Shown: in pieces, positions 1-36,062 of the stretch
How the letters are laid out: each line of letters opens with the position of its first letter
Position numbering within the stretch: position 1 is the first letter of the stretch
Source: Candidatus Methanodesulfokora washburnensis
Lineage (GTDB): Archaea; Korarchaeota; Korarchaeia; Korarchaeales; Korarchaeaceae
Reading direction: 5' to 3'
Length of the DNA stretch: 36,062 nucleotides
Assembly (NCBI RefSeq): GCF_003947435.1
Contig: NZ_RCOS01000026.1
Location: forward strand, 1-36,062
Position numbers and translations under genes: made by a program
The notes under the pieces: generated by a model
What the model was told of the DNA's origin: nothing
Database searches by the model: none
What the model saw: the letters and a program-made list of their open reading frames with translations, nothing else

Positions 1-378
1 AGGAGAGACTTTCCCTGCTCAGCTCATTCAGCCATATTATATACTTGTAGCTCATATGTAATTCTGGTCTGCATGCTATAAACCATTTTGTGTAATAAAT
101 GGCTACAGATATCACAAAATTCCCCTAAGCGTTGCAGCTGCTCTTACGGGAACTTTTATTAATTTGATATTCAAGCTTAGTTACATAAATATTAAACAGT
201 TAGATTCCTCGAACAGAAGGGCATAAACAGATGGAACTATCATTAATCCCCTTTAACATGAGATAAGCAATTCTTATATCGAGGCCCTTGTGCAATAATT
301 CCCTGCAGACATCTAAGAGATCTGAAATTTTAGTACCTCTGCTACTACCTCTTCACAATATCTCCTTCGATTGGGATA
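1..378. other. Stretch without an intact gene; degraded coding sequence
   Basis: No complete gene is visible. On the + strand an open stretch runs from about 62 to a TAA at 224-226, without an obvious start. It is hydrophobic in its second half (LSVAAALTGTFINLIF) and could be the tail of a lost membrane protein. From 334 the + frame joins the MFS relic that follows, and a TAG at 331-333 interrupts that frame. I see no RNA gene, repeat or convincing promoter here. Confidence 0.35.
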
Positions 379-651
379 GTGCTCCTTCTGAGAGTCCTTT
401 CTGCATTTGCTGCCTCTCTTGTCATCCCTTCGACCTATGCTCTGCTGTTTGAGGTGTCAGGAAAGGAAAAAGGGAAGCTGATGGGATCCTTTTGGGCAGT
501 TGAGGTATTGGGAAGGACTATTGGTCCTGTCATCGGAGGATTATTATATTCTTTTGATATAAATTTTCCGTGGCTCTTTTTGGCATCTTTAGAGCTGTTC
601 TTAGTTCCGCTTTTTTATATATCCACTTTTAGTAGCCCGAGAGCTAGCTAG
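334..651 (+). pseudogene. MFS transporter relic (one internal portion only)
   Basis: The frame reads through TISPSIGIVLLLRVLSAF and then a conserved-looking stretch with PSTYALLFEV, GKEKGKLMGSFW and GRTIGPVIGGLLY. This matches TM3 to TM6 of a major facilitator superfamily transporter, where arginine, glycine and proline-rich helices carry the antiporter-like motif. About 106 codons remain of a family that normally has about 400. The frame is closed upstream by TAG at 331-333 and ends at 651 after one more helix. A GTG at 379 could start a 90-residue product, but half a six-helix bundle is unlikely to work. The end overlaps the convergent methyltransferase by 8 bp. I infer a decayed gene. Confidence 0.65.
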
Positions 652-1477
652 TCTTATATGCTGATGGAGTTTCAGCAACTATGCTCCTGATATCCATTTT
701 TCTTGGCCTATGTGCCAGTATATATCCCATATACGGCCTGCTTTGTACAAAATCTACATCTTCAAAGAACATCCACGTAAAAGCAATGGAGCTAGCTATA
801 TCCCAGAAGTACATATCCATGGGATGGGTTTCCCCTCCTGCTAAGATTATCCTCGTTGTATATCCAGTCAGGAAGTCGTGTTTATAGTGAATAGAGAAGA
901 CAGGACCTCTTTCATCATATCTCTCTAGAAGAAAGTCTTTGTATCCTCTCAGCATGTAGAATCTGTCTGTTTCCTCCGCTATGAACACACCCTCCTTTTG
1001 TAATATCGTGCTTATGCTTCCGTAGAGCTTTATCAAGTCAATTGGATTGAAATGAGGAGTAGTGAGGCCCCATAAAATGGCTATATCTGCTTCTAACTTC
1101 AGCTTGTATAGCTCTCTGGCATCTACAGCTATAACATTGGCCTCTAATCCCAGCTCAGCTTTGCTGAACTCAATGGCCTTTTTAAGTGCCTCCTCCCTCA
1201 GATCCACGAATGTTAGCTCAACGCTTTTGTTTAGCTCTATTATCTTCTTGGCAAGGGCTATTCCCCCAATTCCAGTTCCACTGCAGACATCTACTATCCT
1301 TATATTGTCTCCTTTAAGAACATCTTTCATCCAGTTGTGCGAGAGTATTGTGGAAAACTCCTTTAAGGAATCATGATATCTCTTTCTTCCGCTTTCCTCT
1401 GATATATCTTCCGGCCATCTAAACAATCTGTACATTTTCTCAAGGCTTTCTGCATCCAAGCTCAGCGCCCAAATCAC
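644..1477 (-). CDS. Class I SAM-dependent methyltransferase
   Basis: The 277-residue protein has a Rossmann-type methyltransferase core. Motif I is VDVCSGTGIGG at residues 62-72, an acidic strand-2 end (VDLREE) lies at 91-96, and an aspartate (VDARE) at 118-122 would contact the adenine. The usual motif IV position reads ILWGLTTPHFNP, and no DPPY or NPPY is present, so this is probably not an N6-adenine or N5-glutamine enzyme. The substrate is unknown. The start is GTG at 1477 with an AT-rich box about 20-25 bases upstream. Met15 is an alternative start. Its 3' end overlaps the MFS relic. It faces away from nothing obviously related, so context does not give a substrate. Confidence 0.8.
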   Translation of the reverse strand: MIWALSLDAESLEKMYRLFRWPEDISEESGRKRYHDSLKEFSTILSHNWMKDVLKGDNIRIVDVCSGTGIGGIALAKKIIELNKSVELTFVDLREEALKKAIEFSKAELGLEANVIAVDARELYKLKLEADIAILWGLTTPHFNPIDLIKLYGSISTILQKEGVFIAEETDRFYMLRGYKDFLLERYDERGPVFSIHYKHDFLTGYTTRIILAGGETHPMDMYFWDIASSIAFTWMFFEDVDFVQSRPYMGYILAHRPRKMDIRSIVAETPSAYKTS

Positions 1478-1574
1478 TCACTCTATAGTTATTAATAATA
1501 TTTTTGATCGATTTAAAAAAATATCCACACAGCTATTTTCTCTACAGCTCCTTGCTTTACAGTAATGATGACTT

Positions 1575-3347
1575 CTAAGTTTCCCAGATTCTTTTGAATA
1601 CCCCCGGCAGATCTCCCCATTTCACATAGCTTATACGTTCCTTGATCCATGAGGGAAGGAACTCAATTACATCAGATCTTTTATATCTGTCATCAGCAAA
1701 GACCACGGTAACCTTCTTCCTGTGACCTCTAGTCGATCTAGCTGCCGCCTGAACAGCCATTCTCACTGCTGGAAGCGTAAACACAACTTTATACCCCATT
1801 CCAGGAGATTTCTCGTTAATTTTTGAAGCTCTCAATCTCATCAGATCGTTCGGCTTCCTGTAAGGAAGGCCTACAACAATAGCAGAAGACATCTCCTTTC
1901 CGATGAAGTCCTCCCCCTCACTATTTCTCCCTCCCAGAACTCCAAAGAGGACAGCACCTCCCGCATCTGCCATCTTTTTGAAGTTCTCTATCATCTCCCT
2001 GTTCTCTCTTGCAGTTTTCTCCCTGCTCTCGAGGAAAACAGGTTTGTCCATGCTTCTCACTTCCTCATAAACTCTCTCCATAAACTGGTATGATGGAAAG
2101 AATATGCCGATATTTCCCTCCACTGTGCTCGGTATCTCCGATATCACCTCAGCAATTGCTTTGTAAAGCTCTTTTTCTCTCTTCCTGTAGCTTGTGGTTA
2201 TTCCCTCGGCAATAAATACGGATAATTCCTCCTCCCTTCTCGGATTTATCTCCATATAATCTAGATCAATTCCCAGCTCTGTCGATAATGCTTCTTTTCC
2301 TCCAAAAGTTCCTGAGATCATCACTATTCCGCTGAACTTGTCGCCCAATACTTTCCCATAAAGATTCCTTGGAAGTATTGGCTCCATTAGGAGATCTGCT
2401 TTTCCCTCCCTGCAGAACACTATGTTCCCCGCATTTTCTCTTGCGATCTCAAGTTTTCTGAGGAACTTAACGGCATCCATGAAGCTGTTGTCCATGAAAT
2501 CTGCTTCTTCTGGTTTTTCAAACATCTTATCCAGAAACTCCCTCAGCTTGATGGTCTCATCCTTGCTCACAAATTTGAGGATCTCACCGGAAACAATCTT
2601 GGAGTTGCTCTCGCACACCTCATCCAGAAGTCTGATAATTCCATTAAAACCCGTATCGGAGGAATACCTTGACAGTATATCGTAAAGCCTATCTATCCTT
2701 GCCCTAGCTCTCAAAAAGTCCAGAATTCTGTCCGATACGTTATGGGCCTCATCTATTATGAGAAAGGGTTTTTCCAAGCGAATTTTCTCAAAAAGATAAT
2801 TATAATAAAACATGTCAAATACATATATATAATTTGCTATTATAAGAGTCGAGTCCTTTGCAAGCCTTATGGAGAAGGCGTAAGGACACTGTCCTCTTTT
2901 TAGGGCCTCAGAAATCACTTTCTCTGTGAAGAGAGGTCTCACATCACCGACTTCATCAACGCTTTTCGTGTAATTGCAAATCCTCTTCTTTACTATAAAA
3001 CTACAGAATATTCCCTCTCTGAAAAGGCCTGTGTTGAAGGGACATAAGCTAGCCATCCCTCTTATCGGCGCATATACCACTTCTGCTTTCTTGGAGATTT
3101 TCTCCACCTCCTCAACAACCCTGTCCGTCTGGGAATGAGTTCTTGTCAAGTAGAGTATTCTCCTTCCGCTTCTCTCCGATGCAAGAAGAGCTCCTGATAA
3201 GACTGCTGATGTCTTTCCAATGCCATTTGGCGCCTCTATGGCAAGAGTTTCTCCTCTTACAAGCGTCTCGTAAGTTCTCGCTGCTATCTCGATTTGTCCC
3301 TCTCTCGGGTCTTCATAGGGAAAATATCTGAGTATATCCCGCAGCAA
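1575..3347 (-). CDS. xpd: XPD/Rad3-family iron-sulfur DNA helicase
   Basis: This superfamily 2 helicase unwinds DNA 5' to 3' and is linked to archaeal repair and replication-fork processing. Walker A (APNGIGKT) is at residues 39-46 and the DEAH box (IIDEAHN) at 197-203. Between them four cysteines, at 102, 115, 124 and 154, form the 4Fe-4S site typical of XPD. Motif VI near the C-terminus reads QAAARSTRGHRKK. At 590 residues it has the size of archaeal XPD, which lacks the eukaryotic C-terminal extension. The start is TTG at 3347. A TATA-like CATAAATGA about 23 bases upstream (3366-3374) fits a leaderless message. It is divergent from the aIF2-gamma gene. Confidence 0.92.
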   Translation of the reverse strand: MLRDILRYFPYEDPREGQIEIAARTYETLVRGETLAIEAPNGIGKTSAVLSGALLASERSGRRILYLTRTHSQTDRVVEEVEKISKKAEVVYAPIRGMASLCPFNTGLFREGIFCSFIVKKRICNYTKSVDEVGDVRPLFTEKVISEALKRGQCPYAFSIRLAKDSTLIIANYIYVFDMFYYNYLFEKIRLEKPFLIIDEAHNVSDRILDFLRARARIDRLYDILSRYSSDTGFNGIIRLLDEVCESNSKIVSGEILKFVSKDETIKLREFLDKMFEKPEEADFMDNSFMDAVKFLRKLEIARENAGNIVFCREGKADLLMEPILPRNLYGKVLGDKFSGIVMISGTFGGKEALSTELGIDLDYMEINPRREEELSVFIAEGITTSYRKREKELYKAIAEVISEIPSTVEGNIGIFFPSYQFMERVYEEVRSMDKPVFLESREKTARENREMIENFKKMADAGGAVLFGVLGGRNSEGEDFIGKEMSSAIVVGLPYRKPNDLMRLRASKINEKSPGMGYKVVFTLPAVRMAVQAAARSTRGHRKKVTVVFADDRYKRSDVIEFLPSWIKERISYVKWGDLPGVFKRIWET

Positions 3348-3415
3348 TCAAGGATGAAAGAAGAATCATTTATGTCTCGGTATGGATGGAGAACTTTCAC
3401 CGTAGGACGCAATAG

Positions 3416-3422
3416 TTTTATA
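3416..3422 (+). promoter_or_regulatory. TATA box of the aIF2-gamma gene
   Basis: TTTTATA is centred about 31 bases before the ATG at 3451. Transcription would start within a few bases of the start codon. Confidence 0.6.
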
Positions 3423-3450
3423 CTGAGATGGAGAAGGAACCAAAGGGATT

Positions 3451-4695
3451 ATGTTGAGCGAAAGAATACAGCCGGAGATGAACATCGGAACTGCAGGTCA
3501 TGTTGATCATGGTAAATCCACTCTTGTTCAGGCTTTGACTGGAGTTTGGCCTGAGAAACATAGTGAGGAGCTCAAGAGAGGGATAACAATAAAGTTGGGC
3601 TATGCAAATGCCGAATTGAGGAAATGTCCAAACTGTGATGAGCCAAAATGCTATACTACGAGCAGAAAATGTCCAGTAGATGGAAACGATACAGTTCTCA
3701 TAAGAAAAGTATCGATTGTGGATTGCCCAGGGCATGACACTCTGATGGCGACAATGCTCTCTGGTGCCACCTTAATGGACGCTGCTCTTCTGGTTATAGC
3801 TTCAAATGAGCCTGTTCCTCAGCCTCAGACAAGAGAGCATCTAGCAGCATTGAAGATAATGGAGGTAAAAAACATTATAGTAGTTCAAACAAAGATAGAG
3901 CTTGTGAGCAGGGAAGAGGCTGTAAAGAACTATGAAAGCATAGTAACGTTTCTGGAGGAAAATCTGGGATATGTTCCGCCGATAATCCCGGTTTCAGCTC
4001 TTCATGGGGTGAATATAAACTATCTTGTCAGGGAGATGGTGAAAAGGTTTATTCCTCCTGAGAGGGATTTAAGCAAGCCCCCTAGAATGCTGGTAGCAAG
4101 GTCCTTTGATGTGAACAGGCCAGGAACAAAGCCAAGTGATCTGAAGGGAGGAGTGATAGGAGGAGCTATATCTCAGGGGAAGTTCAGGGTTGGAGATGAA
4201 ATAGAGATAAGGCCAGGCGTTCATGTAGGAGGTAAGTACATGCCTTTAACAACAGTGATAGTCAGTTTAAAGAGCGAGGACATAGATCTTGAGGAGGCAA
4301 AGCCAGGAGGACTCATAGGAGTTGGAACAAAACTCGATCCATCCCTCACCAAGGCAGACAACATGAAGGGGAATGTTGTAGGACTTATAAATGAGCTTCC
4401 ACCTGTCTTCTCAAGTATAGATGTAGAGGCTAGTTTCTTCGAGAAGATAGTTGGATTCAAGGAGGAAATAAAAGTAGAGCAGCCGAAAGTGGGAGATCTA
4501 CTGCAGATAAGCATAGGAACTGCGACAGTGCCTGCTATACTGGAGGAAAGAAGAGGAGATTTGATGTCATTAACACTCAGAATACCAGTTTGCACAGAGC
4601 TTGAACAGAGATTAGCAATATCGATGAGAGTGAGTGGAAGGTGGCGGCTGGTGGGTCATGGGCTAATTAAAGGAGGAAAAGAATACAAACAGTGA
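3451..4695 (+). CDS. eif2g: Translation initiation factor aIF2, gamma subunit
   Basis: This GTPase carries initiator Met-tRNA to the small ribosomal subunit as the core of the aIF2 heterotrimer. The P-loop is GHVDHGKS (16-23), the G3 motif DCPGH (91-95), and a zinc knuckle has cysteines at 59, 62, 67 and 74. Domains II and III follow, with RSFDVNRPGT and GGVIGGAISQG typical of the family. Length (414) is normal. The G4 motif, usually NKxD or NKxE, reads VQTKIELV, so the guanine-contacting Asn is Thr. Start ATG 3451 fits the TATA box. Met10 (MNIGTAGHVDHG) is an alternative start. The gene is monocistronic and is followed by the IS605-type element. Confidence 0.95.
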   Translation: MLSERIQPEMNIGTAGHVDHGKSTLVQALTGVWPEKHSEELKRGITIKLGYANAELRKCPNCDEPKCYTTSRKCPVDGNDTVLIRKVSIVDCPGHDTLMATMLSGATLMDAALLVIASNEPVPQPQTREHLAALKIMEVKNIIVVQTKIELVSREEAVKNYESIVTFLEENLGYVPPIIPVSALHGVNINYLVREMVKRFIPPERDLSKPPRMLVARSFDVNRPGTKPSDLKGGVIGGAISQGKFRVGDEIEIRPGVHVGGKYMPLTTVIVSLKSEDIDLEEAKPGGLIGVGTKLDPSLTKADNMKGNVVGLINELPPVFSSIDVEASFFEKIVGFKEEIKVEQPKVGDLLQISIGTATVPAILEERRGDLMSLTLRIPVCTELEQRLAISMRVSGRWRLVGHGLIKGGKEYKQ

Positions 4696-4748
4696 ATCTT
4701 CCTGCTTTTTCAGAAATAACTGCTTAATCTATGATTTCTCATGTTTAC

Positions 4749-4984
4749 CAAAAAAGTGCCCAGAAAGCCCAGAGCTAAAGCTCTGGGATGAGTGGGCAGA
4801 ACTTAAATATCGGCTCATGATAGTTGTGTTAAGCGAGTCGCTCATGCGGGCTATGGGCTACATGCCCATAGCAGGGGCTGATAGGGCATTATGCCCTGGT
4901 CTTGACACAGCCCTGAACTCGGTAGGATGAGGCCTCAGGCTGACAAACCGGGAATCTCCCGGCTTTAGCCGTGGAGAATGTCAA
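4749..4984 (+). mobile_element. Non-autonomous IS200/IS605-family element (MITE-like, no TnpA or TnpB)
   Basis: The element lies between TTTAC at 4744-4748 and TCAA at 4981-4984. Single-strand-transposing IS608-type elements use a TTAC left cleavage site and a TCAA right site. The left end has a two-step hairpin: outer arms TGCCCA (4757-4762) and TGGGCA (4793-4798), inner arms CCCAGAGC (4768-4775) and GCTCTGGG (4780-4787), loop TAAA. The right end has a subterminal hairpin, arms CTCCCGGC (4956-4963) and GCCGTGGAG (4968-4976), loop TTTA, as in OrfB/TnpB right ends. Between them a frame from ATG 4817 to TGA 4930 encodes 37 residues ending TALNSVG, which I read as a TnpB 3'-end remnant. There is no room for a transposase, so movement would need enzymes supplied in trans. 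Confidence 0.75.
4850..4984 (+). ncRNA. Candidate omega-RNA (TnpB guide RNA scaffold) remnant
   Basis: The last part of the IS605-type element is densely structured. A perfect 9-bp hairpin GCTATGGGC/GCCCATAGC lies at 4850-4872 and a palindrome AGGGCAT-T-ATGCCCT at 4883-4897. The terminal CGGC-TTTA-GCCG hairpin is followed by GAATGTCAA. From memory, the ISDra2 guide RNA ends with a similar GACTTTAGTC hairpin and TTCAA just before its guide. If this RNA is made, its guide would be the flank starting at 4985. Transcription is not shown by the sequence, and no TnpB is in the window. Confidence 0.4.
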
Positions 4985-5087
4985 ATTAGAAGCTAGGAAG
5001 AAATTTGATTTTTCCAGAACTCGTTTTTGCCTATGATTGCAGCCGGGATTACAGTATGTTTTATCTTTTCATTTGTTGAAGCTAAAG

Positions 5088-5096
5088 TTTATATAA
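5088..5096 (+). promoter_or_regulatory. TATA box of tRNA-Gly
   Basis: TTTATATAA is centred about 31 bases before the first tRNA base (5123), the normal archaeal spacing for a short 5' leader. Confidence 0.6.
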
Positions 5097-5122
5097 GCAA
5101 GCTTCACATAAACTGGGTTTGT

Positions 5123-5209
5123 GCGGCCGTAGTCTAGCCTGGAGAGGATGGAGGCCCTCCATGGTGCCGAGGAAAGCCTCAGACCCGGGTTCAAATCCCG
5201 GCGGCCGCA
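5123..5209 (+). tRNA. tRNA-Gly(UCC) with 13-nt intron at position 37/38
   Basis: Acceptor arms GCGGCCG (5123-5129) and CGGCCGC (5202-5208) pair fully, with discriminator A5209. The T arm is CCGGG-TTCAAAT-CCCGG (5185-5201), the D stem GTCT/GGAT, and the anticodon stem GAGGC (5151-5155)/GCCTC (5176-5180). The 20 bases between the anticodon stem arms resolve as loop CCTCCA...A with an intron at 5162-5174. CCTC (5156-5159) pairs with GAGG (5169-5172), giving a 4-bp helix with two 3-nt bulges, the splicing-endonuclease BHB motif. Cleavage gives anticodon UCC, and the body resembles archaeal tRNA-Gly. Position 33 is C instead of the near-universal U. CCA is not encoded. Confidence 0.88.
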
Positions 5210-5512
5210 TCAGCTTATTCTTCTTAGGATGACCCTGAAGTGGAAATCTGTGAATCTGTATTTCATGAGCACTTTTTCAAGCGAATCCGAAAATGCACAT
5301 GGATGCCTGCATACAGGAACTCTCTTTGCCCTGAAGGCTATGCTCATCCACTCGTCTACATCGGGTATTTTTCCATCCGTTAGACTTCTTATGAAAGCTA
5401 TAACTAAATCTGACAGCAGATTCTTAGATTTTTCATCATTAAAGCCTCTTTTCTCGGAGATCTTCCTTACAACTTCTGAAAGCTCTTTCTCAAGCTCATC
5501 CAATTCTTCCAT
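5210..5512 (-). CDS. Small hypothetical protein
   Basis: I do not recognise this 100-residue protein. The first 35 residues are charged and helical (EELDELEKELSEVVRKISEK). The second half contains DVDEWMSIAFRAKRVPVCRHPCAF, with two cysteines five apart, and ends basic. The stop codon directly abuts the 3' end of the tRNA gene on the opposite strand. It lies 23 bases downstream of the next small gene (5536-5811) on the same strand and is probably co-transcribed with it. No membrane segment or signal peptide is visible. Confidence 0.6.
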   Translation of the reverse strand: MEELDELEKELSEVVRKISEKRGFNDEKSKNLLSDLVIAFIRSLTDGKIPDVDEWMSIAFRAKRVPVCRHPCAFSDSLEKVLMKYRFTDFHFRVILRRIS

Positions 5513-5535
5513 AAGGTTCTTCAGCAGGTATAACT

Positions 5536-5811
5536 TTATATATTTTGCACAGTATCTGAATCCAGCTGAGATTTCAGATAATCCCTAAATGCAATAGATG
5601 CCCTAAGAGATAGCTCTTTTAACTCTTCAATGCTGAGATTTTCCCTGCGATTTATTCTTTCCCCTCCAACTAATGCTATTATCTCATTAGTCAGTTCGAT
5701 TATCCTTTCCGCATTGCTTCCCCTAGCTTCAGATTGCTTCAGAGCCTCCCTTATCTCAGCCTTCTGCTTCCTCAGCTTAATTGCTATAACTCTTAGCTTA
5801 TCCTCATTCAT
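5536..5811 (-). CDS. Small helical hypothetical protein
   Basis: This 91-residue protein is predicted to be almost all helix, with runs of Lys, Arg and Glu (LRKQKAEIREALKQSEARG) and Leu at coiled-coil spacing. I recognise no family. The start is ATG at 5811, preceded by a good ribosome site (GGTGAT, 5819-5824). It is divergent from the Rpo8 gene, with only 29 bases between start codons, and heads a likely two-gene unit with 5210-5512. Confidence 0.6.
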   Translation of the reverse strand: MNEDKLRVIAIKLRKQKAEIREALKQSEARGSNAERIIELTNEIIALVGGERINRRENLSIEELKELSLRASIAFRDYLKSQLDSDTVQNI

Positions 5812-5840
5812 ATGTAATCACCTTTTTTAATGCGGCCAAC

Positions 5841-6188
5841 ATGTCTGTCCTGATACCCATGGAGCTTGAGGTTCTAGTGGATAAGGTGGGGAAAGATCCC
5901 CTGTTCAATCTAGATCTTGTTGAGCTTAAGTCGGGCAACATCACCATAACCCTCGACTTTCCAAGGGAAATAGGAGCTATAAGGCAAAAAGAAAAGGGAA
6001 AACTACTGATAAGTAAGGAGGCTCCAAAGGAGAAGAAAGGGTATATATTCAGTGGGATAGTGTATAAATCGTCCAAAAATGAGCTTCAAATATCGTTTTA
6101 TGGGCTGTGGATGAAGATAAATGGTGAGGGCTTGGAGGAATTCGCCCAAGGGGATAAGGTGTATGTGCAGTTGATTTTGTCGGAATAG
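5841..6188 (+). CDS. rpo8: Probable RNA polymerase subunit Rpo8 (RpoG)
   Basis: The 115-residue protein looks like the OB-fold subunit Rpo8, the archaeal counterpart of eukaryotic Rpb8. Features are alternating beta strands, ITITLDFPREIG, LLISKEAPKEKKGYIFSGIV, and a C-terminal ISFYGLWMKI...GDKVYVQL resembling the end of crenarchaeal Rpo8. Rpo8 is known from Thermoproteota and Korarchaeota, consistent with the rest of the window. The upstream TATA-like run TTTTTTAAT (about 5822-5830) lies only about 15 bases before ATG 5841, so Met7 at 5859 may be the real start. A basal transcription factor gene follows. The assignment rests on pattern, not alignment. Confidence 0.65.
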   Translation: MSVLIPMELEVLVDKVGKDPLFNLDLVELKSGNITITLDFPREIGAIRQKEKGKLLISKEAPKEKKGYIFSGIVYKSSKNELQISFYGLWMKINGEGLEEFAQGDKVYVQLILSE

Positions 6189-6279
6189 TTTTCCCAATCT
6201 CCCTCTATTACCTAGATTAAATTTCCAATTATACTTTTATAAGGAAAAATTTTTAGAGAAAGAAGAGCTGAAGTATCGT

Positions 6280-7032
6280 ATGAAATGTGAGTTCTGTGGA
6301 TCTGAGCTTCTCAGAGGGGAGGATGGCCTTGTCTGTAGCTCATGTGGTGCTGTATTCCAAGATTTCTTTGAAGATAGTAGGTTTACAGGAGGACCCATAG
6401 CGAAAAAAGGATCGGAAATAATAGACTATCTGGCCTCCTATTTCAATACACCAAGGGATATTGCAGAGGAAGCTAAACAAGTGGCGACTTTTACCAGAAG
6501 GAAGCTCGGAATGGATAAATCACCAACATCGCTTGAGATAGCGGCATTTATATACACATGCAGGAGGAAGGGAAGGCTAATACCTCTCAATGAGATAGAT
6601 AAGTTGGCGAGAAGAGAGAGGATAAGGGTTAGCATATCAACTGTAGCTCTATATATAGCTAAAATAAGCAGTATTTTTGGAAGGAGCAGGGAAGATCTAT
6701 TAATTCCTTACTTAAATTATGTTAAAATAAAAATAATGGAAGATGATAGAATAATGGGAAAGATGGGCAAAAGAGGAAGATACTTGGTTGAAGTAGCGGA
6801 GCAGCTTGCATACAGGAACCTAGTTGACTCGTTTGAAATTAACAGAGGAAGGATTGCAGGGAAAAATCCACTTTTACTTGCAGCCACAGCCTATTATAAT
6901 GCATTCAAGCTCCTTGGGGCTAATATAACCCAGAAAGAGGTGGCATCATGTGTGGGAATTGGGAAGAGTGCGATAGCAAAGGGGAGAAGATTAGTGATAG
7001 GTCCAGTGGTTATGAGAAGGGAGGAGATTTGA
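6280..7032 (+). CDS. tfb: Divergent TFB (TFIIB-family) transcription factor
   Basis: TFB bridges TBP-bound promoters and RNA polymerase. Residues 1-25 form a zinc ribbon (C3, C6, C19, C22). Residues about 45-140 and 150-245 look like two cyclin folds. The second includes GKNPLLLAATAYYNAFKLLG followed by a helix-turn-helix (TQKEVASCVGIGKSAI). It is 250 residues, shorter than the usual near-300, and the B-reader/linker after the ribbon is reduced to about 20 residues, so it is probably a paralogue or specialised TFB. A TATA box (CTTTTATAA, 6234-6242) predicts a roughly 17-nt leader. Its stop overlaps the start of the next small gene. Confidence 0.8.
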   Translation: MKCEFCGSELLRGEDGLVCSSCGAVFQDFFEDSRFTGGPIAKKGSEIIDYLASYFNTPRDIAEEAKQVATFTRRKLGMDKSPTSLEIAAFIYTCRRKGRLIPLNEIDKLARRERIRVSISTVALYIAKISSIFGRSREDLLIPYLNYVKIKIMEDDRIMGKMGKRGRYLVEVAEQLAYRNLVDSFEINRGRIAGKNPLLLAATAYYNAFKLLGANITQKEVASCVGIGKSAIAKGRRLVIGPVVMRREEI

Positions 7033-7154
7033 CGGAGATCAGAATAGAGCTGGAGATGCTTAAGAACTCAATAAGGATAATAATGATGGAGATAGAGGAG
7101 ATAAAAGAGGAGATGAGGAAAATCAAGGTGTACTGTCATGAAGAGAAGGGATAA
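7029..7154 (+). CDS. 41-residue coiled-coil miniprotein
   Basis: The frame from TTG 7029 encodes TEIRIELEMLKNSIRIIMME and a second helix ending HEEKG, a heptad-like amphipathic helix. GGGAGGA (7019-7025) is a strong ribosome site at the right distance, and the TTG overlaps the TGA of the TFB gene. Its 3' end overlaps the start of the membrane ATPase by 17 bp. A longer in-frame start at 6948 would sit inside the TFB gene and lacks support. The tight coupling suggests a real small protein made with the ATPase, possibly an accessory or dimerising factor. Function is unknown. Confidence 0.55.
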   Translation: MTEIRIELEMLKNSIRIIMMEIEEIKEEMRKIKVYCHEEKG

Positions 7155-8850
7155 AGAAGCGAACTTTCTTATAATAATTCTGATAATCATATTCTTAATA
7201 ATAAAAATTTATAGAAATGTTTATGTAATGAGCATGTTTTACAACATTCTTCTTCCAGCACTGCTCGGCATTGTTATCATGTTAATTGTTGTGATAACTT
7301 TGCGTAAAGCGAAAAGAGGAGGGATTCTCGGACTGATAGAGCTGAGGGAGAATATATTCCTGCTGAATTTATCCGGAAGGAGCTATATAGCAGCATCCTT
7401 TCTCATCACCCCGTTGGGAAATGCACCAGCAGAACCAGCTGCATTTGATGTTGAGAAGATAGCATCAGTCCTGTCGGATTTGGATGTAAACATTGCTTTA
7501 ACCGTTTCTGGTGCAAAGGGAAGGATGTCTATTGGAGATGAGATGAGGTACTCCATGGTTGGTGTGTTGTGGAAAAGAGTCTCTTCTGTATCCTCGGATT
7601 CAGAGCTTTTGGATAACTCAATAAGGGTGATAACTAGAATTATGGAGAGCGATGGGTTTGAGGTGAAAAGGACAAAGCTGGACAAGGAGTATATAGCTGG
7701 GATTATCTCCCTGCATCAAAGGGCCAGGACATTCGAGGAGAAGCTCTCTCTAAAGGTGCCAAGTTTCAGCTCTGAGGAGGAGAGCTCTCTTTCAGTGGAA
7801 CCTGGAATAGAGGTAAAGGATCTGCTAAGGCATATGCTCGTGGTGGGATCGACAGGATCGGGAAAGACGACCACAGTGAAGAGAATCCTATCCGATTTAT
7901 GGACTAAGTATGGAGTAAAATTTGTGGTCCTTGATTACCACAATGAGTATGCCAACTTAGTGGCAAGCCTTGGAGGCAGAGTTCTTGAGCCAGAGGACTT
8001 CTCAATAAACGTTCTCAAAGGTATAGGAAGGATGGAGAAGGAGGAGCTCTACAACTTAGTTGAATCCTTCAGGGTGATATTTGATCTCACTCCTCCTCAA
8101 GAGTTCATGCTCCTAGAGGCTCTTGGAAGGATTAAGATAAAAGCTAGTGCGATGAAAAGCGAGCCAACGTTGGAGGAGCTTCTAGATGAGGTCAGTCAGA
8201 TAGAGGTCAGATCTCAACCCGAATATGACACAAAAGCAGCTCTTTTAAGGAAGTTGTACCTTATATCAGAGTCGTCTTCAGTCCTGTCAAACGAAAGGCT
8301 TAGCTTATCCGACATGGATTCGCCTGTTGCAATAGAGCTTGGGATGCTGAAGACAGATCTCGGAAGAAATCTATATGCACACTTTTTCTTAAAGAGAATA
8401 TACGATGAGTTCAGGTTGTTGAAGCAATATAGCATGCCTGAACTTGTAATAGTGCTGGAGGAAGCGGAGAGGACCATACCAAACTTGGGCCAAGAGAGGA
8501 TGACAATAGCGGAGAGAGTAATAGCTGAAATGAGGAAGTTTGGAATATCGGTTGTTGTTGTGGCACAATCGCCGAGAAATATATCTCAATATATAATACA
8601 AAATACAGGAACTAAGATAGTGCATCAACTTGGCGGGAGCGATGACATAAACCCGATAAGGAGCTTCTTGGGGACTGATCAGAAGGCTATTCAAGAGGTA
8701 TCAAACAGAATAGGCAGGCTAAGGAGGGGGGAGTTCATAGCTATAACAGAGAAGAGATCATTTCAAGGGAGGACCTATCCAACAGAATTCGAGCTAGATC
8801 TAAGCTTGGATGAGGTCAAGCAAAGGGCCATAATATCAGCTCTTAAGTGA
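7138..8850 (+). CDS. Membrane-anchored HerA/VirB4-type ATPase (CedB-like)
   Basis: Residues 9-24 and about 33-55 are two very hydrophobic membrane segments. A beta-rich domain follows, then a FtsK/HerA-clan ATPase: Walker A GSTGSGKT at 237-244, FVVLDYHNEY at about 262-271, Walker B-like LVIVLEEAERTIP near 434-446, and VVVAQSPRNIS soon after. Cytosolic HerA, the DNA end-resection translocase, has no membrane anchor. Membrane-tethered relatives include CedB of the crenarchaeal DNA-import system and conjugation VirB4. I infer DNA or protein transport across the membrane. No nurA or mre11/rad50 neighbour is present, which argues against canonical HerA. ATG 7138 has a GGTG ribosome site and overlaps the preceding miniprotein. 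Confidence 0.78.
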   Translation: MKRRDKEANFLIIILIIIFLIIKIYRNVYVMSMFYNILLPALLGIVIMLIVVITLRKAKRGGILGLIELRENIFLLNLSGRSYIAASFLITPLGNAPAEPAAFDVEKIASVLSDLDVNIALTVSGAKGRMSIGDEMRYSMVGVLWKRVSSVSSDSELLDNSIRVITRIMESDGFEVKRTKLDKEYIAGIISLHQRARTFEEKLSLKVPSFSSEEESSLSVEPGIEVKDLLRHMLVVGSTGSGKTTTVKRILSDLWTKYGVKFVVLDYHNEYANLVASLGGRVLEPEDFSINVLKGIGRMEKEELYNLVESFRVIFDLTPPQEFMLLEALGRIKIKASAMKSEPTLEELLDEVSQIEVRSQPEYDTKAALLRKLYLISESSSVLSNERLSLSDMDSPVAIELGMLKTDLGRNLYAHFFLKRIYDEFRLLKQYSMPELVIVLEEAERTIPNLGQERMTIAERVIAEMRKFGISVVVVAQSPRNISQYIIQNTGTKIVHQLGGSDDINPIRSFLGTDQKAIQEVSNRIGRLRRGEFIAITEKRSFQGRTYPTEFELDLSLDEVKQRAIISALK

Positions 8851-8991
8851 GTTTTTGCTCTATCAGCTAAAAGTCGATATTGCAAGCATTCAAAAATGAT
8901 TTCCAAGCTAACCTGTTCTTTTCCATTGAGTTTATAACAGTGAAAAAAGTTATGGAGATTGTAGCTGTCCATAAAAGCTTTATTCCAATGC

Positions 8992-9733
8992 TTATTTCGA
9001 TGAAGCCAGAACTACAAGTATATCTGACCATCTAAACTCCTTTGTCTCCTCAAGGAACATCTCAAGCTGTTTGATAAACTCCTTTGGCACATTTATCCGC
9101 CTCCATTCATTAATCCATGAGCTTATCACTGTTTTAAGTACTTCATGCGGCACTGTTGTCTCCCAGCTAATAATCCTCTTCTCAACGATGTGAAAGTTCA
9201 GCCGGTCAAGTAGCTGCAACCAGTACTCCGGCTCCCTGTACTCCTCAAATTTGCCAACTGACCTCATGGCATCCCGCCATATAATGCACATCTTTCGGTA
9301 CAGCTCGTTACCATTGGGTATTGGCTCGACTATGAGGGTGTACTTTGAAACTTTTTTGATGCCAGCGAGAGCATCCATGTGGAGCTTGGGATTAATTTCA
9401 TGAAGAACAAAGTAAAGCAATACTAAATCAATAGACTCAAGTCTTAGTGGGAGATGCAATGCATCGCAGCACACAAGCATTAGTTCATTTACCGCATTGC
9501 TGGAGCTGATTTCTTCAGGAGACCCTACCTACCAACTTTCCACAATCTAAATCCACAGCAATAATGAGTCCCGATGTATTCGATAGCAAATCTTTTGTAG
9601 ACTCTCCCACGCCTACATCAACGATTACCTTTGGTTCAACCTTAGACAGCACCGATAAGATCTCGCTTCTTATTCTCTTGGCATCATCAAAGTAGCTTTT
9701 TGAAGCAGAAGTCTCCCGCAAGTATATCACCAC
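8992..9733 (-). pseudogene. SAM-dependent methyltransferase broken by a frameshift
   Basis: Two frames on the minus strand make one methyltransferase. Codons from 9733 give the N-terminus with motif I (VIVDVGVGES) and IIAVDLD. The frame then runs into TGA after KLVGRVS. A second frame from about 9525 down to 8992 carries CCDALHLPLRLESIDLVLLYFVLHEI (given here in parts: CCDALHLPL, then SIDLVLLYFVLHEI), the class I post-motif region, and a C-terminal domain. The break falls in a GGTAGGTA tandem (complement TACCTACC, 9526-9533). Removing one GGTA joins the frames as KLVGSPEEISSSN and yields about 245 residues. An internal ATG at 9480 gives only the C-terminal part, lacking the SAM site. Substrate unknown. 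Confidence 0.8.
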
Positions 9734-9847
9734 ACTGAATGCTGCTTTGATCTTTCGTATAAGATTTCTAATTTAGATCTTCTTTTTCTTATAAAGCTGT
9801 CGTAATCTCCTAGCAAATCTAGCAATTTTATTATTCATTTATAGAAA

Positions 9848-10603
9848 TCATGGTGTCTTCTCCGGTATCATAAAGAATGAGATTTTTCCCCTATAAAAAT
9901 CTTCTAGCAAAACTTTGGCTGCCTCCGATAAGTTAAGCTCACCAGTTGACTTGAAAATAAACCCTCTTTTCCTCGCTATGGCACTTAAGACCTCCTCCGG
10001 GCTCTCCTCAGCAACACCATAAGCTCTCTTCAACAAACCTGGACTGATTTTAGATGCAGTTAAGATGAGGGAGGAAGCCATATCCACTAAATCTGCTTTT
10101 GCCCCTCTAACAACAGCCTCAAATCCGCTTCCCTCCGGGGGTATTATTCCAGGAGAGTCTATTATGTAAAGACCTTTTTCTATCCTGTATTTGGTGAAAC
10201 CCTTTGTGTAGCCAGGGCTTCTCGGCACTGGGCTTGTGGACGCGGAATGTCTTCCCTTCAGCACGTTTATTATAGAACTTTTCCCAACTTTTGGAAAACC
10301 CGCTATGAGCACAACAGCAGGAGAGTACCTCTTCAAGAATCTCCTCAGTCTCATCGTTCCGAGCCTTTTTCTAGCGCTTACAGGGACGACAGGAAACTCC
10401 TTGGATATCCTCCAGATCCACCTCTCTGCCACATCTCTGGGGACTAGATCCACTTTATTCATGGCTATAACTAGATTTTTACCCCTCTCTTTTGTCATCT
10501 TCTCGAGCTTTCTGCTTCTAGTGATATCAGGAAATCTAGAATCTATTACCTCTAGAACAACATCAGCCTCCTCCATGGCCCGCTCTATATCCCTCCAGCT
10601 CAT
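9848..10603 (-). CDS. Circularly permuted GTPase (YlqF/RbgA family)
   Basis: GTPase motifs appear in permuted order, G4 before G1. NKVD is at residues 49-52, the P-loop GFPKVGKS at 102-109, SPGYTKGFT as the G2 region, and DSPG at 149-152. Permuted GTPases of the YlqF/Lsg1/Nog2 group act in late assembly of the large ribosomal subunit, and that role is the likely one here. The 251-residue protein has a short C-terminal domain (from about 170) with helical repeats and no added RNA-binding module. It lies 5 bases downstream of the anchored protein gene at 10609-11139 and is probably co-transcribed with it. Confidence 0.88.
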   Translation of the reverse strand: MSWRDIERAMEEADVVLEVIDSRFPDITRSRKLEKMTKERGKNLVIAMNKVDLVPRDVAERWIWRISKEFPVVPVSARKRLGTMRLRRFLKRYSPAVVLIAGFPKVGKSSIINVLKGRHSASTSPVPRSPGYTKGFTKYRIEKGLYIIDSPGIIPPEGSGFEAVVRGAKADLVDMASSLILTASKISPGLLKRAYGVAEESPEEVLSAIARKRGFIFKSTGELNLSEAAKVLLEDFYRGKISFFMIPEKTP

Positions 10604-10608
10604 TTCCT

Positions 10609-11139
10609 CTACCCTTTAAACTGGGACATCATGCTCTTGAACTCAAGTATGGCCTCATCATACCCAGATTGAGTTGCGACCTCGACTATCCACTTTCCCC
10701 TGTACCACATCTGCAGTATGATATTTCCTGTTCTGAGCTCCATATATCCTGAATCCTTGAATGTTTTATATGTAGGATTGTAATTTCTGTACTGGTCCAC
10801 TATCTTGTTTGCCACGCTACTCGCAGATGAGTTCAGGAATGCTATTATCGCTATCACTGGGGTTACATTCCTGTAGCTCATGTATATGCCGACAGCATAT
10901 CCTCCCTTAGGCAGCGATACATTTCCAGGCATGTACTTGAGGGGCATTACCTCTACAACATTCATATTCTTAGTTCCATTTATAGAAAGAAGCTCCAGAA
11001 AAGTTGTTTTGTCAGAAGGAGTTGGCCACTCGCTGCTGCTCATTTCCTCCCCAGGTAGCAAGAAGATTATGCTTCCCGCAACAAGAAGAATGACAAATAC
11101 AGCTGCAAAAATAGCCCTGAAATTCAACGTTGCACCCAC
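10609..11139 (-). CDS. Membrane-anchored extracytoplasmic protein, unknown
   Basis: Residues about 8-28 (AIFAAVFVILLVAGSIIFLL) form an uncleaved signal anchor. The rest, about 145 residues, is polar and beta-rich with several N-glycosylation sequons (NGT, NVS, NVT, NSS, within residues 50-110), consistent with an outside location. Motifs such as YMSYRNVTPVIAI and GNIILQMWYRGKWIVEV suggest a single compact beta-sandwich-like or alpha/beta domain. I recognise no family. It precedes the ribosome-assembly GTPase in the same transcription unit, a pairing that gives no obvious function. Confidence 0.7.
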   Translation of the reverse strand: MGATLNFRAIFAAVFVILLVAGSIIFLLPGEEMSSSEWPTPSDKTTFLELLSINGTKNMNVVEVMPLKYMPGNVSLPKGGYAVGIYMSYRNVTPVIAIIAFLNSSASSVANKIVDQYRNYNPTYKTFKDSGYMELRTGNIILQMWYRGKWIVEVATQSGYDEAILEFKSMMSQFKG

Positions 11140-11231
11140 TTGAGTTTCAGGGCCAAGTGATAAACCTTTCGCTTTAATGAATAGCTTAATTTTAGTGCAA
11201 AGTTTTGTATAATTTGGTCGCAGGGAATCGC

Positions 11232-11240
11232 TTTTATTTA
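11232..11240 (+). promoter_or_regulatory. TATA box that decides the pyrG start
   Basis: TTTTATTTA is centred 23 bases before GTG 11259. It lies inside the longer pyrG frame that begins at TTG 11205, so that longer start would be upstream of its own promoter. Confidence 0.5.
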
Positions 11241-11258
11241 ACTTCGCTTACTCATCCT

Positions 11259-12857
11259 GTGCTGGGCATAATATTTGTCACAGGAGGAGTGGTAAGCGGC
11301 CTTGGAAAAGGGATAGTTGCTGCATCAATAGGCAAGATACTGCAGGCAAGAGGATACGACATATCAATGGTGAAATTAGATCCCTACCTGAACCCAGATC
11401 CAGGCACTATGAATCCAGTTGAGCATGGCGAGATCTTTGTAACCGAAGATGTATGGATATTCAGCCCCTCAGAATCAGTTAGCTTTCAGATAGCTGAGAT
11501 AGATGAGGATTTTGGCCATTACGAGCGGTTTCTTGGGAAATACATGCATCCATCGAACAATATAACAAGCGGACAGGTCATGCTTCAAGTTATACTGGGC
11601 GAGAGAAGAGGAGTCTATTTGGGTCAAACGGTGAGATTGATACCCCATGTGGTGGATGAGATAAAGAGGAGGATAATAGAAGTAGCAAAAAGAGAGAATC
11701 CAGATTTTTTGATCGTTGAGCTAGGAGGCACAATAGGGGATTATGAGGCTGAATCCTTTGTCGAGGCATTAAGGCAGATAAGAGCTGAGAGAAAAAGCCT
11801 TCATGTGCATGTTACGTATGTTCCCTATCTAAGATCAACTGGAGAGCTTAAGACAAAACCAGCTCAGACATTCATAAGGCTTGCAAATGCTGCAGGTCTG
11901 CCTCCAGATGCGATAGTTGTGAGAAGCGACAGAGATCTTGGGATAGATGTCCTGAGGAAAATATCCCTGTATTCAGGAGTTCCCCTAGACTCCATATTCC
12001 CTGATCCGGATAGGGAAAATGTATATGAGGTACCGTTGATTTTGGAGGAAAAAGGATTGGGCAGAAGAATAGAGAAATTCTTTGGACTTGAGGAAAGAAA
12101 AGCAGAGCTGGACAGCTGGAGAGAGGCCATAAGAGAGGGGGAAAAAGAGCTAACAGTAGGGATAGTGAGCAAATATTGGAGGATGCATGATGTGCATATA
12201 AGCATAAATGAGGCGGTAAAACATGCAGCATCTGCTATAAACTGCAGAGCAAAGATAAAGATGGTGGATGCATCTTCTCCAGATTTAGATGGCCTAGATG
12301 GAGTGATTTTAGCCCCAGGTTTTGGTGTGAAAGGAACTGAGGGAATGATAGATGCCGCTAAAAGGGCTATGGAGGAGAAAATTCCAACTCTAGGCATATG
12401 TTTTGGGGCACAGCTATCGACAGTGGCTTTCGCAAGGCACATAATGGGATGGGATGGTGCAAACAGCACAGAACTAGATCCAGATACACCATATCCTGTT
12501 GTCGACATGCTTCCTGAACAAGTTGGAGTGAAGGAGAAGGGAGGAACAATGAGATTGGGTGCTCATGAAGTGCTCATAATCCCCGGCACAAGGCTTATGG
12601 ATGCGTATGGGGAGAGCATTGTGAAGGAGAGGTTCAGGCATAGATATCACATCTCAAGAAAATATGCAGAGCTCATGGAGGAGAGAGGATATAAAATAAG
12701 CGCCGTCGACAGGACGGGGAGGATAATAAATGCATTTGAGATAAGCTGGCATCCCTTCTTTGTAGGGGTTCAGTTTCATCCGGAGTACAAATCAAGGCCA
12801 GGCAAACCCAGTCCTGTTTATCTTGCTTTTATGAAATCTGTTTTAGAACACTCTTAA
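11259..12857 (+). CDS. pyrG: CTP synthase
   Basis: This enzyme makes CTP from UTP, ATP and glutamine, the last step of pyrimidine nucleotide synthesis. The N-terminal synthase domain begins IIFVTGGVVSGLGKGIVAAS, with the typical KLDPYLNPDPGTMNP next. The C-terminal class I glutaminase carries GICFGAQ (nucleophile Cys about residue 381) and ends with QFHPEYKSRPGKPSP. From GTG 11259 the protein has 532 residues, normal for the family. The frame is open back to TTG 11205, but the 18 extra residues do not match the family and would precede the TATA box. The 3' end overlaps the convergent aminotransferase gene by 29 bp. Confidence 0.95.
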   Translation: MLGIIFVTGGVVSGLGKGIVAASIGKILQARGYDISMVKLDPYLNPDPGTMNPVEHGEIFVTEDVWIFSPSESVSFQIAEIDEDFGHYERFLGKYMHPSNNITSGQVMLQVILGERRGVYLGQTVRLIPHVVDEIKRRIIEVAKRENPDFLIVELGGTIGDYEAESFVEALRQIRAERKSLHVHVTYVPYLRSTGELKTKPAQTFIRLANAAGLPPDAIVVRSDRDLGIDVLRKISLYSGVPLDSIFPDPDRENVYEVPLILEEKGLGRRIEKFFGLEERKAELDSWREAIREGEKELTVGIVSKYWRMHDVHISINEAVKHAASAINCRAKIKMVDASSPDLDGLDGVILAPGFGVKGTEGMIDAAKRAMEEKIPTLGICFGAQLSTVAFARHIMGWDGANSTELDPDTPYPVVDMLPEQVGVKEKGGTMRLGAHEVLIIPGTRLMDAYGESIVKERFRHRYHISRKYAELMEERGYKISAVDRTGRIINAFEISWHPFFVGVQFHPEYKSRPGKPSPVYLAFMKSVLEHS

Positions 12858-13968
12858 CGGAATCCACCACATAGTTTACATCTTCATCGCTCATGCTTGG
12901 ATGGATTGGTATGTAGAACACCTCTTTTGTCAATTTTTCTGCAACTGGAGTTCTCTCAAACTCTACTTTGTCAAACAAAACTGCAAGATAATTTCTTTCA
13001 GGGTCATTAAGCATTTTCATAGCTTCTTGTTCCTGAACTGGCATCGGATAAGGCTTCCTAGCCATCACACCTACAGCATTCAGTCTATCAACTATCTCAT
13101 CCCTCTTTCTAGCATCTGTCATTAATGGATAAAGGTGCCAAGCATGTTTAGCCCAGGGAGCTACATACGGTATCCTGATTCCCCTTATATTTAGTTCCTC
13201 AGAGTATATCCTCGCGATAGTCTCCCTTCTTTTATTCATAGAATCCAGCTTTCTGAGCTGGACTAGTCCTATCGCAGCATTTATCTCCGTCATCCTGTAG
13301 TTAAATCCTATTCCCCAGTGAATATACTTGCTTTTCTGTCCTTGATCCCTCAAAATCCTTGCTTTCTCTGCTATTTCCTCGTCATTTGTGGTTATCATTC
13401 CTCCCTCTCCTGTGGTCATGTTTTTTGTCGGATAGAAGCTGAAAATAGCGGCATCTCCCATTGATCCGACTTTTCTTCCCCTATACTCAGCTCCATGGGC
13501 TTGAGCTGCATCCTCCAGCACAAGAGCTCCTTCTTTTCTTGCCTTTTCCATTATGGGATCCATGTCAGCAGGATGTCCATGCAAATGCACAGGTATCACT
13601 ATTTTACATTTATTTAAATTCATTTTCTCAGGATCTATATTCATTGTCCTCTCATCTACATCAGAAAACCTTGGAACAGCACCACAAAGCACTATTGTTG
13701 AAGCGGATGAGAAGAAGGTAAAAGCAGATGTCAGGGCTTGATCTCGTGGCCTCAAGCCCATTGCAATAAGAGCTATGTGAAGAGCTGCAGTTCCATTTGA
13801 TACGGCTACTGCATGCTTTGTCCCGATGTAATCAGCGAATTTTTGCTCGAACTCTCTTACTTTTTCTCCTTGGGCCAGCATACCGCTTTCCAGTACTTTC
13901 TCTATCTCATTAAGCTCCTCCTTTCCCAAGAACGGTTTTGATATGGGTATAACTTTCTTAACTGTCAC
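12829..13968 (-). CDS. DegT/DnrJ/EryC1/StrS aminotransferase
   Basis: This PLP enzyme (379 residues) belongs to the family that aminates keto-sugars on nucleotide carriers. AVSNGTAALHIAL (55-67) binds the cofactor phosphate, LEDAAQAHGA (151-160) supplies the aspartate to the pyridine nitrogen, and FSFYPTKNMTTGEGG contains the Schiff-base lysine at 182. Start is GTG at 13968. It stands alone here, with no nucleotidyltransferase, dehydratase or glycosyltransferase nearby, so the sugar is unknown. Surface glycan or S-layer glycan synthesis is the usual role in archaea. It is divergent from surE. Confidence 0.9.
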   Translation of the reverse strand: MTVKKVIPISKPFLGKEELNEIEKVLESGMLAQGEKVREFEQKFADYIGTKHAVAVSNGTAALHIALIAMGLRPRDQALTSAFTFFSSASTIVLCGAVPRFSDVDERTMNIDPEKMNLNKCKIVIPVHLHGHPADMDPIMEKARKEGALVLEDAAQAHGAEYRGRKVGSMGDAAIFSFYPTKNMTTGEGGMITTNDEEIAEKARILRDQGQKSKYIHWGIGFNYRMTEINAAIGLVQLRKLDSMNKRRETIARIYSEELNIRGIRIPYVAPWAKHAWHLYPLMTDARKRDEIVDRLNAVGVMARKPYPMPVQEQEAMKMLNDPERNYLAVLFDKVEFERTPVAEKLTKEVFYIPIHPSMSDEDVNYVVDSVKSVLKQIS

Positions 13969-13994
13969 ATGACCCGATGGAGGTGAAAGTTAAA

Positions 13995-14003
13995 AAATTA
14001 TAT
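13995..14003 (+). promoter_or_regulatory. AT-rich box between DegT and surE genes
   Basis: AAATTATAT is centred about 20 bases before ATG 14019 of surE and about 31 bases before the aminotransferase GTG on the other strand. It reads as a TATA box both ways (CATATAATTT on the minus strand) and may serve both divergent genes. Confidence 0.4.
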
Positions 14004-14018
14004 GTGGTCATCTTCTTC

Positions 14019-14870
14019 ATGCATCGTGTTCTCCTGACGAACGATGATGGCATACATTCAGCTCCATTCAAAGCTCTCTGGAAAGCGTTAATAGAAAAGG
14101 GGTTTAATGTATCAGTTGTAGTTCCGGAAAGAGAGATGAGTGCTGCTGGAAAAGGGATAACACTGCATAAACCACTGAGAATATGGAGAATACCGACTAA
14201 AGTAGGAGGAGCATATAAAATAGCTCATCTTGTGAGCGGAACTCCTGGAGATACAGTTACAGTTGCCTTGAGATATCTGCTGGAGGACAAGCCGGAGGCA
14301 GTTCTATCAGGCATAAATGTGGGAGATAACATGACCGTGGACAATATATTTACTAGTGGGACAATAGCAGCAGCAATACAAGCAGCCTTAATGGGGTTTA
14401 AATCAGCTGCTTTTAGTGTGGAGATACCGCAAAATGAGGAGCCAAGGCCAGCTGATAAGTTCAGAATCCATGCATTGATAGCAACCGAGATAGCAGAGTG
14501 GGTGCTTGAGAACGGGCTTCCAGATGGAGTGGATCTCCTGAACGTAAACTTTCCATTTAAGATATCGGATGATACTCCAGTAAGGCTCACAAAGCTGGCT
14601 AAGGTCAAGTTTGAGAACTATGTTCTGGAGAGAGTTGACCCCAGAGGAAAGCCATATTACTGGATTGGGAGCAACCCGATAGCCATCTCGGAGGAGATGA
14701 GAGGAACTGATTACTACGCCCTGACTGTGGAGAAGGCCATATCGATAACTCCCATAGGACTGAACTTTATATCTCCCTTGGAGGAGAGAAAAGCTGATAG
14801 GGAGGTAATAGTGGATAAGATGAACGATCTAATATCAGTTATATCAAATTTAGTCATATCCCTGAGGTAG
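14019..14870 (+). CDS. surE: 5'-nucleotidase SurE
   Basis: SurE is a metal-dependent phosphatase that removes phosphate from nucleoside monophosphates and some polyphosphate. The N-terminus MHRVLLTNDDGIHS holds the Asp-Asp metal site. VVPEREMSAAGKGIT, SGTPGDTV and SGINVGDNM follow, as in the family. I prefer ATG 14019 to the frame's first start at 13977. The 14 extra residues (VKVKKLYVVIFF and neighbours) precede the conserved start and overlap the AT box. The resulting 283 residues are near the usual 250-270. The 3' end overlaps argH by 17 bp, tail to tail. Confidence 0.93.
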   Translation: MHRVLLTNDDGIHSAPFKALWKALIEKGFNVSVVVPEREMSAAGKGITLHKPLRIWRIPTKVGGAYKIAHLVSGTPGDTVTVALRYLLEDKPEAVLSGINVGDNMTVDNIFTSGTIAAAIQAALMGFKSAAFSVEIPQNEEPRPADKFRIHALIATEIAEWVLENGLPDGVDLLNVNFPFKISDDTPVRLTKLAKVKFENYVLERVDPRGKPYYWIGSNPIAISEEMRGTDYYALTVEKAISITPIGLNFISPLEERKADREVIVDKMNDLISVISNLVISLR

Positions 14871-16218
14871 CTCTTTTAAGAAGGCCCAGATCCTCATTTA
14901 TTTTGTTTTTCGCACCCTCTATATATTTCCTCATGGCATCTGGATTGGGGGATCCATCGCTTTTTCTCTTTAGCAATTTAATCGGGTTTGATATCGCTCT
15001 TATAACTTTCTCATCCAAGTTAAACTCCTCCTTGAGAAAGGACAATATCTCATCCAAGCTGGGATCGTTCATCTTGCTCATCCCTCTTGCTATTCGCACA
15101 TAAACCTCTCTGTACGGTATCTTGAGCTCAAGTGAAAGAAGCTCAGCTATATCAGTCAAGATTAGAGTTCCGGTAAATTTGACCTGTCTGAACCTGACTT
15201 TCGAGATAAAATCCTCGAAGATGCTTATTGTATCCGCAGTTCTCACAAGAAGGGGGATAAAACTGCTGTTCATCTCCTGAAGATCCAAGTTGTATCCTGA
15301 GGGAATTCCTTTCTCCACAGCCAAAATGGAGGTGAGAAGGCCTATTGCCTTTCCTCCCCATGCTCTAACAAGCTCCATTGTCACTAGGTTCTTTTTGTGG
15401 GGCATCAAGCTGCTTGTTGCCATGTGCTCCCTTGGTGCATCTATCAGGCTGGAGAAAGAGAAGAATATCATGTCCTCAGCTACTCTTGACAGAAATACGG
15501 AAAGAGAGGTGAGGATAGAGGAAACGATGTGTATGAAATCCCTTGATCCAGTTGCCAGCAGGGAGTTTTTTACCACACCACTGAAGTGAAGGGAGGATGC
15601 AAGCTCCTCTCTATCAATATCTACTAGTGTTGAGGTGACAGCCGCAGCACCGAGAGGGGATCTGTTCACCAGCTCCAGTACATCTAAAAGAAGTCTAGTG
15701 TAAAATGAGAGCTCCTCCTCTATGTACGTCAGATAATGTGCTGCTGTGGATATCTGGGCAGGCTGCATGTGGGTGAAGGAGGGAAACAGTGTGTATAAGT
15801 TCTCAGAAGCTGCATGAAGCAGCGTAGCCCTCAAATTTAGGATCTCCTCTATTATTCTAGTGATATATTTTCTTGTTAGAAGCCTAAGGACAGCAGCTAC
15901 ATGATCATTCCTGCTCCTTCCTATGGAAATCCATCCAAAATCCTCACCAACTCTCTCCTTCAGGTATTCTTCCATCGCCTCAAATATGTCCTCAGCTTTT
16001 CTCGAGAGCAAATCCTCTTTGGAAACTGATTCTAGGGCTACCAGAACTTTTCTGCCCGCTTCCTCTGGTATTGCATTAATTGATATTAAATGCTCCACAT
16101 GAGCTCTCATTACATCAACTGCTTCCTCAACAAAATGTCTATCTATGTCAATGGATGATGTGAACTCAAGTATTTTCTTCTCAGTATCACCAAGCAATGC
16201 TTTCCTGTAGAGGGACAC
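14854..16218 (-). CDS. argH: Argininosuccinate lyase
   Basis: ArgH splits argininosuccinate to arginine and fumarate, the final step of arginine synthesis. The fumarase/aspartase signature reads ATSSLMPHKKNLVTMEL, with the mobile serine loop intact. GRSRNDHVAAVLRL and FTHMQPAQ mark the other active-site regions. Length (454) is normal. The start is GTG at 16218 with a strong ribosome site (GGAGGGG) five bases upstream. The start lies 32 bp inside the 3' end of argG, so the two are translationally coupled. The lysine usually near MPQKKNPD is retained, although Pro-Asp is replaced by Leu-Val. Confidence 0.95.
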   Translation of the reverse strand: MSLYRKALLGDTEKKILEFTSSIDIDRHFVEEAVDVMRAHVEHLISINAIPEEAGRKVLVALESVSKEDLLSRKAEDIFEAMEEYLKERVGEDFGWISIGRSRNDHVAAVLRLLTRKYITRIIEEILNLRATLLHAASENLYTLFPSFTHMQPAQISTAAHYLTYIEEELSFYTRLLLDVLELVNRSPLGAAAVTSTLVDIDREELASSLHFSGVVKNSLLATGSRDFIHIVSSILTSLSVFLSRVAEDMIFFSFSSLIDAPREHMATSSLMPHKKNLVTMELVRAWGGKAIGLLTSILAVEKGIPSGYNLDLQEMNSSFIPLLVRTADTISIFEDFISKVRFRQVKFTGTLILTDIAELLSLELKIPYREVYVRIARGMSKMNDPSLDEILSFLKEEFNLDEKVIRAISNPIKLLKRKSDGSPNPDAMRKYIEGAKNKINEDLGLLKRATSGI

Positions 16219-17422
16219 CTATACCCCTCCTTGTCCTGAATCCAATGATGCTCTGAAGTCCCCACAGCTCAACAAATCCCTTTGAGAACTCCTGAGAGAG
16301 CGTGCTATGGCTTTCGTATGCCACTAACTTGTCCTCATATAAGCTGTTATATGAACTCCTTCCCACAACTCTAGCACTTCCCTTGTATAGCTTTAAGGTG
16401 ACGCTTCCACTGACCTTCTCCTCCATGTTGTTTATGAATGCATCTAAGCTGCTCTTCAACGGCTCAACCCAGAGGCCTGTGTAAACTAGATCGGACCATG
16501 TCTCATCAACGAGCAATTTAAATGAGAGCTCCCTCTTCGTGAGAACCATCTTCTCCAAATCCTTGTGAGCTTCTATAATGACAGTTGCTGCTGGGCATTC
16601 ATATACCTCCCTGCTCTTCAACCCAACAGTCCTATCCTCTATGTGATCTATCCTTCCGATGCCATGTCTCCCTGCTATGATGTTGAGAGTGGCTATCAAT
16701 CGCGATGGTGGTAATGCATCTCCATTTACTGCAAATGGAACTCCCTTCATGAAATCTATGGTCAAATATTCTGGCTCATTTGGCGCTTTTTCTGGGGAAA
16801 CAGTCCACTTAAATGCATCCTCTGGCGGCTCTCTTGATGGATCCTCTAGGACTCCACCCTCTATGCTCCTCCCCCAAAGGTTCTCATCAACACTGTAGCT
16901 CTTGTATTTCACAGGTATTCCCTTTGATTTTGCATACTCATACTCCCAATCCCTAGCGAGACCCCAGTCCCTGACAGGAGCAAAGACCTTTAAAGATGGG
17001 TTCAATGCCTTTATGGTGACATCAAATCTTATCTGATCATTCCCCTTCCCGCTGCATCCATGGACAACAGCATCAGCATCCTCCTTTTCAGCTACTTTCA
17101 CCAGCTTTGAGGCTATTAGGGGCCTTGCGATGGCGCTTGAGAGGGGATATTTTCCCTGATACATGGCATTGGCTTTTATCGCTGGGAATACGTAGTCTTG
17201 TGCAAACTCTTCTTTTGCATCTATGTAATAATGTCCTGCAGCTCCTAGTTTCTCCGCTTTATCAGCTATCTCCTTGAAGTCATCCTCCTGCCCAACATCG
17301 ACTGTCACCGTTATAACCTCGCTTCCTGCTTCCTTAAGCAAAGAGAGGAGGACGGATGTATCCAAGCCTCCGGAATAGGCTAAAACTACTCTCATTTTTC
17401 CTATCTCATCTGGGACTTTCAT
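16187..17422 (-). CDS. argG: Argininosuccinate synthase
   Basis: ArgG joins citrulline and aspartate using ATP. The PP-loop ATP site is VVLAYSGGLDTSVLL (residues about 12-26). GCSGKGNDQIRFD and the C-terminal synthase/multimerisation domain follow. The protein has 411 residues. The first 10, before MRVVLAYSGG, are an extension, but a TATA box (ATTTATAAATA, about 17450-17460) sits about 32 bases before ATG 17422 and supports that start. It is the first gene of an argG-argH operon. ACT-domain and PPC regulator genes lie upstream on the same strand, separated by this promoter. Confidence 0.95.
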   Translation of the reverse strand: MKVPDEIGKMRVVLAYSGGLDTSVLLSLLKEAGSEVITVTVDVGQEDDFKEIADKAEKLGAAGHYYIDAKEEFAQDYVFPAIKANAMYQGKYPLSSAIARPLIASKLVKVAEKEDADAVVHGCSGKGNDQIRFDVTIKALNPSLKVFAPVRDWGLARDWEYEYAKSKGIPVKYKSYSVDENLWGRSIEGGVLEDPSREPPEDAFKWTVSPEKAPNEPEYLTIDFMKGVPFAVNGDALPPSRLIATLNIIAGRHGIGRIDHIEDRTVGLKSREVYECPAATVIIEAHKDLEKMVLTKRELSFKLLVDETWSDLVYTGLWVEPLKSSLDAFINNMEEKVSGSVTLKLYKGSARVVGRSSYNSLYEDKLVAYESHSTLSQEFSKGFVELWGLQSIIGFRTRRGIGVPLQESIAW

Positions 17423-17479
17423 GCAGATCCCAGCTGCAAAGATAGCTCTATTTATAAATATATTGTAATATATACTTCA

Positions 17480-18211
17480 TTAAGAGGGATCAAATGTTCT
17501 ATTTGTGACAATTTGACCGGACCTAAGCCTCAGTATTATCTCATCTAGCACATTATAAGCTCTTATCGCATCGTCTTTGCTCACAATAAGGATGGTATCT
17601 GTGTGGCAGGAGATTATCTGGCTTATGTTAATCCCATTCCATGCGAGAATAGATGTTATATAGGAGACTACGCCAGGAGTGTTTATTATCTCCTCCGGAC
17701 TCACCAGAATTATAGCTGCTTGATCGTCCATCCTGTATGTTATGCCCCTGCTAAGTATATTTATCACATTGCTGCTTGCCTCTCTTGCAATAGCCAAAGT
17801 GAAAGTTCTAGTTCCTTGGGTCAGCTGGAAAAACCTAGCGCTTGCAGCTTTCTCCATGATCTCATTCACGTTTCTCAAGACAACTTCTCTCTCTGCTGTT
17901 ATAACTGTAACATCCATTTCGAGCCTCATTGAGCTATTAGCAAGTATGTATCTGACCATTCTCTCATTCAAAGTTCTCCTCCTCTTAAGGGTCTCAGAGA
18001 ACCTTATGACCGCCATTTTCACAGCACTTTCATCTGTTTTCTCCAAATTACTTGCTTTTCTCACTTCCTCCATTATGCTTCTGCTGAGAGCACTGAAATT
18101 CACTATATTAAGACAGATACAGTCCACTATGGAGGGATGACTTGCTATTATCCTTCTAACAACTTCAGCAATGCTCTCCTTTCGACGCATATGCATGGAA
18201 GCACTTTCCAT
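17480..18211 (-). CDS. ACT-domain amino-acid metabolism regulator
   Basis: The protein (243 residues) fits the archaeal group annotated as predicted regulator of amino acid metabolism with ACT domain (COG2150-like). The N-terminal part (about 10-105) is helical and could hold a winged helix. The C-terminal half has ACT-type repeats, notably INTPGVVSYITSILAWNGIN followed by ISQIISCHTDTILIVSKDDA, as in aspartokinase ACT domains that bind an amino acid. It begins 12 bases after the PPC gene stop and is probably co-transcribed. It ends about 58 bases before the argG start, so arginine-pathway control is possible but not shown. Met6 or Met8 are alternative starts. Confidence 0.75.
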   Translation of the reverse strand: MESASMHMRRKESIAEVVRRIIASHPSIVDCICLNIVNFSALSRSIMEEVRKASNLEKTDESAVKMAVIRFSETLKRRRTLNERMVRYILANSSMRLEMDVTVITAEREVVLRNVNEIMEKAASARFFQLTQGTRTFTLAIAREASSNVINILSRGITYRMDDQAAIILVSPEEIINTPGVVSYITSILAWNGINISQIISCHTDTILIVSKDDAIRAYNVLDEIILRLRSGQIVTNRTFDPS

Positions 18212-18223
18212 TTAGAAACATTT

Positions 18224-18634
18224 CTACAGATCCAGCAGTGTCAGACCCTTGGCCTCTATTGTTCTGTTGAGCTCTCCATCCAGCTCAAATACTGCTATTT
18301 CCGCTGTTCCTCTTACATATCCCTCAATTAGATGTCCAGCTATGACACCTCTCCAAGATCCTAGGACAACATGAAGGTGCAGGAATCTTTCCCCATCCTT
18401 CTTTATACTGAGATTTCCCAAAAGAGAAGCTATTTCATGAAATCCAATTACTTCTCTGACATCGTACTCCCCTCTTTCCGGGTTATAAACAGCTATTTTT
18501 GCCCTGTCAAGTCCGCCTATTCCCTTTACTATTCCACCTTTCATCCCTTGACAGGATTTCTTCAGCTCGGATACAATCTCAGTCCCCTCATCCAGCCTGA
18601 TTAGATGAACTGCTCTTATATTATATGTCTTCAT
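18224..18634 (-). CDS. PPC (DUF296) domain protein
   Basis: This single-domain protein of 136 residues matches the plant-and-prokaryote-conserved (PPC, DUF296) fold, a trimer also found with AT-hook DNA-binding proteins. Clustered histidines, H86 and H88 in FLHLHVVLG and H101 in AGHLIEG, are the usual putative metal site. No AT hook is present. Function in archaea is unproven, though many are called DNA-binding. ATG 18634 follows a perfect GGTGATG ribosome site. It is the first gene of a pair with the ACT protein. Confidence 0.88.
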   Translation of the reverse strand: MKTYNIRAVHLIRLDEGTEIVSELKKSCQGMKGGIVKGIGGLDRAKIAVYNPERGEYDVREVIGFHEIASLLGNLSIKKDGERFLHLHVVLGSWRGVIAGHLIEGYVRGTAEIAVFELDGELNRTIEAKGLTLLDL

Positions 18635-18747
18635 GGGGCATCACCTTCATCAGCGGCATAATGGTATTGATAAACCTTGATAAGGAGAGTCAATTGAGAT
18701 CACTACAGTCCTTTGAGATGCCTCTGGGAGGGGGGTGTTAAATATTT

Positions 18748-19344
18748 TTATAACCTTATGAGTTTCACAATAGACGAGTAGATGATAAATAAATATCTAT
18801 AAGGGCATTCTCTTGCTATGATCCTCTCTGGTCTCAGCCCACCGACCGTGATCACCTGCCCTACTTCCCTCAGTGTGTGGGCATCACTCCCTCCTATCCC
18901 CTTCTTTCCGTATTCTGTCGCAAGTTTCAATGCTTTCTCATTCTCCTGTCGAGAGGATCTTCCGTTAGTCACCTCTATGAAATCCACCAGTCTCACTATG
19001 CTTCCTAATCTTATAGACTTTCCTCTAAATGGATGCGCTATGGCTGAAATACCACCTTGCTCTCTTATCTCTTCTATCGTCTCCTCAGGACTCCTGTGCG
19101 GTTTCACTTCTTCGGAGATAAGATATGCAAGAATTTCCCCTCTGTTTGTCATTATTTCTTCTCCGGGTATTAGATCAATATCCAGCTTTCTTGCTGCTTC
19201 CCTTGCACTTATGTATCCCTGCATGCTGTTATGGTCTGTTATAGCTACTCCAGATAGACCTTTTTTCTTCGCTATTTCAATTATCTTGTGTGGCTCGGAA
19301 AGCGAATCCTTTGAGAACTTCGTGTGTATATGAAGGTCGTACAT
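18748..19344 (-). CDS. PHP-domain phosphoesterase
   Basis: A 198-residue PHP (polymerase and histidinol phosphatase) metal hydrolase. Metal-binding motifs are DLHIHTKFSKDS (3-14), ITDHNSMQGY (35-44), a glutamate in PGEEIMT, AHPFRGKS near residue 103, and GGSDAHTLREVG near 150. The size and motif set match small archaeal PHP proteins related to PolX or RNase AM-like enzymes that hydrolyse nucleotide or sugar phosphates. The exact substrate cannot be read from sequence. It has its own upstream region and is not obviously in an operon with the neighbours. Confidence 0.88.
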   Translation of the reverse strand: MYDLHIHTKFSKDSLSEPHKIIEIAKKKGLSGVAITDHNSMQGYISAREAARKLDIDLIPGEEIMTNRGEILAYLISEEVKPHRSPEETIEEIREQGGISAIAHPFRGKSIRLGSIVRLVDFIEVTNGRSSRQENEKALKLATEYGKKGIGGSDAHTLREVGQVITVGGLRPERIIARECPYRYLFIIYSSIVKLIRL

Positions 19345-19422
19345 ATTATCCCTCCGTTAGGACTAATGTTTATTAATTTCTCTTCATAGTGATGTCGAGT
19401 AATTATTATACTAAAATTAGCA

Positions 19423-19971
19423 TTATATAAAATGTAGTGTACTTTGCCTATTGCAGAGAGAGGTGTTCATAGATAAACCCCGCAAAAGAGGCACTTTCTT
19501 TACAAAAATAAAGGCTGCAGTTGATGGCAATAAACCGGATTTTATTTTCGCTGTTGTATTTATTTGCTTTATTATTCTTCCTTCTTTTAGGTGAATAGCC
19601 TCCATAATTACTCTGTAAAGCCTATCAGACGGCCTTCCTTTCTGAACTCCGGGGCATCTATCGTCAAAATAAACATGATACCCGCAGAAGTAGGATTCTG
19701 CATCCCCTTCCCTCATGATTATTATGGGCCATAATTTACAAGCTATTGGTTTCTCATCCCCTAGCAGGCATAAATTTCCATGCAAAAACACACAGGAATT
19801 TCCTATTCTCCTAAGTATCGGCTTTCCATGCACTATCTCTATCTTATCTCTTCCGTAGGTAGAGGATATTCTGACAGCCTCATCCGGTCTTAAGCTCACA
19901 AAAAACCATTTGCAACACTCACCGCATGCGAAACAAGTCCAATCTTTCACCTTGCTCCATGGCAGGAGCAT
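19423..19971 (-). CDS. YkgJ-like cysteine-cluster protein (Zn/Fe chelating)
   Basis: The N-terminus reads WTCFACGECCKWFFVSL, followed by CVFLHGNLCLL and PIACKLWP. This spaced cysteine set is that of the YkgJ/UPF0153 family, thought to bind zinc or an iron-sulfur cluster. The region after about residue 120 is less conserved and ends with a basic tail. Length 182 is normal. No partner enzyme is adjacent, and the biochemical role is not known for the family. Confidence 0.85.
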   Translation of the reverse strand: MLLPWSKVKDWTCFACGECCKWFFVSLRPDEAVRISSTYGRDKIEIVHGKPILRRIGNSCVFLHGNLCLLGDEKPIACKLWPIIIMREGDAESYFCGYHVYFDDRCPGVQKGRPSDRLYRVIMEAIHLKEGRIIKQINTTAKIKSGLLPSTAAFIFVKKVPLLRGLSMNTSLCNRQSTLHFI

Positions 19972-20020
19972 GATGCTCTATTGTACTAGAGCAAGATAAG
20001 CTTTAATCCTTTTATGAAAA

Positions 20021-20278
20021 CTAGTTGTTCTTTCTGAATACAACCCTAAATCTCCCATTTCTCAGCTTTTTGTACCTCTCTATTCTCCAGTTTAACATAG
20101 TCTCATCCTCTAAGATATACTTAAAGTCGTCGAAGTAGTCATAAATACCGCAGGTGAAGCACATGTGGCCATAAAAATCAACAATAACTTCATTTTCATT
20201 TTCTTTTATAAGATCTACCTTTGCCTCAGGCCAGAATCTCTCAATAAACTTTTCAATAGCCTTTTTAGCTGTGCTCAT
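20021..20278 (-). CDS. Small CxxC protein, unknown
   Basis: An 85-residue protein with one CFTCG motif (residues about 40-44) followed by an acidic aromatic run (IYDYFDDFKYILEDE) and a basic C-terminus (RVVFRKNN). It could be an alpha/beta domain of the size of archaeal conserved hypotheticals. I recognise no named family. It is divergent from the lysine-exporter gene pair, with 48 bases between. Confidence 0.65.
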   Translation of the reverse strand: MSTAKKAIEKFIERFWPEAKVDLIKENENEVIVDFYGHMCFTCGIYDYFDDFKYILEDETMLNWRIERYKKLRNGRFRVVFRKNN

Positions 20279-20326
20279 ACGATATGAAGCAGAAATCTTT
20301 TTTATGCTTTTTCTTCACCGCGGCAT

Positions 20327-20569
20327 ATGTGGGACGTGCTTCTACTCTTCATAACAGGGATAGCCATAGGTAAGTTTCTTAAACCAAAGGTAAAAATAGA
20401 GAAAATACTACCATACATGGCATATGTTCTCATATTTATAATAGGGGTTGAGATCGGAAATGAGGGTATATTGTCTCAGCTGCCGGAGATCTTGTTTTTC
20501 TCTCTTTTAATTGCCATATCCGTGATGATAGGCAGCATCATTGCTGTAAAGCTATCTAGGGTGGCATGA
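20327..20569 (+). CDS. LysO-type lysine exporter, N-terminal half (separate gene)
   Basis: 80 residues with three membrane helices (about 4-17, 28-47, 54-76) and glycines as in the start of LysO/YbjE (DUF340). In E. coli LysO, this part is fused to the transport core in one chain of about 300 residues. Here it ends in TGA overlapping the ATG of the next gene (ATGA). The two halves are therefore coupled and probably assemble together. Substrate is inferred as lysine or its analogues from the family. Confidence 0.72.
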   Translation: MWDVLLLFITGIAIGKFLKPKVKIEKILPYMAYVLIFIIGVEIGNEGILSQLPEILFFSLLIAISVMIGSIIAVKLSRVA

Positions 20570-21141
20570 TGTATTCCTCGATAATTCCGCTGCTTCTCTT
20601 GATACTGGGAATAGCCGTAGGCTCCTTTGTGAAGCTCCAGCTGATAAGCACCACGATATCTCTGTTGCTCTATTCTCTCATCCTGCTTATCGGCATCACT
20701 TTGGGGAGAAGGAAAATAGTTTTAAGAGTGAAAGATCTAGAAGCACCCGTTCTCACATTGGTGGGAACTTTAATTCCGGGAGCAATCGTTGCTCCAATTA
20801 TAGGCATTCCGGTGAATGTTTCAGTAGCTATTTCTGCAGGATTTGGCTGGTATAGCTTAGCTGGACCTCTTATAACGAAAATATGTGGAGCGAAAGCAGG
20901 AACAATAGCCTTTCTTTCTAATCTCTTCAGAGAAGCAATATCACTTGCTTTAGCTAGGACAATTTCAGAGAAAATAGGCTGCGGTGCTTTAGTGGCATCA
21001 ATTGGAGCTGGATCGATGGACACAGCGTTGCCCTTTGTCGCTCAGGTATGCGACTATAACTGGGTGGTGAGATCCTTTATCTCTGGGCTTGTGCTAACTT
21101 TACTAGCCCCTCTTCTGATACCTTTACTGCTTGGTTTATGA
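20566..21141 (+). CDS. lysO: LysO-type lysine exporter, core (separate gene)
   Basis: 191 residues with about six membrane segments. The hallmark stretch SAGFGWYSLAGPLIT and then GTIAFLSNLFREAISL and AGSMDTALPFVAQ match the C-terminal transport core of LysO, which exports L-lysine and thialysine out of the cell. GSMDTALP is the conserved acidic loop within the membrane. The gene overlaps the N-terminal half gene by 4 bp. No lysine riboswitch is visible, as expected in archaea. Confidence 0.85.
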   Translation: MMYSSIIPLLLLILGIAVGSFVKLQLISTTISLLLYSLILLIGITLGRRKIVLRVKDLEAPVLTLVGTLIPGAIVAPIIGIPVNVSVAISAGFGWYSLAGPLITKICGAKAGTIAFLSNLFREAISLALARTISEKIGCGALVASIGAGSMDTALPFVAQVCDYNWVVRSFISGLVLTLLAPLLIPLLLGL

Positions 21142-21174
21142 GGAAAAGGTTATTATATGGAATGATCTCTCATA

Positions 21175-21618
21175 TTGGGTGCTTTAATGGGAGAAGCATA
21201 TGGAGAAATAATATTTGAGGGATACAAGCCATTTATAGAGCTCCTGAGAAAGCTAGGGGTGAAGGAAGTAGAATCAATTGAAAGAGAGCTTGAAGAGAAG
21301 GGAAAATGCGATATATCCTTGAGCAATGTAAGGATAAATTCCGAGATGAGAGATGGCTTACTTCATGTAAAGTTCGATGGAGATGAGCTCTGGATGGCAT
21401 CCGCGGCACCTCCTGATGAGAACTATGTGGACTGGCTTAAGAGGATATGTGCTGGAGTGCTTTGGATATCAGAGGTCTTCAAAGCAGTAGATGTGCACAA
21501 AAAGGAGGGGGTTAATTTTCTCTTTTTCTCCGAGGAGGAGATAGAGAGAAAGAAGGAGGAGATGAATCAGCAGTGGATGAAATCTCTTGAGGATATTTCC
21601 GGCTTCTTCAATGTCTGA
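21175..21618 (+). CDS. Hypothetical protein
   Basis: 147 residues, soluble, acidic, no family recognised. It begins with a possible TTG at 21175. ATG 21187 (MGEAYGEIIFEG) is an equally good start. Segments CDISLSNVRINSEMRDG and HVKFDGDELWMASAAPPDE look like beta strands, and the C-terminus is helical (EEEIERKKEEMNQQWMKSLE). It follows the lysO pair by 33 bases on the same strand. The last 11 bp overlap the phosphatase gene tail to tail. Confidence 0.65.
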   Translation: MGALMGEAYGEIIFEGYKPFIELLRKLGVKEVESIERELEEKGKCDISLSNVRINSEMRDGLLHVKFDGDELWMASAAPPDENYVDWLKRICAGVLWISEVFKAVDVHKKEGVNFLFFSEEEIERKKEEMNQQWMKSLEDISGFFNV

Positions 21619-22180
21619 AAATTGCAATTAATCTGTCAATTATTCCCCTTTTTCTCCTTTCTGGTGGATTCAAGGCAATTTCTATCGGTATTTGCCCAAT
21701 CAGAATCGATGTTAGGAAAGCTGAAAGTGTCATCAATGCTTCTTCCTGAGCATAGGTCTCTATAGCTCCAGGTCTTATCCTTCTCATATAATCTATAGCG
21801 GCTTCTGCAGTCATCCCTTTACTGAATATCAGATAGCCAGCAGCAACGGTTGCAGCTCTTCCCACACCAGCAAAGCAATGGACAGCAGATGGCCTGCCCT
21901 TTGTCGCTCTAGAGCTTATCCACTCTAATAAACGTATCATCTCACGTGTGCTTGGTGCTCCTCCTGGCTCTACTGGCAGGAAGTAGAATTCCATTCCCTC
22001 ATTTACCACAGCATGTTCATATGAGTATATCCCTCCCCAGTAGGGAGCTATCTCCCATTCTGTTGCTAGACAGACAATACATCTAGCACCCATTGCCTTA
22101 AGCTTCTTAATATCCTCTCTTCTCACAGGTATCCTTGATATGCCAAGCTCCATTGGAACTACCCAAGTCAGAAATTGCAT
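21608..22180 (-). CDS. Dual-specificity-type protein tyrosine phosphatase
   Basis: The P-loop HCFAGVGRAAT (residues 101-111) has the catalytic Cys102 and Arg108 of the Cx5R phosphatases. An upstream Pro-rich segment (PVEPGGAPSTREM, 69-81) is where the general-acid loop would lie. The general acid itself is not obvious, with Glu71 a candidate. Length 190 suits small archaeal PTPs, which dephosphorylate phosphotyrosine or phosphoserine. The start may be Met10 (MELGISRIPVRRED) rather than the listed Met1. It stands alone between unrelated genes. Confidence 0.87.
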   Translation of the reverse strand: MQFLTWVVPMELGISRIPVRREDIKKLKAMGARCIVCLATEWEIAPYWGGIYSYEHAVVNEGMEFYFLPVEPGGAPSTREMIRLLEWISSRATKGRPSAVHCFAGVGRAATVAAGYLIFSKGMTAEAAIDYMRRIRPGAIETYAQEEALMTLSAFLTSILIGQIPIEIALNPPERRKRGIIDRLIAIFRH

Positions 22181-22246
22181 GAAAAATAATCGATAAAGAT
22201 AAAGTTAAAAACATAGTTTTAATAAAAATAAAGTGTTGCAGCCGAA

Positions 22247-22684
22247 GTGCTGAAAGTTAAATATTGGGAAGTTGCTGGCGATTCTGTGCGCTTGGATTAT
22301 GTTGAAAAACTTCTGAAAGAGATGGGCTTGAGCGAGGTATGCAAAGTTGACCTAAAAGAAGGCACTATAAGGGTATCCGTGAGATATGATCCTTTTTACG
22401 CTGAGAAAGCGAGAATAAGGAGGCTTATCCATCTTGTGGATTCGGATGAGCTCAGGGAGCAGCTAAATCACCTGCTTAAAATGATGGAAGATGCCTCCGT
22501 TTATACAACTGTAGTCGTGGCAGAAATTCCAGGGGCAGCTTGGAGATTGAAGACCCACTTGGAGATGATAAGCAAGAGAGTGGATGATGCAAGGTCAAGA
22601 GCTCCAGGAATAAAGGCCATGATGAAGAAGGTGGACAGCTACATCAAAGAATATCTCAGGGTGAGAAGTAAAAATGTGGAATAA
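22247..22684 (+). CDS. Hypothetical protein, first gene of membrane operon
   Basis: A soluble 145-residue protein. It has an N-terminal alpha/beta part (VKYWEVAGDSVRLDYVEKLL) and a long helical C-terminal half with many charges (HLLKMMEDAS, KTHLEMISKRVDDARSRAPG, then VDSYIKEYLRVRSK). GTG 22247 is the start, and TTTTAATAAAA about 25 bases upstream is a likely TATA box for a leaderless transcript. It overlaps the next gene (MFS-like) by 11 bp. I recognise no family, but coupling suggests a cytosolic partner of the transporter. Confidence 0.65.
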   Translation: MLKVKYWEVAGDSVRLDYVEKLLKEMGLSEVCKVDLKEGTIRVSVRYDPFYAEKARIRRLIHLVDSDELREQLNHLLKMMEDASVYTTVVVAEIPGAAWRLKTHLEMISKRVDDARSRAPGIKAMMKKVDSYIKEYLRVRSKNVE

Positions 22685-23978
22685 AGGAGAATCGAAAGCA
22701 ATACTTGTTATAGAGGCATTTTTCGGCAGCTTGTATGTCACGGTGACAAGAGGCTTATTCATAGTCATGCTAAGCTACAGTGGCTATGAAATGAGCTCTA
22801 TATCCATGGTTAGCTTGTTTTCAGCAATACTTGGCGTTATGATATCCTACCTGTTGTATCACAAACAATCCATAATCTATGGAAAGTTCAAGCTTAAGAT
22901 GGTGATTGTTCATGGAGCAGAAAGGCTTCTCTGGATGAGTCTTCCTTTCTTCGTGTGGAACAGAGAGGTAACAACCTTGTTATACTCTCTTTCCATGGCA
23001 ATAACAGTCCCTGTGGGTGTTTTCATAAGCTCAGCTATGATGGCCCTGTTTAAGGGAGAAGAGCTAGATGATCTAAATGCGAAGAGGAATGTTGCAAGTG
23101 CTGCTGCTTCACTTCTAGCCGGAATTTTTATGACAATATCCCTTGCATTGCTCCCAGCTCCTGAGAGCTACTATATATCATATGTATCAGCAGGTCTCCT
23201 TGGTCTCAGCTCCACGTTCGCTGTGTCGATGCTGAGAATTCAGAGGCTTGAGGAGGAAAAAGTGTTTGCATTACATGAGGAAGATAGGATAAAGCTGTCG
23301 GCAACGTTTGTCTTCCTCATCATAATGTTCACCGGATCTAACATGCTTGGAATAGCCTGGATTCCATATATCAAGGGAATTGGAGCCCCAAGCTACATAG
23401 CTGCCTTGATGAACTTGGTGGGCTCCATCGGCGGAATTATAGGGCCTTATTTATTCAGAAGTTATAGGCATCATAGAGTGGCTATATCAGCCAATGCTCT
23501 TGCCACATTATCAGTACCATTTATACTGGTGCCGATAGCTCATCCAGTCCTTTCCTTCGTAACATCAGCTACTTTTGTCAGCGTCAGCCTGCTTTCTATG
23601 CTTGTATACTCCAGCTACGTGGAGAACCTAGGAATAGCAAGGGCATCCGTGCTGCTGACCGCATCCTCCTTTATTGGTCTGGTGGTAGCATCGCTCTTGG
23701 GCCTATTTCTCCGGCCCTTCATGCTTTTAATTCTGGCCGGATTATCCAAGATTCTTGCAGCGTTGATAGTAACATTTGCCGTTCCAGAGACAGCTGTTGT
23801 CCCAAGAGAAGTGGCCATGGGTTATGCCCGGCTTATACACTCAGTGAGCACCGCTGGTTACATGACAATAGCAGTCGTATCAAGACAAGCTATAGCAACA
23901 GCTCTCAAGATCTTTGCTTTTTCCTTTCTTCTGATACTAATATACTTTATATACAGGCTTCTCTTTCTCATCATATGA
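22674..23978 (+). CDS. MFS-like transporter
   Basis: 434 residues with about 12 membrane helices in two blocks separated by a charged central loop (RIQRLEEEKVFALHEEDRIK). Small conserved glycines and the overall arrangement match the major facilitator superfamily. The usual TM2-TM3 motif A is weak, so the substrate cannot be named. The start overlaps the previous gene by 11 bp and the end overlaps the next by 4 bp, so it is the middle of a three-gene unit. Confidence 0.75.
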   Translation: MWNKGESKAILVIEAFFGSLYVTVTRGLFIVMLSYSGYEMSSISMVSLFSAILGVMISYLLYHKQSIIYGKFKLKMVIVHGAERLLWMSLPFFVWNREVTTLLYSLSMAITVPVGVFISSAMMALFKGEELDDLNAKRNVASAAASLLAGIFMTISLALLPAPESYYISYVSAGLLGLSSTFAVSMLRIQRLEEEKVFALHEEDRIKLSATFVFLIIMFTGSNMLGIAWIPYIKGIGAPSYIAALMNLVGSIGGIIGPYLFRSYRHHRVAISANALATLSVPFILVPIAHPVLSFVTSATFVSVSLLSMLVYSSYVENLGIARASVLLTASSFIGLVVASLLGLFLRPFMLLILAGLSKILAALIVTFAVPETAVVPREVAMGYARLIHSVSTAGYMTIAVVSRQAIATALKIFAFSFLLILIYFIYRLLFLII

Positions 23979-24577
23979 ACATATTAGATGCACTGCTGTC
24001 CGTGTCCAGAGAGCTCGTGCAGTTATTTCCAAAGATAGCCCTATCAATACTGTTGATAATGCTCTTCTTAGTGATAATAAAGGGAGTTAACAAGCTGATA
24101 AGATGGTTGCTGAAGGTCAGCGATGTGGAAGGCCTTCTCGGCAGATACTCAGCATCTTTCTTAATTTCCCCCATAACTCAGGTCTTCATAGTGCTGTCTG
24201 ATCTTGGGCTCATAATTCTTCTCTCGGCGATCCTTCTTAATGTGTTCCTGCCAACAGGTAGCGATGTTTACAACCTTTATGTCTCATATCTGGGAAGAGT
24301 GGGAAGCGTAGCCTTTCTGATAATCATCTTTGTGTTCGGTATAAGCTCCGTCATGAGCCTTGTTAGGCTGGAGGACAAGGTGAAGAGCATGGTGATGCTG
24401 ATATCCTTGCTAATGGTGTTTGCTGTCCTGATAGATCTGACAAATCTAGGAGGAGAGATAAAGGCTGGGCTGGTCTGGGGAATATCCTTGGGAATAGGAA
24501 TAACAATAGGGGTGTTCTCTGTATGGTTCTTCTTCAAGGAGAGCATAGACTCCCTCTGCGGGAAGAGGCAAGCTTAG
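23975..24577 (+). CDS. Polytopic membrane protein, unknown
   Basis: 200 residues with about five membrane segments (about 18-38, 65-90, 105-128, 135-152, 163-185). Short charged links include KGVNKLIRW and RLEDKVKS. The layout resembles the transmembrane bundle of small mechanosensitive-channel-related proteins, but the pore-lining helix and beta domain are absent, so I leave it unnamed. It overlaps the MFS gene at ATGA and is probably translated with it. Its end overlaps the convergent MFS gene by 4 bp. Confidence 0.65.
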   Translation: MNILDALLSVSRELVQLFPKIALSILLIMLFLVIIKGVNKLIRWLLKVSDVEGLLGRYSASFLISPITQVFIVLSDLGLIILLSAILLNVFLPTGSDVYNLYVSYLGRVGSVAFLIIIFVFGISSVMSLVRLEDKVKSMVMLISLLMVFAVLIDLTNLGGEIKAGLVWGISLGIGITIGVFSVWFFFKESIDSLCGKRQA

Positions 24578-25713
24578 TGGAATTTATGACCTTTCAGAGT
24601 TAACAACAATGAGAAAGACAGAGCCTCTGATATCAAAGAGAGAGGAATTATCAAACTCCTGTCTACATCATAGAAAAGACCCATCAATAAGCTTCCTGCC
24701 ATCCAGAATGCCCCTGTGAGGAAGCTGAAGATTCCATACGCATAAGCCCTGCCCTCAGCCTCAACTAAATCCGCTACTGCAGCCCTTATGTTCGTTTCAT
24801 AAGCTCCCATTGCTATTCCCCATATCACTGCAGCAGGTATGCCATTCCCGGATAGAAAGAGAGGAACCTCAAGGAATGCAGCGATTGGTGCTATGAGAAT
24901 TGAGGTAATTCCAGCTTTATCATATATTATGCCCGCTGGTAGCGCTATGGCAGCATCGGATGCCATTGCCACGGCATAGAGAAGGGCAATTCCCTCATCG
25001 CTCATAATATTAGCTGCTTTTAAATGATATGACACAATAGACCAGTGCATGAATCCTATTGTGAAAAGGGACATAGCTACTGTGTAAATCCAGAAGGTTC
25101 TTCCCAATTTCCCAGATTTTGTGCTTTTTCTCACAGCTTTTACCTCAGGATAGTTTTTATACCCGATGGCTAGGGAGATAATTGCTAATAGAGCTGGAAT
25201 TGAGAGAACAAGGAAGGCAAAGCTGTATCCATCCAGATAGAGCGCATATGCAACAACTATAGGTCCTATAAAAGCTCCTATTTGGTCAAATAGTTCGTGT
25301 ATTCCAAATCCTTTTCCTCTTCCAATTCCCTCAGTTATCTCAGACAGTATCACATCCCTAGACGGCTGTCTCAATCCCTTGCCTATTCTCTCAAGGAACA
25401 CAAGAAGGATGACAAGAGTCCAGTTTCTTGCGAATGCAAGCATTGGAACTGCTACTAAATTAATTCCATACCCAAGAAATGTGATCAGCCAGTATACCTT
25501 GCTGGATTCACTCCTTCCGGCAATAACTCCTCCCAACAATCTGAAAACATAGCCTATAAACTCCCCTACTCCCACGAGCCCTGCTATAACGGCCGTTGCT
25601 CCTATATACTCTATGTACGAGCCTAAAACAGACCTTGCTCCCTCATATGTGGTATCTGCGAATAAAGAGACAAAGGAGAGAGCTATAAAGGCTACTAAGA
25701 GCTTTTTCTGCAT
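24574..25713 (-). CDS. MFS transporter
   Basis: 379 residues with 11-12 membrane helices. The cytoplasmic loop LERIGKGLRQPSRDVILSE and the following GKGFGIHELFDQIGAFIGP are typical of the MFS antiporter branch, and FADTTYEGARSVLG marks the first helix. The central loop is basic (KNYPEVKAVRKSTKSGKLGR). Drug or metabolite efflux is plausible, substrate unknown. Transcription ends tail to tail with the three-gene membrane operon, with a 4-bp overlap. Confidence 0.85.
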   Translation of the reverse strand: MQKKLLVAFIALSFVSLFADTTYEGARSVLGSYIEYIGATAVIAGLVGVGEFIGYVFRLLGGVIAGRSESSKVYWLITFLGYGINLVAVPMLAFARNWTLVILLVFLERIGKGLRQPSRDVILSEITEGIGRGKGFGIHELFDQIGAFIGPIVVAYALYLDGYSFAFLVLSIPALLAIISLAIGYKNYPEVKAVRKSTKSGKLGRTFWIYTVAMSLFTIGFMHWSIVSYHLKAANIMSDEGIALLYAVAMASDAAIALPAGIIYDKAGITSILIAPIAAFLEVPLFLSGNGIPAAVIWGIAMGAYETNIRAAVADLVEAEGRAYAYGIFSFLTGAFWMAGSLLMGLFYDVDRSLIIPLSLISEALSFSLLLTLKGHKFH

Positions 25714-25742
25714 GATCAGCTCTTGATCAATTAGGCTTAAAA

Positions 25743-25749
25743 GCTTTTA
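25743..25749 (+). promoter_or_regulatory. TATA box of the UPF0282 gene
   Basis: CTTTTAT is centred about 26 bases before ATG 25773 and supports that start over GTG 25767 or TTG 25770. Confidence 0.45.
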
Positions 25750-25772
25750 TCCCATGGTTTTGAGGTGTGTTG

Positions 25773-26669
25773 ATGAGGGTCATCCCACTGAGCTCGGATT
25801 CGATGGGCGCAAGAAGCATGGCCACATTTATAGAGACAAAAGATGCGAAGATAATGATAGATCCAGGTGTTGCGCTTGGGCCAAGCAGATATGGCCTTCC
25901 CCCTCATCCAAAGGAATGGGAGAGGATGCAGGAGCATTGGAAAGAAATAGTAAATTATGCAGAAAAAGCAGACATTTTAATAATAACGCACTATCACTAC
26001 GATCACCATAATCCATGGGATGATCTGGAGATATATGATGGTAAAAAAGTTCTGGTAAAAGATCCAAAAAAGAACATAAACTATAGCCAGAGAAGCAGGG
26101 CATCTTTTTTCCTAAAACAAATTGAAAATAGAGCAAAGATAGAAATAGCTGACGGTAATAAAGTATTAGAAGGGGAGACCGAGATATTGTTCTCTAATCC
26201 TGTGTTTCATGGGACAAATGACAAGTTAGGATATGTTGTGGAGGTTCTTATAAGGGAGGAAGGTAACAGTTTTCTGTTCACAAGCGATGTAGAAGGTCCA
26301 TCCCTCGAGGATCAAGTTAAATTTGTGCTCGATAACAGACCGAAAATTGTGATGATAGATGGCCCCATGACATATATGCTCGGTTACAGGTACTCTCAGG
26401 CCAGTCTGGAGGCATCTATACAAAATCTTCTCAGGATTTTAGACGTGGTTGAGACTCTTGTGATTGATCATCACCTTCTTAGAGATCTTGATTGGAATAA
26501 AAGGATAGCAAAGGTACTTGATAAGGGAAATACTATGGGAAAGAAGGTATTAACATCAAACGAGCTGGTTGATAAACCATTAGATATGCTGGAGGCAAGA
26601 AGAAAAGAGCTATACGAACTCTACCCTGTTAAAGAATCTGAAATGAGGAGATGGAGTATTGAGGAATGA
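25773..26669 (+). CDS. UPF0282-family metallo-beta-lactamase-fold hydrolase
   Basis: About 298 residues. The HYHYDHHNP motif is the zinc site of the metallo-beta-lactamase fold. MIDPGVALGPSRYGLPPHPKEW, GTNDKLGYV, FTSDVEGP and VIDHHLLRD agree with the archaeal UPF0282 (COG2248) group. The fold suggests hydrolysis of a phosphoester or thioester, but no substrate is known. The frame is open from GTG 25767, but ATG 25773 fits the TATA box. It is followed by the AOR gene with its own promoter, so a functional link is uncertain. Confidence 0.87.
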   Translation: MRVIPLSSDSMGARSMATFIETKDAKIMIDPGVALGPSRYGLPPHPKEWERMQEHWKEIVNYAEKADILIITHYHYDHHNPWDDLEIYDGKKVLVKDPKKNINYSQRSRASFFLKQIENRAKIEIADGNKVLEGETEILFSNPVFHGTNDKLGYVVEVLIREEGNSFLFTSDVEGPSLEDQVKFVLDNRPKIVMIDGPMTYMLGYRYSQASLEASIQNLLRILDVVETLVIDHHLLRDLDWNKRIAKVLDKGNTMGKKVLTSNELVDKPLDMLEARRKELYELYPVKESEMRRWSIEE

Positions 26670-26696
26670 TCTTCCTCAGGTATATGAGCCAAAATG

Positions 26697-26703
26697 TTTA
26701 TAT
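26697..26703 (+). promoter_or_regulatory. TATA box of the AOR gene
   Basis: TTTATAT is centred 26-29 bases before GTG 26726/ATG 26729, indicating a leaderless or near-leaderless transcript. Confidence 0.55.
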
Positions 26704-26725
26704 CTTTTCCTAAGCCGAAAGCTGG

Positions 26726-28597
26726 GTGATGCTTTTGGTAAGAGGGGGATGGACTGGCAAAATCCTAAGGGTGGACCTAACCAAGAGAAAATATGTTCAG
26801 GAACCGCTTGATGCAAAGATGGCCGTAGACTTTCTCGGAGGAAGGGGCTTTGCTGTGAAAATATTGTGGGATGAGCTGAGCAGAGGCGTTGATCCTCTAT
26901 CCCCAGATAACCTTTTGGTGATGGCAACAGGACCTCTCACGGGCCTTCCAATCCCAAGCAGTGGAAAAATTCAGGTGGCAGCTAAGTCCCCGCTGACAGG
27001 AGGATATGGAGATGGGAATATAGGGACAAAGGCAGCTGTTCAGCTTAAAAAAGCGGGATATGATGTGCTTGTCGTTAGAGGAAGGGCAGAAAAGCCGAGC
27101 ATAATAAAAATAGAGGATGATAGCGTTGAAATAATGGAGACAGATCTCTGGGGAAGGGATACATGGGAGACTCAGGACGAGCTCGAGAGAAAGTATGGGA
27201 AGAATGCTGGCATACTGTTGATAGGTCCTGCTGGAGAGAGATTAGTTAAGTTTGCAGTTGTGATGTCAGAAAAGGGAAGATCCGGTGGAAGGCCCGGTAT
27301 CGGGGCTGTAATGGGATCTAAAAATCTGAAGGCTGTTGTGATAAAGGGAAGCAAGGAAATACCTGTTGCTGACAAGAAAGCTGTTGAGGCCCTTGGAGCT
27401 GAGGGATACAAGGAGGTGAAGAGCTCGAAGAGCTATGATCTCTGGATAAGGCAGGGAACAATGGTGGCTTTTCAGTGGTGTCAGGAAAACAGTACACTGC
27501 CCACAATGAACTTCAGCGAGGGGATATTTGACTACGCTGAGAACTTAAATGGAGATGCCATGGAGAAATACTATAAGATAGGGCAAAAGGGATGCCCCAA
27601 TTGCAATATGCCATGCGGCAACTTGAATAAGATAAAGGAGGGCCCATACAAGGATGATGTTGTTGAGATAGATTATGAAAACATAGGGATGCTTGGACCG
27701 AATCTCGGAATAGGAAATATGAATTATGTGCTTTCATTGAACCTTCTGGCCGATAAAATGGGGATGGATACAATAAGTCTCGGAGGAACTTTAGCATTCG
27801 TAACGGAGGCTTACCAAAGAGGATTGATAGGAGAGGATCAGATAGGATTAAAGCCTGAGTGGGGAAATGGGGAAAAATATCTGAGAATGGCTGAGATGAT
27901 AGCAAGAAGAGAGGGTTTTGGAGATCTAATGGCAGAGGGCTCCCTTTCATTGGCAAAAAGAATAGGAAAAGGCGCTGAAAAATTCGCCATTCAGGTCAAA
28001 GGACTGGAGGTCTCCGCTTATGAGTGCCACACCCTCCATGGAATGGCCTTGGCATATGGCACATCTCCGATAGGAGCTCATCACAAGGATGCATGGTTCA
28101 TATCGATAGAAATAACAGAGGGAAGGGACATAATAAACAAAGAGAAAGTGGAAAAGCTGATAACAATGCAGAGAAGGAGGAGCTTCTTCGAAAATGCGAC
28201 CACATGCAGGCTGCCTTGGGTTGAAGTCGGTTTCAACCTTGATTGGTATCCAAAGTTCCTGAGGGCAGCTACTGGACTTGATTTCACATGGGATGACCTC
28301 TATCAGATATCCGACAGAACTTATGCACTGATAAGGGCCTTCTGGGTGAGGGAGTTTGGAGAGAAGTGGGGAAGACATATGGACTATCCTCCGGAGAAGT
28401 GGTTCACCGAGCCCTACACAAAGGGGCCTTATGCGGGAAGAAAGCTTGACAGGGATAAATATGATCAGATGCTGTCCTGGTACTACGAGCTCAGAGGATG
28501 GGACGAAAGAGGCATACCCAGAAAATCGACTCTTGCAAAGCTTGGCCTAGACTATGTTGCTGTCGAACTCGAGAAAGTGGTGAAACTGAGTGAATAG
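26726..28597 (+). CDS. aor: Aldehyde:ferredoxin oxidoreductase family tungstoenzyme
   Basis: The enzyme (623 residues) oxidises aldehydes to acids and reduces ferredoxin, using tungsten or molybdenum bis-pterin and one 4Fe-4S cluster. The N-terminus (GGWTGKILRVDLTKRK) and SGRSGGRPGIGAVMGSKNLK-like stretch (seen here as GRSGGRPGIGAVMGSKNLKA) are diagnostic. Cluster cysteines are at 290, 293 and 297 (CPNCNMPC) and 494 (TTCRLPW), matching the spacing known for Pyrococcus AOR. The pterin-site region reads LHGMALAYGTSPIGAHHKDAW rather than the classical ATSNRGACHL type, so substrate may differ from archetypal AOR. ATG 26729 is an alternative start. A MoaD-like gene follows. Confidence 0.93.
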   Translation: MMLLVRGGWTGKILRVDLTKRKYVQEPLDAKMAVDFLGGRGFAVKILWDELSRGVDPLSPDNLLVMATGPLTGLPIPSSGKIQVAAKSPLTGGYGDGNIGTKAAVQLKKAGYDVLVVRGRAEKPSIIKIEDDSVEIMETDLWGRDTWETQDELERKYGKNAGILLIGPAGERLVKFAVVMSEKGRSGGRPGIGAVMGSKNLKAVVIKGSKEIPVADKKAVEALGAEGYKEVKSSKSYDLWIRQGTMVAFQWCQENSTLPTMNFSEGIFDYAENLNGDAMEKYYKIGQKGCPNCNMPCGNLNKIKEGPYKDDVVEIDYENIGMLGPNLGIGNMNYVLSLNLLADKMGMDTISLGGTLAFVTEAYQRGLIGEDQIGLKPEWGNGEKYLRMAEMIARREGFGDLMAEGSLSLAKRIGKGAEKFAIQVKGLEVSAYECHTLHGMALAYGTSPIGAHHKDAWFISIEITEGRDIINKEKVEKLITMQRRRSFFENATTCRLPWVEVGFNLDWYPKFLRAATGLDFTWDDLYQISDRTYALIRAFWVREFGEKWGRHMDYPPEKWFTEPYTKGPYAGRKLDRDKYDQMLSWYYELRGWDERGIPRKSTLAKLGLDYVAVELEKVVKLSE

Positions 28598-28716
28598 CCG
28601 TGAAATGGATGTCCAAACAAGCTTTCAATGAGAGATATACCAGCGGTATCCTCTCCATCTTTTTATAAATTTTTAGCGTAGCAGTAAGCTAATGAGCCTA
28701 TATTATAGGTGGTTTC

Positions 28717-28980
28717 ATGAAGCTGAAGTTCATAGGTCCTCTAGCTGATCTAGCAGGCGGGAGGGAAATAGAGATAAAAGGAAGGAAGGAGCTAAAAGAA
28801 GTAATAGATAGCCTTCCTGATAAAGCTAAGAGCATCATAATGAGCGGGAGAATCATAATATTGGTTAATGGAAGGTCGGTCAAGCTGGAGGAACGTGTAG
28901 AGCTCGGAGAAGAAGATCTAGTTGTTTTCTTGCCGGAAATAGGAGGAGGGTCTAATTGTATCGCTTTCTCTTTGATCTAG
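28717..28980 (+). CDS. MoaD/ThiS-like beta-grasp protein with C-terminal extension
   Basis: 87 residues with the ubiquitin-like fold of MoaD, ThiS and archaeal SAMPs: MKLKFIGPLADLAGGREIEI, IIILVNGRSV, LGEEDLVVFLPEIGGG. MoaD carries sulfur on its terminal Gly-Gly for molybdopterin synthesis, and the neighbouring AOR needs such a pterin. Here Gly76-Gly77-Gly78 is not the end. Nine residues (SNCIAFSLI) follow, so a free Gly terminus would need cleavage. The codons for the glycines (AGGAGGAGGG, 28941-28950) also form the ribosome site of the next gene, which starts inside this one at TTG 28956. Confidence 0.8.
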   Translation: MKLKFIGPLADLAGGREIEIKGRKELKEVIDSLPDKAKSIIMSGRIIILVNGRSVKLEERVELGEEDLVVFLPEIGGGSNCIAFSLI

Positions 28981-29702
28981 ATGATACCTTGGTCGACAAT
29001 ATGTTCATGAAGTATATTCTTCCGGAGGTTTCCAGAAAGATAGCTGATATTGCAGGTATGGATCCGGAAATTATCAGGAGGATGATAATAGATGAGAACA
29101 TAAGAAGGCTTAAATCCGGACTTTACGTGGAAGCATTCGACTGGGATGACATAATAACAGGAGTTCAGGCGTCTATCGGGGTAGGAGATCCTGTTCTGTT
29201 CTCCGATGAGGTCATCAAGTTTTCAAGAATGGCATCTCCCAAGCCCGGAGTTAAGGAGGTATTGAGGAGAATCAAGTCAGAGGAGGGAAGAATAAGTCTG
29301 GTTACAAATGGTTTCTTGAGTTATGTTCTACCTATTCTGTCAAAAGCAGGAATTATCGAGTTCTTTGACCGGATCGTGACTCCAGATCAGACCGGCTACA
29401 TAAAACCGATGCCAGAAATATTTCTCGCAGCAGTGGACAGAAATGAAAAGATCGTTCATGTAGGAGACAGTGTCTCCCTCGACATATGTGGAGCTAGAAG
29501 AGCGGGATTTGACTCAGCTTTAATAATGGAGATCCCGCCGACTTTATCAGAGCTTGATCCAATGAGGAGAGTTTACGCTGTAGCTGAGCTTATCAGGAAA
29601 AAGTTCGAGATAGAAACTTATTCATTTCTCGTAGAAGGACCATGCCTTCCCTCTTACCTGATAACTGACATAAGAGAGCTTCTCCATCTCATTCGGCGAT
29701 GA
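28956..29702 (+). CDS. HAD-superfamily hydrolase (phosphatase)
   Basis: 248 residues. Motif I FLFDLDDTLVDN (5-16) holds the nucleophile Asp7 and Asp9. Motif II is SLVTNGF, motif III the lysine in YIKPMPE, and motif IV VGDSVSLDICGARRAG. A helical cap (about 18-90) places it in the C1 cap group with phosphoglycolate and pyrophosphatase-like members. The C-terminal 30 residues (FLVEGPCLPSYLITDIRELL) are an unusual tail. Start TTG 28956 has a strong ribosome site within the MoaD-like gene, so the two genes are translationally coupled. Confidence 0.88.
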   Translation: MYRFLFDLDDTLVDNMFMKYILPEVSRKIADIAGMDPEIIRRMIIDENIRRLKSGLYVEAFDWDDIITGVQASIGVGDPVLFSDEVIKFSRMASPKPGVKEVLRRIKSEEGRISLVTNGFLSYVLPILSKAGIIEFFDRIVTPDQTGYIKPMPEIFLAAVDRNEKIVHVGDSVSLDICGARRAGFDSALIMEIPPTLSELDPMRRVYAVAELIRKKFEIETYSFLVEGPCLPSYLITDIRELLHLIRR

Positions 29703-29781
29703 GGCTCAATTGAACATTGTTCCAATTTTCATGCAAATTAAGAATGATTTTCGTAATTTTTACAAAAAACTCGTCAGAATG

Positions 29782-29788
29782 TTTATAT
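29782..29788 (+). promoter_or_regulatory. TATA box of the asparagine synthetase gene
   Basis: TTTATAT is centred 26 bases before ATG 29811, the classic spacing for leaderless translation. Confidence 0.6.
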
Positions 29789-29810
29789 TGAATGAGCGAA
29801 GAGAGGACCT

Positions 29811-30734
29811 ATGCAAGTACAGATGCAGAGAGAGGACATAATTCCTATACTTAGAATACAAACCACTGTGCTAAAGGAGATGGTCAACTTCATGATCGAC
29901 AGAGGATTTATACAACTACTTCCCGTGATAACATCCAAGGTAACAGACCCCTTAGGTCCGGATCCGGGAAGTAGTGTTGTAGCAATTCCTAGGATAAGGT
30001 ATTATGATGAGGAGCTTGTCCTGACGCAGAGCATGATATTTCACAAACAGCTTGCTGTGGCAAGAGGCCTTGAACGGATATTCATAATGTCTCCGAATGT
30101 GAGGCTGGAGGACAAAAGGAGAAGGAACACAGGGAAACATCTGTTTGAGTTCACTCAGATGGACTTTGAGATAGCTGGAGCTGAAATGAAGGATATATTC
30201 TCATTAGTCGAAGATCTAATAATCCACATAATAAAAACTGTTAAATCGGAGAATAAAGAAGAGCTCGAGGAGTTGGGGAGGGAGATAAGAGTTCCCCAGA
30301 AACCCTTCCCTGTGTACACCACGCATGAACTGGAAGAAAGATATGGAAAGGACTGGGAGATAAATGCATCAGCTGATCATCGTGAGCCGTTCTGGGCGGT
30401 ATGCTTCAAGAGAGAGTTTTACGATAGAGAGGATCCTGAGAACCCTGGACATTTCAGAAACTATGACCTGATATATCCCGAGGGATTTGGGGAAGCTCTA
30501 TCAGGGGGGGAGAGGGAATGGAGGTATGAAAGAATAACAGAGAGAATTAGAAGGGACGGTCTTGATGAGAGGTTCTTCTCTCCTTATCTAGAGGTGGCGA
30601 GGCAGGGAATACTGATTCCGAGTGCCGGTGCTGGCATAGGGGTTGAGAGGCTGATTAGGTTTCTATCGGGCAAAAAACATGTGGGGGATGTGCAGCTGTT
30701 TAGGAGAGTTCCCGGAGAGCCTATCCTGTTTTAG
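29811..30734 (+). CDS. asnA: AspRS-derived archaeal asparagine synthetase (AS-AR type)
   Basis: 307 residues forming only the class II aminoacyl-tRNA synthetase catalytic core. Motif 2 is PNVRLEDKRRRNTGKHLFEF, with FTQMDFEIAG next, and motif 3 GAGIGVERLIRFL. It lacks the N-terminal OB anticodon-binding domain of AspRS or AsnRS. This matches the archaeal paralogue shown in Pyrococcus to make asparagine from aspartate, ammonia and ATP. The start is supported by the TATA box. Its stop codon directly abuts the stop of the convergent HMG-CoA reductase gene with no base between. Confidence 0.88.
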   Translation: MQVQMQREDIIPILRIQTTVLKEMVNFMIDRGFIQLLPVITSKVTDPLGPDPGSSVVAIPRIRYYDEELVLTQSMIFHKQLAVARGLERIFIMSPNVRLEDKRRRNTGKHLFEFTQMDFEIAGAEMKDIFSLVEDLIIHIIKTVKSENKEELEELGREIRVPQKPFPVYTTHELEERYGKDWEINASADHREPFWAVCFKREFYDREDPENPGHFRNYDLIYPEGFGEALSGGEREWRYERITERIRRDGLDERFFSPYLEVARQGILIPSAGAGIGVERLIRFLSGKKHVGDVQLFRRVPGEPILF

Positions 30735-32006
30735 TTACTTTTTGGATCTTATCTCCTCTATTATCCTCTTTGCTACATCTATTCTTATGGTTTTTTCTCT
30801 CAGCATTCTCTCCACTACCTCATCAACTATATCAGGGGTTGCTCCAGCTGCCATTGCTATGTTTCTGGCATGAAGCTTCATATGCCCTGCTTGTATTCCT
30901 TCTGTTGCCAATGCTCTTAAAGCAGCAAAGTTCTGTGCAAGCCCGACAGCAACCATAACTTCTGAGAGCTCTCTAGCTGATTTCACACCCAGTATCTTGA
31001 GAGCTATCCTAGCTATTGGATGGACATTTGCCACACCACCAACTATTCCCACAGCCAAGGGCATCTCCAGAAATCCCTCGAGATCTCCATCCTCATTTCT
31101 CCAGAACCTGCTCAGGGATGTGTATCTTCCATTTCTAGCGGCATATGAGTGAGCCCCTGCCTCTATGGCTCTGGTATCTTGGCCTGTTGCTCTTGCAACA
31201 GCAATTATTCCGTTCATTATTCCCTTGTTGTGAGTTGCAGCTCTATAGGGATCTGCTTCAGCAAAAGCATAGGCATAAAGTATCCCCTCAACAACCTCAT
31301 CTCCTCCTATTTCCTCCTTTTTCCAAACAGCTCTTGCCGATGCAAGCCTTCTATCTGCCAAATTTGATAAAATCCTCAGGTAAACTCTGCCTCCTGTTAT
31401 TCTCTCTATAAACGGGGCTACTGCCTCAGCCATTGTGTTCACTACATTGGCGCCCATCGCATCTCTGACATCCACAATGAGATGAGTTATCACCATCTTT
31501 CCCATTATGGTATCTATAATTCTAACCTCCAAATCCCTAGCCCCTCCACCTAGCCTGACCAAGACTGGATCTCTCTCGTTAGCTATCTCTAATATCCTCT
31601 GCTTCTCTGCCAGTATGGCATTCCTAGCTTCCTCAGCATCTTTCACTTTCACAAGTTGTATCTGGGATATCATTATCGGATCTGTGCTGGATGTGAAGAA
31701 TCCGCCTCCTTCTCTTGCCATTTTTGCTGCATTGCTTGCTGCTGCGACAACGGAGGGCTCCTCTATCGCCATCGGTATGAGGTAATCCCTTCCATTTATG
31801 AGGAAGTTCGTGGCTATGCCGAGCGGAAGCGGCCATGTCCCAATTACATTCTCTATCATCCTATCAGCAACGCTTATATCGAGATTTCCAGCCTTCATTA
31901 AAAGGGATGCCTCCTCATCTGTGAGCCCGGCAAACTCCTTCACTATTTTTACCCTCTCCTCAACAGGTAATTTATAAAAACCAGGTATTCTTGATGTTCT
32001 CTCCAT
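30735..32006 (-). CDS. HMG-CoA reductase, class II
   Basis: This enzyme of the mevalonate route to isoprenoid lipids has 423 residues. ENVIGTWPLPLGIATNFLI, the catalytic IEEPSVVAAAS (Glu), THNKGIMNG (Lys), GQDTRAIEAGAH (Asp) and GHMKLHARN (His) are all present. The sequence is the class II (Pseudomonas mevalonii-like) type, recognisable by the C-terminal GHMKLHARN segment and the absence of the class I sterol-sensing region. In most Thermoproteota class I is the norm. It may work in the reductive, biosynthetic direction here. Upstream, 33 bases away on the same strand, lies a polytopic membrane protein gene. Confidence 0.93.
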   Translation of the reverse strand: MERTSRIPGFYKLPVEERVKIVKEFAGLTDEEASLLMKAGNLDISVADRMIENVIGTWPLPLGIATNFLINGRDYLIPMAIEEPSVVAAASNAAKMAREGGGFFTSSTDPIMISQIQLVKVKDAEEARNAILAEKQRILEIANERDPVLVRLGGGARDLEVRIIDTIMGKMVITHLIVDVRDAMGANVVNTMAEAVAPFIERITGGRVYLRILSNLADRRLASARAVWKKEEIGGDEVVEGILYAYAFAEADPYRAATHNKGIMNGIIAVARATGQDTRAIEAGAHSYAARNGRYTSLSRFWRNEDGDLEGFLEMPLAVGIVGGVANVHPIARIALKILGVKSARELSEVMVAVGLAQNFAALRALATEGIQAGHMKLHARNIAMAAGATPDIVDEVVERMLREKTIRIDVAKRIIEEIRSKK

Positions 32007-32039
32007 ATCGCACTTCTCACAGGTAGCCTAAAACCCTTT

Positions 32040-32999
32040 CTATATCACTGTTTTTGCTATAACCTTCAGGTAAGCATATCTCATCACAGCCACCACTATA
32101 GCTGATATTAAATAGTTTAGTATCTCGAAAGCGAAAATTCCCGTGATGTATATTGTCAGAGGGGTGGCATTAACTATTGCCCTAAACACAGGTAGACCTG
32201 CTATCATCTTCCTGATCTGGGTCTCATTTCCCCTTTCTATTTGCTCCTTCAGTGCCTTCTCATAATTGTTCAGGTATGCCGTTATTCTTGTCCTGTAAGA
32301 GCTACAGCAAATTCTCTCCTCCTGGCTCAGGGCGTCATATTCCCGATTTACCCCATCTCTAACTCCATTCATTATGCTCGATATAATCTCCTCCATAGCC
32401 TTCTTCTGTACATCCAGCCCTCCGGCTCCGGCTGTCAGGTCTGTCATGAGATCTAGATTCTTTTCTTCTGCAAACTTATTATACTTAGGAAAATACAAGT
32501 ATATAGATAATGCTATGCCAACCATCAGCACCAAAGCAACTACTGTCATCGCTGTTCTCACCCTATTATACATGCCAAAAAATTTGTTTCTCTCATCCCC
32601 TCTGCTGAACATGGCAACGGACGCCATTACTCCTAGAACAGTCATGGAAAGAGTTATTGATTGTGTTATATAGCTCACGATCACTGTTATGATGGTAAGA
32701 CCGATGAAAATCAGTTCCTTGCTGATCCTGTCAAATGTGTATATGGGGATTGCAACACCGAAACAGATAAGGAGGAACGGAAGGAATACCTTTGACCCAA
32801 ATTCCCTTATATAATACATTAAGAAATTGTATACCGCAGTAAGAGCATCGCTCATGAGGGATCTCATAAACACTCTAGTGGAGTCCACATCCATTGATAT
32901 AAGATCCTTTATTGTTATCTTGGTGAGATCGAGCAGCAAAATGCCTAAGAGCACCAAGGTTATGGAGAGAATGCTCAACAGAGCTGAGGTATATCTCAT
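32040..32999 (-). CDS. Polytopic membrane protein, unknown
   Basis: 319 residues with about six or seven helices (about 7-24, 72-90, 92-112, 115-130, 150-170 and 275-312). A large loop of about 100 residues before the last helices is rich in Glu, Asn and Lys and contains adjacent cysteines (ERICCSSYRT). I cannot match it to a family. It sits 32 bases downstream of the thioredoxin-fold/coiled-coil gene and 33 bases upstream of HMG-CoA reductase, all in one direction, so all three may share a transcript. Confidence 0.65.
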   Translation of the reverse strand: MRYTSALLSILSITLVLLGILLLDLTKITIKDLISMDVDSTRVFMRSLMSDALTAVYNFLMYYIREFGSKVFLPFLLICFGVAIPIYTFDRISKELIFIGLTIITVIVSYITQSITLSMTVLGVMASVAMFSRGDERNKFFGMYNRVRTAMTVVALVLMVGIALSIYLYFPKYNKFAEEKNLDLMTDLTAGAGGLDVQKKAMEEIISSIMNGVRDGVNREYDALSQEERICCSSYRTRITAYLNNYEKALKEQIERGNETQIRKMIAGLPVFRAIVNATPLTIYITGIFAFEILNYLISAIVVAVMRYAYLKVIAKTVI

Positions 33000-33031
33000 A
33001 CTCTAGTGTTAATAGAAGGAAAAATATAATC

Positions 33032-34279
33032 CTATTGTTTTTTCAGTCTTATCAGACCATTTACCTCCTCCACTATTCCGCTCTCCTTAAGCCTTCTTAT
33101 CACCTCATTTCTGAAGGCAGCAGGAATTCTAATTTCCTCTATCCTTTTTTCTCCTGTAGATAGCTCTGATATCACCATTCTCTCCAGAGCTGGCATTAAT
33201 CTTCTCATTTCATTCTCTATCTCCAGTTCCTGCTTTATCCTGCTCACCTCAACAGAAATCCCCTTTAACAGCGAATCAGCTATCTCAATGGGATCTCCCT
33301 CTGGAACTCTCACTGAAGCAAGTCTTTTGGCCTCTATCACTGGTTTCAGATCTTTTAATATGGCTAAATTGTCTCCAATAAACTTCATGATTTTGTAAGA
33401 CTTTTCATCAAGCTTTACTTCTCCCTTGGTAATTCCAACATCCCTCACAATCTCCACCACTCTGCCCAGAAGATCGTGGCCGATAAGTCTGTCAAATGGC
33501 TGTGATATCTCCTCCATGATCATGACACCCTCCCTGATATCCTGGGATATGCTAAGGACTTGAAGAGCTATGTTTTTCCTTCTCTCAATCTCTTTTTCCA
33601 TCGATTTCAGGCATTCTGAATCACAATTATCAGGTATTTCAATTCCGATCTTGACTTTAAGTCCAAATTTATCCTCTATTCTTTTCGTTATTTCTTTGAG
33701 CTCCTCCATCTTTTCATATACCTCATTCCTCAGCTTCTCCAGAGATTTTCTCTCATGAACTCTGGAAAGCTCCTCTTCTGCACTTTTAATTAGCTTATCC
33801 ATTTCAACAGCCTCATTATACCCTAAAAATTCCTCTCTACCGATGATCTCAGCAAGCTTATCCTTCTTTCCCGGTAAAACCGAATTTATGTCGATTTCCA
33901 TCTCATGAGCTTTTTCCAGCACTTTTTTAGCCCTTGCTTTGAGAGAATCAAGTCTCAGATATCCCAAGGAGTTTATTTTGAGGGGATCAGCTCCGCTTGC
34001 GATGGCATCAGCTAAAAGCAGAGCCTCCTCTCCAGAGAATATCCTAGAGCCTATTCTTATTGCTGGGAGGGTTGTTATCCCCTCCTTAAGAACTTTGGAA
34101 AAATCAACTCCGTGTCTTATCTCAATATATTTAACGCTTAAACCAGTTCTTCTCTTGATTTCCTTCTCCTTTCCTTTCAGAATATTCTCTATTATCTTGG
34201 ATTGCCTTGCGGCTAGAGCAATCGAACTTGTTTCAAGCTTGGTAGGCACGTACGAGAGGAAGACCTCTATATCCGGCAC
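33032..34279 (-). CDS. Cysteine-less thioredoxin-fold / coiled-coil / winged-helix protein, unknown
   Basis: 415 residues with three visible parts. Residues 1-90 look thioredoxin-like: strand EVFLSYVP, helix, VKYIEIRHG, and a cis-proline loop ITTLPAIRIG (Pro72) with strand and helix after. The redox CxxC position reads SYVPTKLE, so the active site is missing. Residues about 120-340 are long charged helices (coiled coil), with two cysteines in PDNCDSECLKS. The end (IPAAFRNEVIRRLKESGIVE) resembles a winged helix. I know no family with this order. GTG/ATG choice at 34279 is uncertain. It is followed on the same strand by the membrane protein at 32040-32999. Confidence 0.6.
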   Translation of the reverse strand: MPDIEVFLSYVPTKLETSSIALAARQSKIIENILKGKEKEIKRRTGLSVKYIEIRHGVDFSKVLKEGITTLPAIRIGSRIFSGEEALLLADAIASGADPLKINSLGYLRLDSLKARAKKVLEKAHEMEIDINSVLPGKKDKLAEIIGREEFLGYNEAVEMDKLIKSAEEELSRVHERKSLEKLRNEVYEKMEELKEITKRIEDKFGLKVKIGIEIPDNCDSECLKSMEKEIERRKNIALQVLSISQDIREGVMIMEEISQPFDRLIGHDLLGRVVEIVRDVGITKGEVKLDEKSYKIMKFIGDNLAILKDLKPVIEAKRLASVRVPEGDPIEIADSLLKGISVEVSRIKQELEIENEMRRLMPALERMVISELSTGEKRIEEIRIPAAFRNEVIRRLKESGIVEEVNGLIRLKKQ

Positions 34280-34357
34280 TGTGAAAATTCATTTGATGAA
34301 GGATATAAAAATATTCTGCTGTGATAGGATCTGTAAAAAATGTCTCGAAAAAATAGG

Positions 34358-34390
34358 TTTATAGGTTTTCCTGAGAAAAGCTCAGGGTGG
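34358..34390 (+). promoter_or_regulatory. Promoter, palindrome and ribosome site of the SsnA-like gene
   Basis: TTTATA (34358-34363) is a TATA box. The perfect inverted repeat CCTGAG-AAAAG-CTCAGG (34370-34386) lies between it and the likely transcription start, where a repressor could bind. GGTGG (34386-34390) then serves as ribosome site for TTG 34395. A hairpin role is possible if transcription starts earlier. Confidence 0.4.
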
Positions 34391-34394
34391 CATC

Positions 34395-35711
34395 TTGATA
34401 ATATCGGGAAGATATGTGGTGTTGCCTGATGGTCTTCTTAAGGATGGGGCTGTTCTTGTGATCGATGGAACGATAGAAGAAGTGGGGAAAAGCGATGAGA
34501 TCATGAGGAAAAACCCCTCAGAGGAGAAAATAAGCTTTCCAAGATCCGTGATAATGCCGGGACTTATATGCTCTCACTCCCATGCATATGGGGCATTTGC
34601 AAGGGGAATGCCTCTTAAAGCAGAGCCTCCCAAGACTTTCGGTGAGATCTTGGAGAGAATCTGGTGGAGGCTTGATAAAAAGCTGAGGGAAGAGGATATA
34701 AAATACAGCGGCCTTGTGACGGCAATAGATGCAATAAAACACGGAACAACATCCACAATGGATCATCACGCAAGTCCATACAGCATAAGAGGTAGCTTGG
34801 ATGTCCTTTCATCGGCTTTCAAGGAGGTTGGGCTCAGATCGAATCTGGCATACGAGGTCTCGGATAGGGATGGACTGGATAAAGCTGAGGAAGGGATAAA
34901 GGAGAACGTGGATTTCATAAAGAAGCACAAGAACGATGGTATGATCACAGGAAGCTTTGGTCTTCATGCATCTCTCACTCTTTCTGATGAAACCCTTCAA
35001 AAAGCAGTTGAGGCATCCAAGGAGCTGGATGTTGGATTTCACATTCATGTGGCTGAGGGAGTGGAGGATGTCTCGGATAGCATCAGAAAATCGGGAAAGA
35101 GGGTTGTTGAAAGGCTTTGGAGCCACGGAATACTTGGAAAGAAGACAATAGCGGTGCATGCAGTCCATATAAACCCATTAGAGGTGAAAATTCTGAGGGA
35201 AACTGGAACATGGGTTGTCCACTGTCCTGAGTCAAATATGAACAATGCTGTTGGGGTGTCACCAATTCCGTTTATGATGGATATGGGGGTGAAGGTGGTT
35301 CTGGGAACCGATGGAATGACGATGGACATGTTCAGAGAATCGAAGTTCATGTATTTGTTGCATAAGCTAAATGCAGCAGATCCCAGGGTGATGCCGCCCG
35401 ACAGAATAATTGATACAGTGATCAGGGCTAACTCAGAGCTTATGTCAATATATGCCAATAGAAGAGTCGGGATGATCCAAAAGGGGGCGTGTGCAGACAT
35501 AATTGCTGTGAGGTACATGCCTCACACTCCGATGAACTGGGATAACTTTCCAGCTCATTTTGTGTTCGGCATGGACTCATCACAAGTGGAAATGGTGATG
35601 GTAAACGGAAGAATAGTGTTCGAAAGGGGATCCCTGCTCACTGTGAATGAGGAGGAGATAATGATAAGGGCTGAAAAACTGGCAATGGATCTATGGGAAA
35701 GGATTAATTAA
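34395..35711 (+). CDS. SsnA-like amidohydrolase (TRZ/ATZ group)
   Basis: 438-residue TIM-barrel metal hydrolase of the cytosine-deaminase/TrzA/SsnA group. Metal ligands are H61 and H63 in CSHSHAYG, H216 or H218 in FHIHVAEG, a histidine in AVHAVHINP, and Asp in LGTDGMTMDM (about 305). ERIWWRLDKKL after the first motif is characteristic of SsnA-type proteins. It would deaminate or hydrolyse a purine or a similar ring compound. The substrate is not known. TTG 34395 has a GGTGG ribosome site. The next gene encodes an S66 peptidase, separated by about 90 bases with its own TATA-like box. Confidence 0.87.
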   Translation: MIISGRYVVLPDGLLKDGAVLVIDGTIEEVGKSDEIMRKNPSEEKISFPRSVIMPGLICSHSHAYGAFARGMPLKAEPPKTFGEILERIWWRLDKKLREEDIKYSGLVTAIDAIKHGTTSTMDHHASPYSIRGSLDVLSSAFKEVGLRSNLAYEVSDRDGLDKAEEGIKENVDFIKKHKNDGMITGSFGLHASLTLSDETLQKAVEASKELDVGFHIHVAEGVEDVSDSIRKSGKRVVERLWSHGILGKKTIAVHAVHINPLEVKILRETGTWVVHCPESNMNNAVGVSPIPFMMDMGVKVVLGTDGMTMDMFRESKFMYLLHKLNAADPRVMPPDRIIDTVIRANSELMSIYANRRVGMIQKGACADIIAVRYMPHTPMNWDNFPAHFVFGMDSSQVEMVMVNGRIVFERGSLLTVNEEEIMIRAEKLAMDLWERIN

Positions 35712-35792
35712 AATATAATTTATATGAATAAAGATAATTTTAAAAATTCCTCTTTATGTTAATAGTTGACTGTTAAGTAAAAATAAACAGGG

Positions 35793-35799
35793 GGTGATC
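35793..35799 (+). promoter_or_regulatory. Perfect ribosome binding site of the S66 gene
   Basis: GGTGATC is complementary to the 3' end of archaeal 16S rRNA and lies 5 bases before ATG 35804. TATA-like boxes lie upstream at about 35718-35725 and 35752-35758. Confidence 0.6.
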
Positions 35800-35803
35800 G
35801 AAA

Positions 35804-36062
35804 ATGGAGATAATAAGGCCTCCAGCCCTCTCTCCAGGCTCCACCATAGCTGTGGTTTCTCCCTCATCTCCGGCAGATCCGAAATCCCTAGCTAGAGGGA
35901 TCGGATACCTGAGGAAAAGGGGATACAAAGTTGTGCTGGGCGATGTGACCAAATCGGTGAGAATGCACGGATATCTCGCAGCTCCTGATGAGATGAGAGC
36001 TGCTGAGCTGAGCTGGGCATTTAAAAATGAGGAGGTGAAGGCTATAATAGCGGCTGGAGGAG
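35804..36062 (+). CDS. S66-family peptidase (LD-carboxypeptidase/MccF-like), N-terminal part
   Basis: The gene runs off the window after 86 codons. The N-terminus RPPALSPGSTIAVVSPSSPAD, then GIGYLRKRGYKVVLG, and AAPDEMRAAELSWAF match the start of the S66 family. It includes bacterial LD-carboxypeptidases, which trim murein, and MccF, which destroys microcin C. Archaea lack murein, so the role is more likely peptide recycling or nucleotide-peptide detoxification. The catalytic serine, in the GYSD-type motif, and the histidine lie outside the window. Confidence 0.85.
   Translation, partial: MEIIRPPALSPGSTIAVVSPSSPADPKSLARGIGYLRKRGYKVVLGDVTKSVRMHGYLAAPDEMRAAELSWAFKNEEVKAIIAAGG

Follow-up and report, generated by a model that had tools for sequence, protein, structure and literature searches.

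In IS608, the left cleavage site TTAC (CL) goes with the guide AAAG (GL) and the right cleavage site TCAA (CR) with the guide GAAT (GR) (PMC5934647). PATEs are defined as elements that have no protein-coding capacity and no terminal inverted repeats, carry near-terminal IS605-type palindromes, and occur in multiple copies (PMC3119063). Protein-less IS605 elements that include part of the tnpB 3′ end are already known (PMC3119063, PMC7290912); among such derivatives are the PATEs of Haloquadratum walsbyi (e.g., HqIRS71) and the PATE-like element of Halanaerobium hydrogeniformans, the latter made up of the left-end hairpin, the last 58 nt of tnpB, and the complete right end. The TnpB omega-RNA (or reRNA) of OMEGA systems such as ISDra2 consists of a scaffold formed by the tnpB 3′ end and the right end, with a guide taken from the flank, and a role of these systems in retention is known (PMC10278001). 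Archaea also carry IS1341-type elements, which are tnpB-only. Unlinked omega-RNA loci for IscB and TnpB have reportedly been seen (by Altae-Tran in 2021 and Meers in 2023).

Here we describe a 236-bp element at positions 4749–4984 of a 36,062-nt stretch of DNA (the window) from Candidatus Methanodesulfokora washburnensis, whose genome assembly (2.94 Mb, 179 contigs) is called G000 below. As in IS608, its guides lie at the 5′ foot of subterminal hairpins and insertion occurs 3′ of TTAC without target duplication, but it has no internal tnpA or tnpB and its left hairpin stem is two-step, with an outer and an inner part. It has every feature by which PATEs are defined and, since no Y1 HUH transposase (PF01797) was found in the element or the genome, it is a non-autonomous IS200/IS605 relative and not an autonomous IS. 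No RNA role was considered for the PATEs, whereas here a covarying scaffold lies behind a TATA-like box and recurs in three deletion classes. It shares with the OMEGA omega-RNAs the derivation of scaffold and guide, and differs from them in having no linked nuclease gene and no Rfam family. Its parent and the orthologs of that parent in Geocrenenecus, Terraquivivens, and others are of the IS1341 type, from which the window element differs in lacking nearly all of tnpB. We consider it probable (about 0.62) that what we describe is a mobile guide-RNA gene relying on TnpA and TnpB from other elements, by the mechanism proposed below. The novelty lies in a family of omega-RNA-only elements that falls into several classes and combines a promoter-like box with a complete scaffold, in the coexistence of two end codes within a single genome, and in the M3 module.

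Anatomy and end code of the element

The element, which belongs to class M1 (see below), starts 53 bp after the aIF2-gamma stop codon and ends 137 bp before a tRNA-Gly gene; all features given here are on the forward strand. Thirteen copies in its own genome, 12 of them complete and tnpB-less and one with tnpB, have these boundaries, which are further defined by the ungapped empty sites that a same-genus genome offers for two sister copies. The pentanucleotide TTTAC can be read at 4744–4748, and its last four bases (4745–4748) are the left cleavage and target site TTAC, which stays in the flank. The left-end hairpin (4757–4798) has an outer stem, 4757–4762 with 4793–4798, and an inner stem, 4768–4775 with 4780–4787, both held by compensatory changes: across 19 elements 94.4% of its cells are paired with 52 two-sided changes, and none of 500 shuffles reached its covariation score. 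At the foot of the inner stem lies the left guide AAAG (4764–4767), the same tetranucleotide in the same position as in IS608 (PMC5934647). At the other end are the right guide GAAT (4952–4955), the right-end hairpin CTCCCGGC-TTTA-GCCGTGGAG with its TTTA loop (4956–4976), which both folding and tail covariation indicate, and the cleavage site TCAA (4981–4984), identical to the IS608 CR (PMC5934647). The whole element folds better than dinucleotide shuffles both as DNA (z = −6.1) and as RNA (z = −4.5). A first-pass annotation made from the sequence of the window had described a 236-bp IS605/IS608-type miniature with both ends intact, and its coordinates, hairpins, TTTAC, TCAA, and 37-codon frame were all exact.

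All four IS608 tetranucleotides (TTAC, AAAG, TCAA, and GAAT) are thus present in the window element, with guides and sites pairing as in IS608. The same code holds beyond this copy. The loci fetched contain 55 right ends, in which the fourth bases of GR and CR form the combination T:A 39 times, G:C nine times, C:G twice, and A:T once, with four others; it is this cross-tabulation that identifies the right guide. At left ends the fourth base of the guide likewise covaries with that of the target site, TTAC preceding nearly all ends with the guide AAAG and TTAT those with AAAA. The covariation of the IS608 guide/target code in archaeal families confirms cleanly, in nature, a rule drawn from one element. 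A second miniature family of the same genome, family B (C166, C62, C27a, C101, and C156; loci L042, L033, L034, L036, and L039), consists of tnpB-less omega-RNA miniatures in which the guides are AAAA and GAAG and the sites TTAT and TCAC, a shifted form of the IS608 code that follows the same pairing. The parent TnpBs of family B (C73 and C135) differ from that of the window family and are intact in their own genome.

Between the ends, an archaeal TATA-like box, CTTAAATA, occupies 4802–4809 and is found in nearly all copies at element position 53–63; it is a putative promoter, with a transcript start expected near 4830. The 37-codon frame (4817–4930) joins N-terminal tnpB codons (ending SESLM) in frame to the last ~27 codons, RAMGYMPIAGADRALCPGLDTALNSVG. 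A coding role for this frame was discarded, since other copies have stops or frameshifts there. The 139 nt from 4846 to 4984 match the omega-RNA covariance model R1 with 171 bits. The first-pass annotation had noted an omega-RNA-like tail, and homology and covariation bear this out; its position needs correction, as the structure starts inside the 37-codon frame (at ~4846) and not after it. Within the scaffold is an extra hairpin, AGGGCATTATGCCCT (4883–4897).

Copies, parent, and mobility

A blastn search of the element's own genome (E ≤ 1) gave 48 matches, and a covariance model of the tail found 15 full-length tails above 150 bits there, 14 without tnpB and one with an interrupted tnpB. Thirteen copies are complete from TTAC to TCAA: 12 lack tnpB (236, 238, 238, 244, 245, 247, 252, 288, 292, 301, 303, and 304 bp), and the remaining one, with tnpB, measures 1193 bp. 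Copy C114 has TTAT in place of TTAC at its left site, and two further copies of tnpB-less architecture are truncated by contig ends. Older copies (C100, C105, C131, and C159) have decayed, and the decay of C100, C131, and C105 indicates that individual copies are not maintained by the host. A 57-bp form on contig C66 (L038:1006-1062) has the left and right hairpins fused and nothing but ends; the 52-bp terminal-only PATEs of Haloquadratum parallel it. No copy was found in viral_contigs by a single degenerate pattern search.

The first-pass annotation had proposed looking for a full TnpB element with the same ends, and the 1193-bp copy on contig C66 is one, with an interrupted tnpB. In this copy tnpB follows immediately after the left end and there is no tnpA. 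The direct parent is a tnpB-only (IS1341-type) element, and so the window element has lost tnpB (~940 bp relative to the parent, L043:2246-3304) but no tnpA; of the earlier claim that both genes were lost, only the part on tnpB stands. Orthologous tnpB-only elements, with ends identical in type to those of the window family, occur in Geocrenenecus (TnpB 85% identical), a Nitrososphaeria MAG, Terraquivivens, a Bathyarchaeota, a Thaumarchaeota, a Methanophagales MAG, and others. The extra hairpin is in all G000 copies, including the tnpB-bearing one, and is missing from the orthologous elements elsewhere in archaea, so the miniatures descend from a parent of their own lineage.

Relative to the C66 parent the miniatures fall into three classes. 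In class M1 (the window element, C114, C87a, C134, and C149) parent bases 1–108 are fused to 1049–1193; class M2 (C132b, C59, and C66b) has bases 1–63, a spacer, and then 1039 or 1051 to 1193; and class M3 (C132a, C87b, C124, C46, C161, and C143) has bases 1–98, its own spacer of 55–75 nt, and ~1053–1193. To judge from these junctions, the three classes formed separately. Common to all three are the left end, a box of the TTAAATA type at position 53–63 (the variant CCTAAATA in C143), and the last ~141–155 nt, which begin where the covarying RNA begins.

To find empty sites we joined copy flanks at the expected site and searched the first six joined flanks in relatives. In the same-genus genome G002 the empty site of C59 aligns with 85% identity over 280 bp and no gap near the joint, and that of C134 is ungapped across the joint with 84% identity over 203 bp; these ungapped joints show precise insertion 3′ of TTAC without target duplication. 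No exact empty site was found for the window copy, since the G002 intergenic DNA is too diverged and the G001 interval is only ~30 nt, so the empty-site comparison suggested earlier succeeded for the two sister copies and not for the window locus. Genomes G001, G003, G004, G006, and G007 have no element between aIF2-gamma and the tRNA gene, only ~30–100 nt. The sister-copy empty sites and the lack of such a copy at this locus in relatives show that this is a mobile element and not a fixed RNA gene, and the earlier description of the element as mobilisable agrees with these observations and with its many genome copies. A lone element with no other copy or related full element in its lineage, or its conservation in place in distant relatives as a fixed RNA gene, had been named as findings that would count against that description, and we obtained neither.

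Two observations on insertion sites may be added. G002 carries a different, decayed IS605-like miniature in its aIF2-gamma/tRNA-Gly interval (L053), reflecting either repeated insertion into this spot or chance. Copy C124 (L012) interrupts a reading frame (..LVNTGF/TSEEPDILMP..); joining its flanks restores an open frame that resembles an aspartyl-protease-like domain.

The retained tail and its possible use in trans

The tail was aligned in 23 sequences, 16 from G000 and seven from other archaea. Standard pairs fill 97.7% of its pair cells, with 48 two-sided changes at 12 pairs; these values for pairing and two-sided changes were reached by none of 500 shuffles, and structures slid along the alignment were only 29–48% paired. 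Pairing reaches 99.8% of cells when the alignment is limited to the 14 tnpB-less copies, even though the former tnpB frame has stops in C134 and C46 and frameshifts in C46 and C161. Two-sided changes among these 14 copies are all in helix 1, where they divide the copies into two groups, and they may have arisen in two tnpB-bearing parents and then been inherited. Homologous to the tnpB 3′ end plus the right end and conserved in secondary structure, the retained tail is by homology and covariation identifiable as an omega-RNA scaffold. No Rfam family matches it.

We propose that the element arose by internal deletion from a tnpB-only IS605 element, keeping the left end, the TATA-like box, the scaffold, and the right end. 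An IS608-type Y1 TnpA acting in trans would cut single strands 3′ of TTAC and TCAA and insert the element 3′ of a new TTAC. Its own promoter would then give an RNA with ~155 nt of scaffold ending in TCAA, followed by ~16–20 nt of the new flank, and a cognate TnpB would take up this RNA in trans. TnpB would cut the element-free allele, that is, TTTAC followed by the guide (TTTAC and then ATTAGAAGC at the C26 locus), and repair would restore the element. The sequences establish the mobility in this scheme; we infer the action of TnpA in trans, the loading of TnpB with RNA in trans, and the function of the miniature's RNA.

At the window locus the predicted flank-encoded guide is ATTAGAAGCTAGGAAGAAAT (4985–5004), of which ~16–20 nt would be used, its position following from OMEGA biology (PMC10278001). 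The first-pass annotation had the guide pointing at the aIF2-gamma/tRNA interval. It does match there, but at the occupied locus the preceding five bases are GTCAA and not TTTAC, so the RNA could address only the element-free allele and not the occupied locus. The assembly has no second site with TTAC followed by this guide.

The cognate TnpB matches PF07282 and PF01385. Its only gene in G000 (C66) has an in-frame TAG where orthologs carry Trp, the next best TnpB there is 42% identical, and a profile search of G000 found no Y1 TnpA (PF01797). An intact cognate TnpB in the same genome, which would complete an OMEGA functional unit, was thus not found in this assembly, although with 179 contigs the assembly is incomplete and another cognate tnpB could be hidden. 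With both proteins seemingly broken or missing, the window copy may now be dormant, and the earlier idea that TnpBs elsewhere in the genome use its guide stays unproven. In other archaea the cognate TnpB orthologs have intact frames. Terraquivivens has TnpA and TnpB between ends that match those of the window family, and its genome also holds tnpB-less copies alongside a cognate TnpB that is intact.

What favors the reading of the miniature as a mobile guide-RNA gene is the combination of copies without tnpB, three classes that share tail and box, covariation in the tail and left hairpin, a covarying IS608 code, empty sites, intact orthologous TnpBs, and the presence together of TnpA, TnpB, and miniatures in Terraquivivens. 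Against it count the lack of TnpA in the genome, the TAG in the sole cognate tnpB, the chance that the helix 1 changes were inherited, and the decay of older copies. The strongest alternative, which we regard as unlikely, is that this is an ordinary PATE with mobile ends only, in which the tnpB 3′ end was kept as a physical part of the right end and the RNA is inert. PATEs with part of the tnpB C-terminal coding region have been described without an RNA role (PMC3119063, PMC7290912), the assembly has neither an intact cognate TnpB nor a TnpA, and recent amplification could explain most of the within-genome similarity. However, three deletion classes keep the same ~141–155 nt, although the 57-bp ends-only derivative shows that a copy can do without this tail and IS608 TnpA requires the terminal hairpin and guide only. 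The RNA pairs hold while the reading frame breaks, the promoter-like box is retained, and in another class tnpB has given way to an additional structured RNA module whose compensatory changes span several archaea.

Much less probable is co-option by the host, in which the RNA and a nuclease-dead or repressor-like TnpB would regulate genes at specific loci, as TldR does. The cognate TnpB family (L043:2246-3304, L092-L100) does have Gly at the canonical RuvC-II Glu, and the tnpB in G000 carries a stop. However, an alternative Glu, six residues ahead of the zinc finger in a position (Ealt) known from Fanzors and some TnpBs (PMC10711439), is retained in each of the ten TnpB sequences spanning this part of the protein. 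We therefore rejected the idea that the Gly makes this family nuclease-dead; its members are predicted to be active nucleases, and only the TAG disables the local copy. The copies are moreover scattered, differ in their guides, and decay, and we found no case of a copy held in place across species. That the interval between aIF2-gamma and tRNA-Gly harbors a fixed non-coding RNA gene of the host, as the strong structure might suggest, is hardly credible given the many copies elsewhere in the genome, the five relatives that lack the element in this interval, and the different decayed element that G002 has there.

If RNAs of this kind work in trans, one TnpB would gain many guides from protein-less elements that protect their own sites. 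Such an arrangement would lead, by a simple evolutionary step, from a transposon guide RNA towards guide genes that stand apart, as those of CRISPR arrays do, and would make a testable prediction about the persistence of protein-less IS605 elements.

The M3 module and the neighboring tRNA gene

The spacer of class M3 is a module of ~60 nt that the window copy lacks. We found it in six archaeal genomes, with eight occurrences in G000, at least 22 in Terraquivivens, and others in four further genomes (L010:1439-1505, L153:1439-1505, and L172:1435-1505 are examples), attached to the tails of at least three TnpB families. The 29 other loci (window, tnpB-bearing, and family B) gave no match to it at E ≤ 0.01, and it has no Rfam family. 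Its stems P1 and P2 interleave to form an H-type pseudoknot with compensatory pairs that include GCCCGAA/TTCGGGC, GCTGGAA/TTCCAGC, and GCTCGAA/TTCGAGC. Natural stem partners beat all 300 swaps, at 6.30 of 7 against at most 5.96 for P1 and 6.22 against at most 6.13 for P2; the best partner was chosen within a range of positions, and P2 leads its best swap by little. We rejected a small ORF in the module (MSKxPNKA..), as it has stops in C132a and C124 as well as indels, yet the RNA stems hold.

Our broader suggestion is a tentative one, with the odds somewhat against it: that omega-RNA-only elements are a self-perpetuating class of archaeal mobile guide-RNA genes, served by the TnpA and TnpB of other elements, and that in class M3 the module is a dedicated trans-guide part that replaces tnpB. 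If so, the module might serve, for example, in 5′-end formation or in stability without a linked TnpB.

Downstream of the window element, the tRNA-Gly(TCC) gene at 5122–5211 is 90 nt long and the gene in the same place in G006 is 77 nt; the window gene appears to hold an intron of ~13 nt after the anticodon.
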